NCBI GenBank assembly: GCA_007713595.1
Contig: VMRY01000085.1
Coordinates: 1-43,305, forward strand
DNA from: Sedimenticola thiotaurini
Lineage (GTDB): Bacteria > Pseudomonadota > Gammaproteobacteria > Chromatiales > Chromatiaceae
DNA: 43,305 nt
Direction of reading: 5' to 3'
The first letter of the stretch is position 1. The number at the start of each line of letters is the position of its first letter. Below, in pieces: positions 1 to 43,305 of this stretch. The position numbers and the translations under genes were made by a program. The notes below the pieces were generated by a model that was given only the letters and a program-made list of their open reading frames with translations, did not search any database and had not been told where the DNA came from.

Positions 1-2450
1 ACGACCAGTTTCTGCTTGGCTGGTTCAACCACTGTTGTCTCTATAGCCGTGTTTGTGAATCTTGAATTGAGTCCCTTCAGGTACTGGATGATGATCCCCT
101 GAGTGTTGCCGATATTTTCATTCAGAATACCGTGCCGATTAGACTGGATGATCTCAAGGCTTTTCTCTTTACTGCTGATCTTTTCATATACGCGTCTGGC
201 ACTGTCAGGCACTACCACTGGATCTTCATCGCCCTGTAGCAGCAGGGTTGGGCAGTGAATATCGGCTAGCTGCTTGGTTAATTGTGTCACCATCAGACGC
301 AGTTCAAAAAGCGAATGCAGTGGCATGGTGCTGTAGTTGATCTCCGGATGTTCGGTGTTGTTGTGCCGGAACGGCATGATGCCTTCGTATGAGGGCAGCC
401 AGCGCATTAACCTATTGGCATGATGGACCAACGGTACAAAGATCATATTCTTATTGCGAAATTTCACCGGTGTAGAGATGGCGACGACACCCGCCAGTCC
501 ATCCGGCTGTTCTGCTGCAGCCAGGAGTGATAAGGCCCCGCCGGTTGAGAAGCCGATCAGGCAGATATCTTCACAATAGTGCTGCATGATTCGATAGGCA
601 CGCTGAACAGATGCCAACCACTCTTTCCAGCTGCGCTCACGCAGATCCCAAGGCGATGTGCCATGCCCTTTCAGTCGGGGCGCGATGACAGTAAAACCGA
701 GATGCCCCAGTTTTTCCGCGAAGGAGAAAACTTCTGCCGGTGATGCAAGAAAACCATGTACCAATACGATACCCAGTGGATTCGGGTTTTTAGGTACAAT
801 TAGTAAGGGTTCTGCACTTTCAGTCGCTGTCTCTTTGTTGTTGATCTCCTGATGCCGCGGTTTAGAGAACTGTTTTTTATCCCAGTGATAGCTCTGTATC
901 TCATCATCAAACAGGAGGGCTGCCATCTGCCTTGGGTCAATATGCTGGGCCTGATTGATCGAGTGACCGATGAGTTGTGTTAAGCCGGTTACCGGTCGGG
1001 CTTCATTGGCATAGACCTCGATCATATTTTCCAGACGGATCTGGTCAAACTCATGGTCTTTACAAAGCTTGGGCATGAACAGATACCGATCATTTTCATG
1101 TTCGATCAGTTCAAGCTGCGATGCTGTCAGAAAAAACTGATCCAGACCAGCGCACTCTCCTATAGCTAACTCCCCATAACAGCTGGAATCCTGAAGGCTC
1201 CTGTGCAGATTGATATTGGGAATCTTCTGAACCGATTTTACAGCTAAATAGAGGGTGCGATGAAACAGATCGCTACTGATGGCGGTTTGATTTTTCTCGA
1301 GTAGGTAATAGATGATCAAGGAAGCAATATGGCTGAGGTTGATAGTGACCTCACTGTAGATTGCCTTCATATAATCGTTACGTAGCCTTAAGGCGTTCTG
1401 TCTCAGCCGACTGGTTAGCAGGCGATGTTTAATGTTGGGATGAGCGTTTTCCCGTAGTAGCAGTTCATCCAGTGATTTCATATCTGGCGCTAACTGTTTA
1501 ACAATCGGCTTGACCCACCAGCTCCAATAGTCTCGACTATAGAGAATGTCACCCAGATGAATATCCATATCGGTATTCTTCAACAGGATATTGCCTTCGA
1601 TTAATAACTCTTCAGAGAGCCGGCGACTGATTCCCTTGTTAATCAGTTCGAATCCACTATGCAGCAGGTTGTCACTGACACGCATCGGATAGAACGTAAT
1701 GTTGGCGGGTACAATTGTAGAAGGACGGTTAGCGGCATTCTGGAGCAGCAGTGGGTCGTTAAACTCAAGCCGTTTCATCCAGTGATCTATCTGGCATTGA
1801 TCGTTTTGTTCAAATGCGAGTTGAATGGATTGCTTGAGAATATCGACTGCCAGCGACAGCACTGCCGCCCCGGTGTGGTGTTTTCTCCGCTCCAGTGCCG
1901 TACGTGAATAAATGCTATAGCGGCCTTTTCGATCCTGTGATCGGCGGTCTTTTACCATCCCGCCCTCTGGGAAGATAATCACCTTTCTCCCTCGCAGGAT
2001 CTCTTCAGCAAGATAGGCGATCAGTCGGGGATGATTATGGGGTACTGCACCGACACTGAGCAGGTAATTGGTCAGTGCATCATCACCTTGAAAAAACTCA
2101 CTCGCCGCAACCGAACGGCAATAGGCACCACTCTCCTGGTAGATCAGATACTGGGGGATAAATGTTTCAAAGCGGGCAAAGTGATTGAACAGGAAAATCT
2201 CACCCTCAGCGACCTGACCCCGATCGTGGTGCATCTTGATGTTGACGCTCAACAGCCGCCTGAGAGTGGAAAAAAGCCGTACTGACCACTCATAGGTAGA
2301 GATATTGATCTTTACTTCGTCCTGCCGATCGGTCAAATCGGGGCCCCCTCGAATGATAACTTTTCCCGTTGTTTGCCGGGTTATTGTCAAGAGCGGATAT
2401 AGTGGTACTCCATCTCCGTATGTAAAAGTATAGGCTCTGCCACGGCGCAT
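1..2450 (-). CDS. Acyltransferase-alpha/beta hydrolase fusion protein (C-terminus beyond window)
   Basis: An open frame of 816 codons runs off the left edge of the window, so the stop codon is not seen. ATG at 2450 is the first start after an in-frame TAA four codons upstream. Residues about 50-210 look like a PlsC-type acyltransferase, with the block NHFARFE (His90) and FPEGG at 160-164. The usual HX4D is HX4E here. Residues about 555-795 are an alpha/beta hydrolase: VLVHGF, nucleophile elbow GFSTGG (Ser635), acid in QGDEDP, and His773 in NRHG. The middle part (about 260-520) is helical and unassigned. Likely role: acyl transfer and acyl-ester hydrolysis on a lipid substrate. The substrate is unknown. 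A terminator separates it from acs upstream, so it probably has its own promoter in 2451-2551. Confidence 0.85.
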   Translation of the reverse strand, partial: MRRGRAYTFTYGDGVPLYPLLTITRQTTGKVIIRGGPDLTDRQDEVKINISTYEWSVRLFSTLRRLLSVNIKMHHDRGQVAEGEIFLFNHFARFETFIPQYLIYQESGAYCRSVAASEFFQGDDALTNYLLSVGAVPHNHPRLIAYLAEEILRGRKVIIFPEGGMVKDRRSQDRKGRYSIYSRTALERRKHHTGAAVLSLAVDILKQSIQLAFEQNDQCQIDHWMKRLEFNDPLLLQNAANRPSTIVPANITFYPMRVSDNLLHSGFELINKGISRRLSEELLIEGNILLKNTDMDIHLGDILYSRDYWSWWVKPIVKQLAPDMKSLDELLLRENAHPNIKHRLLTSRLRQNALRLRNDYMKAIYSEVTINLSHIASLIIYYLLEKNQTAISSDLFHRTLYLAVKSVQKIPNINLHRSLQDSSCYGELAIGECAGLDQFFLTASQLELIEHENDRYLFMPKLCKDHEFDQIRLENMIEVYANEARPVTGLTQLIGHSINQAQHIDPRQMAALLFDDEIQSYHWDKKQFSKPRHQEINNKETATESAEPLLIVPKNPNPLGIVLVHGFLASPAEVFSFAEKLGHLGFTVIAPRLKGHGTSPWDLRERSWKEWLASVQRAYRIMQHYCEDICLIGFSTGGALSLLAAAEQPDGLAGVVAISTPVKFRNKNMIFVPLVHHANRLMRWLPSYEGIMPFRHNNTEHPEINYSTMPLHSLFELRLMVTQLTKQLADIHCPTLLLQGDEDPVVVPDSARRVYEKISSKEKSLEIIQSNRHGILNENIGNTQGIIIQYLKGLNSRFTNTAIETTVVEPAKQKLV

Positions 2451-2551
2451 GTCTGCATCCGTTTAAAGCACAGGTTTGGCGTTGTTTGCATGGATGGTGT
2501 AGTGAGCAAATATACTTGATGATCAGTAGTCCGTACTGAATCAATCGCAGT

Positions 2552-2585
2552 AAAAAGGGCAACCCTGTTATCAGGGTTACCCTTT
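2552..2585 (-). terminator. Rho-independent terminator after acs
   Basis: Read on the minus strand, a 14-bp stem (AAAGGGTAACCCTG paired with CAGGGTTGCCCTTT, one G-T pair) with a 4-nt loop is followed by a short T-run. It lies just past the acs stop codon and before the downstream fusion gene. Confidence 0.75.
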
Positions 2586-2606
2586 GGTTTCTAGCCGTAA
2601 TTGCGC

Positions 2607-4547
2607 TTACTTGTTGGCGCGGTTTTCAATCAGATCATCCACTACGCCAGGATCAGCCAGGGTAGAGGTATCACCGAGTGTGTCGATCTCGTTACAGGCA
2701 ACCTTGCGCAGGATACGACGCATGATCTTACCTGAACGTGTCTTGGGTAGGCCGGTCGCCCACTGAATGAGATTGATTTTGGCAATGGGGCCAATCTCAT
2801 TACGCACCAGCTTGACCAGTTCTGCCTTCAGTTCATCGGTGGGTTCAACGCCCGCCATGGGGGTGACGTAGGCGTAGATGCCCTGGCCAGTGATCTCATG
2901 TGGATAGCCCACCACCGCAGCTTCAGCCACTTTCTCATGTAATACCAGCGCTGATTCGATTTCCGCAGTACCAAGACGGTGTCCGGAGACATTCAACACG
3001 TCATCGATTCGGCCGGTAATCCAGTAGTAACCATCCTTATCGCGACGTGCCCCGTCACCTGTGAAATAGTTACCAGGATATTGCGAGAAATAGGTGGATT
3101 TAAAGCGGTCATGATCACCATAGACTGAGCGCATCATACCAGGCCAGGGACGGGTTATGATCAATGCACCTTCGCATTCACCTTCCAGTACCTCACCGGT
3201 AGCGGCATCAACGATCTCAGGGACCACGCCGAAGAAAGGCATCGAGGCTGAGCCAGGTTTAAGATCAGTTGCACCGGGCAGTGGGGTGATCAGGTGTCCA
3301 CCGGTTTCAGTCTGCCACCAGGTATCGACGATTGGGCAGCGTGAACCACCGACCACGCGATAGTACCACTCCCAGGCTTCCGGGTTGATTGGCTCGCCGA
3401 CGGATCCGAGCAGACGCAGTGATGACAGATCGTGCTTTTTAACGGGATCTTCGCCAACACGCATAAGGGCGCGAATGGCGGTGGGTGCGGTGTAGAAGGT
3501 ATTGACCTTGTGTTTCTCGCAGACGGCCCAGAAACGCCCGGCATCCGGGTAAGTGGGGATGCCTTCAAACATCAGACTGATGGCGCCATTGGCCAGTGGG
3601 CCGTATACGATATAGGTGTGACCGGTTACCCAGCCAACGTCAGCGGTACACCAATAGATTTCGCCTTCTTTGTAATCGAAGGTGTATTTATGCGTAATAG
3701 CGGCATACAGCAGATAGCCGCCCGTGGTATGCAGTACGCCTTTAGGCTGTCCGGTTGAACCAGAGGTGTAGAGAATGAACAGGGGATCTTCCGCATCCAT
3801 CTCTTCTGGTTCGCAGACGTCTGACGCGTCTGCCATGGCATCGTGGTAGTAGATATCCCTTCCTTCAGTCCAGGCGACATCACCACCGGTACGCTTGACC
3901 ACAATACAGGTCCGCACGTTTGGACAATCTTCCAGCGCTATATCGGCATTGGCCTTGAGCGGGACATTTTTGCCACCACGAACGGACTCATCAGCAGTGA
4001 TCAGGGTCTGGCAGTCAGAATCGAGGATTCGGCTGGAGAGGGCGTCTGGTGAAAAACCGCCGAAGACGATAGAGTGCACCGCGCCGATGCGGGTACAGGC
4101 CAGCATGGCGACAGAGGCTTCCAGGATCATCGGCATGTAGATGCAGACACGATCACCCTTCTTAACACCGCGGGATTTTAGTACGTTAGCGAATTTACAT
4201 ACTTCTCTGTGCAGTTCCCGATAGCTGATCTTTTTGTCTTCATTGGGATTGTCACTCTCCCAGATCAGTGCAGTCTGGTCACCCCGGGTATCCAGATGGC
4301 GATCCAGGCAGTTGTAGGAGACATTTAACTTGCCACCCTGAAACCATTTGATGTTGGCATCATTAAAGTCCCACTCACTCACTTTGTCCCACTTCTTGGA
4401 CCAGGTGAGAAACTCTTCAGCGGCGTCGCCCCAGAAACCATCCGGGTCTTCGACCGAGCGCTGGTACATCGCTTTGTATTTTGCAGCATCAATGTGGGCT
4501 TGAGCAGCGGTGTCAGCACTAACCGGATAGATTTTCTCTTCGGACAT
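2607..4547 (-). CDS. acs: Acetyl-CoA synthetase (AMP-forming)
   Basis: A 646-residue protein, the usual length for Acs. It activates acetate with ATP and CoA through acetyl-AMP in the cytoplasm. Visible ANL-family motifs are [11 protein letters not shown] (P-loop), WWQTETGG, the hinge region [14 protein letters not shown], and the C-terminal [15 protein letters not shown], whose lysine is the residue reversibly acetylated in characterised Acs enzymes. The ATG is preceded by a strong AAGGAGA ribosome-binding site. The exonuclease/DUF294 genes upstream and the symporter/sensor genes further upstream match the acetate loci of pseudomonads and vibrios. No sigma-54 promoter is visible in front of it. 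A 16-bp palindrome lies 30 nt before the start codon. Confidence 0.97.
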
Positions 4548-4576
4548 AGCATGTCTCCTTTTCTTTAAAATACATG

Positions 4577-4592
4577 GACCAATCGCTTGGTC
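4577..4592. promoter_or_regulatory. Perfect palindrome upstream of acs (candidate operator)
   Basis: GACCAA and TTGGTC arms flank a 4-nt centre (TCGC), 30-45 nt before the acs ATG in an otherwise AT-rich leader. It could bind a regulator or form a small hairpin in the leader. It does not match the GTTAC-N5-GTAAC palindromes near the symporter and sensor genes. Confidence 0.4.
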
Positions 4593-4670
4593 GTTTCTCT
4601 CAAAATAAAAATATTATTACTGATTTTATTTCTATAGTTAATCGAGTGATGCTTTTTAGCTATGTAATGA

Positions 4671-5399
4671 CTAAAAATGCCCCAGCTCATACTGGCGATG
4701 GATCAGTTTATTCACTGGATTATTGTACTCCACAAGCACAGCCGCCAATCGTTTGAAGACCTCGGCTGTTATCATCGCATCACCTCGTGCGGTATGACGC
4801 CCCTCGATGACAACTTCTGTGTAATCCGCCACCTCTTCCAATGTATAGTGCCCAACCCGACCGGTATGTACAAGGTAGAGCAGCATGGTATCTAACCATG
4901 GATGTCGCAAATGACAAAGTAACTCTTTTTGCAGGATTTTATTGAGAAACCGGATGTCAAACCCTACATGGTGTCCCACTAGTACACTCTCGCCAATAAA
5001 ATCTGCAATCTCCTGCATGACCTCTTCAATCAAAGGTGCGTCTCTTACATCATCATCGCTGAGATGATGAATGCGGGTTGACGCTTCAGGAATGCATCGG
5101 CCCGGATAAATCAGTGTATTGAACTCCCTTCCGGTTAGCTCAAGACCTTGCATCTCCAGTAGAGCGATTGAACAGATTTCATCCCCCGCATAGGCCTGTA
5201 ATCCCGTTGTTTCAGTGTCAATCACTACAAAACGCGTCTTCTCAATCGGCTTATTGACTAGCTTCTTCGGATTTACCGAGAGCAGTCGCCGATGAAGCAA
5301 AAGCATGTCTGGATCAGCGAGTAGCGCCCCCTTGCCCAGGGTACGCCGGAATCCAGCATGTATCCTTCCCAGTAATTCACCGAGCTGTTCGCTTGCCAT
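4671..5399 (-). CDS. DnaQ-family 3'-5' exonuclease (DEDDh)
   Basis: A 242-residue protein with an N-terminal extension of about 50 residues and then a DEDDh exonuclease fold. Visible motifs are VIDTETTG (ExoI), GHHVGFDIRFLN (ExoII) and HTARGDA (ExoIII with the catalytic His). It resembles the proofreading epsilon subunit but sits outside a replication context. In pseudomonads an orthologous gene lies beside the DUF294/CBS gene near the acetate symporter, as here. The actual substrate (DNA, RNA or small nucleotides) is unknown. ATG at 5399 is the only start after an in-frame TAG, although its Shine-Dalgarno is poor. It is 134 nt downstream of the DUF294 gene and probably co-transcribed with it. 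Confidence 0.88.
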   Translation of the reverse strand: MASEQLGELLGRIHAGFRRTLGKGALLADPDMLLLHRRLLSVNPKKLVNKPIEKTRFVVIDTETTGLQAYAGDEICSIALLEMQGLELTGREFNTLIYPGRCIPEASTRIHHLSDDDVRDAPLIEEVMQEIADFIGESVLVGHHVGFDIRFLNKILQKELLCHLRHPWLDTMLLYLVHTGRVGHYTLEEVADYTEVVIEGRHTARGDAMITAEVFKRLAAVLVEYNNPVNKLIHRQYELGHF

Positions 5400-5533
5400 A
5401 GGGTATCGACGATTGTTGTCCAGCCTGCTCTTTCCCGGGTTCTCTCTTTTTATCTATCGCCGTCTACTTAACGAAACCGGGATTAGTTTGCTTCATTCCA
5501 TTGGCTGTCAGCGCCTGCCACTCTTCTCCTTAA

Positions 5534-7414
5534 TCAAAATATATCGGTTGCGTAATCGTCCTGTAAACGCTCCTGGAACCGTTTCACTGCTCGCATCGCC
5601 ATACGCAGTGTGCTGCGTGATTGCGGAGAGAGTCGCTCCGGGTTAATCAGTTTGTTCAATTCGTTGTCACTCTTGGCTTGCCTGATCTGATGTGTCAAGA
5701 GCAGGTCAAGCAGCTCTTCAAAGGCCTCCTGTACCGAGTCTTTGAAATCGCTGGAGAGCTTTCCGACACGTGTCAGTGCATTCAGCCTATCGGTGGTGTT
5801 CTGTGCAGCGATGCCGTTCTGCAATGAAAAAATACGCGCGGCATCGGCAATGATACGTAAACCGTTACGTTTAATATCGATATACTCACCCTGTTCGTCC
5901 TTCATAGTAACCAATTGGTTGAAGAATCCAATAGCGGGTTTTCCCTCGGCGTCGTGATCAGACATCAATTTTAGCAGTCGGGGTTTATCCTTGATTTCAG
6001 CAAGGGAATGTCTGCGCAATTCGGTGGTCAGTGAATCATCGCCATACAGCGTATCGAAATCAAAAACCACGTTTGACCAGCGTGCGGCCTTCTCTGTTGG
6101 GTGATTAACGATATGGCTTATCTGCTGTTTCCATTTGGCTAGCGTCTTATTGTAGAGAGGATTGCGTGCCATGATGGCACCGGGGCAGAGTGGGTAACCA
6201 ATCCGATCAAGATTCAGATTGAGCCGATTGCAGAAATGATCAAACCAATCCTTTACCTCTTTCGTTTCACTGATCGGGGTGTCCTCAATAATAATGCCGT
6301 TGTCCTGGTCTGGATTGAGTAGCATCTCCAGGCGCCCACCTGAACCCATAATCAGCACGCTAAATCCTACAGGGGCTTCACCCAGATCTTTTGTCTCCAT
6401 CCATCGGAGGGTTAATTCGACGGTGCGTCGCTGGGCGATCAGATGATATTCACTGAGCAGCCGCACGGCACTGCTGGGGCGGTGATTGGTCTCCTGTATG
6501 TCGATCGCAGCATCAACGAGTTGTGGCATGAGGTTCGCCAACTCCTTAATGGTGTCTGCATCCCGCAGTCGATTGGTCAGGGTACTGGGGCGTGAGATCA
6601 GTATGCGCAGAATGTCGGTCTGTGATACGGTGCCGATAGGATGCTGGTCTTCCAGGACAATCAGGTACTCGGCCGAGTGCCGCTTCATGATCTCTTCTGC
6701 TTCCCATAACGCGGTCTCGGGATCAATCACTCGCGGTGTTTCAAAGGCTACGTTGATCACCCGATCATCCGGATCAGCCTGATTCACCATGACCGCTTCA
6801 GCTATGCCGGCATAGGTAAGCATTCCGCGCAACAGTCCCTTCTCATCAGTGATGACGATGCTGCCAATCTTTCGCGCTTTCATCATGCTGAAGGCATCAC
6901 GCAGGGTGGTTTCTGCTGTGCAGAATACTGCCGGTGAATGCATGACGCGGGTAACTGGTTGTGCAAGCACGCCGGTTGAGATGGATCGATCCGGACTGCG
7001 TTCCCTTAACTTGGTGGCGATTACCCGGTTCAGCACGTTGAACAGTTCCGGCCGTTTCTGTTCCAGCGTCTTAAATCGATCTTCCGGAATGGCGAGAATA
7101 ACGGACTGGTTGGTTGCAACGGTCTTGGTCGTGTAGTCATTCTTGTCCAGGTAATTGGCCAGTCCAATCAGGTCACCAGGCAGAACGGTGTCCTGACGGC
7201 CGGTCGGACGATGCATCACCACAGTGCCGTCGAGCAGTATATAGATCTCTTTTTTGTAAGGTTCACCGGGACGAAAAAGTGCAACGCCACCTGGCAGTAC
7301 TCGCTTGCTCGCGCAGGCCACCAGCTCTTTTAAGGTTTCAATTGGAACCTCTTTGAAGGTGCGTGTGGCAGCTAGTATCTGCTCGGTTGATAAAGTGGCT
7401 CGCGTCTCTTTCAT
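5534..7414 (-). CDS. cNMP-binding / CBS / DUF294 nucleotidyltransferase-like protein
   Basis: A 626-residue multidomain protein. Residues about 15-125 form a cyclic-nucleotide-binding (CAP_ED) domain. Residues about 150-275 are a CBS pair, which usually binds adenine nucleotides. Residues about 310-450 are the DUF294 GlnD-like nucleotidyltransferase with GSGGRLE and NPDQDNG. The C-terminal DUF294_C helical domain ends near residue 620. Family knowledge suggests an energy- or nucleotide-sensing regulatory protein; no substrate is established. It lies upstream of the DnaQ-like exonuclease, the same pair seen next to acetate genes in other gammaproteobacteria. No good ribosome-binding site is visible before ATG 7414. 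Confidence 0.92.
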   Translation of the reverse strand: MKETRATLSTEQILAATRTFKEVPIETLKELVACASKRVLPGGVALFRPGEPYKKEIYILLDGTVVMHRPTGRQDTVLPGDLIGLANYLDKNDYTTKTVATNQSVILAIPEDRFKTLEQKRPELFNVLNRVIATKLRERSPDRSISTGVLAQPVTRVMHSPAVFCTAETTLRDAFSMMKARKIGSIVITDEKGLLRGMLTYAGIAEAVMVNQADPDDRVINVAFETPRVIDPETALWEAEEIMKRHSAEYLIVLEDQHPIGTVSQTDILRILISRPSTLTNRLRDADTIKELANLMPQLVDAAIDIQETNHRPSSAVRLLSEYHLIAQRRTVELTLRWMETKDLGEAPVGFSVLIMGSGGRLEMLLNPDQDNGIIIEDTPISETKEVKDWFDHFCNRLNLNLDRIGYPLCPGAIMARNPLYNKTLAKWKQQISHIVNHPTEKAARWSNVVFDFDTLYGDDSLTTELRRHSLAEIKDKPRLLKLMSDHDAEGKPAIGFFNQLVTMKDEQGEYIDIKRNGLRIIADAARIFSLQNGIAAQNTTDRLNALTRVGKLSSDFKDSVQEAFEELLDLLLTHQIRQAKSDNELNKLINPERLSPQSRSTLRMAMRAVKRFQERLQDDYATDIF

Positions 7415-7531
7415 GCGTTTGTTAGGTGGCTTATCTATTTTCCAGGATGCTCATTTGAACTGTCGTCAATCTTCAAAAACTGCTATTTTTCTCTGACTTC
7501 TTAGGTTGGCAAATATCATATAGGCGCTAAA

Positions 7532-7696
7532 TTGATAGACTGGATCTTCCTTCTTGTCACCGGTGCGATTGCCCATCACGCACTGACCCATCGAAATGAA
7601 GATGGTGAGAACGATACCGGTCATCTCTTGTTCGGTGCCATTGCACTGCTGTTTTTTACCCGCGTTCTGTTTGTCGATATCCTTAAACTGTTATGA
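7532..7696 (+). CDS. Candidate 54-aa small membrane protein (TTG start)
   Basis: The plus strand carries an open frame from an in-frame TAG at 7502 to TGA at 7694-7696. The only canonical start is TTG 7532, with AGGCG about 6 nt upstream. The protein begins MIDWIFLLVTGAIAHHA, has a charged His/Asp/Glu/Asn-rich centre (THRNEDGENDTG), and ends in a second hydrophobic stretch (LLFGAIALLFFTRVLFV). Codon choice and pyrimidine-rich third positions look coding. It fills the gap between two minus-strand genes that otherwise holds nothing. I do not recognise a family. Its function is unknown; it could be chance. Confidence 0.45.
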   Translation: MIDWIFLLVTGAIAHHALTHRNEDGENDTGHLLFGAIALLFFTRVLFVDILKLL

Positions 7697-7717
7697 GTTA
7701 GCGGTTGCTTTCGGTTT

Positions 7718-8413
7718 CTATTCGAGCCTGTATGACTGCTGTTTAGCATCTTTATCCGGTTGTCGCATCAGGCGTTCTGCTGGCGGCTTTGCCAATTGTT
7801 CCTCCAGGTAGCGCGCCCGGTCAGCAACGGAGGGCGGTTTTTCTGGCTGATTGCGCATGAACCGGGTAAGAAAGTCAGGCCCTTGCTTGACTTCCGGCGC
7901 CAATTTTACTGCCTCACGGTAATCATTCAGAGCGCCTGTATAGTCTGCCAGCTGATCCCGTAAGATGCCTCGGTTGGCATAGGCGACACCGAGTGCGCGA
8001 CGATTTGCATCACTGATGCCGATAGCCCTTTCCCGTTTTATCGAATTGTCATACAGGGCCCGTGCTGTTTGCAGATGCCTGGCTGATTCGGCCCTAACCG
8101 CGCCAGCCTTTTCCTCATTGTTTTGCTGTTCCAGTTGCAGCGCTTCAACGCGTTGTTGTAGTCCCAACCGCATATGTGATTGAGCCATGCCGCGCAGTGC
8201 GCCGATATTATTCTCATCCTCAGCATAGACCTTGCTGAATAAATCAACGGCGTTGCCAAATTGACCGTCTTCAAGGTAACGGTCGGCGGCGGCAAGCTCG
8301 TGTGCGCCAGGTTTTGTTTCCTGGAGGTCAGTGTCATAAAACATCCAGCCGATCCAGGCTACAGTCAAGATAATGGCAACTCTAACCAGTAGTCGGTAGC
8401 GCGCTTCATCCAT
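7718..8413 (-). CDS. Membrane-anchored TPR-like protein
   Basis: A 231-residue protein with one N-terminal membrane helix (about residues 8-26) followed by a helical, TPR-like region exposed to the periplasm or cytoplasm. Repeat-like helices are seen around AADRYLEDGQFGNAVDLFSK and GVAYANRGILRDQLADYTGA. A coiled, Glu/Gln-rich stretch lies between them. The C-terminal 40 residues are Pro/Lys/Arg-rich. Its start overlaps the end of the 81-aa membrane protein gene by 8 nt, so the two are translationally coupled. Function unknown; probably a scaffold for a membrane complex encoded in this locus. Confidence 0.75.
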   Translation of the reverse strand: MDEARYRLLVRVAIILTVAWIGWMFYDTDLQETKPGAHELAAADRYLEDGQFGNAVDLFSKVYAEDENNIGALRGMAQSHMRLGLQQRVEALQLEQQNNEEKAGAVRAESARHLQTARALYDNSIKRERAIGISDANRRALGVAYANRGILRDQLADYTGALNDYREAVKLAPEVKQGPDFLTRFMRNQPEKPPSVADRARYLEEQLAKPPAERLMRQPDKDAKQQSYRLE

Positions 8414-8651
8414 TGCCTGTGCTGCTCAGCCACAGGTTGAAGAGCCATGAAAAGAGGGTGACCAGGAAGAGACTGATAAAGCGTGCCCGGGTCTTCTGAC
8501 CCTGCAATGCCTCCCCCTCAAGGGGACTTCCCAATTTTTGTTGCAGGCGTCTGACACTGACTACCCAGATCAGGTTGCTGACCGGTACATACAGCATCGC
8601 CGCCAGTAATATGAACCAGAAAAAGAATGACATGCTCATGGCCTGATTCAT
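8406..8651 (-). CDS. Small two-helix membrane protein
   Basis: An 81-residue protein with two hydrophobic helices: about residues 7-29 (FFFWFILLAAMLYVPVSNLI) and 58-74. They are joined by a basic loop containing RRLQQKLGSP. It overlaps the following TPR gene and lies 95 nt downstream of the symporter gene. It may be an accessory subunit of the symporter, as YjcH/DUF485 is for ActP, but I see no sequence match to DUF485. That role is inference from position only. Confidence 0.7.
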   Translation of the reverse strand: MNQAMSMSFFFWFILLAAMLYVPVSNLIWVVSVRRLQQKLGSPLEGEALQGQKTRARFISLFLVTLFSWLFNLWLSSTGNG

Positions 8652-8746
8652 CGCTCAATATGGTGAAATGCTATTCTCTTTCGCAGGGCTATAAACTCCC
8701 CTGCCTTTGTAGCGGTATGCCCTTCGAAAAAAGTTCTGGTTGACAA

Positions 8747-10732
8747 TCATCCCGGTTTATCCAGATCCAGCTGGATATCACCGATATCTTCATGCAGTGC
8801 CACGACCTCTTTATGCGGAATGGTGGAGAGTTCCATCTTGTAGGCCAGCAGCCACATCATACCAACACCGAGTAACCACCAAAGTAACTGCCATGCCCAG
8901 ATCGAAGGCATGCCAAACGTCCAGGTGGCAGCGTTAGTGGGATCACCGAAGATCCAGTTGCCGATCACTGCTCCGGGCCCAATACCGAAGAAGAACCAGA
9001 TCAATGTGGCAATCCAGGTCACCGGGATCAGCCCGCGTTTTTCCGGTGAGAGAGAGGCATGATCGTGCAGAAAATTGTGGAAAATCATGCGATGTTCACG
9101 TTCACTCTCTTTCTGGGTCATGGCCGAGATGATCAGGGCCAGCGACATATTGAACAGTATGCCCCAGAAGGCGGAGTGCAGGGTCATGGGCCAGCGTCCC
9201 CATGGCATGTATTGCGCACCCACACTTTCGGTCAGTGTTACGGCAATCAATCCGGCTATAAGGCCGATGGTGATCCCCTGGCGTGTCAGGTAGGGCCACC
9301 AGCAGACGGCGATCAGTGCGGGCCACATCTGGAAACCATAGGCGACCGCCAAGCCACCCAGGAGCACCAATGCGTCGCTGGAAGTTGACGCCACAACCAA
9401 GGCGGCCAGTACGATCAGGACCACACCGATTCTTCCGTACATCTTCTGCTGTGCATGGGAGGCGTTAGGGATAATAAATCGTTTTAACAGGTCGCGAGTC
9501 AGCATGCCGCCGGCAGTTGACATATAGGCAGAGCCGGTCGACTGCATGGCCGCCAGGGCGCAGACCGAAAGCAGGCCAACCAGCCAAGGTGCGGTTTCAG
9601 ACATCAGGTAGACCAGCTGAGGTACCAGCATGTCGCCTTTGCCTTCTGACTGCATGATATCAATGCCGCCCAGGCCGGTGCCCATGACATTGTTGACCAG
9701 TTCAGGAAACTTGGCCAGAAACTCAAGGTCGGCACCGAGGAAGTGAGCGCCGATGCCCTGAATGGCGGTAAAAAACATCAGGATGAATCCGATGACAAAA
9801 GAGGAGGCCCATACCTGCTGGGGAGCGAATGGCTCGGGGCTCTTGTTGCCAAAGGCCCACATTGAGAAGGCCGGGGCGGACTGAATGCCCATCAGTCCAA
9901 ACATATAGGTCAGTACCATCACGCCAGTCCAGGCACCGCCAATGGGTGCGCTGTCCGTCCCCAATCCAGCACCAAACTGGATCACGCCCGGGATGGCTAT
10001 ATAAGCACTGTAGCCATCGGGAGTGGTCTTGCCGAACATGGCTTTGCCCGTGGCGGGGTCGATCTGGGTCAGTGCGGCAATACCTTCATTCAGACGGGAA
10101 AATCCGCCCACTTCGTGCATGGCGATAATGCCAATCACCACAATGCCGCCGCCGAGTAGGATCGCTTGGGCGGAATCGACGTAGGCAACGGCTCTGAGTC
10201 CACCCGACGCGACGTAGATAATAACCACGATCGAGAGTAGCCACATGCCGACAGTGGTGCTTAGCATGTTATCGGTGAGCACGTTGAACAGGAAGCCGGA
10301 GGCGCGCAGCTGGATACCCAGATAGGGGACAGAGAAGATCAATGCCACCAGTACGACCAGTATCCTGATCAGATCAGAGCGGAAGTAGTAGGAGAGCATC
10401 TCGCCGGGCGTGATGAAACCAAAGCGCTTGCCCAGCATCCATTGCCGTTTGAGAAACAGGACGCCGGTAAAAGGGATGGTGATGGCATAGAACGAGGCAT
10501 AAGCGTATTGAAACCCGTCACGATAGATCAGTCCCGGGTGGCCCATGAAGGTCCAGCCGGAGAAGGAGGTTGCCGTGGCAGCAAGAATAAACACCCAGAG
10601 TGAAATCTGACGTCCTGCAACAAAATAGTCACTGGCTGTCTTGGCAGACAGGGCACCCTTGATGCCCCAGAAGATACAGTAGGACCAGTAAAGCGCAACG
10701 AATACAAACAACCAGACAACCTTCGCGTCCAT
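8747..10732 (-). CDS. Sodium:solute symporter family protein (SLC5-type)
   Basis: A 661-residue polytopic membrane protein with about 13 hydrophobic segments and typical SSS features: YFVAGRQISLW near the N-terminus, GGLRAVAYVDSAQAILLGGG, and a run of LLSVCALAAMQSTGSAYMST in the core. It would import a small organic anion with Na+. The position beside acs and a CrbS-like sensor suggests acetate or another monocarboxylate, but it is longer than ActP and the substrate cannot be read from sequence. A hydrophilic loop (MTQKESEREHR) precedes the last helices. A sigma-54-type promoter and two inverted repeats lie in the 255-bp gap upstream, beside the gene for an NtrC-type regulator. Confidence 0.93.
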   Translation of the reverse strand: MDAKVVWLFVFVALYWSYCIFWGIKGALSAKTASDYFVAGRQISLWVFILAATATSFSGWTFMGHPGLIYRDGFQYAYASFYAITIPFTGVLFLKRQWMLGKRFGFITPGEMLSYYFRSDLIRILVVLVALIFSVPYLGIQLRASGFLFNVLTDNMLSTTVGMWLLSIVVIIYVASGGLRAVAYVDSAQAILLGGGIVVIGIIAMHEVGGFSRLNEGIAALTQIDPATGKAMFGKTTPDGYSAYIAIPGVIQFGAGLGTDSAPIGGAWTGVMVLTYMFGLMGIQSAPAFSMWAFGNKSPEPFAPQQVWASSFVIGFILMFFTAIQGIGAHFLGADLEFLAKFPELVNNVMGTGLGGIDIMQSEGKGDMLVPQLVYLMSETAPWLVGLLSVCALAAMQSTGSAYMSTAGGMLTRDLLKRFIIPNASHAQQKMYGRIGVVLIVLAALVVASTSSDALVLLGGLAVAYGFQMWPALIAVCWWPYLTRQGITIGLIAGLIAVTLTESVGAQYMPWGRWPMTLHSAFWGILFNMSLALIISAMTQKESEREHRMIFHNFLHDHASLSPEKRGLIPVTWIATLIWFFFGIGPGAVIGNWIFGDPTNAATWTFGMPSIWAWQLLWWLLGVGMMWLLAYKMELSTIPHKEVVALHEDIGDIQLDLDKPG

Positions 10733-10841
10733 TGGTCGTATTCCCCCTCAAGTAGTGAGTTGTAAATGGATTTTATAATTCTGTATTTCTGAATCAAGTA
10801 CACAGCAGAGGCGTAGTTGAATTCAAAAGCTGTCGTTATTA

Positions 10842-10857
10842 TGCGAGAAACGTGCCG
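10842..10857 (-). promoter_or_regulatory. Sigma-54 (-24/-12) promoter for the symporter gene
   Basis: On the minus strand the sequence CGGCACG-N4-TCGCA matches the consensus TGGCACG-N4-TTGCW at all but two positions and keeps the invariant GG-N10-GC spacing. The predicted transcription start is near 10831, leaving a leader of about 100 nt before the ATG at 10732. It is the only such match I found upstream of this gene, and the adjacent regulator has the GAFTGA sigma-54 contact loop. Confidence 0.65.
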
Positions 10858-10919
10858 TTTATTAAAGCTATTCAGCTCAATGGCTTGTATAACGCAGGTG
10901 CCTTGCATTACCCCTTTTT

Positions 10920-10934
10920 GTTACTGATAGTAAC
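10920..10934. promoter_or_regulatory. Inverted repeat GTTAC-N5-GTAAC, candidate enhancer site A
   Basis: GTTACTGATAGTAAC is a palindrome with GTTACT/AGTAAC arms and a 3-nt centre. It is centred about 96 bp upstream of the predicted sigma-54 start of the symporter gene, a normal distance for an NtrC-type activator site. Thirteen of its 15 bases match the palindrome in front of the sensor/regulator operon when read on the opposite strand. Confidence 0.55.
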
Positions 10935-10949
10935 GTGCCTGTGTGATTA

Positions 10950-10971
10950 GGTAACAGCGGGTTCTGTTGCC
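10950..10971. promoter_or_regulatory. Inverted repeat, candidate enhancer site B
   Basis: GGTAACAG and CTGTTGCC arms (7 of 8 paired) are separated by 6 nt, centred about 130 bp upstream of the predicted sigma-54 start. It shares the GTAAC/GTTGC half-site letters with site A, though the halves are arranged the other way round. It also lies 17 nt past the stop codon of the response regulator gene, so it may double as a hairpin at that transcript's end; there is no T-run. Confidence 0.4.
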
Positions 10972-10987
10972 GTTATTTCTTAATCGA

Positions 10988-12346
10988 TCAGGATGCCCCT
11001 TTTTTTGTCCTCGGTATACCGAAGCGTTGGCGCCGTTCCCACAGCGCCTTGCGGCTTATGCCCAGTCGCTTGGCGAGTTCAGTTTCCGTCATCTGGTCCT
11101 GGTTTTCCAGGACGAACTGGCGAAAATACTCTTCCAGTGAGAGATCGCCGGCAGGTTGGTTGAGTGTGCTGGTAGGTTTGCCAGCAGTGGAGTGGGCGCT
11201 CTCAATTGCCAGCAGATCGGGTGTAATCAGTTCCTCTTCACAGAGAATAACGGCCCGTTCCAGGGCATTTTCCAGTTCACGTACATTGCCTGGCCAGCTG
11301 TAGGTAGTGATTGTTTCGATGGCGGCCTGATTGAGTGTCATGGGGGAGCGATTGAGCTGCTTGCGTGTCTTTTCCAGCAGAAATTTGGCCAACTCCACCA
11401 CGTCCGCTCCGCGCTCTCTTAGTGGTGGTAGATTGAGTTCAACGACCCGTAACCGGAAATAGAGGTCACTGCGAAACTCCCCCTCCTGAACCCGTTGTTT
11501 CAGATCGCGATGGGTTGCAGCGATCAGTCGAACATCGACCAGCCGTGACTGCTCGGAACCTACCCGGCGTATCTCTCCATTTTGCAGCACGCGAAGCAGT
11601 CTGGCCTGCGCTGCGAGGGGCAATTCGCCTATCTCATCCAGAAACAGCGTGCCCCCTTCAGCCGCTTCGATCAGACCGGTGCGACTGGAATCAGCGCCGG
11701 TGAACGCCCCTTTTTCATGTCCGAAAAGCTCTGATTCAATCAGTGTCTCAGGGATGGCTGCGCAGTTGACTGTGACAATCGGGGCGTCTTTGCGCAGGCT
11801 CTGTTCATGCAGAGCCCTGGCCACCAGCTCTTTGCCTGTGCCAGACTCACCAAATATCAGTACGGTGCTGTCGGTTGGTGCCACCTTGGTAACCCGACGG
11901 CAGACCTCCTGCATGGCGGGGCATTTTCCTACCATGCCATCAACGGGATAGGATTTGTCCAGGTCAGATTTCAGAACCTCTGTCTTTCGCCCCAGTTTTT
12001 CCTGCTTCAGGGTGCGTTCGATGAGCAGTACCAGTTCGTCATGATCAAACGGTTTGGCAATATAATCGATGGCCCCTTTTTTCATCGAGTCAACGGCCGA
12101 ACGGACACTGGCGTAACTCGTCATGATCAGAACAGGCACCCCAGGCGCACGATGAATTACTTCAGTTCCTGGTACGCCGGGAAGTCGGACGTCTGTCAGT
12201 ATCAGGTTAAAGCTCTGCAGGTCATATTTCTGCTCTGCCTCCTCAACCGATTCTGTTGCACTGACCTTATAACCCCGTCGGGTCAGTAGACGCTCTACAG
12301 CGGTACGGATGACCGATTCGTCTTCAATAATCAGTATTTGGCTCAT
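10988..12346 (-). CDS. NtrC-family sigma-54-dependent response regulator
   Basis: A 452-residue protein with the three NtrC modules. The receiver domain (1-120) has acidic residues IIEDE, phospho-acceptor Asp52 in [10 protein letters not shown], and the conserved Thr and Lys in MTSYAS and IAKPF. The AAA+ domain (about 140-370) has Walker A GESGTGKE, the sigma-54 contact loop GAFTGA, and Walker [12 protein letters not shown]. The C-terminal Fis-type helix-turn-helix is [20 protein letters not shown]. It starts 4 nt after the sensor kinase stop, so the two form an operon. CrbS-type kinases described in Vibrio and Pseudomonas partner with LuxR-type regulators (CrbR/ErdR), so an NtrC-type partner here is a different arrangement. 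Likely target: the adjacent symporter gene. Confidence 0.93.
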
Positions 12347-12350
12347 GACA

Positions 12351-15293
12351 TTACAGGTCCAAGTGTTGCGGCAATTTGATTATGACCCGGGTGCCTACTC
12401 CTGGCGCCGAATCGATAGCGATACTGCCATTATGTTCATCGATGATTTTGCCGACCATGGGCAGGCCAAGGCCGGTTCCCTTTCCGGCCTCTTTGGTAGT
12501 AAAGAATGGTTCGAAGATCACGTCCTGGACGTCTTCCGGGATCCCCTCTCCCTGATCCATCACCTCAATCTGTATCTGGTCGTTTGAGGCAAAGGCGAAA
12601 ATCTCTACCCGGTCGCCCGGTTCTGATGCATCGCAGGCATTGGTCAGTAGATTCACCATTACCTGGGCAAGCCGTTGACGATCACCTTTTATAAGCAGGT
12701 CTTCTGGACAGCTGTTGCTGAACTCCACGTGCTTTCCCGCTCGGGTGAGTCCAACGAGTTGGATGGCCTCTTCCAGGATGCTGTTTAGGGTGAAGGTTTC
12801 AAAATTAAGCCCGATGCGTCCACTGCGGCTGTAACTCATGAGCGAATGCACAATGCTGCTGATACGTCGGGTCTGTTGCAGAATCGCTTGAATACTCTCT
12901 CGGGTAGTCTCTTCGTCGCGCTCTTCCAGCAGGTTTTGCGCCAGTGAGGCGATGCCGGATACGGGGTTGCCAATCTCGTGGGCAACACCTGCTGCCAGCT
13001 TTCCGATGGAGGCGAGTCGGTCGCTATGGGCAAGCTCGGCTTCCAGGGTCTCCAGATCCGTCAAATCCTCCAGCAGCAGAACCAGGCCGCTGCGTGGGCC
13101 GGTTTGGTAGTGTGGCAGATCAGGGTCGAGAATCGCCGCCTTATGCAGATTGAACCAGTGCGGGCTGTTGTAGATCGGCACCTCCATGTGATGGATATGC
13201 TCATCCTGGGCCAAAGCAAAACCGGCTAGAAGCTCACCCCAAGGGGCCGTCAGTGAGGAGAGCTTGCGTCCGGTGGCTTCACTGCTGGGTACACCACTCA
13301 TTACCTCCAGTGCCAGGTTCCAGGTGACCACGGTGTGATCTGGATCCACGGCGCAGACTCCTAGGGGTAGATCCAGCAGTACCTGTCGATGATAACGACG
13401 CAGTGCATCAAGATCGGCAGTCAGGCCTTTCAACTTACTGCGCGACTGCTCCATGCGCTCTTCCATGTGGCGGATTGAGTCAGCCAGGGCGGTTTTTGCA
13501 TCACCATCAACCTTGAGCTGCTGATTGATGATCATGTGGGCCATGGCAGGTCCTACCAAACCAGAGAGATTTCGTTCAATGCGTTGTCTGAGTCGCTTCA
13601 ACTCTCTGGGGCGGGTTTCGCTTCGGTCCAGCTCCAGATCCTCCAGGGCCTGATTGACCTCCATCTCGGCCGCTTCACGCCCCAGCATGACGGCAAGGCC
13701 TTCAGAGAACTGGGCTGGAGAGGCCGCCGTAAGCGTACCGTCCAGTGGAATCATAATTGCCACTTCGCTGCGACAGGCGAGTGCGGTCTCCTCTTCTTCC
13801 GGTGACTGCCGGGTGATGAGTGAGATAATCACGAACAGCAGACTGTTGCAGGTGAGTGACCAGAATGTGGAGAACTGCCATTGATCAAGGCCAGCCGTAT
13901 CACGCATGGCAGGGAGATCAATGCCAGTATTCATGAAACCGGACTGCTCCAGTAGCGGCAGTAATAGCGTGATCACCCAGATCGAGAAGCCTCCAAGAAG
14001 ACCAGTGATGAAACCTTCGCGAGTAGCGCGGCGCCAGTAAAGAAGTCCCACAATGCCAGGTAAAAACTGGGCAACAGCTACAAATGAGATCAGGCCGAGT
14101 TGAACCAGTCCCTGATTGTGCTCCAGCACCTCGTAAAAGATGTACCCGGCAAAAATAATCAATCCAATCAGGAGGCGGCGTCCCCACAGCAACCAGCGAT
14201 AAAGATCGACCTTCGGATCGGGATAACTGGCTGGCAGCAGTAGATGGTTGAGGCACATGGATGAGAGTGCCAGGGTCGAGACGATCACCATGGCGCTGGC
14301 GGCGGAAACGCCACCAATAAACGCAAGCACGGGTAGCCAGGCTGGTCCTTTGCTCAAGGTGATGCCAAGCACATAGTAGTCCGCATCCATGTCTAATTTC
14401 AGATATTCGCCTGCCCAGAGAATGGGTGGAATGGCCAGATTCAGCAACAGCAGAAAGAGGGGAAAAGCCCAACTTGCAGTGGCCAGAGAGCGAATTGAGA
14501 GATTCTCTGTAAAGGTCATATGAAACTGTCTGGGCAGCAGAAAGGCCGCACAGAATGACAAAAACAGCAGGGTAGTCCAGGGTCCTTCACGCACCGGTTC
14601 ATAAAGATTGTGTAGTGCTTCAGGGTGTCTTTCCAGATACTGTGCCAGGTCAGTAGGCCCGGAAAAAACACCAAAGATGGCAAAATAGCCCACCGCCAAC
14701 ATGGCGATAATCTTGACCAGTGACTCAAATGCAATGGCTGCCACCAGACCCCGGTGTTTCTCTCGCGGTGTGATATGCCGCGCGCCAAACAGAATGGAAA
14801 ACAGCGTCAGCATCCCGCAGAAGCCCAATGCCAAGGTCTGGGGAATGTCATCGTGGGTCAGTACCTGGATCGAGCTGGTTACTGCGCGGATCTGCAGAGC
14901 GATATAGGGCAACGATCCAAGTAACATGAACAGGGTGACCAGGACCCCCCCGAGCTGACTGCGATAGCGAAAAGCGAGCAGATCAGCCAGGGAAGTGAGC
15001 TGGTATTCCCGGGTCAGGCGCAGTAAGGGTTGCAGCAGTACCGGGCTTAAAATAAAAGCGATAGTGAGGCCCATATAAATGGTCAGGAATTGGTAGCCCT
15101 CGCGCTGGGCGAAGCCAACACTGCCGTAGTAGGTCCAGGAAGTGGCGTAGACGCCCAGGGAGAGGACGTAGACGGGAGGATTATCGGTCCAGCGGTCGGG
15201 TAGCAGGCCGCTGTCAGTAACGTAGGCTACGAAGAAGAGCAGCAGCAGATAGAACAGACTGGCTCCAAAAAGGATCTCCAGATCATAGGTCAT
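12351..15293 (-). CDS. CrbS-like sensor histidine kinase with N-terminal symporter domain
   Basis: ATG 15293 gives 980 residues. A GTG at 15323 would add 10 residues but increases overlap with the upstream gene. The N-terminal 500 residues are an SSS/SLC5 transporter-like domain with about 13 membrane helices. A STAC-like linker follows (about 540-610, [13 protein letters not shown]). Then come a PAS domain (about 655-760), HisKA with phospho-acceptor His in [11 protein letters not shown], and HATPase with [10 protein letters not shown] and [11 protein letters not shown]. There is no fused receiver. Kinases of this type (CrbS/MxtR) control acs and acetate use in vibrios and pseudomonads, with the transporter domain as the probable sensor. 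Here it is co-transcribed with the 66-aa protein and the NtrC-type regulator. Confidence 0.92.
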
Positions 15294-15483
15294 GCTGGGA
15301 ATATTTCCGGCGTAACCAGGCACCCAACACGATTACAAGCAGCCACAATCCATAAGGGACCAGCCAGTGCGCGCGGTCAGATGCCCACCATATCGTAAGT
15401 GGCGAGGCGAAGAGAAAAAGGGCAAAGAGGGCCAGGATCAGCGCACTCTCTCTTAACCTGATAGGATCCGGGTGCTTTTGCAT
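15283..15483 (-). CDS. Small two-helix membrane protein upstream of the sensor kinase
   Basis: A 66-residue protein with two hydrophobic helices (ALILALFALFLFASPLTIWW and LVPYGLWLLVIVLGAWL) and basic ends (RRKYSQHDL). Its stop overlaps the start of the kinase gene by 11 nt, so translation is probably coupled. It is the first gene of the 66-aa/kinase/regulator operon. It may assist assembly or signalling of the kinase's membrane domain, which is inference from position. The start has a GGTAA ribosome-binding site 9 nt upstream, immediately after the palindrome at 15498-15520. Confidence 0.75.
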   Translation of the reverse strand: MQKHPDPIRLRESALILALFALFLFASPLTIWWASDRAHWLVPYGLWLLVIVLGAWLRRKYSQHDL

Positions 15484-15497
15484 TACAATAGATTACC

Positions 15498-15520
15498 AGT
15501 TGTTACTATAGGTAACAACT
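15498..15520. promoter_or_regulatory. Palindrome over the putative -10 of the sensor/regulator operon
   Basis: Nine-base arms AGTTGTTAC and GTAACAACT are perfectly complementary around a 5-nt centre. Read on the minus strand the centre contains TATAGT (15505-15510), a good -10 hexamer. A weak -35 (TTGGCT or TGGCTC) lies 18-19 nt further upstream at about 15529-15535. The core GTTAC-N5-GTAAC matches site A upstream of the symporter. A protein bound here would block the promoter, suggesting autorepression. In RNA it could also form a hairpin next to the ribosome-binding site. Confidence 0.55.
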
Positions 15521-15720
15521 TTGTGCTTGAGCCAAATTATTATGCATAAGTGGTGATAGCGCAGGGATGGGAATGTACCGGAAAGCTATCAGAGTGTTGT
15601 TTTGATAAATGGAGTGGTCAGGACGTATTATCTGGGTAAGTGCGTAAGTGAGAGAGAGTACAAATTCAGCGGAAGTTGTTATAGCGACTGCTTTCTTTAG
15701 AGTAAGGGAGAGGGGAATCG

Positions 15721-16104
15721 ATGAATCCGGAAAAGGTGGTCTTTGGTTTTTTTATTGTATTAGCGTTGACGCTGAATTTCGGATTTTTTGTCGGAGAGAT
15801 CGATAATCCAGATCACCACCATCTCTATGAGCTGTTTGCCGTTGTGATTGTCAATGTGATTGCAACACTGCTCAAATTTGGTGACCGAACCCAGATGGGC
15901 GCGGTGCTGTTGGCTACCAGTCTGGTTGCGGTCATGCAGTTGTTGGCGGCCGCCGTGGTTTGGACGGTGGCAGAGCACATCTCTGCAACTGGACTGACCC
16001 CGCCTGTAACCGCCAGTATCGTTTCGTTATCGGGTGGGGCCATGCTGGCGAATGTTATCTCTGTGGTTTTATTGGTCATTGAGACGGTCATGCTACGGCG
16101 CTGA
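15721..16104 (+). CDS. DUF6394-type three-helix membrane protein
   Basis: A 127-residue protein with three to four hydrophobic segments: about residues 7-24, 37-50, 60-85 and 105-123. A conserved-looking EIDNPDHHHLYELFAVV motif follows the first helix. It is recognised as the DUF6394 family from overall pattern; no function is established. The gene ends 14 nt before the potassium channel gene and is almost certainly co-transcribed with it, so it may be a channel accessory subunit. The start is supported by GGGAGAGGGG about 6 nt upstream. Confidence 0.8.
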   Translation: MNPEKVVFGFFIVLALTLNFGFFVGEIDNPDHHHLYELFAVVIVNVIATLLKFGDRTQMGAVLLATSLVAVMQLLAAAVVWTVAEHISATGLTPPVTASIVSLSGGAMLANVISVVLLVIETVMLRR

Positions 16105-16118
16105 TAGGATTACCGACG

Positions 16119-17861
16119 ATGCATAGCATCTACTTCCTCATCTTTCGCCGGATGCGCCAGCCACTGCTGACGTTGGTGGTGACCTATGCGGTTGCTGTAT
16201 TGGGTTTGTCACTGATACCGGGGCAGGATGATGCTGGCAATGTTTGGTATATGGATCTGTTTCACGCCATCTATTTCGTCAGCTTTATGGCCACCACGAT
16301 TGGGTTTGGTGAGATTCCCTATCCATTTACGGATGCCCAGCGGCTCTGGGTTACCTTCTCCATCTACGCCACGGTGGTGGTCTGGGTCTATGCCATTGGT
16401 ACGTTGTTGACGCTGGTCCAGGATAAGACCTTCCAGCAGGCATTGACCGAAAGTAAATTCACCAAACGTGTAAAACGGATGCGTGATGCCTTTTATCTTG
16501 TTTGTGGCTATGGCGAAACGGGCAGTGCCCTGATCCATGCTCTGACGGAGCGGGACCACTCGGTGGTTGCTATTGATATCAACCCGGACCGGGTGAATAT
16601 ACTGCAGCTGGAGAACCTGCGTCAGTTTGTGCCCGCCCTGCATGGAGATGCCTCCAAGCCAATACACCTGCTGGAAGCTGGACTAAAAAATCCGCTCTGT
16701 CGTGGCGTTGTGGCTCTGACGAATGTCAACGAGGTAAACCTGAAGATTGCTATTACCAGCAAACTGCTGCATCCAGAGATCAAGGTGATCTGTCGATCTG
16801 ATTCTCATGACATTGAAGAGAATATGGCGTCATTTGGTACCGATCACATCATCAATCCATTTGACACCTTTGCCCACCATCTGGCGACTGCGCTCCAGGC
16901 ACCAGGTCTCTATCTGCTGCACGCCTGGCTTACGGGGGGGCGCGGTTATTCTTTGGAAGAACCGATCTACCCACCTGCATCGGGTCGCTGGATTGTCTGT
17001 GGCTACGGTCGTTTTGGTAAGGCGATTTGTCAACGGCTAAAGAAGGAGGGCATTGAACCGATTGTCATTGAGTCAAAACCAGATGTCACTGGCATGCCGC
17101 AAGAGGGCTATGTTCTTGGTCGGGGTACTGAAGCGAAGACATTGTCAGAGGCTGGAATAGAACAGGCTGTTGGATTGGTGGCAGGGACGGATAATGATGC
17201 CAATAATCTATCGATTATCATGACCGCCAGAGAGTTGCGTCCTGATCTGTTTGTTATTTTGCGGCAGAACCAGAAGGAAAATCAGTCCATCGTCAATGCA
17301 GTGAAGGCCGATATGGTGATGCATGCCAGCGCTATAATCGCCAACAGGATTCGTGTCTTGCTGGGCACGCCGCTCCTCTATCAATTCACCAGTTTGGCAC
17401 GCCATGAAACGGATGAGTGGGCCTGTGAGCTGGTCAGCAGAATTGGTGCCCTGGTCGATGGGGAGAGGCCTGTCGTCTGGGAAGTTGAATTGAACAGCAA
17501 GCAGGCGCTGGCGGTTTTTAGTGCAATCAATCAAGGTAGCCTGGTGACATTGGGCCATCTGCTGGTCGACCCACGCCACCGGCAACGATCCCTGCCCTGT
17601 ATCCCCCTTCTCATGAAACGGGGAGAGCAGCGTTCGATGTTGCCAGCCTTCGATACACCGCTGAAAAAAGGTGATCATCTGCTGTTCTGCGGACGCTACT
17701 CATCCCGGGATCGCATGGAATGGGGGCTGCAAAATGTTCATGCGCTGAATTATATTCTCACTGGTGAATCAGCCTCTGGAGGCTGGTTGTGGCGGCGGCT
17801 AAAACGGAACAGCTCGTTTTCGAAGGCGGTGAAAAATTCAGGAGATGACGCGATTGGGTAA
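16119..17861 (+). CDS. Potassium channel family protein with two RCK/TrkA-N domains
   Basis: A 580-residue protein. Two membrane helices (about 15-33 and 76-100) flank a pore loop with selectivity filter TTIGFG at 59-64; the usual filter is TVGYG. Two cytoplasmic TrkA-N/RCK domains follow, each with a Rossmann dinucleotide motif: GYGETG at 130-135 and GYGRFG at 295-300. A TrkA-C-like region follows around 450-560. The fused double-RCK layout is that of ligand-gated bacterial K+ channels in which one chain supplies both RCK halves. The ligand is unknown. The Phe in place of Tyr in the filter is tolerated in some K+-selective channels. It follows the DUF6394 gene by 14 nt. Confidence 0.9.
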   Translation: MHSIYFLIFRRMRQPLLTLVVTYAVAVLGLSLIPGQDDAGNVWYMDLFHAIYFVSFMATTIGFGEIPYPFTDAQRLWVTFSIYATVVVWVYAIGTLLTLVQDKTFQQALTESKFTKRVKRMRDAFYLVCGYGETGSALIHALTERDHSVVAIDINPDRVNILQLENLRQFVPALHGDASKPIHLLEAGLKNPLCRGVVALTNVNEVNLKIAITSKLLHPEIKVICRSDSHDIEENMASFGTDHIINPFDTFAHHLATALQAPGLYLLHAWLTGGRGYSLEEPIYPPASGRWIVCGYGRFGKAICQRLKKEGIEPIVIESKPDVTGMPQEGYVLGRGTEAKTLSEAGIEQAVGLVAGTDNDANNLSIIMTARELRPDLFVILRQNQKENQSIVNAVKADMVMHASAIIANRIRVLLGTPLLYQFTSLARHETDEWACELVSRIGALVDGERPVVWEVELNSKQALAVFSAINQGSLVTLGHLLVDPRHRQRSLPCIPLLMKRGEQRSMLPAFDTPLKKGDHLLFCGRYSSRDRMEWGLQNVHALNYILTGESASGGWLWRRLKRNSSFSKAVKNSGDDAIG

Positions 17862-18054
17862 CTTGGCGAGAGAATTTTCTTCTGCCTAGTGGTCACTGCC
17901 GATAGAGATGGGTTAGGATGGATCATTACCTGTTGTCTCAGGGAAAGGGGTCTGCATGCACGAGAGAGAACGGAAGCTTATAAAAATATTAAATGGGGCG
18001 GTAGGTTAAGTCAGTCCCAGAAAGATTTATCAGCTTGTTATTTGGAGGCATCCG

Positions 18055-18600
18055 ATGCATCATCTGTTGGAAAAATTACACAAGGATCATAGAAATCTCG
18101 AGAAAATACTCGACTTACTGACAGCGCAGCTTGACCAGTTTCTGGCGGGCCGTGAATCAGATTTTGATCTTAAGATCGAATTGCTGGAATATATGGAGAC
18201 CTATGCTGATCAGGGGCATCATCCACTGGAGAATGTCATCTTCACGGTTGCCAGACCTCTGGTTGGTGAGCGCGCGGAACTGATGGACCGGCTAATAACA
18301 CAACACCATGAGCTGGGGCAGCTGACACGCATCTTCCGCAACTCTCTGGAAAACATCTACCAGGGCGGAGTGATGTCACGTGATGAGCTGGAGGTGCAGG
18401 GGAGAGAATTTATCGCTCTCCAGCGACAGCATCTGGCGCTTGAAGAGCAAGAGGCTTTCCCCATGCTTGACGAGGTTCTAACGGATGAGCATTGGAAGAC
18501 TATTATTGAGCAGTCACCCAATCATGATGACCCGGTGTTTGATAAGCCAGACAAAATACGTTTCCAGACACTATTTGAGTATCTGAGTCGCTCAGAGTAG
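18055..18600 (+). CDS. Hemerythrin-like HHE domain protein
   Basis: A 181-residue cytoplasmic protein predicted to be a four-helix bundle binding a di-iron centre. Candidate ligands appear in order: HKDH near residues 9-12, QGHHPLENVIF (His55/56, Glu59), HHELG (84-88), and QRQHLALEEQE (His123, Glu127). The C-terminal 45 residues are an extension with WKTIIEQSPNHDDP. The start at 18055 is fixed by a TTGGAGG ribosome-binding site 8 nt upstream. Such proteins bind O2 or NO or store iron. The neighbour is sqr, so a role in oxygen or nitric oxide handling beside sulfide oxidation is possible but unproven. Confidence 0.88.
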   Translation: MHHLLEKLHKDHRNLEKILDLLTAQLDQFLAGRESDFDLKIELLEYMETYADQGHHPLENVIFTVARPLVGERAELMDRLITQHHELGQLTRIFRNSLENIYQGGVMSRDELEVQGREFIALQRQHLALEEQEAFPMLDEVLTDEHWKTIIEQSPNHDDPVFDKPDKIRFQTLFEYLSRSE

Positions 18601-18753
18601 TCTTGAACGAGTATTTTTCCAGGAGGCGCGCTGGAAGGCTCTTATATCTGCCGCCAGCCGAATAGGATGATGCTTAATAAATAACCACAGGGGCTTAAGG
18701 ATGAGTTCACTTTCCAGAGCCGGCATGGGGCAGGTGGGATAATCTGTAGATAA

Positions 18754-20052
<1,299 letters not shown>

Positions 20053-20075
20053 GGCGAACTTTCCAGTCAAAAAAT

Positions 20076-20099
20076 GCCCGGTTTCGACCGGGCTTTTTT
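20076..20099 (+). terminator. Rho-independent terminator after sqr
   Basis: GCCCGG and CCGGGC arms with a 6-nt loop are followed by six or seven T residues, 23 nt past the sqr stop. The left arm is preceded by an A-run, so it can also serve the convergent hemH transcript. Confidence 0.9.
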
Positions 20100-20140
20100 G
20101 TGATTTTCAAAAACTGTTCTGGGCTGCGTAGGGTAACCGG

Positions 20141-21160
20141 CTAAACGTCCTGCCAGAGATGCAACTTCGTCAGTTCTTTCAGTGACTCAATATGTGCATC
20201 ACTGCTGTTCAGTGATGGAATGTAGTGATACGACTTGCCGCCAGCCTCGAGAAAGTAATCCCGGTTCTCTTCGCCGATCTCTTCGATAGTTTCCAGGCAG
20301 TCGGCAGGAAAACCGGGGCACACCACATCAACACGTCCTACCCCTTCTGCTCCCCACTGTTTCAAAGTTTCATCGGTGTAGGGTTTGAGCCAGACCTGCG
20401 TGCCGACGCGGGATTGGAAACTGATCGACCATTGATCATCAGCTAGCCCGAGTTGCTCTGCAATTAATCTGGCGGTGGTATTACACTCACGCCCATAAGG
20501 GTCCCCTTTGTCCTGATAGCTCTGTGGAATACCGTGAAACGAGAGCAGCAGACGATCCGGTTCCCCGTTCTTGTTCCAGTAGTCTCTTACGCTGTTTGCC
20601 AGGGCTTTTATGTAGCCCGGTTGATCATGATAGTGATTGATGAAACGTAACTCCGGTATCCAGCGCCAGCCTCTCAAGACGCGGGAGATCTCATCAAATG
20701 TAGAGGCGGTGGTCGATGCGGAGTACTGAGGGTAAAGTGGTAGAACCAGTATTCGACGTGCATTTTTTTGTCTCAGTTGTTCCAGGCCATCAGCAATGGA
20801 CGGCTGGCCGTAGCGCATGGCAGTAACGACTGAGACCGGTGTTTGCTGCGCGTCCTGAACTGCTTTTTCCAGCTTTTCAGCAATCGCCTGCGTGTGAAAA
20901 AGCAGGGGTGATCCCTGTTCGGTCCAGACTTTTCTGTAGGCCGCTGCAGAACGGGCGGGTCGGATGCGGAGAATAACGCCATTTAAAATCAGCCACCAGA
21001 GTAACCGTGGGGTTTCGATTACCCGTGGATCACTGAGAAACTGCTTCAGGTAACGCCTCACATCACCCACGGATGTGGAGTCAGGTGTGCCAAGATTGAT
21101 TAACAGTATGCCTGTCCTGGCTGGGATGTCGTTGTCTGGTTCAGGTCCGGAAAATTGCAT
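20141..21160 (-). CDS. hemH: Ferrochelatase
   Basis: A 339-residue enzyme inserting Fe2+ into protoporphyrin IX, the last step of protoheme synthesis. Family signatures are GILLINLGTPDS at the N-terminus, PLYPQYSASTTAS, catalytic His in LLLSFHGIPQSY, and the acidic metal-path residues in CLETIEEIGEENR. Length is normal for the bacterial enzyme. It is convergent with sqr and divergent from xerD; no operon partner is seen. Confidence 0.96.
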   Translation of the reverse strand: MQFSGPEPDNDIPARTGILLINLGTPDSTSVGDVRRYLKQFLSDPRVIETPRLLWWLILNGVILRIRPARSAAAYRKVWTEQGSPLLFHTQAIAEKLEKAVQDAQQTPVSVVTAMRYGQPSIADGLEQLRQKNARRILVLPLYPQYSASTTASTFDEISRVLRGWRWIPELRFINHYHDQPGYIKALANSVRDYWNKNGEPDRLLLSFHGIPQSYQDKGDPYGRECNTTARLIAEQLGLADDQWSISFQSRVGTQVWLKPYTDETLKQWGAEGVGRVDVVCPGFPADCLETIEEIGEENRDYFLEAGGKSYHYIPSLNSSDAHIESLKELTKLHLWQDV

Positions 21161-21258
21161 GAGTAGCTTTTAATTGCCTCGCTTTGTACTCACTATAATC
21201 CATCATTAGCGATAGCCGGTGCAACGTTCTTTCGCAACAATAATTAAATTGGCGTTAT

Positions 21259-21310
21259 ACCATTCCGAAAAAGCGGAGTTTTCGAAGGCGAAGTTTACTT
21301 TCGGATCGGT
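21259..21310. repeat. Stem-loop between hemH and xerD
   Basis: Outer arms ACCATTCCGAAA and TTTCGGATCGGT pair at 10 of 12 positions. They enclose an inner hairpin with TTCG/CGAA arms around AAGG. The element sits in the 232-bp gap between divergent hemH and xerD. It may be a copy of a dispersed palindromic repeat or a regulatory structure; one copy in the window cannot decide. Confidence 0.4.
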
Positions 21311-21392
21311 GTATGATGACCAATCAGGCCGGTAGTGGAATAGATATCTCAGTGGACAGACGGATGGTGATTCAGCGGGGAATCAAGTTGAC

Positions 21393-22292
21393 ATGACGGT
21401 TGAGATCGATACGCCCTCAATTGAACGCTTTGCCGATGCGCTCTGGATGGAGCGTGGCCTAAGCAAGAATACGCTGATGGCCTATCAGTCAGATCTCAAC
21501 AAGTTGGCTGGCTGGCTGGCTGCTCAGCAGATTTCGCTGATAACCGCCCGGCGCGAGGATCTCCTGCAGTATTTAGCCGCGCTGTCAAAGGCGGGGAGAA
21601 AATCCCGTTCCAGTGCCAGAGTCCTCTCCTCAATCAGACAGTTTTATCAATATGCCGTGCGTGAGGGGTGGCTAAAGGTCGATCCTTCTATGCTAATCGA
21701 AGCCCCGAAACTGGGCCGGCCACTGCCCAAGTCACTTACTGAGCAGGAAGTCGAGTCGTTGTTGTATGCACCGGATGTTGATGATCCGGAAGGATTTCGG
21801 GACCGGGCCATGCTGGAGGTGCTGTATGCCACAGGCTTGAGGGTATCCGAGCTGGTTGGGTTGCAGTTCAGTCAGGTGAGTCTTACCCAAGGTCTCGTCC
21901 GGGTGATGGGCAAAGGGGGAAAGGAGCGATTGGTTCCGCTCGGTGATGAGGCGGTAGAGTGGCTCTCGCGCTTTCTGAAATCAGCGCGTTTTGATCTTCT
22001 GGGCGAGCGGCTGTGCGAGGATCTTTTTCCTACCCGGCGCGGGTCAGCGATGACGCGGCAGGCCTTCTGGTATCGGATTAAGAAGCATGCGGCCACTGCC
22101 GGGATAAACAAGCATCTTTCGCCGCACACCCTGCGGCATGCCTTTGCTACTCACTTGTTGAATCATGGCGCAGATCTGCGAGTGGTGCAGATGTTATTGG
22201 GTCATAGTGATCTCTCCACAACCCAGATCTATACCCATGTAGCCCGTGAGCGCTTGAAAAGCCTGCATCAGCAACACCATCCCAGGGCCTGA
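21393..22292 (+). CDS. xerD: Site-specific tyrosine recombinase XerD
   Basis: A 299-residue recombinase that, with XerC, resolves chromosome dimers at dif near the terminus. The N-terminal SAM-like domain covers about 1-95. The catalytic domain carries ATGLRVSEL (first Arg), GKGGKERLVP (Lys), HTLRHAFATHLL (His, Arg), LGHSDLSTTQIYTHV (His and nucleophile Tyr). Length and these motifs fit XerC/D. The nearby dsbC-type gene favours XerD because xerD-dsbC neighbourhood is known in enterobacteria. The ribosome-binding site before ATG 21393 is weak. Confidence 0.94.
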   Translation: MTVEIDTPSIERFADALWMERGLSKNTLMAYQSDLNKLAGWLAAQQISLITARREDLLQYLAALSKAGRKSRSSARVLSSIRQFYQYAVREGWLKVDPSMLIEAPKLGRPLPKSLTEQEVESLLYAPDVDDPEGFRDRAMLEVLYATGLRVSELVGLQFSQVSLTQGLVRVMGKGGKERLVPLGDEAVEWLSRFLKSARFDLLGERLCEDLFPTRRGSAMTRQAFWYRIKKHAATAGINKHLSPHTLRHAFATHLLNHGADLRVVQMLLGHSDLSTTQIYTHVARERLKSLHQQHHPRA

Positions 22293-22293
22293 A

Positions 22294-22339
22294 TTGCCCG
22301 CTACTTTATCGCTTTAAGTATGGTAGCCTTTGCGGGCAA
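22294..22339. repeat. Inverted repeat flanking the xerD-yajQ gap
   Basis: TTGCCCGC and GCGGGCAA form a perfect 8-bp inverted repeat separated by 30 nt, just past the xerD stop. No T-run follows, so it is not an ordinary terminator. It could be a processing or stabilising hairpin, or the intervening AT-rich DNA could be the yajQ promoter. Confidence 0.35.
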
Positions 22340-22365
22340 ATCAGAATAAGAGAGGGGTCATTTCC

Positions 22366-22848
22366 GTGCCATCATTTGACATCGTATCTGAAGTAGATAT
22401 TCAAGAGGTTCGAAACGCCGTCGATCAGGCGAAGCGGGAGGTATCGACCCGTTTTGACTTCAAGGGGACCAAATGCTCCTTTGAACAGAATGAAGCGGAG
22501 ATCACTTTAAAAGGCGAGCAGGAGTTTCAGCTCAATCAAATGATAGATATTCTGCGCCAGAAACTGGTCAAGAGGAAAGTCGATCTGGCCTGTATGGATA
22601 TTAAAGAGCCTGAGTCCACCTTGAATGCAGCCGTCCAGAAGGTTGTGATCAGACAAGGGATAGAGGCCGATATAGCGAGAAAGATGGTGAAAATGGTCAA
22701 GTCGGCCAAGCTGAAGGTTCAGGCCCAGATTCAGGGTGATCAGGTTCGGGTCACTGGAAAAAATCGTGATGACCTGCAGCAGGTAATTGCCCTGTTTAAG
22801 AATGCGGATTTCGATCTTCCCTTGCAATATAGCAACTTTAGAGACTGA
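22366..22848 (+). CDS. yajQ: YajQ family nucleotide-binding protein
   Basis: A 160-residue protein starting MPSFDIVSEVDIQEV at GTG 22366. The start agrees with the conserved N-terminus of the family and has AGAGGGG upstream. YajQ proteins have two similar ferredoxin-like domains. Members bind nucleic acids or nucleotides, and in Xanthomonas and Pseudomonas homologues bind cyclic di-GMP. Recognisable segments are VSTRFDFKGTKC and QVRVTGKNRDDLQQVIA. The following gene begins 3 nt after its stop, so they are co-transcribed. A c-di-GMP link would fit the large GGDEF/EAL protein elsewhere in this window, but that is inference. Confidence 0.94.
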   Translation: MPSFDIVSEVDIQEVRNAVDQAKREVSTRFDFKGTKCSFEQNEAEITLKGEQEFQLNQMIDILRQKLVKRKVDLACMDIKEPESTLNAAVQKVVIRQGIEADIARKMVKMVKSAKLKVQAQIQGDQVRVTGKNRDDLQQVIALFKNADFDLPLQYSNFRD

Positions 22849-22851
22849 TTC

Positions 22852-23610
22852 GTGGTAACTGCAGTCGCCAGATTCCGGATGATAGCGCTACTGTTTTTGT
22901 GGGGGATTTTCCCGCAAGCTGGGGTAACAGAAACGTCTGCTGCGAGCGTAGAGCATATTCGCCAGAGTCTCCTGTTGCTGCTTCCCGGGGTAGTGCCGGA
23001 GAGTATCACCGAAACGCCCATAGCCAATATCTACGAAGTCGTTATCGATTCCCGGCTGGTCTATGTCAGTGCGGATGGGCGCTTTTTAATCGAGGGGGAG
23101 ATCATTGACCTGGAACAGCAGAAGAACCTCACCTCTCCGCGTTTAAAAGAGGTAACTCTCGCGGCAATAGAGCAGATAGGTGAGGCAAATATGCTGATCT
23201 TTGAGCCAGCTGAAAGAGTTAAGCACACTTTGACGGTATTTACGGATATCGACAGCGCTTACAGTCGTAAAATGCAGCAGGAGATCGAACAGTATACCAA
23301 TCGGGGGATACGTATCCGTTATCTCTTTTTCCCCCGGGCAGGGGTGGACACTCCTTCCTATGAAAAAGCGGTGACTGTCTGGTGTGCGGTAAACCGCCAA
23401 AAGGCGATTGCCCGCGCGATGTCGGGGGAGGTGCTTGAGTCTCGCTCATGTCCCAATCCAGTGCAGGACCATCTTAAACTGGCAGGGATGCTGGGCGTAT
23501 CTGGTGCGCCGGTGCTGGTGCTGGAGAATGGTGAGATGCTGCCAGGTTATGTGGAGGCAGAGAAGTTATATAAGATTCTGAGCAAGATGAAACAGCTTCA
23601 ATCGAAGTAG
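22852..23610 (+). CDS. DsbC/DsbG-like periplasmic protein lacking the CXXC active site
   Basis: A 252-residue protein with an N-terminal signal peptide (hydrophobic core MIALLFLWGIF after two arginines, cleavage near residue 24-30). A DsbC dimerisation-type domain (about 30-100) and a thioredoxin-like domain (about 125-250) follow. TVFTDID is followed by S135-A-Y-S138, where DsbC has Cys-X-X-Cys. The structural cysteine pair of DsbC is kept (Cys178 in VWCAVN, Cys200 in SRSCPNP), and the cis-Pro loop is SGAP. The fold looks complete and no frameshift is present, so this is not simple decay. It probably acts as a chaperone or binding protein without isomerase chemistry. Start GTG 22852 lies 3 nt after yajQ; ATG 22879 is an alternative. 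Location downstream of xerD is the usual dsbC position. Confidence 0.88.
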   Translation: MVTAVARFRMIALLFLWGIFPQAGVTETSAASVEHIRQSLLLLLPGVVPESITETPIANIYEVVIDSRLVYVSADGRFLIEGEIIDLEQQKNLTSPRLKEVTLAAIEQIGEANMLIFEPAERVKHTLTVFTDIDSAYSRKMQQEIEQYTNRGIRIRYLFFPRAGVDTPSYEKAVTVWCAVNRQKAIARAMSGEVLESRSCPNPVQDHLKLAGMLGVSGAPVLVLENGEMLPGYVEAEKLYKILSKMKQLQSK

Positions 23611-23673
23611 CCATCTGTTTCCAAATTCCGTTACGACAGTGAATTGTTGAGAAATATCGTATAAAACGCGCAT

Positions 23674-23850
23674 TTAACGCCTCTTATTCTCTTGCATCTT
23701 CAGAAATGTGCAGTCGTTTACAGAATAATCCTTCTGACTGCCTGAAGATTCAAGTCTGTTGCGTAAGCTGCCGATAGCAAAGTCATGGAAAGACAGTCCC
23801 ACGCCACGAGGATGATCCAGGCTTAAATAGCCTGGAGTCAGATCAAATAT
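23674..23850 (-). other. Open minus-strand frame in the gap before the PP2C gene, possible gene remnant
   Basis: About 60 codons ending at TAA 23674 stay open on the minus strand and give a protein-like sequence (contains HPRGVGLSFHDFAIGSL and ends MQENKRR). The frame continues antisense into the PP2C gene, where it is only a shadow. The best start inside the gap is a GTG, giving about 45 residues. I cannot assign a family. It may be the tail of a decayed gene or chance. Confidence 0.2.
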
Positions 23851-24597
23851 ATGAATGTAATGCCCATTAGTGCTTTTTCTCAATCTGATAAAGGGCGTGT
23901 GAGAGAGATCAATGAGGATAGCGTGGCAGTGCTCGAAAAGCATGGCTTGGTTATTCTGGCTGATGGTATGGGGGGATACAACGCAGGCGAGGTAGCGAGT
24001 CAACTGGCCGTAGAAAGTATCACCGCCAATCTGTTGCCACACTGTATTGATACTAATCAGGTTCCGTCTGACCAAGTGATCGCAACGGCTGTTGAAGCGG
24101 CCAATGAAGCGATTCTCTCCATGATGATGGCGACTCCTGAATATGACGGCATGGCCACTACTGTCGTCATGGGGCTGTTTCATGAGGGAAGGATCTATTA
24201 TGGCCATGTGGGTGATTCCCGGCTCTATCGTTTGCGTGCGGGTCAACTCAAGCAAATGACCAAGGATCACTCAATGATCCAGGCCGTTGTTGATGAAGGG
24301 ATGTTCGCCTCCATACAAGAGGCCCTCGATGCGGGGGTCAAAGGTAATATACTTATTCGTGGGTTGGGCATTAACGAAATAGTTCAGGTAGACGTGGCGA
24401 GTGATGCTGTAGTGCCAGGTGATGTCTATCTGTTCTGCTCTGATGGCTTGAGTAACATGGTGTCGGATCAGGAGATGCAACGGATACTCATTGATTCAAT
24501 AGGCGATATGGAATCAGCTGCAAAGCAGCTACTGGATAGGGCTTTGGAGCGCGGTGGCCTGGACAATATCTCCTTGGCTGTGGTCTCCCCTCATTAA
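23851..24597 (+). CDS. PP2C-family Ser/Thr protein phosphatase
   Basis: A 248-residue metal-dependent phosphatase. Motifs in order: REINEDS (metal Asp), ADGMGGYNAGEVAS, GMATTVV, HVGDSRLYRLR, TKDHS, LFCSDGLSNMV and GGLDNISLAVV. All the metal-binding aspartates of the PPM fold are present. It would dephosphorylate Ser/Thr-phosphorylated proteins in the cytoplasm. The next gene encodes an FHA protein and its reading frame follows directly, which points to a phospho-signalling unit. The cognate Ser/Thr kinase is not in this window. Confidence 0.92.
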   Translation: MNVMPISAFSQSDKGRVREINEDSVAVLEKHGLVILADGMGGYNAGEVASQLAVESITANLLPHCIDTNQVPSDQVIATAVEAANEAILSMMMATPEYDGMATTVVMGLFHEGRIYYGHVGDSRLYRLRAGQLKQMTKDHSMIQAVVDEGMFASIQEALDAGVKGNILIRGLGINEIVQVDVASDAVVPGDVYLFCSDGLSNMVSDQEMQRILIDSIGDMESAAKQLLDRALERGGLDNISLAVVSPH

Positions 24598-24638
24598 TGA
24601 TTTCATTGCAATCTTCTGAAAGAGGATCGGTAACAACG

Positions 24639-25301
24639 ATGGAAAAGCTGGTTATAAAAAAAGATGGCGTATTGGTCGATGAGATCTCTATCGATAAGCA
24701 GATCGTCAGTATCGGTCGTGATGCAGAATCTGATGTCCAGCTGAATGATCCATCGGTCAGTAGAAATCATGCGAGTATTCGGCGTATCTATACCGATCTC
24801 TATATTGAAGACCTGGGGAGTACGAACGGAACGCAATTAAATGGTCGTTCTATCACCAAACACGTGCTAAGGGCGGGCGATAGTCTGATTATAGGAACCT
24901 ATCACGTGGATTTGCTGGCTGATGTCGAGGAAGAAGAGAATGATCTCGATAAAACCGTAGTAATTCAGCCAGCTGCAATCGCGGCGGCACGTAACAATCA
25001 GGCCAAGCCGAGCAGAAAACTGCTGCCCAAAAGTGCCACACTACGCTTCTTCAGGGGGCCGAATAAAGGCAATATGGAACGGATTGACCGGTCACTTTTT
25101 ACAATCGGTAAGCCGGGCGAGAATGTAGCGGTTATTGCCAGGCGTCCGCAAGGTTTTTATCTGCTGCATATTGGCGGCTCCAGTTTTCCACGCATCAACA
25201 ACAAGGAGATAGATTCCAAGGGGGGTGTGCAGCTTCAGGAAGGGGATGTCGTGGAAGTGGGTGACTTTATGGCGGAGATCTCATTTGCCCAGGAGGCCTG
25301 A
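24639..25301 (+). CDS. FHA domain protein with a second, degenerate FHA-like domain
   Basis: With ATG 24639 the protein has 220 residues. An earlier ATG at 24597 overlaps the phosphatase stop but adds an unconserved tail. Residues about 1-95 are a canonical FHA domain with SIGRDAESDVQLND, SVSRNHASI, and DLGSTNGTQLNG, the phosphothreonine-binding residues. A linker rich in Asp/Glu and Lys (95-140) follows; it contains DKTVV, which could be a phosphorylation site. Residues about 140-220 look like a second FHA fold (SLFTIGKPGENVAVI and LQEGDVVEVGDF) without the SxxH and N signature residues. It is the partner of the PP2C gene upstream and is ended by a strong terminator. Confidence 0.86.
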   Translation: MEKLVIKKDGVLVDEISIDKQIVSIGRDAESDVQLNDPSVSRNHASIRRIYTDLYIEDLGSTNGTQLNGRSITKHVLRAGDSLIIGTYHVDLLADVEEEENDLDKTVVIQPAAIAAARNNQAKPSRKLLPKSATLRFFRGPNKGNMERIDRSLFTIGKPGENVAVIARRPQGFYLLHIGGSSFPRINNKEIDSKGGVQLQEGDVVEVGDFMAEISFAQEA

Positions 25302-25320
25302 CGCGGTGCGTTTCAGTTTG

Positions 25321-25360
25321 GCATAAAAAAGCCCGGTCTGATTGCCGGGCTTTTTTATGC
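25321..25360. terminator. Bidirectional terminator between the FHA gene and mutS
   Basis: A perfect 16-bp stem (arms GCATAAAAAAGCCCGG and CCGGGCTTTTTTATGC, 8-nt loop) lies between convergent genes. It has an A-run on one side and a T-run on the other, so it can end transcripts from both. Confidence 0.93.
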
Positions 25361-25367
25361 CGTTGAT

Positions 25368-27947
25368 TTAATCCGACTCCTTCTGGAGTGATTTGAGTCG
25401 ATAGAGCTCATCCAGCGCCTGTCTCGGTGTTAACTCATCGGGATCAATTTTAGCGAGTGCATCCAGGGCGGGTGAAGGCGATGTAGGCTCAGGCTCAGTT
25501 GCAAACAGTGATAGCTGACTCGTGTGTTGATCCGTGTGTCGCTGGGCCGAGAGTTCCAACTCCCTGAGTCGCTGTGCCGCGCGCTTTATGATGCTGCGTG
25601 GTACCCCTGCCAATGCCGCCACCTGAAGCCCATAGCTCTGGTTGGCCGGCCCTTCGCGAACCGCATGCAAAAACACAATCGACTCACCATGTTCAACCGC
25701 ATCCAGATGGACATTGGCTATCCCAGGGTATTCATCTGGCAGTGTGGTCAGCTCAAAATAGTGTGTGGCAAAGAGGGTGAAGGCCCGGATGTTTGTTGCC
25801 AGCTCGACACCACAAGACCAAGCCAGAGAGAGACCGTCGAAGGTGCTGGTACCACGCCCAATCTCATCCATCAGCACCAGGCTGTTTTCCGTCGCGTTAT
25901 GCAGGATATTGGCGGTCTCTTCCATCTCCACCATAAAGGTTGAGCGGCCTCCTGCCAGATCGTCAGAGGCACCAATGCGGGAGAAGATCCTGTCTATCGG
26001 CCCGATTCGGGCTGAGCGAGCCGGAACAAAACAGCCGGCATAGGCTAGCAGCACGATCAGGGCCGTCTGGCGCATGAAGGTCGATTTACCACCCATGTTC
26101 GGGCCGGTGATAATCAGTATGCGGCGGTTGTCATCAAAGTCGACGCCATTGGCGACAAACGGTTTGTCACTGACGCGCTCAACCACCGGGTGTCTTCCAT
26201 CCATTATCTGGATCCCTGGTGCGTCATCGAGATCCGGCTGATTAAGCTCCAGGCTTTCAGCTCGTTCAGCAAAGTTACTCAATACATCCAGTGCAGCCAA
26301 GGCATTGGCGCAGGATTGCAGCGGAACAATTGACGATTGAAGTGTCTCCAGCAACGCCTCATAGAGTAACTTCTCACGGGACAGTGATCGCTCCCTGGCG
26401 GAGAGCACCTGGTCTTCAAATTTTTTCAGCTCAGGCGTGATGAACCGTTCACTTCCCTTCAGTGTCTGGCGTCTAACGTAGTCATCCGGGACCTCGTCTG
26501 ACTTGCTGCGATTGATCTCGATGTAGTACCCGTGTACCCGGTTATAGCTCACCTTCAGATTGGTTATGCCGGTACGTTCTTTCTCCCGGGTTTCCAGATC
26601 GAGTAAAAACTGATCTGCATTTTCAGACAGCGCTCTCAGTTCATCCAATTCACTGTCATAACCTGTTGCCAGAACCCCGCCATCCCGGATCAGCATGGGT
26701 GGTTGCTCGATAACGGCCTTTTTCAACAGGTCTACCGTCTCCGGGTGTGTACCGCACTCTGTAGCGAGTTGCTGTAGCAGCGGTGCATCCAGTTCAATCA
26801 GCTCTGTTTGTAGTGTTGGCAGTTGATCGAGTGAATCCCGTAAGGTGGCCAGGTCTCTGGGCCGCGCACTTTTCAGCGCTACCCGGGCCAGGATGCGCTC
26901 AATATCACCAATGCCTTTTAGCGTCTCTTGTAGTCTGGGAAAGGCCTGCCGTTTCAGCAGTTGACTGATGGCGTCATGACGTTCACGAATTTGCGCTACC
27001 TCCCGCAACGGGCGATTGATCCAGCGGCGTAGTAGCCGACTTCCCATGGGGGTGGTGGTGCGATCAAGAATGCCTGCCAGGGTGTGCTGGGGTTGTCCAG
27101 ACAGGCTGTGGTCCAATTCCAGGTTACGGCGGGTGGCGGCATCAATGATGATGGCATCTTCCCTGCGCTCTACTGATAATCCCCGGATGTGCGGCAGGGC
27201 GCTCTGCTGGGTGTCGTTAACATATTGGAGCAGGCAGCCAGCGGCAGTGATGGCGACAGGAAAATCAGTACAACCAAAGCCGCCCAGATCCCGGGTAGCA
27301 AACTGCCGGGTCAGCAACCGCTCGGCTGTCTCATAATCAAAATGCCAGGAGGGGCGGCGTGTGGTCCCGCCGGGCGCCACGATGCCATCCGGAAGTGTGT
27401 AATCTTCCATCAATAGCAGTTCTGCCGGATGGAGTCGTTCCAGCTCGCCTGCAAGGGCCTCGCTGCCTTTAAGCTGCTGAATTACGAAGCGACCGCTGCT
27501 GAGATCCAGGGTTGCCAGGCCAAGTGTATCGGCGTGCTGATAAACAGCGGCCAGGAGATTATCGCGCCGCTCTTCCAGCAGGGCATCGTCTGTCACCGTG
27601 CCGGGTGTAACGATGCGCTGGACCTTGCGCTCCACCGGCCCCTTGCTGGTGGCCGGGTCACCAACCTGTTCGCAGATAGCAACCGACTCCCCCTGTTTGA
27701 CCAGTTTTGCCAGATACCCCTCTGCCGCATGGTAGGGGATGCCGGCCATGGGGATCGGCTTGCCTGCCGATTGGCCACGTTTGGTCAGTGTAATATTCAG
27801 CAGGCGGGCGGCCCGTTCAGCGTCACTGAAGAAGAGTTCGTAGAAATCCCCCATCCGGTAGAACACCAGCATATCGGGATAGTCCGCTTTGATGCCTAAA
27901 TACTGCTGCATCATGGGCGTATGTGAGGTGGTGGCTGTCTTGCTCAT
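25368..27947 (-). CDS. mutS: DNA mismatch repair protein MutS
   Basis: An 859-residue ATPase that recognises mismatches and small loops and recruits MutL. The N-terminal mismatch-binding domain contains the F-x-E motif within [10 protein letters not shown]. The core lever and clamp domains span about 250-560. The ATPase has Walker [10 protein letters not shown], Walker [14 protein letters not shown], and FATHYFEL. Near the C-terminus a short acidic tail ends KSLQKESD. Length is typical (E. coli 853). The cupin gene 34 nt upstream on the same strand is probably in the same transcript. Confidence 0.97.
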
Positions 27948-27981
27948 AGATAGGCGGGGATAACGGGCTGTTTTGGCTTGA

Positions 27982-28254
27982 TTACTCGAAGCTGTAGTGT
28001 TTCTCGACCGCTTTGAGGATATTCCAGGTGCAGGTAAGACCGGCTGGAAGTGTCACCAGATCACCTCTGCCAAATTCCTGCGGCTCGCCCCCTTCGGGTG
28101 TGATAACCACCTTGCCACGAAGAAAATAGCAGACCTCAGTGCGATCGTAGTGCCAGGGGAACTCAGAGACCTCTTTCTCCCAGATTGGCCACTCAAACAC
28201 GCCAAGGATCTCGAGTTTTGCTGGTGATGCTTTGTGTTCGCAGAGGATTTCCAT
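27982..28254 (-). CDS. Cupin domain protein
   Basis: With ATG 28254 (AAGG 7 nt upstream) the protein has 90 residues, the size of single-domain cupins of the DUF861/ureidoglycine-type family. An upstream start at 28287 adds an unconserved 11 residues. The cupin beta-barrel shows [23 protein letters not shown] and [19 protein letters not shown]. Such proteins bind small ligands or metals; the expected His/Glu set is only partial here (His in WHYD, Glu in TEVC). No substrate can be named. Confidence 0.82.
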
Positions 28255-28436
28255 CGCAACCTTCAACTTGCTGATACAGGGTCGCACAGTGTAGCCGAAT
28301 TTGACTGATTGGTCAGGTTCGAAATCGGACTGTTCTGTTTGATATTGCGGTGGGCTGAGCCAGATCTGTTCTCTGGCTAAGGGCTGGTGTGCAAGTTTGG
28401 CTTGCGAGTGATGAGATGAAACCTAATACTAATGGT

Positions 28437-28919
28437 ATGAGTGAGTCATTAGAGAGTACTGCCCAACAAGTTGCCGATTATCTGCTTGGCTCTGGTCAGC
28501 AGCTTGCCACAGCTGAGTCCTGCACCGGCGGATGGATTGCTAAACTGCTGACCGATATTGCCGGGAGTAGCGAGTGGTTTGAGCGCGGATTTGTCACCTA
28601 TAGCAATGCCGCCAAGCAAGAGATGCTGGGTGTAAGTGGTCAGGCACTGGCGAAACATGGTGCGGTCAGTGAGGCGGTAGTACAGGAGATGGTGAGTGGG
28701 GCGCTGGCCCATAGCCGGGCATCAATAGCCCTGTCGGTTAGTGGTATCGCAGGACCCGGGGGTGGTACTGCAGAGAAACCCGTCGGCACTGTCTGGTTTG
28801 CCTGGCAGCGAGAGGGCGCCTCACCCGTGACGGCTTGCCAGCAATTTCCCGGTGACCGTGACGCGGTACGCCGTCAGGCAGTTATTGTGGCACTGAAGGG
28901 TCTTCTTGCCCTGAACTAG
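28437..28919 (+). CDS. pncC: Nicotinamide-nucleotide amidase (CinA C-terminal family)
   Basis: A 160-residue stand-alone CinA C-terminal domain. It converts NMN to nicotinate mononucleotide and ammonia, recycling pyridine nucleotides. Motifs: TAESCTGGWIAKLLTDIAG with the catalytic Ser, FVTYSNAAKQEMLGV, AVSEAVVQEM, and SGIAGPGGGT. Start choice is uncertain: ATG 28437 fits the family N-terminus, ATG 28416 would add 7 residues, and neither has a clear ribosome-binding site. It lies upstream of recA, the common gammaproteobacterial order, with DUF3422 on the opposite strand between them. Confidence 0.92.
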   Translation: MSESLESTAQQVADYLLGSGQQLATAESCTGGWIAKLLTDIAGSSEWFERGFVTYSNAAKQEMLGVSGQALAKHGAVSEAVVQEMVSGALAHSRASIALSVSGIAGPGGGTAEKPVGTVWFAWQREGASPVTACQQFPGDRDAVRRQAVIVALKGLLALN

Positions 28920-28939
28920 CAGGTCGGTCTAAATAGGTA

Positions 28940-30259
28940 TCAGCGCTGCTTGCTGGTATCTTCACCCCCGTGACCTGCCAGTCGTTTTAGACGTCGTACG
29001 CCGAAAAAGACTGCGCCAATCACCACAGGGATCGCAAGACCCGTACCCAGTTCCACATTGATTGGCAGGCCGGCTGATTTGGCTGCCTTCAATCCATAGC
29101 CGATTAAACCCACAAGATAGTAGCTCAGCACAACCACAGAAAGCCCTTCAACGGTCTCCTGCATTCGGAGCTGAAGATAGGCGCGTCGATCCATGGATTT
29201 CAGCAGGTCTTTGGTCTGTCCCTCCATGCTGACATCGACCCGTGTGCGTAACAGGGTGGATGCGCGGGTAACGCGCTTTGCCAATGTCTGTATCCGCTCA
29301 TTTACTGAATGACAGGTGTGCATGGCAGGGGCCAATCGACGTTCCATGAATTCATGTAGCATCTGGATGCCCTCGATACGCTCTTCACGCAGATCATCCA
29401 GGCGCTGGTGAATGATGTCGTAATAGGCGGCTGCGGCACTGAAGCGGTAACTGGTAGTGGATGAGATCTGTTCTACCTCAGCTGCAAGATGGGTGAGCTC
29501 ATCCAATGCCTGATGCTCATCTTCCAGATTGTCTATATCAACGATTTTGCTGGTCAGGTTGTTGAGCGCTTGGTCAAGTCGCCCGAGCGCTTGGCCGTAT
29601 TGCTGGGCCAGTGGGAACGCCAGTAATGCCAGTATGCGATACTGTTCCACCTCATACAGGCGCTGGATTAAACGCCCCGCCTGGCGACTGCGCAGGTTGT
29701 TGTCCTGGACCAGGAAACGGCTGAAGCCGTCGGCGTGGATGTGAAAATCGGTCCAGACCTCCGCTGCACCGCCAGCCACAGATGACCCTGTCACTGTGTT
29801 GCTGGCAAAATGGATGGCCAGCTCTTCGATCTCACTTTTTGGATAATCACACGGTAGAAGTGCCACATGAATTGCAGCAAGCAATTCGCCCGGCAGCTGT
29901 TCCAGCCACTCTTGCGGAACCTGGGTAATGGCTGGATCTTTGAAGGGCTGTGAGAAAGGCGCGGCATGAAAAAAAGTGTAAGTGGAAAACTCCGTGTGGC
30001 GTTCCCATTTAAGCCGAAACATCCCCATGTCTGCACTGTAATGCCTGGCTGTCGGGGCGGGGGGCGCCACATCAAACCGCTCACAAAGGGCTGTTATGGC
30101 TTGGCGCTCTTGGGGTAATAGAGATTCATCCGCCAGGATTGCTAAATGACTGGCCTGAACCGGGGCTGTCAATAATTCATAGGGTCTGGCATGTACTTCA
30201 TTTGCCAACTGAGTACGTAAGGGGTGGTTGGGGATGCCGACGGTCTCACCGAGTAACAT
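28940..30259 (-). CDS. DUF3422 family membrane-anchored protein
   Basis: A 439-residue protein beginning with the family pattern HPLRTQLANEVHARPYELL. An N-terminal globular region (1-200) carries LKWERHTEFSTYTFF. A helical, coiled-coil-rich middle follows (about 210-370). Two membrane helices lie near the C-terminus (VVVLSYYLVGLIGYG and LAIPVVIGAVFFGV), with a basic tail. The family has no established biochemical role. It interrupts the pncC-recA order, pointing the other way, and shares no visible operon. Confidence 0.88.
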   Translation of the reverse strand: MLLGETVGIPNHPLRTQLANEVHARPYELLTAPVQASHLAILADESLLPQERQAITALCERFDVAPPAPTARHYSADMGMFRLKWERHTEFSTYTFFHAAPFSQPFKDPAITQVPQEWLEQLPGELLAAIHVALLPCDYPKSEIEELAIHFASNTVTGSSVAGGAAEVWTDFHIHADGFSRFLVQDNNLRSRQAGRLIQRLYEVEQYRILALLAFPLAQQYGQALGRLDQALNNLTSKIVDIDNLEDEHQALDELTHLAAEVEQISSTTSYRFSAAAAYYDIIHQRLDDLREERIEGIQMLHEFMERRLAPAMHTCHSVNERIQTLAKRVTRASTLLRTRVDVSMEGQTKDLLKSMDRRAYLQLRMQETVEGLSVVVLSYYLVGLIGYGLKAAKSAGLPINVELGTGLAIPVVIGAVFFGVRRLKRLAGHGGEDTSKQR

Positions 30260-30437
30260 ACGCTAAGTGCCCTGAGATCTGGATATTGAACTTGTCAAAG
30301 GCTAATTGTACCCATATTACTTGAGTAAATCGGCACCCAGCGTCGTTGTGCGGGGATATTAATGGTCATTATGGAAAAATATTACACATTTTGTAGAACT
30401 GACTCATGACTTGAGCCTGAGTCTATGTAATAATGGA

Positions 30438-30452
30438 GAACATCAATAGAAC
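30438..30452. promoter_or_regulatory. GAAC-N7-GAAC direct repeat upstream of recA
   Basis: Two GAAC words separated by exactly 7 nt lie 46-60 nt before the recA ATG. This is the layout of the alphaproteobacterial LexA box (GTTC-N7-GTTC on the other strand). I do not find a CTGT-N8-ACAG box of the enterobacterial type in the same gap. It may be the SOS operator here or a coincidence. Confidence 0.3.
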
Positions 30453-30497
30453 ATTCAGGTTGGCAGATGACCGCCGATCTTCAAACCGGGGGAACAT

Positions 30498-31532
30498 ATG
30501 GACGATAATCGTAAAAAGGCTTTGGGTGCAGCGCTGAGTCAAATTGAGAAGCAGTTCGGTAAAGGTGCTGTCATGCGCATGGGCGACGGTACTGCCATAC
30601 GCAATATTGAAGCGATCTCAACCGGATCACTCAATCTGGATATCGCGCTGGGTATTGGTGGCGTGCCCAAAGGACGGGTTATTGAGATCTATGGACCTGA
30701 ATCATCCGGCAAGACCACACTCTCCCTGCATATAGTGGCGGAGTCCCAGAAAAAGGGCGGGACAGCGGCATTTGTCGATGCAGAACATGCATTGGATCCG
30801 CAATATGCCGAAAAACTGGGTGTCAATGTCGATGAGTTGCTGGTATCCCAGCCTGATACCGGTGAGCAGGCGCTGGAGATTACCGATATGTTGGTCCGCT
30901 CTGGTGCGGTGGACGTAGTCGTCGTCGACTCGGTTGCCGCTCTTACACCAAAAGCGGAGATTGAAGGTGATATGGGTGATACCCATGTTGGCCTGCAGGC
31001 CCGACTGATGTCACAGGCCCTGCGTAAACTAACGGCCAATATCAAACGCTCAAACTGTATCGTCATCTTTATCAACCAGATTCGTATGAAGATCGGCGTT
31101 ATGTTTGGTTCGCCAGAGACCACTACCGGTGGTAACGCCCTGAAATTCTATGCCTCTGTACGCCTGGATATCCGCCGTACCGGTGCCATCAAGAAAGGCG
31201 ATGAGGTGGTGGGTAACGAGACCAAGGTTAAAGTGGTTAAAAACAAAGTGGCACCGCCTTTCAAGCAGGTCAATTTTGAGATCCTGTATGGTGAGGGCAT
31301 CTCACGGGAAGGTGAATTGATCGACCTTGGTGTGCAGTACGGATTGGTTGAAAAATCGGGTGCCTGGTACAGCTATAACGGTGACCGCATTGGCCAAGGC
31401 AAAGACAATGTGCGGAACTTCCTGAAAGAGAATCGGGATATCGCCCAGCATCTGGAGGAGCAGATTCGTGACCAGGCCTTCCCCAAGCTGGATGCACAGC
31501 CTGATGCACCAGAGGTTGAGATTGAGGCCTAG
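30498..31532 (+). CDS. recA: Recombinase RecA
   Basis: A 344-residue strand-exchange ATPase and LexA coprotease. It opens with [23 protein letters not shown]. Walker [14 protein letters not shown], Walker [11 protein letters not shown], and the DNA-binding loop region with [21 protein letters not shown] are all present. The C-terminal tail is acidic (DAPEVEIEA) as usual. The start has a strong GGGGGA ribosome-binding site. recX begins 2 nt after the stop, so both are on one transcript. Confidence 0.98.
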
Positions 31533-31534
31533 GT

Positions 31535-31984
31535 GTGTCTGACCGGTCGGAACTTGAGCAGGCGGCTATACGCCTGCTTACAAACCGAGAACACAGTCGT
31601 CTTGAGTTAAGCAGAAAGCTGCAATCCCGTTGCGATGATCGCAACTTGCTCAGTGAAGTATTGGATGACTTGGAGCGTAGTGGTTACCTGAGTGATGATC
31701 GTTTTACTGAGCTCTATGTGAATTATAGAAAGCAGAAGGGATTTGGGCCGATTCGTATTCGTCAGGAGCTGCAGGAGCGTGGGATCTCAACCGATCTTAT
31801 TTATGCCTGGCTAGATAGTAGGGATCATCAATGGCTTGAATTACTGGAAGAATGCAGCCGGAGAAAATTTGGTGATGCCTCTCCCGGTGATTTTAAAGAG
31901 CAGACAAAGAGAGCTCGATTTTTGGAGTATCGTGGTTATCCTTCTGAGCTTATTCGAAGTTATTTGTGGGGTAATGACTTTTAA
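31535..31984 (+). CDS. recX: Regulatory protein RecX
   Basis: A 149-residue helical protein that binds RecA filaments and limits their growth. Family patterns are LLTNREHSRLELSRKL near the N-terminus, LERSGYLSDDRFTELYV, and GPIRIRQELQERGIS, the three-helix RecX repeats. The start is GTG 31535, 2 nt after recA, so translation is likely coupled to recA. The size is normal for gammaproteobacteria. Confidence 0.94.
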   Translation: MSDRSELEQAAIRLLTNREHSRLELSRKLQSRCDDRNLLSEVLDDLERSGYLSDDRFTELYVNYRKQKGFGPIRIRQELQERGISTDLIYAWLDSRDHQWLELLEECSRRKFGDASPGDFKEQTKRARFLEYRGYPSELIRSYLWGNDF

Positions 31985-32154
31985 CTATCCAGCATCAATT
32001 TGCCCTTTGATTAGGGCCCCCTTCTGCTCCACCTCCCTCCCTCGTTATAAAAGCACTTCTCTGTATTAATACATTCCCTGAGGAATCGTGGTAATCAGCA
32101 GATTGCATGCGCAATTCAGTATAAATTTCTGCCTTTGTTACTATACTCGTGCTA

Positions 32155-35100
32155 ATGTCGATTTATAGTTATAACCTACCTATAAACCTCAATGTCGAAG
32201 AGGAGAATAGTTTGCAACTACCTGCACTCTCGCTGGAGCAATATAAGGACATAATAGAAACAACCCTGGATGGCGTTTGGTTATTGGATGTAGAAGGACA
32301 TACGCTGTTTGTTAATCAGAGTGTGGCGTTAATGCTGGGATACAGTCAGCAGGAGATGGCAGGTAAGCCACTGCTCCAATTTATTGACAGCTCATCGCGT
32401 GGGCAGGCGCTGAGTTGTTTTCAGCGCAGTAAAAGTAGCCACAAAGAAGAGTGTGAATTTAGGTTTAGCCGTAAAGATGGGACATCGCTTTGGGCGCTAT
32501 TCATCTCAGCCCCTCTGTTTGAACGAGGTGTGTTGTCCGGCACCATTAATCTACTTATAGATTTCACAGAGCGTAAGATGCTAGAGCGGGCTGCCCAGTC
32601 GAGTGAGGCACTTTACCGAAGAATATTTCAGACGGCCAGTGTCGGTATTCTGGAACAGGACATATCAGCATTGCTGGAGTGGATTGGAACACTGGAACAG
32701 CAGTCACTAAAAGAGCCCGATCAATTATTCATCAACAATCCTGAACTGATTTCCATTGCTGCAACAAAAATAATTATTACCCGTGCCAACCCTGCCGCTG
32801 TCGATTTGTTTAATGCGAAGCATGAAAGCCAGTTATTGGGGCCTGTGAGTCGTCTTATTCCTGTGAGCAGCTACAGAACATTCAAGAATGCACTTGTTGA
32901 GTTTATACAAGGCTCGCGCAAGATTGAGATAGAGATTTCACTGTATGGTTTCACCCGTCGATTTATACAGGCGCTGGTTAAAGTCCAGGTTCCTGAAGAT
33001 AAGGCAGACCCCCTTCTTGTTAGTATTATTGATATAACCAATCGAGTTGAGCTTGAGGGGGCACTTCGTCAAAGTGAAGAGCGGTTTCGCGATTTTGCTG
33101 AGACGGCAGCGGACTGGTTTTGGGAGATGGATAAGGAGCTTCGTTTTATCTATCTTTCTGGGCGTGTTGAAGAAGTACTCGGTTTATCGCCGGCTGAGTT
33201 ATTGGGTAAGACCCGCGCTGAGGCGCACGTGGGACAAATCTACGAAGGAGAACAGTGGCAAGAGCACATAAGGAGAATGCGAAGACATGAACCCATATTA
33301 TCCGTTGAGGTTGCCTGGACTCGTCCAGATGGTGGGAAACGTTTTATTCGTCTCAATGGAAAGTCAAAGACGGGCCCGGATGGTGAGTTTCTTGGGTATC
33401 GTGGTGTTGGTTCTGATCTGACCGGCGTTAAGATGTTAGAGCTTGAACGACAAAAAGACGCCGCATTCCGTAATGCAGTCATTGAGAAGGCAGCTGAAGG
33501 CCTTTGCGTCTGTCATTCTACTGAAGTATTTCCTTATCTGCAGTTTACCCTCTGGAATAACCGGATGACTGAGATTACGGGGTACACACGTGATCAGATC
33601 AATCAGAAAGGTTGGTATCAAACGCTTTATCCCGATCCGGATATTCAAGCACGTGCGGCAGAACGCATGTGCATGATGCGTGAAGGAGATGATTTGCGTG
33701 GTGAAGAGTGGAGTATAACCCGGGCAGATGGCAGCCAGTCTGTTATTAGTATATCTACTTCAGTGATACCCTCTGTGGATTCAACGCCGAGTGTTCTGGC
33801 CTTAATTCAGGATGTAACAGCAAGACGGAAAGAGCAGGATGCGATTCTTGAGGTTGCTAAAGGCGTCTCAGCAGAGAGTGGCGTAGGTTTCTTCAAGATG
33901 CTACTGCAAAATCTGACTCCCGCATTGGGTGGTTTTTTTGCATTTGTTGGAATGTTAGACGTTGCTGAACCTGGCCGCATAAATACGCTGGCTGTTTATA
34001 ATGCAAATACCTCCGAAGATAATTTCAGTTACTTAATTGAACATACACCCTGCGCCACTGTTACTTCCGGCCAGTACTGTATCTATACAGAACGTGTTGG
34101 TGAGATTTTCCCATTAGATCGTGGACTTGTTGAGCGTCATGCAGAGGGCTATGCCGGTGCTCCTTTAGTAGATTCAAAAGGGAATCCACTTGGACTGTTG
34201 GTGGTGCTGTTTAAAAGGCCTATCGAGAATCCGCAATATGTTGAGTCGATTTTACGTATCTTCGTCACACGTGCCTCATCAGAGTTAGAGCGCAACAAAA
34301 CCGAACAACGAATTATTGAAGAACGAAAACGCTTTCAGGATTTTGCTGAGATTGCCTCAGATTGGTTCTGGGAGATGGACTCAGAGTTGCGGTTTAGCTA
34401 TTTCTCGGATCGTGTGGAAGAGACTATTGGCATTCCTGCCACTACGCTTCTTGGTAAAACACGGCGGGAAATGATTGCTGAGGGAAATGAACAAAGTAAT
34501 TGGGAACGACACCTGAAGCAGTTGCAAGAGCACCAGCCATTTCGTGACTTTGATTATAGTTTTGTTCGGCCCGATGGTGACAAAGTCTATGTGCGTGTCA
34601 GTGGTACACCACTATTTGACGATTCGGGTGAATTCAAAGGATACCGCGGGATCGGTTATAACCTGACCAAGGAAGTTGAAGGCAGGCAAGCGGAAAGGCG
34701 ATTACAAGATCGATTGCACGATGCAATGGAGAGTGTCCCGGGTGGCGTTATTCTGTTTGACAGCGAAGATCGCATGATTCTCTGTAACAGCGCATACCGT
34801 AATTCAGTTAAAGAGATTAGCGCATTGCTGCGGCCCGGATTATTGTTTAAAGAACTGAATCATGCCTTAGCTACTGTTGGATTGATCGATCTTGAAGGGT
34901 TAAGTATAGAGGAGTGGGTTGAAAAGAGTGAGCGCATGCACAAGGAGAAACGGCCTTTTGTTTTAAAGGTTAAGAATGACCGCTGGATTGAGGTGCTTGA
35001 GTTTACCACCCAGGAAAAGGGTACCTTGATTATCCGTATGGATATTACCGAGCGGATGAAAACTCAAAAAGCACTTAAGGCAAGTGAGAGTCGCTACCGT

Positions 35101-37095
35101 ACCCTTATTGAGCAGGCGGCTGATGGCTTGATTGTCACAGATGCTAACGGTGTGATAACAGATTGCAACAGATCAACTCAGCTCATGCTTGGTTATACGG
35201 TTGATGCGCTACTCAATCATCATCTTGAAGAGTTTATTTATTCAGAGGAGCATGATGAATATCAAGCGCAACGTGATCAAGTTCATCGAAAAGGATCATT
35301 GATCATACAACGCAGAATGGTCTGTCATGATGGCAGGGCTTTGCCTGTAGAAGTGAGTGCCCGGTCGCTCCCGGATGGTGGTATACAGGCCCTGATACGT
35401 GACATATCAGAGCGGCTGCTCTCGGAAGAGCGCTTGCGCTTGTCTGCGACTGTTTTTGAAAGCACCAGAGAAGGAGTGCTCATTACTGACGCTGAGGGAA
35501 ATGTCACGGCGGTAAATAGCGCCTTTACTGAGATTACCGGCTACACCGAAGCCGAAGTGAGCGGAAAAAATCCCAGCCTACTCAAATCGGGAAAACACCC
35601 GGATGCTTTTTATGATGAGATGTGGGCGGCAATAAATAAGGCTGGGTACTGGCGAGGCGAACTATGGAATCGTCGAAAAAATGGCGAAGTTTATCCTGAA
35701 TGGCAGACGATCAGTACGGTCCGTGATCAACAGGGAAAGTTGACTAACTATGTAGCAGTATTTTCTGATATCAGCGATATCAAGGAATCAGAGAGTCAGT
35801 TGGAATATCTCGCACATCATGATCCGCTGACAGAGCTTCCAAATCGATTGCTATTTACTGCGCGTCTTGATCATGCGCTGGAGCGCGCCAGAAGAGACGG
35901 AACTTGTCTTGCCGTCCTCTTCATTGATCTCGACCTGTTCAAAAATATTAACGATAGCCTTGGTCATCCTGTAGGCGATGAACTGCTGCAAAAGGTCTCT
36001 CTTCGGTTAAAGCAGCAACTGCGTGATGAAGATACCGTAGCTCGCCTGGGTGGTGATGAATTTACCGTGCTGCTGGAGCAGCTACCCAATCAGGAGAAGG
36101 CAGGCAATATTGCTTCCAAGCTGGTGCTCAGTCTTAATACACCCTTTGTAATTGAACAGCATGATCTGCACATTACTGCCAGTATTGGCATCAGTATCTT
36201 TCCCAATGATGGGGATACAGCGGCAATGCTTCTGCGTAACTCGGATGCCGCCATGTATCAGGCCAAGGCACTGGGACGAAATGGCTATCAATATTACACG
36301 GAGGAGATGACCTCATCTGCGGTGAAGCGTGTGTTACTTGAAAATAGCCTCCGCCAGGCGATTGCACTGAATCAGTTTGTAGTTTATTACCAGCCTAAAT
36401 TCTCATTAAGTGATGGCAAGCTTATCGGGTCAGAGGCGCTGATCCGTTGGTTGCATCCAGATATGGGGCTCGTTCCGCCGGATAATTTCATCCCGCTGGC
36501 AGAAGATACGGGCCTGATTGTGCCCATTGGTGCCTGGGTTTTGAATACGGCCTGCAGACAGATCAAGGCGTGGCAGGAGCAGGGTTTGGCAACGGGTACG
36601 GTTGCAGTAAACCTCTCGGGTCAGCAGTTGCAGCGCGGTCATCTGGTCTCAACAGTTAAAGATGCACTGGAAAGTTCCGGTTTGGATGCCTCACTGTTGG
36701 AGCTGGAGATTACTGAAAGTTTTATTATGGATCAGGCTGATAAGGCAATTCAGGTGCTGGGAGAATTGCGGGCGCTAGGTGTGACACTCTCAATTGACGA
36801 TTTTGGTACAGGTTATTCGTCACTCTCCTATCTGAAGAAATTGCCTATTAATAACCTGAAGATTGATAAATCATTTGTACGCGATATTCCACATGATCCA
36901 AATGATGAGGCAATTGCCCGCGCGATTATCTCGCTGGCGGCTAATATGCAATTGGATGTCATCGCCGAAGGTATTGAGACGGAAGATCAACTGAATTTTC
37001 TACGTCGTGAAGGGTGTGGGTTTGGACAGGGGTATCTTTTCAGCCCGCCGGTTACCGCAGATGACTTTGAAATCTATATAAAGGAACGCTCATAG
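32155..37095 (+). CDS. Multi-PAS/GAF diguanylate cyclase-phosphodiesterase (GGDEF-EAL)
   Basis: A protein of about 1646 residues without predicted membrane segments. Domains by position counted from 32149: PAS at about 30-145, 150-300, 306-422, 440-555; GAF at about 580-715; PAS at 729-840, 855-965, 979-1090, 1098-1210; GGDEF at 1225-1385; EAL at 1395-1640. GGDEF is intact (1301-1305), with the inhibitory I-site RDED five residues before it (1292-1295). EAL is intact (1429-1431), with DDFGTGYSSLSYL at 1550. Both cyclic di-GMP synthesis and breakdown are therefore possible. The start is uncertain: GTG 32149, ATG 32155, or TTG 32212, which alone has a good AGAGGAG site. The gene lies between recX and alaS, which are adjacent in many relatives. 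Confidence 0.95.
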   Translation: MSIYSYNLPINLNVEEENSLQLPALSLEQYKDIIETTLDGVWLLDVEGHTLFVNQSVALMLGYSQQEMAGKPLLQFIDSSSRGQALSCFQRSKSSHKEECEFRFSRKDGTSLWALFISAPLFERGVLSGTINLLIDFTERKMLERAAQSSEALYRRIFQTASVGILEQDISALLEWIGTLEQQSLKEPDQLFINNPELISIAATKIIITRANPAAVDLFNAKHESQLLGPVSRLIPVSSYRTFKNALVEFIQGSRKIEIEISLYGFTRRFIQALVKVQVPEDKADPLLVSIIDITNRVELEGALRQSEERFRDFAETAADWFWEMDKELRFIYLSGRVEEVLGLSPAELLGKTRAEAHVGQIYEGEQWQEHIRRMRRHEPILSVEVAWTRPDGGKRFIRLNGKSKTGPDGEFLGYRGVGSDLTGVKMLELERQKDAAFRNAVIEKAAEGLCVCHSTEVFPYLQFTLWNNRMTEITGYTRDQINQKGWYQTLYPDPDIQARAAERMCMMREGDDLRGEEWSITRADGSQSVISISTSVIPSVDSTPSVLALIQDVTARRKEQDAILEVAKGVSAESGVGFFKMLLQNLTPALGGFFAFVGMLDVAEPGRINTLAVYNANTSEDNFSYLIEHTPCATVTSGQYCIYTERVGEIFPLDRGLVERHAEGYAGAPLVDSKGNPLGLLVVLFKRPIENPQYVESILRIFVTRASSELERNKTEQRIIEERKRFQDFAEIASDWFWEMDSELRFSYFSDRVEETIGIPATTLLGKTRREMIAEGNEQSNWERHLKQLQEHQPFRDFDYSFVRPDGDKVYVRVSGTPLFDDSGEFKGYRGIGYNLTKEVEGRQAERRLQDRLHDAMESVPGGVILFDSEDRMILCNSAYRNSVKEISALLRPGLLFKELNHALATVGLIDLEGLSIEEWVEKSERMHKEKRPFVLKVKNDRWIEVLEFTTQEKGTLIIRMDITERMKTQKALKASESRYRTLIEQAADGLIVTDANGVITDCNRSTQLMLGYTVDALLNHHLEEFIYSEEHDEYQAQRDQVHRKGSLIIQRRMVCHDGRALPVEVSARSLPDGGIQALIRDISERLLSEERLRLSATVFESTREGVLITDAEGNVTAVNSAFTEITGYTEAEVSGKNPSLLKSGKHPDAFYDEMWAAINKAGYWRGELWNRRKNGEVYPEWQTISTVRDQQGKLTNYVAVFSDISDIKESESQLEYLAHHDPLTELPNRLLFTARLDHALERARRDGTCLAVLFIDLDLFKNINDSLGHPVGDELLQKVSLRLKQQLRDEDTVARLGGDEFTVLLEQLPNQEKAGNIASKLVLSLNTPFVIEQHDLHITASIGISIFPNDGDTAAMLLRNSDAAMYQAKALGRNGYQYYTEEMTSSAVKRVLLENSLRQAIALNQFVVYYQPKFSLSDGKLIGSEALIRWLHPDMGLVPPDNFIPLAEDTGLIVPIGAWVLNTACRQIKAWQEQGLATGTVAVNLSGQQLQRGHLVSTVKDALESSGLDASLLELEITESFIMDQADKAIQVLGELRALGVTLSIDDFGTGYSSLSYLKKLPINNLKIDKSFVRDIPHDPNDEAIARAIISLAANMQLDVIAEGIETEDQLNFLRREGCGFGQGYLFSPPVTADDFEIYIKERS

Positions 37096-37156
37096 GGCGG
37101 CAGCTTTTTGTTTCTGAGTAGAGCCTAAATCCTTGCTTTCCACAGTTTGATATCAG

Positions 37157-37183
37157 TCCGCCGTCCCGGAGAGTGGCGGCGGA
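37157..37183. terminator. GC-rich hairpin between the GGDEF/EAL gene and slyD
   Basis: TCCGCCG and CGGCGGA arms with a 13-nt loop lie between convergent genes. No T-run follows on either strand, so intrinsic termination would be weak. Confidence 0.35.
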
Positions 37184-37204
37184 TCAATGTCTTGGTGTTG
37201 TTGA

Positions 37205-37723
37205 CTATTTCAGTTCGACGGCCATACTCTTCTTGTGCTCTTTTTCGTAGATCTCATCCATATTCTGGACCTGGCCTGTTCTCAGCTCCTCTTCGACAGC
37301 ATCCCTTACCTCAACAATCACTATGTCCATCAGAATGGTGACGCCAGCGAGAGGAGGGTTGGCGTCGACCACTACGCTCTCATCATCTACCTTGACGATT
37401 GTAACGACGACATCGGTATCGTCGCGCCGGGTTCGGAACTGACTGCCGACCTGAGGTTCGCCTTCAACCTTGAATTTGTCACGTGGAATAATCTTGATTA
37501 AACGCTCGTCAGTCTGGCCATAGGCCTGTTCAGGCGTGAGTGTAACTTGCAGCCTTTCGCCTATAGATTTGCCGTCCAGTGCAGCTTCAAGTGCAGGGAA
37601 GACCCCCCCCTTGCCCTGAATGAAAGAGATCGGGTCACCGTTGTCCGAAGTATCCAGCAGATTACCGAGCTGGTCTTTCATGGTGTATTCGATAGTGACA
37701 ACTTTATCTTTGCTGATCTGCAT
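37205..37723 (-). CDS. slyD: FKBP-type peptidyl-prolyl isomerase SlyD-like
   Basis: With ATG 37723 (AAGG 7 nt upstream) the protein has 172 residues; a longer frame to 37786 adds an unconserved 21 residues. The FKBP domain is interrupted by the IF (insert-in-flap) chaperone domain, as in SlyD. Signatures are VVTIEYTMKD, DTSDNGDPISFIQGKGGVFPALEAALDGK, the IF region with ERLIKIIPRDKF, and NPPLAGVTILMDI. The C-terminus is short and lacks the His/Cys-rich nickel-binding tail of E. coli SlyD, so the protein is closer to the tail-less members. It would catalyse prolyl isomerisation and assist folding in the cytoplasm. Confidence 0.88.
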   Translation of the reverse strand: MQISKDKVVTIEYTMKDQLGNLLDTSDNGDPISFIQGKGGVFPALEAALDGKSIGERLQVTLTPEQAYGQTDERLIKIIPRDKFKVEGEPQVGSQFRTRRDDTDVVVTIVKVDDESVVVDANPPLAGVTILMDIVIVEVRDAVEEELRTGQVQNMDEIYEKEHKKSMAVELK

Positions 37724-37943
37724 CTGCTTGCCTTGGTCATATAGCAATAAAGCGGCCATATTACGGTGGATTGAGTTGATGGCCAAGTCGAAAGGCAGTT
37801 AAGGGAACCGACTTCATGAAATGTGGGCAGAAAATTCACACTCTATTTGTCCTGACTGATTGATTTACGTAGAATTGCAGGTGACAACACCAGCACTTCT
37901 GCCTAATATCCACCATTTCGTTCAATCACAAAGCCTAGCCTGT

Positions 37944-40550
37944 ATGAAGACCAGCGCCGAATTACGAACCGCATTTCTGAATTTCTTTAAAGAGAGAGGC
38001 CATCAGGAGGTCGCCAGCAGCTCGCTGGTGCCCCATAACGACCCGACTCTACTGTTTACCAATGCTGGTATGGTCCAGTTTAAGGACACGTTTCTTGGAA
38101 GGGAGAAACGGGATTACCTGCGGGCGACTACTTCCCAGCGTTGTGTACGTGCCGGGGGTAAGCATAACGACCTGGAGAATGTGGGTTACACAGCACGCCA
38201 CCACACGTTCTTTGAAATGCTCGGTAATTTCAGCTTTGGCGACTATTTTAAGCGCGAAGCGATCAAGTATGCCTGGGAATTTCTCACGGAAGAGCTCGGA
38301 CTGCCCGAAAAGAAGCTGTGGGTAACCGTATTTGAGGAAGACCAGGAGGCTGAAGATATCTGGCTCAAGGAGATGGGTGTCGACCCGTCCCGTTTCTCAC
38401 GCTGTGGTGCTAAAGATAATTTCTGGTCCATGGGTGATACCGGACCCTGTGGCCCCTGCTCCGAGATCTTCTATGATCACGGTCCTGACATCTGGGGTGG
38501 GCCTCCGGGATCACCTGAAGAAGATGGTGATCGCTATATTGAAATCTGGAACCTGGTGTTCATGCAGTTTAACCGTGATCAGTCCGGTGAGTTAACGCCA
38601 TTGCCACGACCCTCCGTTGACACAGGTATGGGACTGGAGCGACTGGCGGCAGTACTGCAGCATGTCCACAGTAACTACGAGATTGACCTGTTTCAGCGCC
38701 TGATCAAGGCCGCCTCCGAAGCCACCGGGTGCACCAATCTGGAGGAGAAATCCCTCCGGGTAATTGCCGATCACATCCGTTCATGTGCCTTCCTGATCGT
38801 TGATGGTGTACTGCCATCAAATGAAGGGCGGGGTTACGTACTGCGGCGTATTATTCGTCGGGCAATTCGTCACGGTTACATGCTGGGCAAAAAAGACCCC
38901 TTCTTCCATACGCTGGTCACTACCCTGAGCCAGGAGATGGGTGCAGCTTATCCGGAGCTGCCCAACATGGCAGAACAGGTGGCCCGTGTTTTACGCCTCG
39001 AAGAGGAGCGTTTTGCCGAGACTCTTGAGCAGGGTATGAAAATCCTGGATCAGACGATAGCGTCACTGGCGGGTAAAGAGATACCTGGTGAGACGGTATT
39101 CAAGCTCTATGATACCTATGGCTTCCCAACGGATCTGACCGCAGATATAGCACGTGAACGTGATCTGTCACTGGATATGGAAGGTTTCGAGCGGGCGATG
39201 GAGGCACAGCGGGAACGTGCCCGTGCTGCCAGTCAGTTTGGCAGCGTACAGGCAGTTGAGATCAACCTGGATGGTGCCACTGAATTTACCGGATATGACA
39301 AGCTTGAAACCAAGGCAACAGTCATCGCCATGTTCCAGAATGGCGAATCTGTTAATAGCCTGGGTGATGGCGAAGAGGGACTGATCGTATTGGATCGCAC
39401 CCCATTCTATGCCGAGTCGGGTGGTCAGGTTGGTGATGAGGGTGTACTGGCGGTAGGCGAAGCCTATTTCGCTGTAACCGATACTCAGAAGCAGGGTGGT
39501 GACGTCTTCGTACATCGAGGTCAATTCAAGGGTGCTGCTCTTCAGGTGGGGAGTGAGGTTACTGCTCAAGTTGATGCGAATAAACGCGAGGCTACCGCAC
39601 TTAATCACTCAGCGACTCATCTCATGCACGCGGCTCTACAGCGTGTACTGGGTGACCATGTGCAGCAGAAGGGATCATTGGTTAATCCGGAACGTCTGCG
39701 CTTTGACTTCTCTCACTTTGAGCCCGTCAGTCGCGAACAGCTCAAAGAGATTGAGCGCATGGTTAATGAGCAGATCCGTGAAAATCACATGGTGCAGACC
39801 CGCATCATGTCACTAGAGGATGCCAAGGCCAGTGGTGCGATGGCACTGTTCGGTGAAAAGTATGGGGAGAATGTCCGCGTATTGCGTATGGGCGATTTCT
39901 CGACAGAGCTGTGTGGTGGTACCCATGTAAAAGCGGTTGGTGACATTGGTCTGTTTAAGATTACCTCTGAAACCGGTATCGCATCAGGCGTACGTCGCAT
40001 CGAGGCAGTCACAGGTGCGGCCGCAATCCAATGGGTTGAGGATGATGAGAACCGTCTGCAGCGGGTGGCTGATCTGGTGAAGTCAGGGCGTGATGACGTA
40101 GCTGAAAAGGTCGCCCAACTGGTTGATCGTAGCCGTCGCCTGGAAAAGGAGCTGGAACAGTTAAAAGGTAAACTGGCGAGCGCAGCCGGTAGCGACTTGG
40201 CAAGTAGCGCGATTGAAGTGGCAGGCGTTAAGGTACTGGCGGCTAAGCTGGATGGTGTGGATCCCAAGTCACTGCGAGACACCATGGATCAACTCAAGAA
40301 CAAACTGGGTAGCGCCGTTATCCTGTTGGCCGCTGTCACAGGTGACAAAGTGAGCCTGGTGGCAGGTGTGACAAAAGATCAGATTCCAGCACTGAAGGCG
40401 GGTGATCTGGTTAAATTTGTCGCTGAACAGGTAGGCGGAAAGGGTGGCGGTCGGCCTGATATGGCCCAAGCTGGCGGGAATGACCCGACAGCACTTCCGG
40501 CGGCATTGGCTTCAGTCGAGGGTTGGGTGAAGTCCTCACTGAATGCTTGA
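37944..40550 (+). CDS. alaS: Alanyl-tRNA synthetase
   Basis: An 868-residue class II synthetase. The start ATG 37944 ([15 protein letters not shown]) matches the conserved N-terminus; a frame beginning at 37860 adds 28 unconserved residues. The catalytic core has [41 protein letters not shown], and [13 protein letters not shown]. The tRNA recognition domain follows. The editing domain has [11 protein letters not shown], with the cysteine/histidine cluster [13 protein letters not shown]. The C-terminal C-Ala domain ends [12 protein letters not shown]. It charges tRNA-Ala and clears Ser/Gly errors. It lies upstream of lysC and csrA as in pseudomonads. Confidence 0.97.
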
Positions 40551-40638
40551 TTTGATTTACCGTGCGAAAATTCAGCGCCCGGATTATGAAATCATGGAAA
40601 CCACCTGTTTTTTATTGTTTAATTAGCGCCCTTTGAAT

Positions 40639-40657
40639 GCCCGCTTGTCTGGCGGGC
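40639..40657 (+). other. Hairpin in the lysC leader
   Basis: GCCCGC and GCGGGC arms with a 7-nt loop lie 36 nt before the lysC ATG, without a T-run. The alaS-lysC gap (142 nt) is too short for a complete lysine riboswitch, and I see no other leader features. Confidence 0.35.
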
Positions 40658-40692
40658 TGAAGTGCGTAACTGAAAAGCGAGTAGCAGAACCA

Positions 40693-41925
40693 ATGGCCCT
40701 GATCGTACAGAAATACGGTGGCACATCCGTCGGTACTATAGAGCGTATCCAGGCTGTAGCTGAGAAGGTTGCAGCGGCCCGAAATCATGGTGACCAAGTG
40801 GTCGTTGTGGTCTCTGCCATGTCTGGAGAAACCAATCGGCTGATCGCCCTGGCAAAAGCGATAGAAGAACATCCCTCTGCGCGAGAGATGGACGTATTGG
40901 TATCGACCGGTGAGCAGGTGACCATTGCTCTGTTGTCGATGGCCTTACACAAAATCGGTTGTCCGGCAAAATCCTATACCGGTGGACAGGTCCATATCCG
41001 TACAGATAGTGCCTACAGTAAGGCGCGTATTCAGGATATTGACAATGTCAAAGTAAGGGCTGATCTGGACGCGGGCTGTGTAGTCGTAGTGGCCGGATTC
41101 CAGGGAATTGATGAGCAGGGCAGCATCACTACGCTGGGTCGTGGTGGTTCTGATACCACGGCTGTCGCCCTTGCTGCGGCGCTGAAGGCGGATGAGTGCC
41201 AGATCTTCACCGATGTGGATGGGGTTTACACCACTGATCCACGGGTAGAGCCCAAAGCCCGCCGCATGAGTAAGATTTCATTTGAAGAGATGCTGGAGAT
41301 GGCCAGTCTCGGATCCAAGGTTCTACAGATCCGGGCGGTTGAATTTGCCGGCAAATACAATGTACCCCTACGCGTACTCTCGAGTTTCGAAGAGGGCGAG
41401 GGAACCTTGATCACCTTTGAGGACAAGGGTATGGAAGACGCAAAAATTTCAGGTATCGCGTTCAATCGTGATGAAGCCAAACTGACTATTCTCGGTGTGC
41501 CGGATCAACCCGGTGTTGCCTTCCAGATACTGGGGCCGATCTCTGCCGCCAATATCGAAGTGGATATGATCATCCAGAATATAGGACAGGATGATACCAC
41601 CGACTTCACCTTTACTGTGCATCGTAATGATTACGATAAGGCCGTGGAGATTCTTAATAAAGTTTCTCAGAGCCTGGGGGCGAGAGAGGTGATTGGTGAT
41701 GATTCTATCGTCAAGATCTCATTGGTGGGTGTGGGCATGCGTTCACATGCTGGTATCGCCAGCTCCATGTTCGAAGCGCTCTCAAAAGAGGGGATCAATA
41801 TCCGCATGATCTCAACCTCTGAGATTAAAATCTCTGTCGTGGTTGATGAAAAGTATCTGGAACTGGGTGTCCGCGCCCTGCATGAGGCCTTTGACTTGGC
41901 TGCAGAACCCGTAAAGATAGGCTAG
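40693..41925 (+). CDS. lysC: Aspartokinase
   Basis: A 410-residue monofunctional aspartate kinase, first enzyme of the aspartate family (Lys, Thr, Met, diaminopimelate). The start ATG 40693 gives the conserved ALIVQKYGGTSVG; an upstream start at 40633 adds an unconserved 20 residues. The kinase domain shows VVSAMSGETNRL, STGEQVTIALLS, LGRGGSDTTAVALAAAL and FTDVDGVYTTDPR. Two ACT domains follow (about 265-405; TILGVPDQPGVAFQILGPIS, VKISLVGVGMRSHAGIAS), which bind Lys/Thr for feedback control. It lies between alaS and csrA. Confidence 0.96.
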   Translation: MALIVQKYGGTSVGTIERIQAVAEKVAAARNHGDQVVVVVSAMSGETNRLIALAKAIEEHPSAREMDVLVSTGEQVTIALLSMALHKIGCPAKSYTGGQVHIRTDSAYSKARIQDIDNVKVRADLDAGCVVVVAGFQGIDEQGSITTLGRGGSDTTAVALAAALKADECQIFTDVDGVYTTDPRVEPKARRMSKISFEEMLEMASLGSKVLQIRAVEFAGKYNVPLRVLSSFEEGEGTLITFEDKGMEDAKISGIAFNRDEAKLTILGVPDQPGVAFQILGPISAANIEVDMIIQNIGQDDTTDFTFTVHRNDYDKAVEILNKVSQSLGAREVIGDDSIVKISLVGVGMRSHAGIASSMFEALSKEGINIRMISTSEIKISVVVDEKYLELGVRALHEAFDLAAEPVKIG

Positions 41926-42105
41926 AGTTTACTTATACGGACTGATCTGTTCCGTCTATCAGTGGCGTCAAGAGCATGGCGCAATAAGGAATAGTCCTTA
42001 CATTCCCTTTATTTCTCAAAGGGTTAACTGATAGAATTTCATCGCTCTTTCACCACGTTTCCTGTGGGGTAAGTGCTTGGTTGGCGGCATTTTTGCTCAC
42101 TATCG

Positions 42106-42123
42106 TGACGATGGAGATCGTCA
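42106..42123 (+). promoter_or_regulatory. Hairpin with GGA loop in the csrA leader (candidate CsrA site)
   Basis: TGACGAT and ATCGTCA arms enclose GGAG, giving an 18-nt hairpin that shows GGA in its loop, the preferred structure of CsrA/RsmA binding sites. It lies 54 nt before the csrA start. A second hairpin with TAAGGA/TCCTTA arms at 41985-42000 also contains GGA, but in its stem. Confidence 0.5.
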
Positions 42124-42158
42124 GCTACGGCAGTGAACTGGATGTCACAGTGGAAATG

Positions 42159-42174
42159 TAACAGGGAGATAGGA
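42159..42174 (+). promoter_or_regulatory. csrA ribosome-binding site overlapping GGA motifs
   Basis: The leader reads ACAGGGAGATAGGACG immediately before ATG 42177, with two GGA words, one within the ACARGGA-like core of the CsrA consensus. CsrA bound here would block translation. Together with the upstream GGA hairpin this suggests autoregulation as known for E. coli csrA. Confidence 0.45.
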
Positions 42175-42176
42175 CG

Positions 42177-42368
42177 ATGTTGATTTTAACACGCCGCGTA
42201 GGTGAGACACTGATGATTGGCGACGAAGTGACCGTAACGGTACTAGGCGTCAAAGGTAATCAGGTGCGAATTGGTGTTAATGCCCCACGTGATGTAACGG
42301 TGCATCGTGAAGAGATTTACGAACGCATTAAACGTGAGCAGACAGACCAGGAAATGGCAGACGAGTAA
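42177..42368 (+). CDS. csrA: Carbon storage regulator CsrA
   Basis: A 63-residue RNA-binding protein; dimers bind GGA motifs in mRNA leaders and change translation or stability. The sequence [18 protein letters not shown] opens with the beta-1 strand containing Leu4 and Arg6-type contacts. [20 protein letters not shown] contains the Arg44-type RNA contact. The acidic tail DQEMADE is unremarkable. Length is typical. It lies between lysC and tRNA-Ser, a conserved order in pseudomonads and related bacteria. Confidence 0.98.
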
Positions 42369-42383
42369 TACTGCCTGCTCGTG

Positions 42384-42402
42384 CGGGGCCGTTCAGGCCC
42401 CG
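42384..42402 (+). terminator. GC-rich hairpin after csrA
   Basis: CGGGGCC and GGCCCCG arms around a 5-nt loop lie 16 nt past the csrA stop. No T-run follows, so termination may be partial and the tRNA region may receive read-through. Confidence 0.5.
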
Positions 42403-42589
42403 TAAATACCCGCTTCTTTCCAATCCTGTGGCAATAGCCAGCGGGTGTGCTTTTGACTTGAGAAAGTTGCCTCAAAAGGGCATTTTTAAGTTAAATTCAT
42501 AGAAGCAATACGAAAAAAAATGAGTTAGAATACCGCCTCTTTTGGATATAGACACTGTATCTAAAGCGTGTAGCCGGGTGTCATGCCCA
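42403..42589 (+). other. Non-coding leader before the tRNA-Ser cluster
   Basis: No coding frame of note. It holds an AT-rich stretch (A-run at 42513-42521) followed by TAGAAT at about 42525-42530 and CCGCCTC, a possible tRNA promoter -10 and discriminator. No convincing -35 is seen. The first tRNA-derived sequence begins about 100 nt further on. A short dyad (GATATAGACACTGTATC) lies near 42545-42561. Confidence 0.3.
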
Positions 42590-42653
42590 CTGCATGATCC
42601 GTAAGGATCATTAAAACGCGTGGACAAATTAGGAGAGCTGGCCGAGTGGCTGA
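42590..42653 (+). repeat. 64-bp direct repeat, copy 1 (tRNA-Ser leader plus first 22 nt of the tRNA)
   Basis: Identical over 64 bp to 42732-42795. It includes the hairpin ATGATCC-GTAA-GGATCAT, a linker, and the first 22 nt of tRNA-Ser (GGAGAGCTGGCC...; 42632-42653). The tRNA sequence then stops and is replaced by a hairpin chain, so this copy is a broken tRNA gene start. Confidence 0.9.
42632..42653 (+). pseudogene. Truncated 5' fragment of tRNA-Ser
   Basis: The acceptor strand and D-arm start of tRNA-Ser(GCT) are exact here, then break off after the first part of the D-loop. A further 12-nt piece of the anticodon arm sequence (GCGTGCCCCTGC) recurs at 42724-42735, after the hairpin chain. 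No anticodon, T-arm or 3' end follows, so no functional tRNA can be made. Confidence 0.8.
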
Positions 42654-42654
42654 C

Positions 42655-42716
42655 AAGATCGGAATCGATCTTGAACGTCCGAAGGACGGCCCCGAAGGGG
42701 TGAGGTGCGAAGCGCC
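42655..42716 (+). repeat. Chain of four short hairpins with GAA-type loops
   Basis: Four back-to-back hairpins: AAGATCG/CGATCTT with loop GAAT; CGTCC/GGACG with loop GAA; CCCC/GGGG with loop GAA; GGTGC/GCGCC with loop GAA (one G-T pair). They occupy the DNA where the rest of the first tRNA-Ser copy should be. Such regularity is unlikely by chance and suggests a folded RNA or an inserted palindromic element. Confidence 0.7.
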
Positions 42717-42731
42717 GAATAACGCGTGCCC

Positions 42732-42795
42732 CTGCATGATCCGTAAGGATCATTAAAACGCGTGGACAAATTAGGAGAGCTGGCCGAGTGGCTGA
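42732..42795 (+). repeat. 64-bp direct repeat, copy 2
   Basis: Second identical copy, 142 bp downstream of the first. It leads into the intact tRNA-Ser gene, so it is probably the parental copy or the one kept under selection. Confidence 0.9.
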
Positions 42796-42864
42796 AGGCG
42801 TGCCCCTGCTAAGGGTATATACGTTAATAGCGTATCGAGGGTTCGAATCCCTCGCTCTCCGCCA
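42774..42864 (+). tRNA. tRNA-Ser (GCT)
   Basis: A complete class II tRNA with encoded CCA. The acceptor stem is GGAGAGC/GCTCTCC, the D-arm contains GGCCGAGTGGC, the anticodon GCT is at 42808-42810, and a long variable arm is followed by T-arm GAGGGTTCGAATCCCTC. It reads AGC/AGU codons. It lies downstream of csrA in the usual order. Partial copies of this gene lie on both sides. Confidence 0.97.
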
Positions 42865-42874
42865 TTATTCAGGT

Positions 42875-42963
42875 TAACACGAAGCGTTGTGTTAGTCGGG
42901 ACTAAGAAGTTCCACAATTCGAACCATCGATCTATATAATCGGGTTCGATCGCGGAGCGCGAT
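42875..42963 (+). repeat. Second hairpin chain, downstream of tRNA-Ser
   Basis: Hairpins in order: TAACAC/GTGTTA; TAGT/ACTA around CGGG; a longer one from CGAACC (42920) to GGTTCG (42943-42948) with inner CGAT/ATCG pairing; ATCGCG/CGCGAT with loop GAG. This mirrors the organisation of the chain upstream of the tRNA, though the sequences differ. Confidence 0.6.
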
Positions 42964-42993
42964 AGCGTGTAACATAGTGACCGCAGGGAACTC

Positions 42994-43016
42994 ATCCCTC
43001 GCTCTCCGCCATTATT
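42994..43016 (+). pseudogene. Duplicated 3' end of tRNA-Ser
   Basis: A 23-bp exact copy of 42847-42869 (T-arm 3' half, acceptor strand, GCCA and the next bases). Just upstream AGGG-AACTCAT-CCCT forms a degenerate T-arm. The rest of the tRNA is missing, replaced by the hairpin chain. Confidence 0.8.
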
Positions 43017-43078
43017 TTTGTCGGCCATATGGTTGACAAAGGAGCAAGAAATCTTCAGAATTCGCGCTCCAAAGTTAA

Positions 43079-43155
43079 GCGCCCGTAGCTCAGCTGGATA
43101 GAGTACCTGGCTACGAACCAGGTGGTCGGAGGTTCGAATCCTTCCGGGCGCGCCA
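43079..43155 (+). tRNA. tRNA-Arg (ACG)
   Basis: A complete 77-nt tRNA with encoded CCA. Acceptor stem GCGCCCG/CGGGCGC, anticodon stem CCTGG/CCAGG with loop CTACGAA, so the anticodon is ACG (43113-43115; the A is normally converted to inosine), and T-arm GGAGGTTCGAATCCTTC. It follows tRNA-Ser as in other gammaproteobacteria. Confidence 0.97.
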
Positions 43156-43173
43156 TATCAAACAAAGGGTGTG

Positions 43174-43221
43174 TACCGAGCACATAGGTCACACTTTATA
43201 CCGGAGAGATAGGTAACACTT
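43174..43221. repeat. 25-bp-period direct repeat, possible transposon end remnant
   Basis: Two 23-nt units (43174-43196 and 43199-43221) match at 18 of 23 positions and share TACCG and ATAGGT-ACACTT. The pattern recalls the subterminal repeats of IS481-like elements, from memory only. No transposase frame is present in the window, so this would be an isolated end or a solo remnant, placed directly after tRNA-Arg. Confidence 0.45.
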
Positions 43222-43229
43222 CGGTCAGA

Positions 43230-43263
43230 AAAGGGTTGAGCGCAGGCTCAACCCTTTCTTCGT
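43230..43263 (+). terminator. Rho-independent terminator after the tRNA cluster
   Basis: AAAGGGTTGAGC and GCTCAACCCTTT form a perfect 12-bp stem with a 4-nt loop, followed by a T-rich tract. It probably ends the tRNA-Ser/tRNA-Arg transcript, and may come from the neighbouring repeat element. Confidence 0.8.
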
Positions 43264-43305
43264 TTTCATCAAAAAATCCTAAATCATATTGCATAAAGCT
43301 GACAA

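Follow-up and report, generated by a model that had tools for sequence, protein, structure and literature searches.

The stretch of DNA analysed here (the window: 43,305 nt, positions 1-43,305 of the + strand of contig VMRY01000085.1, Sedimenticola thiotaurini GCA_007713595.1) carries, as judged from its sequence, a CbrXAB system outside the Pseudomonadaceae, orthologous to Pseudomonas CbrA/CbrB (table 1). The proposal of an earlier note, that one dyad is common to the sigma-54 promoter of a symporter gene and to the promoter of the sensor operon, is backed by conservation, and the geometry at the two places suggests activation and occlusion, respectively. Read jointly, these elements quite probably form a circuit in which CbrB would activate sigma-54-dependent symporters and repress its own operon under an acetate-type signal. 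CbrB, which we infer to be the binding protein, would recognize TGTTAC-N5-GTAACA, probably as a dimer. From a site ~96 bp ahead of the symporter promoter, supplemented by a half-site lying two helical turns beyond, it would activate the sigma-54 polymerase and so raise transporter expression, while on the 23-bp palindrome lying over the -35/spacer of a sigma-70-type extended -10 promoter it would block transcription of cbrXAB, as a negative feedback. A second symporter (SSS2, DUF4212 plus VC_2705 family, on contig C10) would be co-activated, and the signal for the CbrA sensor is probably acetate or a monocarboxylate like it. The half-sites TGTTAC/GTAACA have been defined by mutagenesis in P. 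putida, where CbrB behaved, in the excerpts of these reports, as a monomer on non-palindromic subsites (PMC6296734, PMC8871633), so that binding of a dimer to the dyad is an extrapolation.

Table 1. Features of the Sedimenticola thiotaurini window that bear on the predicted CbrXAB circuit.
Feature	Position	Strand	Remarks
acs, acetate--CoA ligase	2607..4547	-	same direction, further on; no CbrB dyad upstream
TPR protein	7718..8413	-	conserved with symporter
81-aa small protein after symporter	8406..8651	-	conserved with symporter
SSS-family sodium/solute symporter, 661 aa (SSS1)	8747..10732	-	predicted CbrB target
sigma-54 -24/-12 promoter CGGCACGTTTCTCGCA	10842..10857	-	conserved
weak IHF-like site CAAGCCATTGAGC	10875..10887	-	between enhancer and promoter; by eye
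symporter enhancer dyad TGTTAC-TGATA-GTAACG (11/12)	10919..10935	.	centre ~96 bp upstream of predicted start
upstream half-site, GTAACA on +, TGTTAC on -	10951..10956	-	21 bp before dyad; conserved
NtrC-type response regulator, CbrB ortholog	10988..12346	-	REC + sigma-54 AAA+
sensor kinase, CbrA ortholog	12351..15323	-	~48% full-length identity to Pseudomonas CbrA; alternative ATG start 15293
66-aa membrane-peptide-like ORF, CbrX-like	15283..15483	-	overlaps kinase gene start
extended -10 TGGTAATCT (TGnTAnnnT)	15490..15498	-	conserved; directly 3' of palindrome
palindrome AGTTGTTAC-TATAG-GTAACAACT	15498..15520	.	23 bp, perfect, 9-bp arms; core TGTTAC-N5-GTAACA 15501-15517; candidate CbrB operator over -35/spacer
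-35-like TTGTTA	15513..15518	-	inside palindrome, 17 bp from -10; sequence reading

The kinase had been taken for a CrbS-type protein, an identity that is ruled out by the lack of a receiver domain and by its position on the opposite side of the tree: it is CbrA-type. In the Pfam search PAS, HisKA and HATPase_c domains were found, and Response_reg was absent; Pfam SSF and any STAC model were not among the matches, the membrane part being SLC5-like by full-length alignment to Pseudomonas CbrA. In a kinase tree of 92 rows the five CrbS lie on one side and all CbrA on the other, and the Pseudomonas group forms one clade (99 SH-aLRT) that falls among gammaproteobacterial sequences; the tree was built by a quick method and has 19 open forks and a very long CrbS branch, which leaves the root unsure. 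The SLC5 kinase L267 of the same genome also lacks a receiver and was dropped as a CrbS candidate. The regulator contains the GAFTGA motif previously reported, is 57-61% identical to pseudomonad-group CbrB, and shares with Pseudomonas CbrB a helix-turn-helix that is 72-79% identical over the last 45 columns (7 rows). The CbrX-like ORF overlaps the kinase gene by 41 nt if the latter starts at its GTG and by 11 nt from the alternative ATG; P. putida CbrX has 58 aa and a 17 nt overlap (PMC8871633, excerpt). Since an NtrC-type sigma-54 partner is normal for CbrA, the wiring is not the 'different' one that had been suggested, and what is unexpected is rather the host range, the palindromic site, the autoregulatory operator, the acetate-type cargo and the CrbS-like pocket.

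As to the signal, residue 257 is His in all 42 pseudomonad-group kinases, and Arg in 72 of the 74 other gammaproteobacterial ones as well as in 5/5 Pseudomonas CrbS read, which were recognized as CrbS by their rank and a frame length of 1170-1189 aa rather than by receiver domain. Window-type CbrA differs at the histidine contacts (H257R, F248S/A, S53T, A56S/T, I/V at position 74, S251A), and its pocket (YTWTIYKSARF in the window kinase) is the same as that of the five CrbS (YTWTIYKAARF) at 10/11 positions. By sequence, then, the SLC5 pocket of the window CbrA is CrbS-like and not histidine-type. That the same circuit answers to general carbon limitation or to histidine is nonetheless a serious, if somewhat doubtful, possibility: CbrAB serves Pseudomonas as a global carbon regulator, and in excerpts of PMC7918813 and PMC9100948 the SLC5 domain is described as dispensable for signalling and the signal as perhaps intracellular. 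The altered histidine contacts and the CrbS-like pocket argue against it, as does the cargo found after cbrB, which is repeatedly a symporter, acs or a porin-acs pair.

The palindrome before cbrX does not cover the -10, as had been thought, but the -35 and most of the 17-bp spacer, with the extended -10 immediately 3' of it. Of 74 gammaproteobacterial loci outside the pseudomonads, 64 have a dyad matching at least 10/12 positions upstream of cbrXA (it is missing in the remaining 10), as against 1 of 631 background windows; none was found in 42 pseudomonad-group or in 6 myxobacterial/deltaproteobacterial loci. The count covers 122 of 129 loci, seven having been left out for too little upstream sequence or a late match. 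Among the 64 dyad-bearing loci, an extended -10 follows within 22 nt in 36, and the distance from the -10 to the start codon is exactly 6 nt, as in the window, in 26; the cbrX mRNA is probably leaderless, because the ATG comes so soon after the -10. The dyad overlaps the -35/spacer in the relatives of the window too, a position that would be occluding and fits autorepression. Positive autoregulation, with CbrB on the dyad aiding a sigma-70 promoter from just upstream or acting as a distant enhancer of some other promoter, is unlikely. It would accord with a further GTAACA half-site after the dyad in L081-L083, L099, L108, L112 and L123; however, a sigma-54 match of at least 9 between dyad and kinase was found in one of the 64 loci and in none of the other 63, so that the operon is apparently not sigma-54-driven from there, and the occluding position itself favours predicted repression.

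At the symporter, the -24/-12 promoter described earlier matches YGGCACRNNNNTYGCW perfectly, as no other place in the window does, and is conserved among relatives, although with one mismatch allowed 5 matches are found in the window vs 3.3 expected, and a sigma-54 match alone is therefore not significant. The dyad is present in 13/13 readable symporter loci (of 14), all 13 also having a GTTAC core 20-23 bp upstream of it and 11 of them a sigma-54 match of at least 9 at the promoter. The earlier note placed two inverted repeats at distances of ~96 and ~130 bp, which is correct provided that the predicted start lies 12 bp past the -12 GC. The -130 repeat is rejected as a second palindrome, only its GTAACA half being conserved. 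SSS1 reached the cut-off of none of the named transporter models. Among the loci compared by eye with the IHF consensus, a perfect fit occurred only in the relative G006.

Further candidate targets are found elsewhere. The SSS2 dyad occurs in 11/13 CbrA+ genomes (missing in G010 and G027) vs 0/11 CbrA- genomes, a natural control from which the truncated rows G009 and G018 were left out. In the 49 loci from outside the pseudomonads that extend 800 bp or more beyond cbrB, a dyad follows cbrB in 26/27 where the next gene is a symporter, acs, porin-acs or ABC gene (25/26 without the ABC locus) vs 0/22 with other genes, figures that are partly post hoc, the porin, ABC and second SSS queries having been picked after viewing 23 loci, and that count loci rather than independent events, L046 and L091 being on the same contig and L048/L085 looking like near copies. 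A sigma-54 match of at least 9 follows in 22/27 and 3/22, respectively. In four of the 22 (L046, L090, L091, L118), a DUF4212 or SSS2-like gene lies another 2.5-2.8 kb along. In other lineages acs adjoins cbrB and has a dyad matching 10/12 positions or more (L106, L111, L120, L121), as does porin-acs in L103, L116 and L157; L113 reaches 9/12. As a direct target in the family of the window, acs is rejected: a dyad of at least 10/12 is missing in 16/16 CbrA+ loci read, the window's included (for the other six CbrA+ genomes either no acs match was listed or there was no locus), so acetate would be reached here only via the symporters.

Across 55 genomes, 19 of 21 exact dyads fall in the 22 genomes judged CbrA+, and 18 of these 19 lie at cbrX, SSS1 or SSS2. 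Palindromes of such length are common operators, and another DNA-binding protein might own them, CbrB not being involved; this is very improbable, as the site tracks the presence of CbrAB and is identical with the half-site established for CbrB by experiment. Moreover, in several distant lineages the dyad lies ahead of a sigma-54 promoter directly after cbrB, and such promoters need an activator of the class of CbrB.

In the window, exact GTTAC-N5-GTAAC occurs twice (10920-10934 and 15502-15516), both times at these promoters (0.02 expected; 0/100 shuffles reach 2). The 13/15 match formerly given for the two palindromes is obtained only with one read as the reverse complement, which is harmless for a dyad. 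Genome-wide, neither the 15-mer (4 vs 5 for the reversed control) nor the 17-mer with up to two mismatches (125 vs 165) is enriched, and with up to three mismatches the window holds 15 vs 10.9 expected; the signal lies only in exact or near-exact sites at the right places. This absence of enrichment would suit chance palindromes beside a chance sigma-54 match, a reading made negligible by conservation at fixed positions in dozens of loci and by the natural controls (SSS2, cargo). One more exact 17-mer is found in the genome, on contig C10; an exact 15-mer at C148:122786, inside an ORF read as an ABC-transporter ATPase, was dropped as chance.

Enteric NtrC combines a sigma-54 enhancer at glnA with an operator overlapping its own sigma-70 promoter, and has a 6-5-6 dyad geometry. 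The predicted circuit resembles it in having one activator for a sigma-54 enhancer at the target and for an operator over its own sigma-70 promoter, and in the dyad, but differs in half-site, sensor and target class. With the Pseudomonas/Azotobacter CbrX-CbrA-CbrB-CrcZ system (excerpts of PMC8871633, PMC6296734 and PMC13022988) the window shares the small overlapping upstream ORF, an SLC5/PAS kinase without receiver, an NtrC-type regulator with the same helix-turn-helix and half-site, and a sigma-54 promoter with candidate CbrB sites right after cbrB. The spacing, however, is not the published TGTTAC-N12-14-GTAACA-N15-19-GTAACA but a 6-5-6 dyad (TGTTAC-N15-CGTTAC-N5-GTAACA on the - strand); the window has a dyad on the cbrXAB promoter, a symporter rather than CrcZ as cargo, and Arg257 rather than His. 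CrbS of the CrbS/CrbR (MxtR/ErdR) acetate switch, an SLC5 kinase tied to acetate uptake and acs, has the pocket YTWTIYK(S/A)ARF in common with the window kinase; unlike the latter it is of the hybrid type and carries a receiver, and CrbR is not a sigma-54 activator but LuxR-type, using the ACTU repeat beside a predicted RpoD promoter (PMC5715377, excerpt). Sinorhizobium fredii RpuS/RpuR-MctP is similar in that an SLC5/STAC kinase controls a monocarboxylate symporter, but it is a separate kinase system of an alphaproteobacterium, and neither NtrC nor sigma54 occurs in the main text of PMC9100948.

CbrAB has been called unique to Pseudomonadaceae/Pseudomonads and its sites non-palindromic (excerpts of PMC8871633 and PMC6296734); from the present comparison, both seem to hold just for the pseudomonad branch. 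Tentatively, and with chances a little short of even, CbrAB may have begun as a self-limiting sigma-54 switch for acetate-type scavenging in gammaproteobacteria and other groups, from which the Pseudomonadaceae would have become owners of a global regulator by linked steps: losing the autorepression dyad, swapping the cargo after cbrB from symporter/acs to the sRNA CrcZ, exchanging the CrbS-like pocket with Arg257 for the histidine-binding one with His257 and turning the enhancer from a 6-5-6 dyad into spaced half-sites. On the kinase tree at least eight changes of the dyad trait are needed, which, with the root on the very long CrbS branch, makes loss in Pseudomonas versus gain elsewhere not firm. 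The comparison yields a precise dyad and a predicted negative autoregulation through an operator seen in none of the 42 pseudomonad-group loci, and residue 257 could serve as a one-residue handle on what CbrA senses and on how the CbrAB-CrcZ-Crc hierarchy arose. If true, the circuit would place carbon-compound uptake under sigma-54 control in sulfur-oxidiser lineages, e.g. Thiodiazotropha and Sedimenticola. For CrcZ, the Rfam model had no match in the window between 8000 and 17000; a whole-genome search had none either, but as it matched in 0/14 control genomes it is no evidence of absence. Among seven named loci, CrcZ follows cbrB in 0/3 of the others and in 4/4 of the pseudomonad group.

The sensor kinase of the window, taken in the earlier note for a CrbS-type protein, is rather a CbrA: in full-length comparison, with the best 80 of 574 relatives kept, it shares ~48% identity with Pseudomonas CbrA, and CrbS, the SLC5 kinase of the acetate switch, serves as the outgroup in the kinase tree. 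The regulator is 57-61% identical to CbrB, with which it shares a C-terminal HTH, and the small ORF runs into the start of the kinase gene, like cbrX. CbrAB has been described as confined to Pseudomonadaceae or to Pseudomonads (in passages of PMC8871633 and PMC6296734), and a homolog of CbrA/CbrB is mentioned in passing in a genome paper on a vent sulfur oxidiser (PMC4136832, in part); among the papers listed in searches of open-licence literature, none dealt with CbrAB sites or targets outside Pseudomonadaceae. In a class-wide draw, a kinase match at E <= 1e-120 was found in 39 of 369 genomes. Pseudomonas CbrA falls among gammaproteobacterial rows, with myxobacterial rows also within, in a quick-search tree of 92 kinases with 19 open forks and a very long outgroup branch (five Pseudomonas CrbS); which way the system changed between Pseudomonas and the other lineages hangs on this weak root. 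The kinase of locus L052 (genome G040), with Phe at residue 257 and no dyad, forms a long branch beside Pseudomonas CbrA, a possible intermediate or further change of ligand.

Features of the window and of the same genome, with their positions
Feature	Position	Strand
66-aa ORF (cbrX), 990-aa sensor kinase (cbrA), NtrC-type regulator (cbrB), 661-aa SSS symporter (SSS1), 81-aa protein, TPR protein	window (contig C41)	minus
CBS/DUF294 protein, exonuclease, acs	beyond TPR protein	same direction
Inverted repeat GACCAA-TCGC-TTGGTC upstream of acs	4577-4592	
-24/-12 (sigma-54) promoter of SSS1	10842-10857	
Operon palindrome	15498-15520	
Divergent pair, DUF6394 protein and TrkA-like ion-channel protein	15721-17861	
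Further SLC5-type kinase	L267:2765-6277	

The claim that GTTAC-N5-GTAAC stands at both promoters is borne out, the two exact sites being the only ones in the window (0.02 expected). The full 17-mer TGTTAC-N5-GTAACA (hereafter the dyad: two CbrB half-sites, 6-5-6, scored out of 12) occurs twice in the genome, against none for the reversed control: once in the operon palindrome and once on contig C10, in front of a DUF4212 and VC_2705-family symporter pair (SSS2). The C10 copy is followed by a weaker dyad, 43 bp away, and by a sigma-54 site, TGGCCCAAATCATGCA. Looser genome-wide searches gave no enrichment, either for the 15-mer (4 vs 5 in the control) or for the 17-mer with up to two mismatches (125 vs 165).

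The operon palindrome is kept, as a dyad, in relatives. Of 129 loci, 122 were usable. In the 330 bp preceding the kinase gene, 64 of 74 non-pseudomonad gammaproteobacterial loci carry a dyad of at least 10/12, 34 of them scoring 12/12. Such a dyad was found in 0/42 loci of the pseudomonad group (41 titled Pseudomonas or Halopseudomonas, and the MAG L119 grouping with them) and in 0/6 myxobacterial/deltaproteobacterial loci; the background was 1/631 windows within kinase genes and 34/3700 mononucleotide shuffles. Of the 64, 36 have an extended -10 (TGnTAnnnT) at most 22 nt past the dyad, and at 32 of these loci a start codon 4-10 nt on (exactly 6 nt in 26) opens an ORF reaching to or into the kinase gene; there the cbrX transcript is, from its sequence, probably leaderless. 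At these 32 loci the dyad covers the -35 and spacer, and not, as first proposed for the window, the -10, which comes after it. Between dyad and kinase, just 1/64 loci has a site scoring 9 or more against sigma-54. This arrangement would be compatible with autorepression of cbrXAB by CbrB. In seven lineages (L081, L082, L083, L099, L108, L112 and L123) an extra GTAACA half-site lies within ~20 bp after the cbrX-upstream dyad, recalling the dyad plus half-site layout of the symporter enhancer. The divergent pair of the window, pointing away from the palindrome, was undetected at that place in L038, L039, L043, L044 and L046, which retain the palindrome.

Conservation extends to the symporter. 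SSS1 orthologs occur in 13/55 genomes, all 13 having CbrA, and in each of the 13 upstream regions that could be read (from 14 loci; G005 truncated, G018 counted twice) a dyad of at least 10/12 is accompanied, 20-23 bp farther upstream, by a GTTAC half-site. The predicted -24/-12 promoter is kept as well: it is the sole perfect match in the window to the sigma-54 pattern used, and a match of at least 9/12 recurs in 11/13 regions. In G012, G017 and G023 SSS1 keeps its dyad though away from cbrB in the sequence read. G018 contains two cbrA-cbrB-symporter blocks (L057 on C16, L043 on C99), both with dyad and sigma-54 site before the symporter.

The presence of CbrA and the nature of the neighbouring gene provide natural controls. 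Across 55 genomes (own included) there are 21 exact 17-mers against 7 for the reversed pattern, 19 of them in the 22 genomes judged by us, from search results, to have CbrA and 2 in the other 33; the 19 comprise 13 at the cbrX promoter, 1 at SSS1, 4 at SSS2 and 1 (G031) unassigned. The DUF4212-SSS2 pair is present both with and without CbrA, and, two truncated rows excluded, its dyad (at least 10/12) is found in 11/13 genomes with CbrA (exceptions G010 and G027) vs 0/11 without. The loci counted in these comparisons are not independent, and several are metagenome-assembled. In 49 loci outside the pseudomonad group the sequence reaches 800 bp or more beyond cbrB, and 27 of these have as next gene a cargo from a list partly chosen post hoc (symporter 18, acs 5, porin-acs 3, ABC 1); within 500 bp a dyad of at least 10/12 is present in 26 of these, the remaining one scoring 9, vs 0/22 loci with other genes next (highest 8). 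Sigma-54 matches scoring 9 or more are present in 22/27 vs 3/22. In most pseudomonad-group loci the corresponding stretch still has spaced half-sites and a sigma-54 promoter, and CrcZ lies there in 4/4 loci tested. In the gammaproteobacterial MAG L096, an exact dyad ~270 bp after cbrB precedes an ABC operon, possibly of branched-chain-amino-acid or urea type and another cargo, at which a recognisable sigma-54 site is absent.

In the mechanism proposed, CbrA would sense an acetate-type compound, and CbrB-P would bind the dyads, switching on SSS1 and SSS2 through sigma-54 and, on the operon dyad, occluding its own promoter; an IHF-like site was recognized by eye between enhancer and promoter of the symporter. 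The 6-5-6 dyad has the geometry of NtrC sites, which suggests, by analogy, binding of CbrB as a dimer. This reading for the non-pseudomonad dyad differs from the monomer model given for P. putida CbrB in parts of PMC6296734 and PMC8871633.

Histidine contacts of P. putida CbrA are named in a 2026 preprint (PMC13022988, in part). Residue 257 of the SLC5 ligand pocket is His in 42/42 pseudomonad-group kinases, and Arg in 72/74 other gammaproteobacterial (exceptions: Phe in L052, Pro in L109) and 6/6 myxobacterial/deltaproteobacterial ones. Contacts 53, 56, 74, 248 and 251 also change, 74 being variable within pseudomonads as well; Y51, W55, Y75, K196 and F406 are unchanged (one Y51F). Five Pseudomonas kinases taken for CrbS match the window kinase at 10/11 pocket residues, with S/A at 248. 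Arg257 would suit a carboxylate, the presumed ligand.

Upstream of acs no dyad was found in 16/16 loci read in genomes with CbrA. The inverted repeat upstream of acs in the window is, by eye, like the CrbR 'ACTU' repeats as presented in part of PMC5715377; a CrbS/R-type system, rather than CbrB, may control this gene. The further SLC5-type kinase of the same genome (1170 aa) has PAS domains, no receiver and identical pocket residues.
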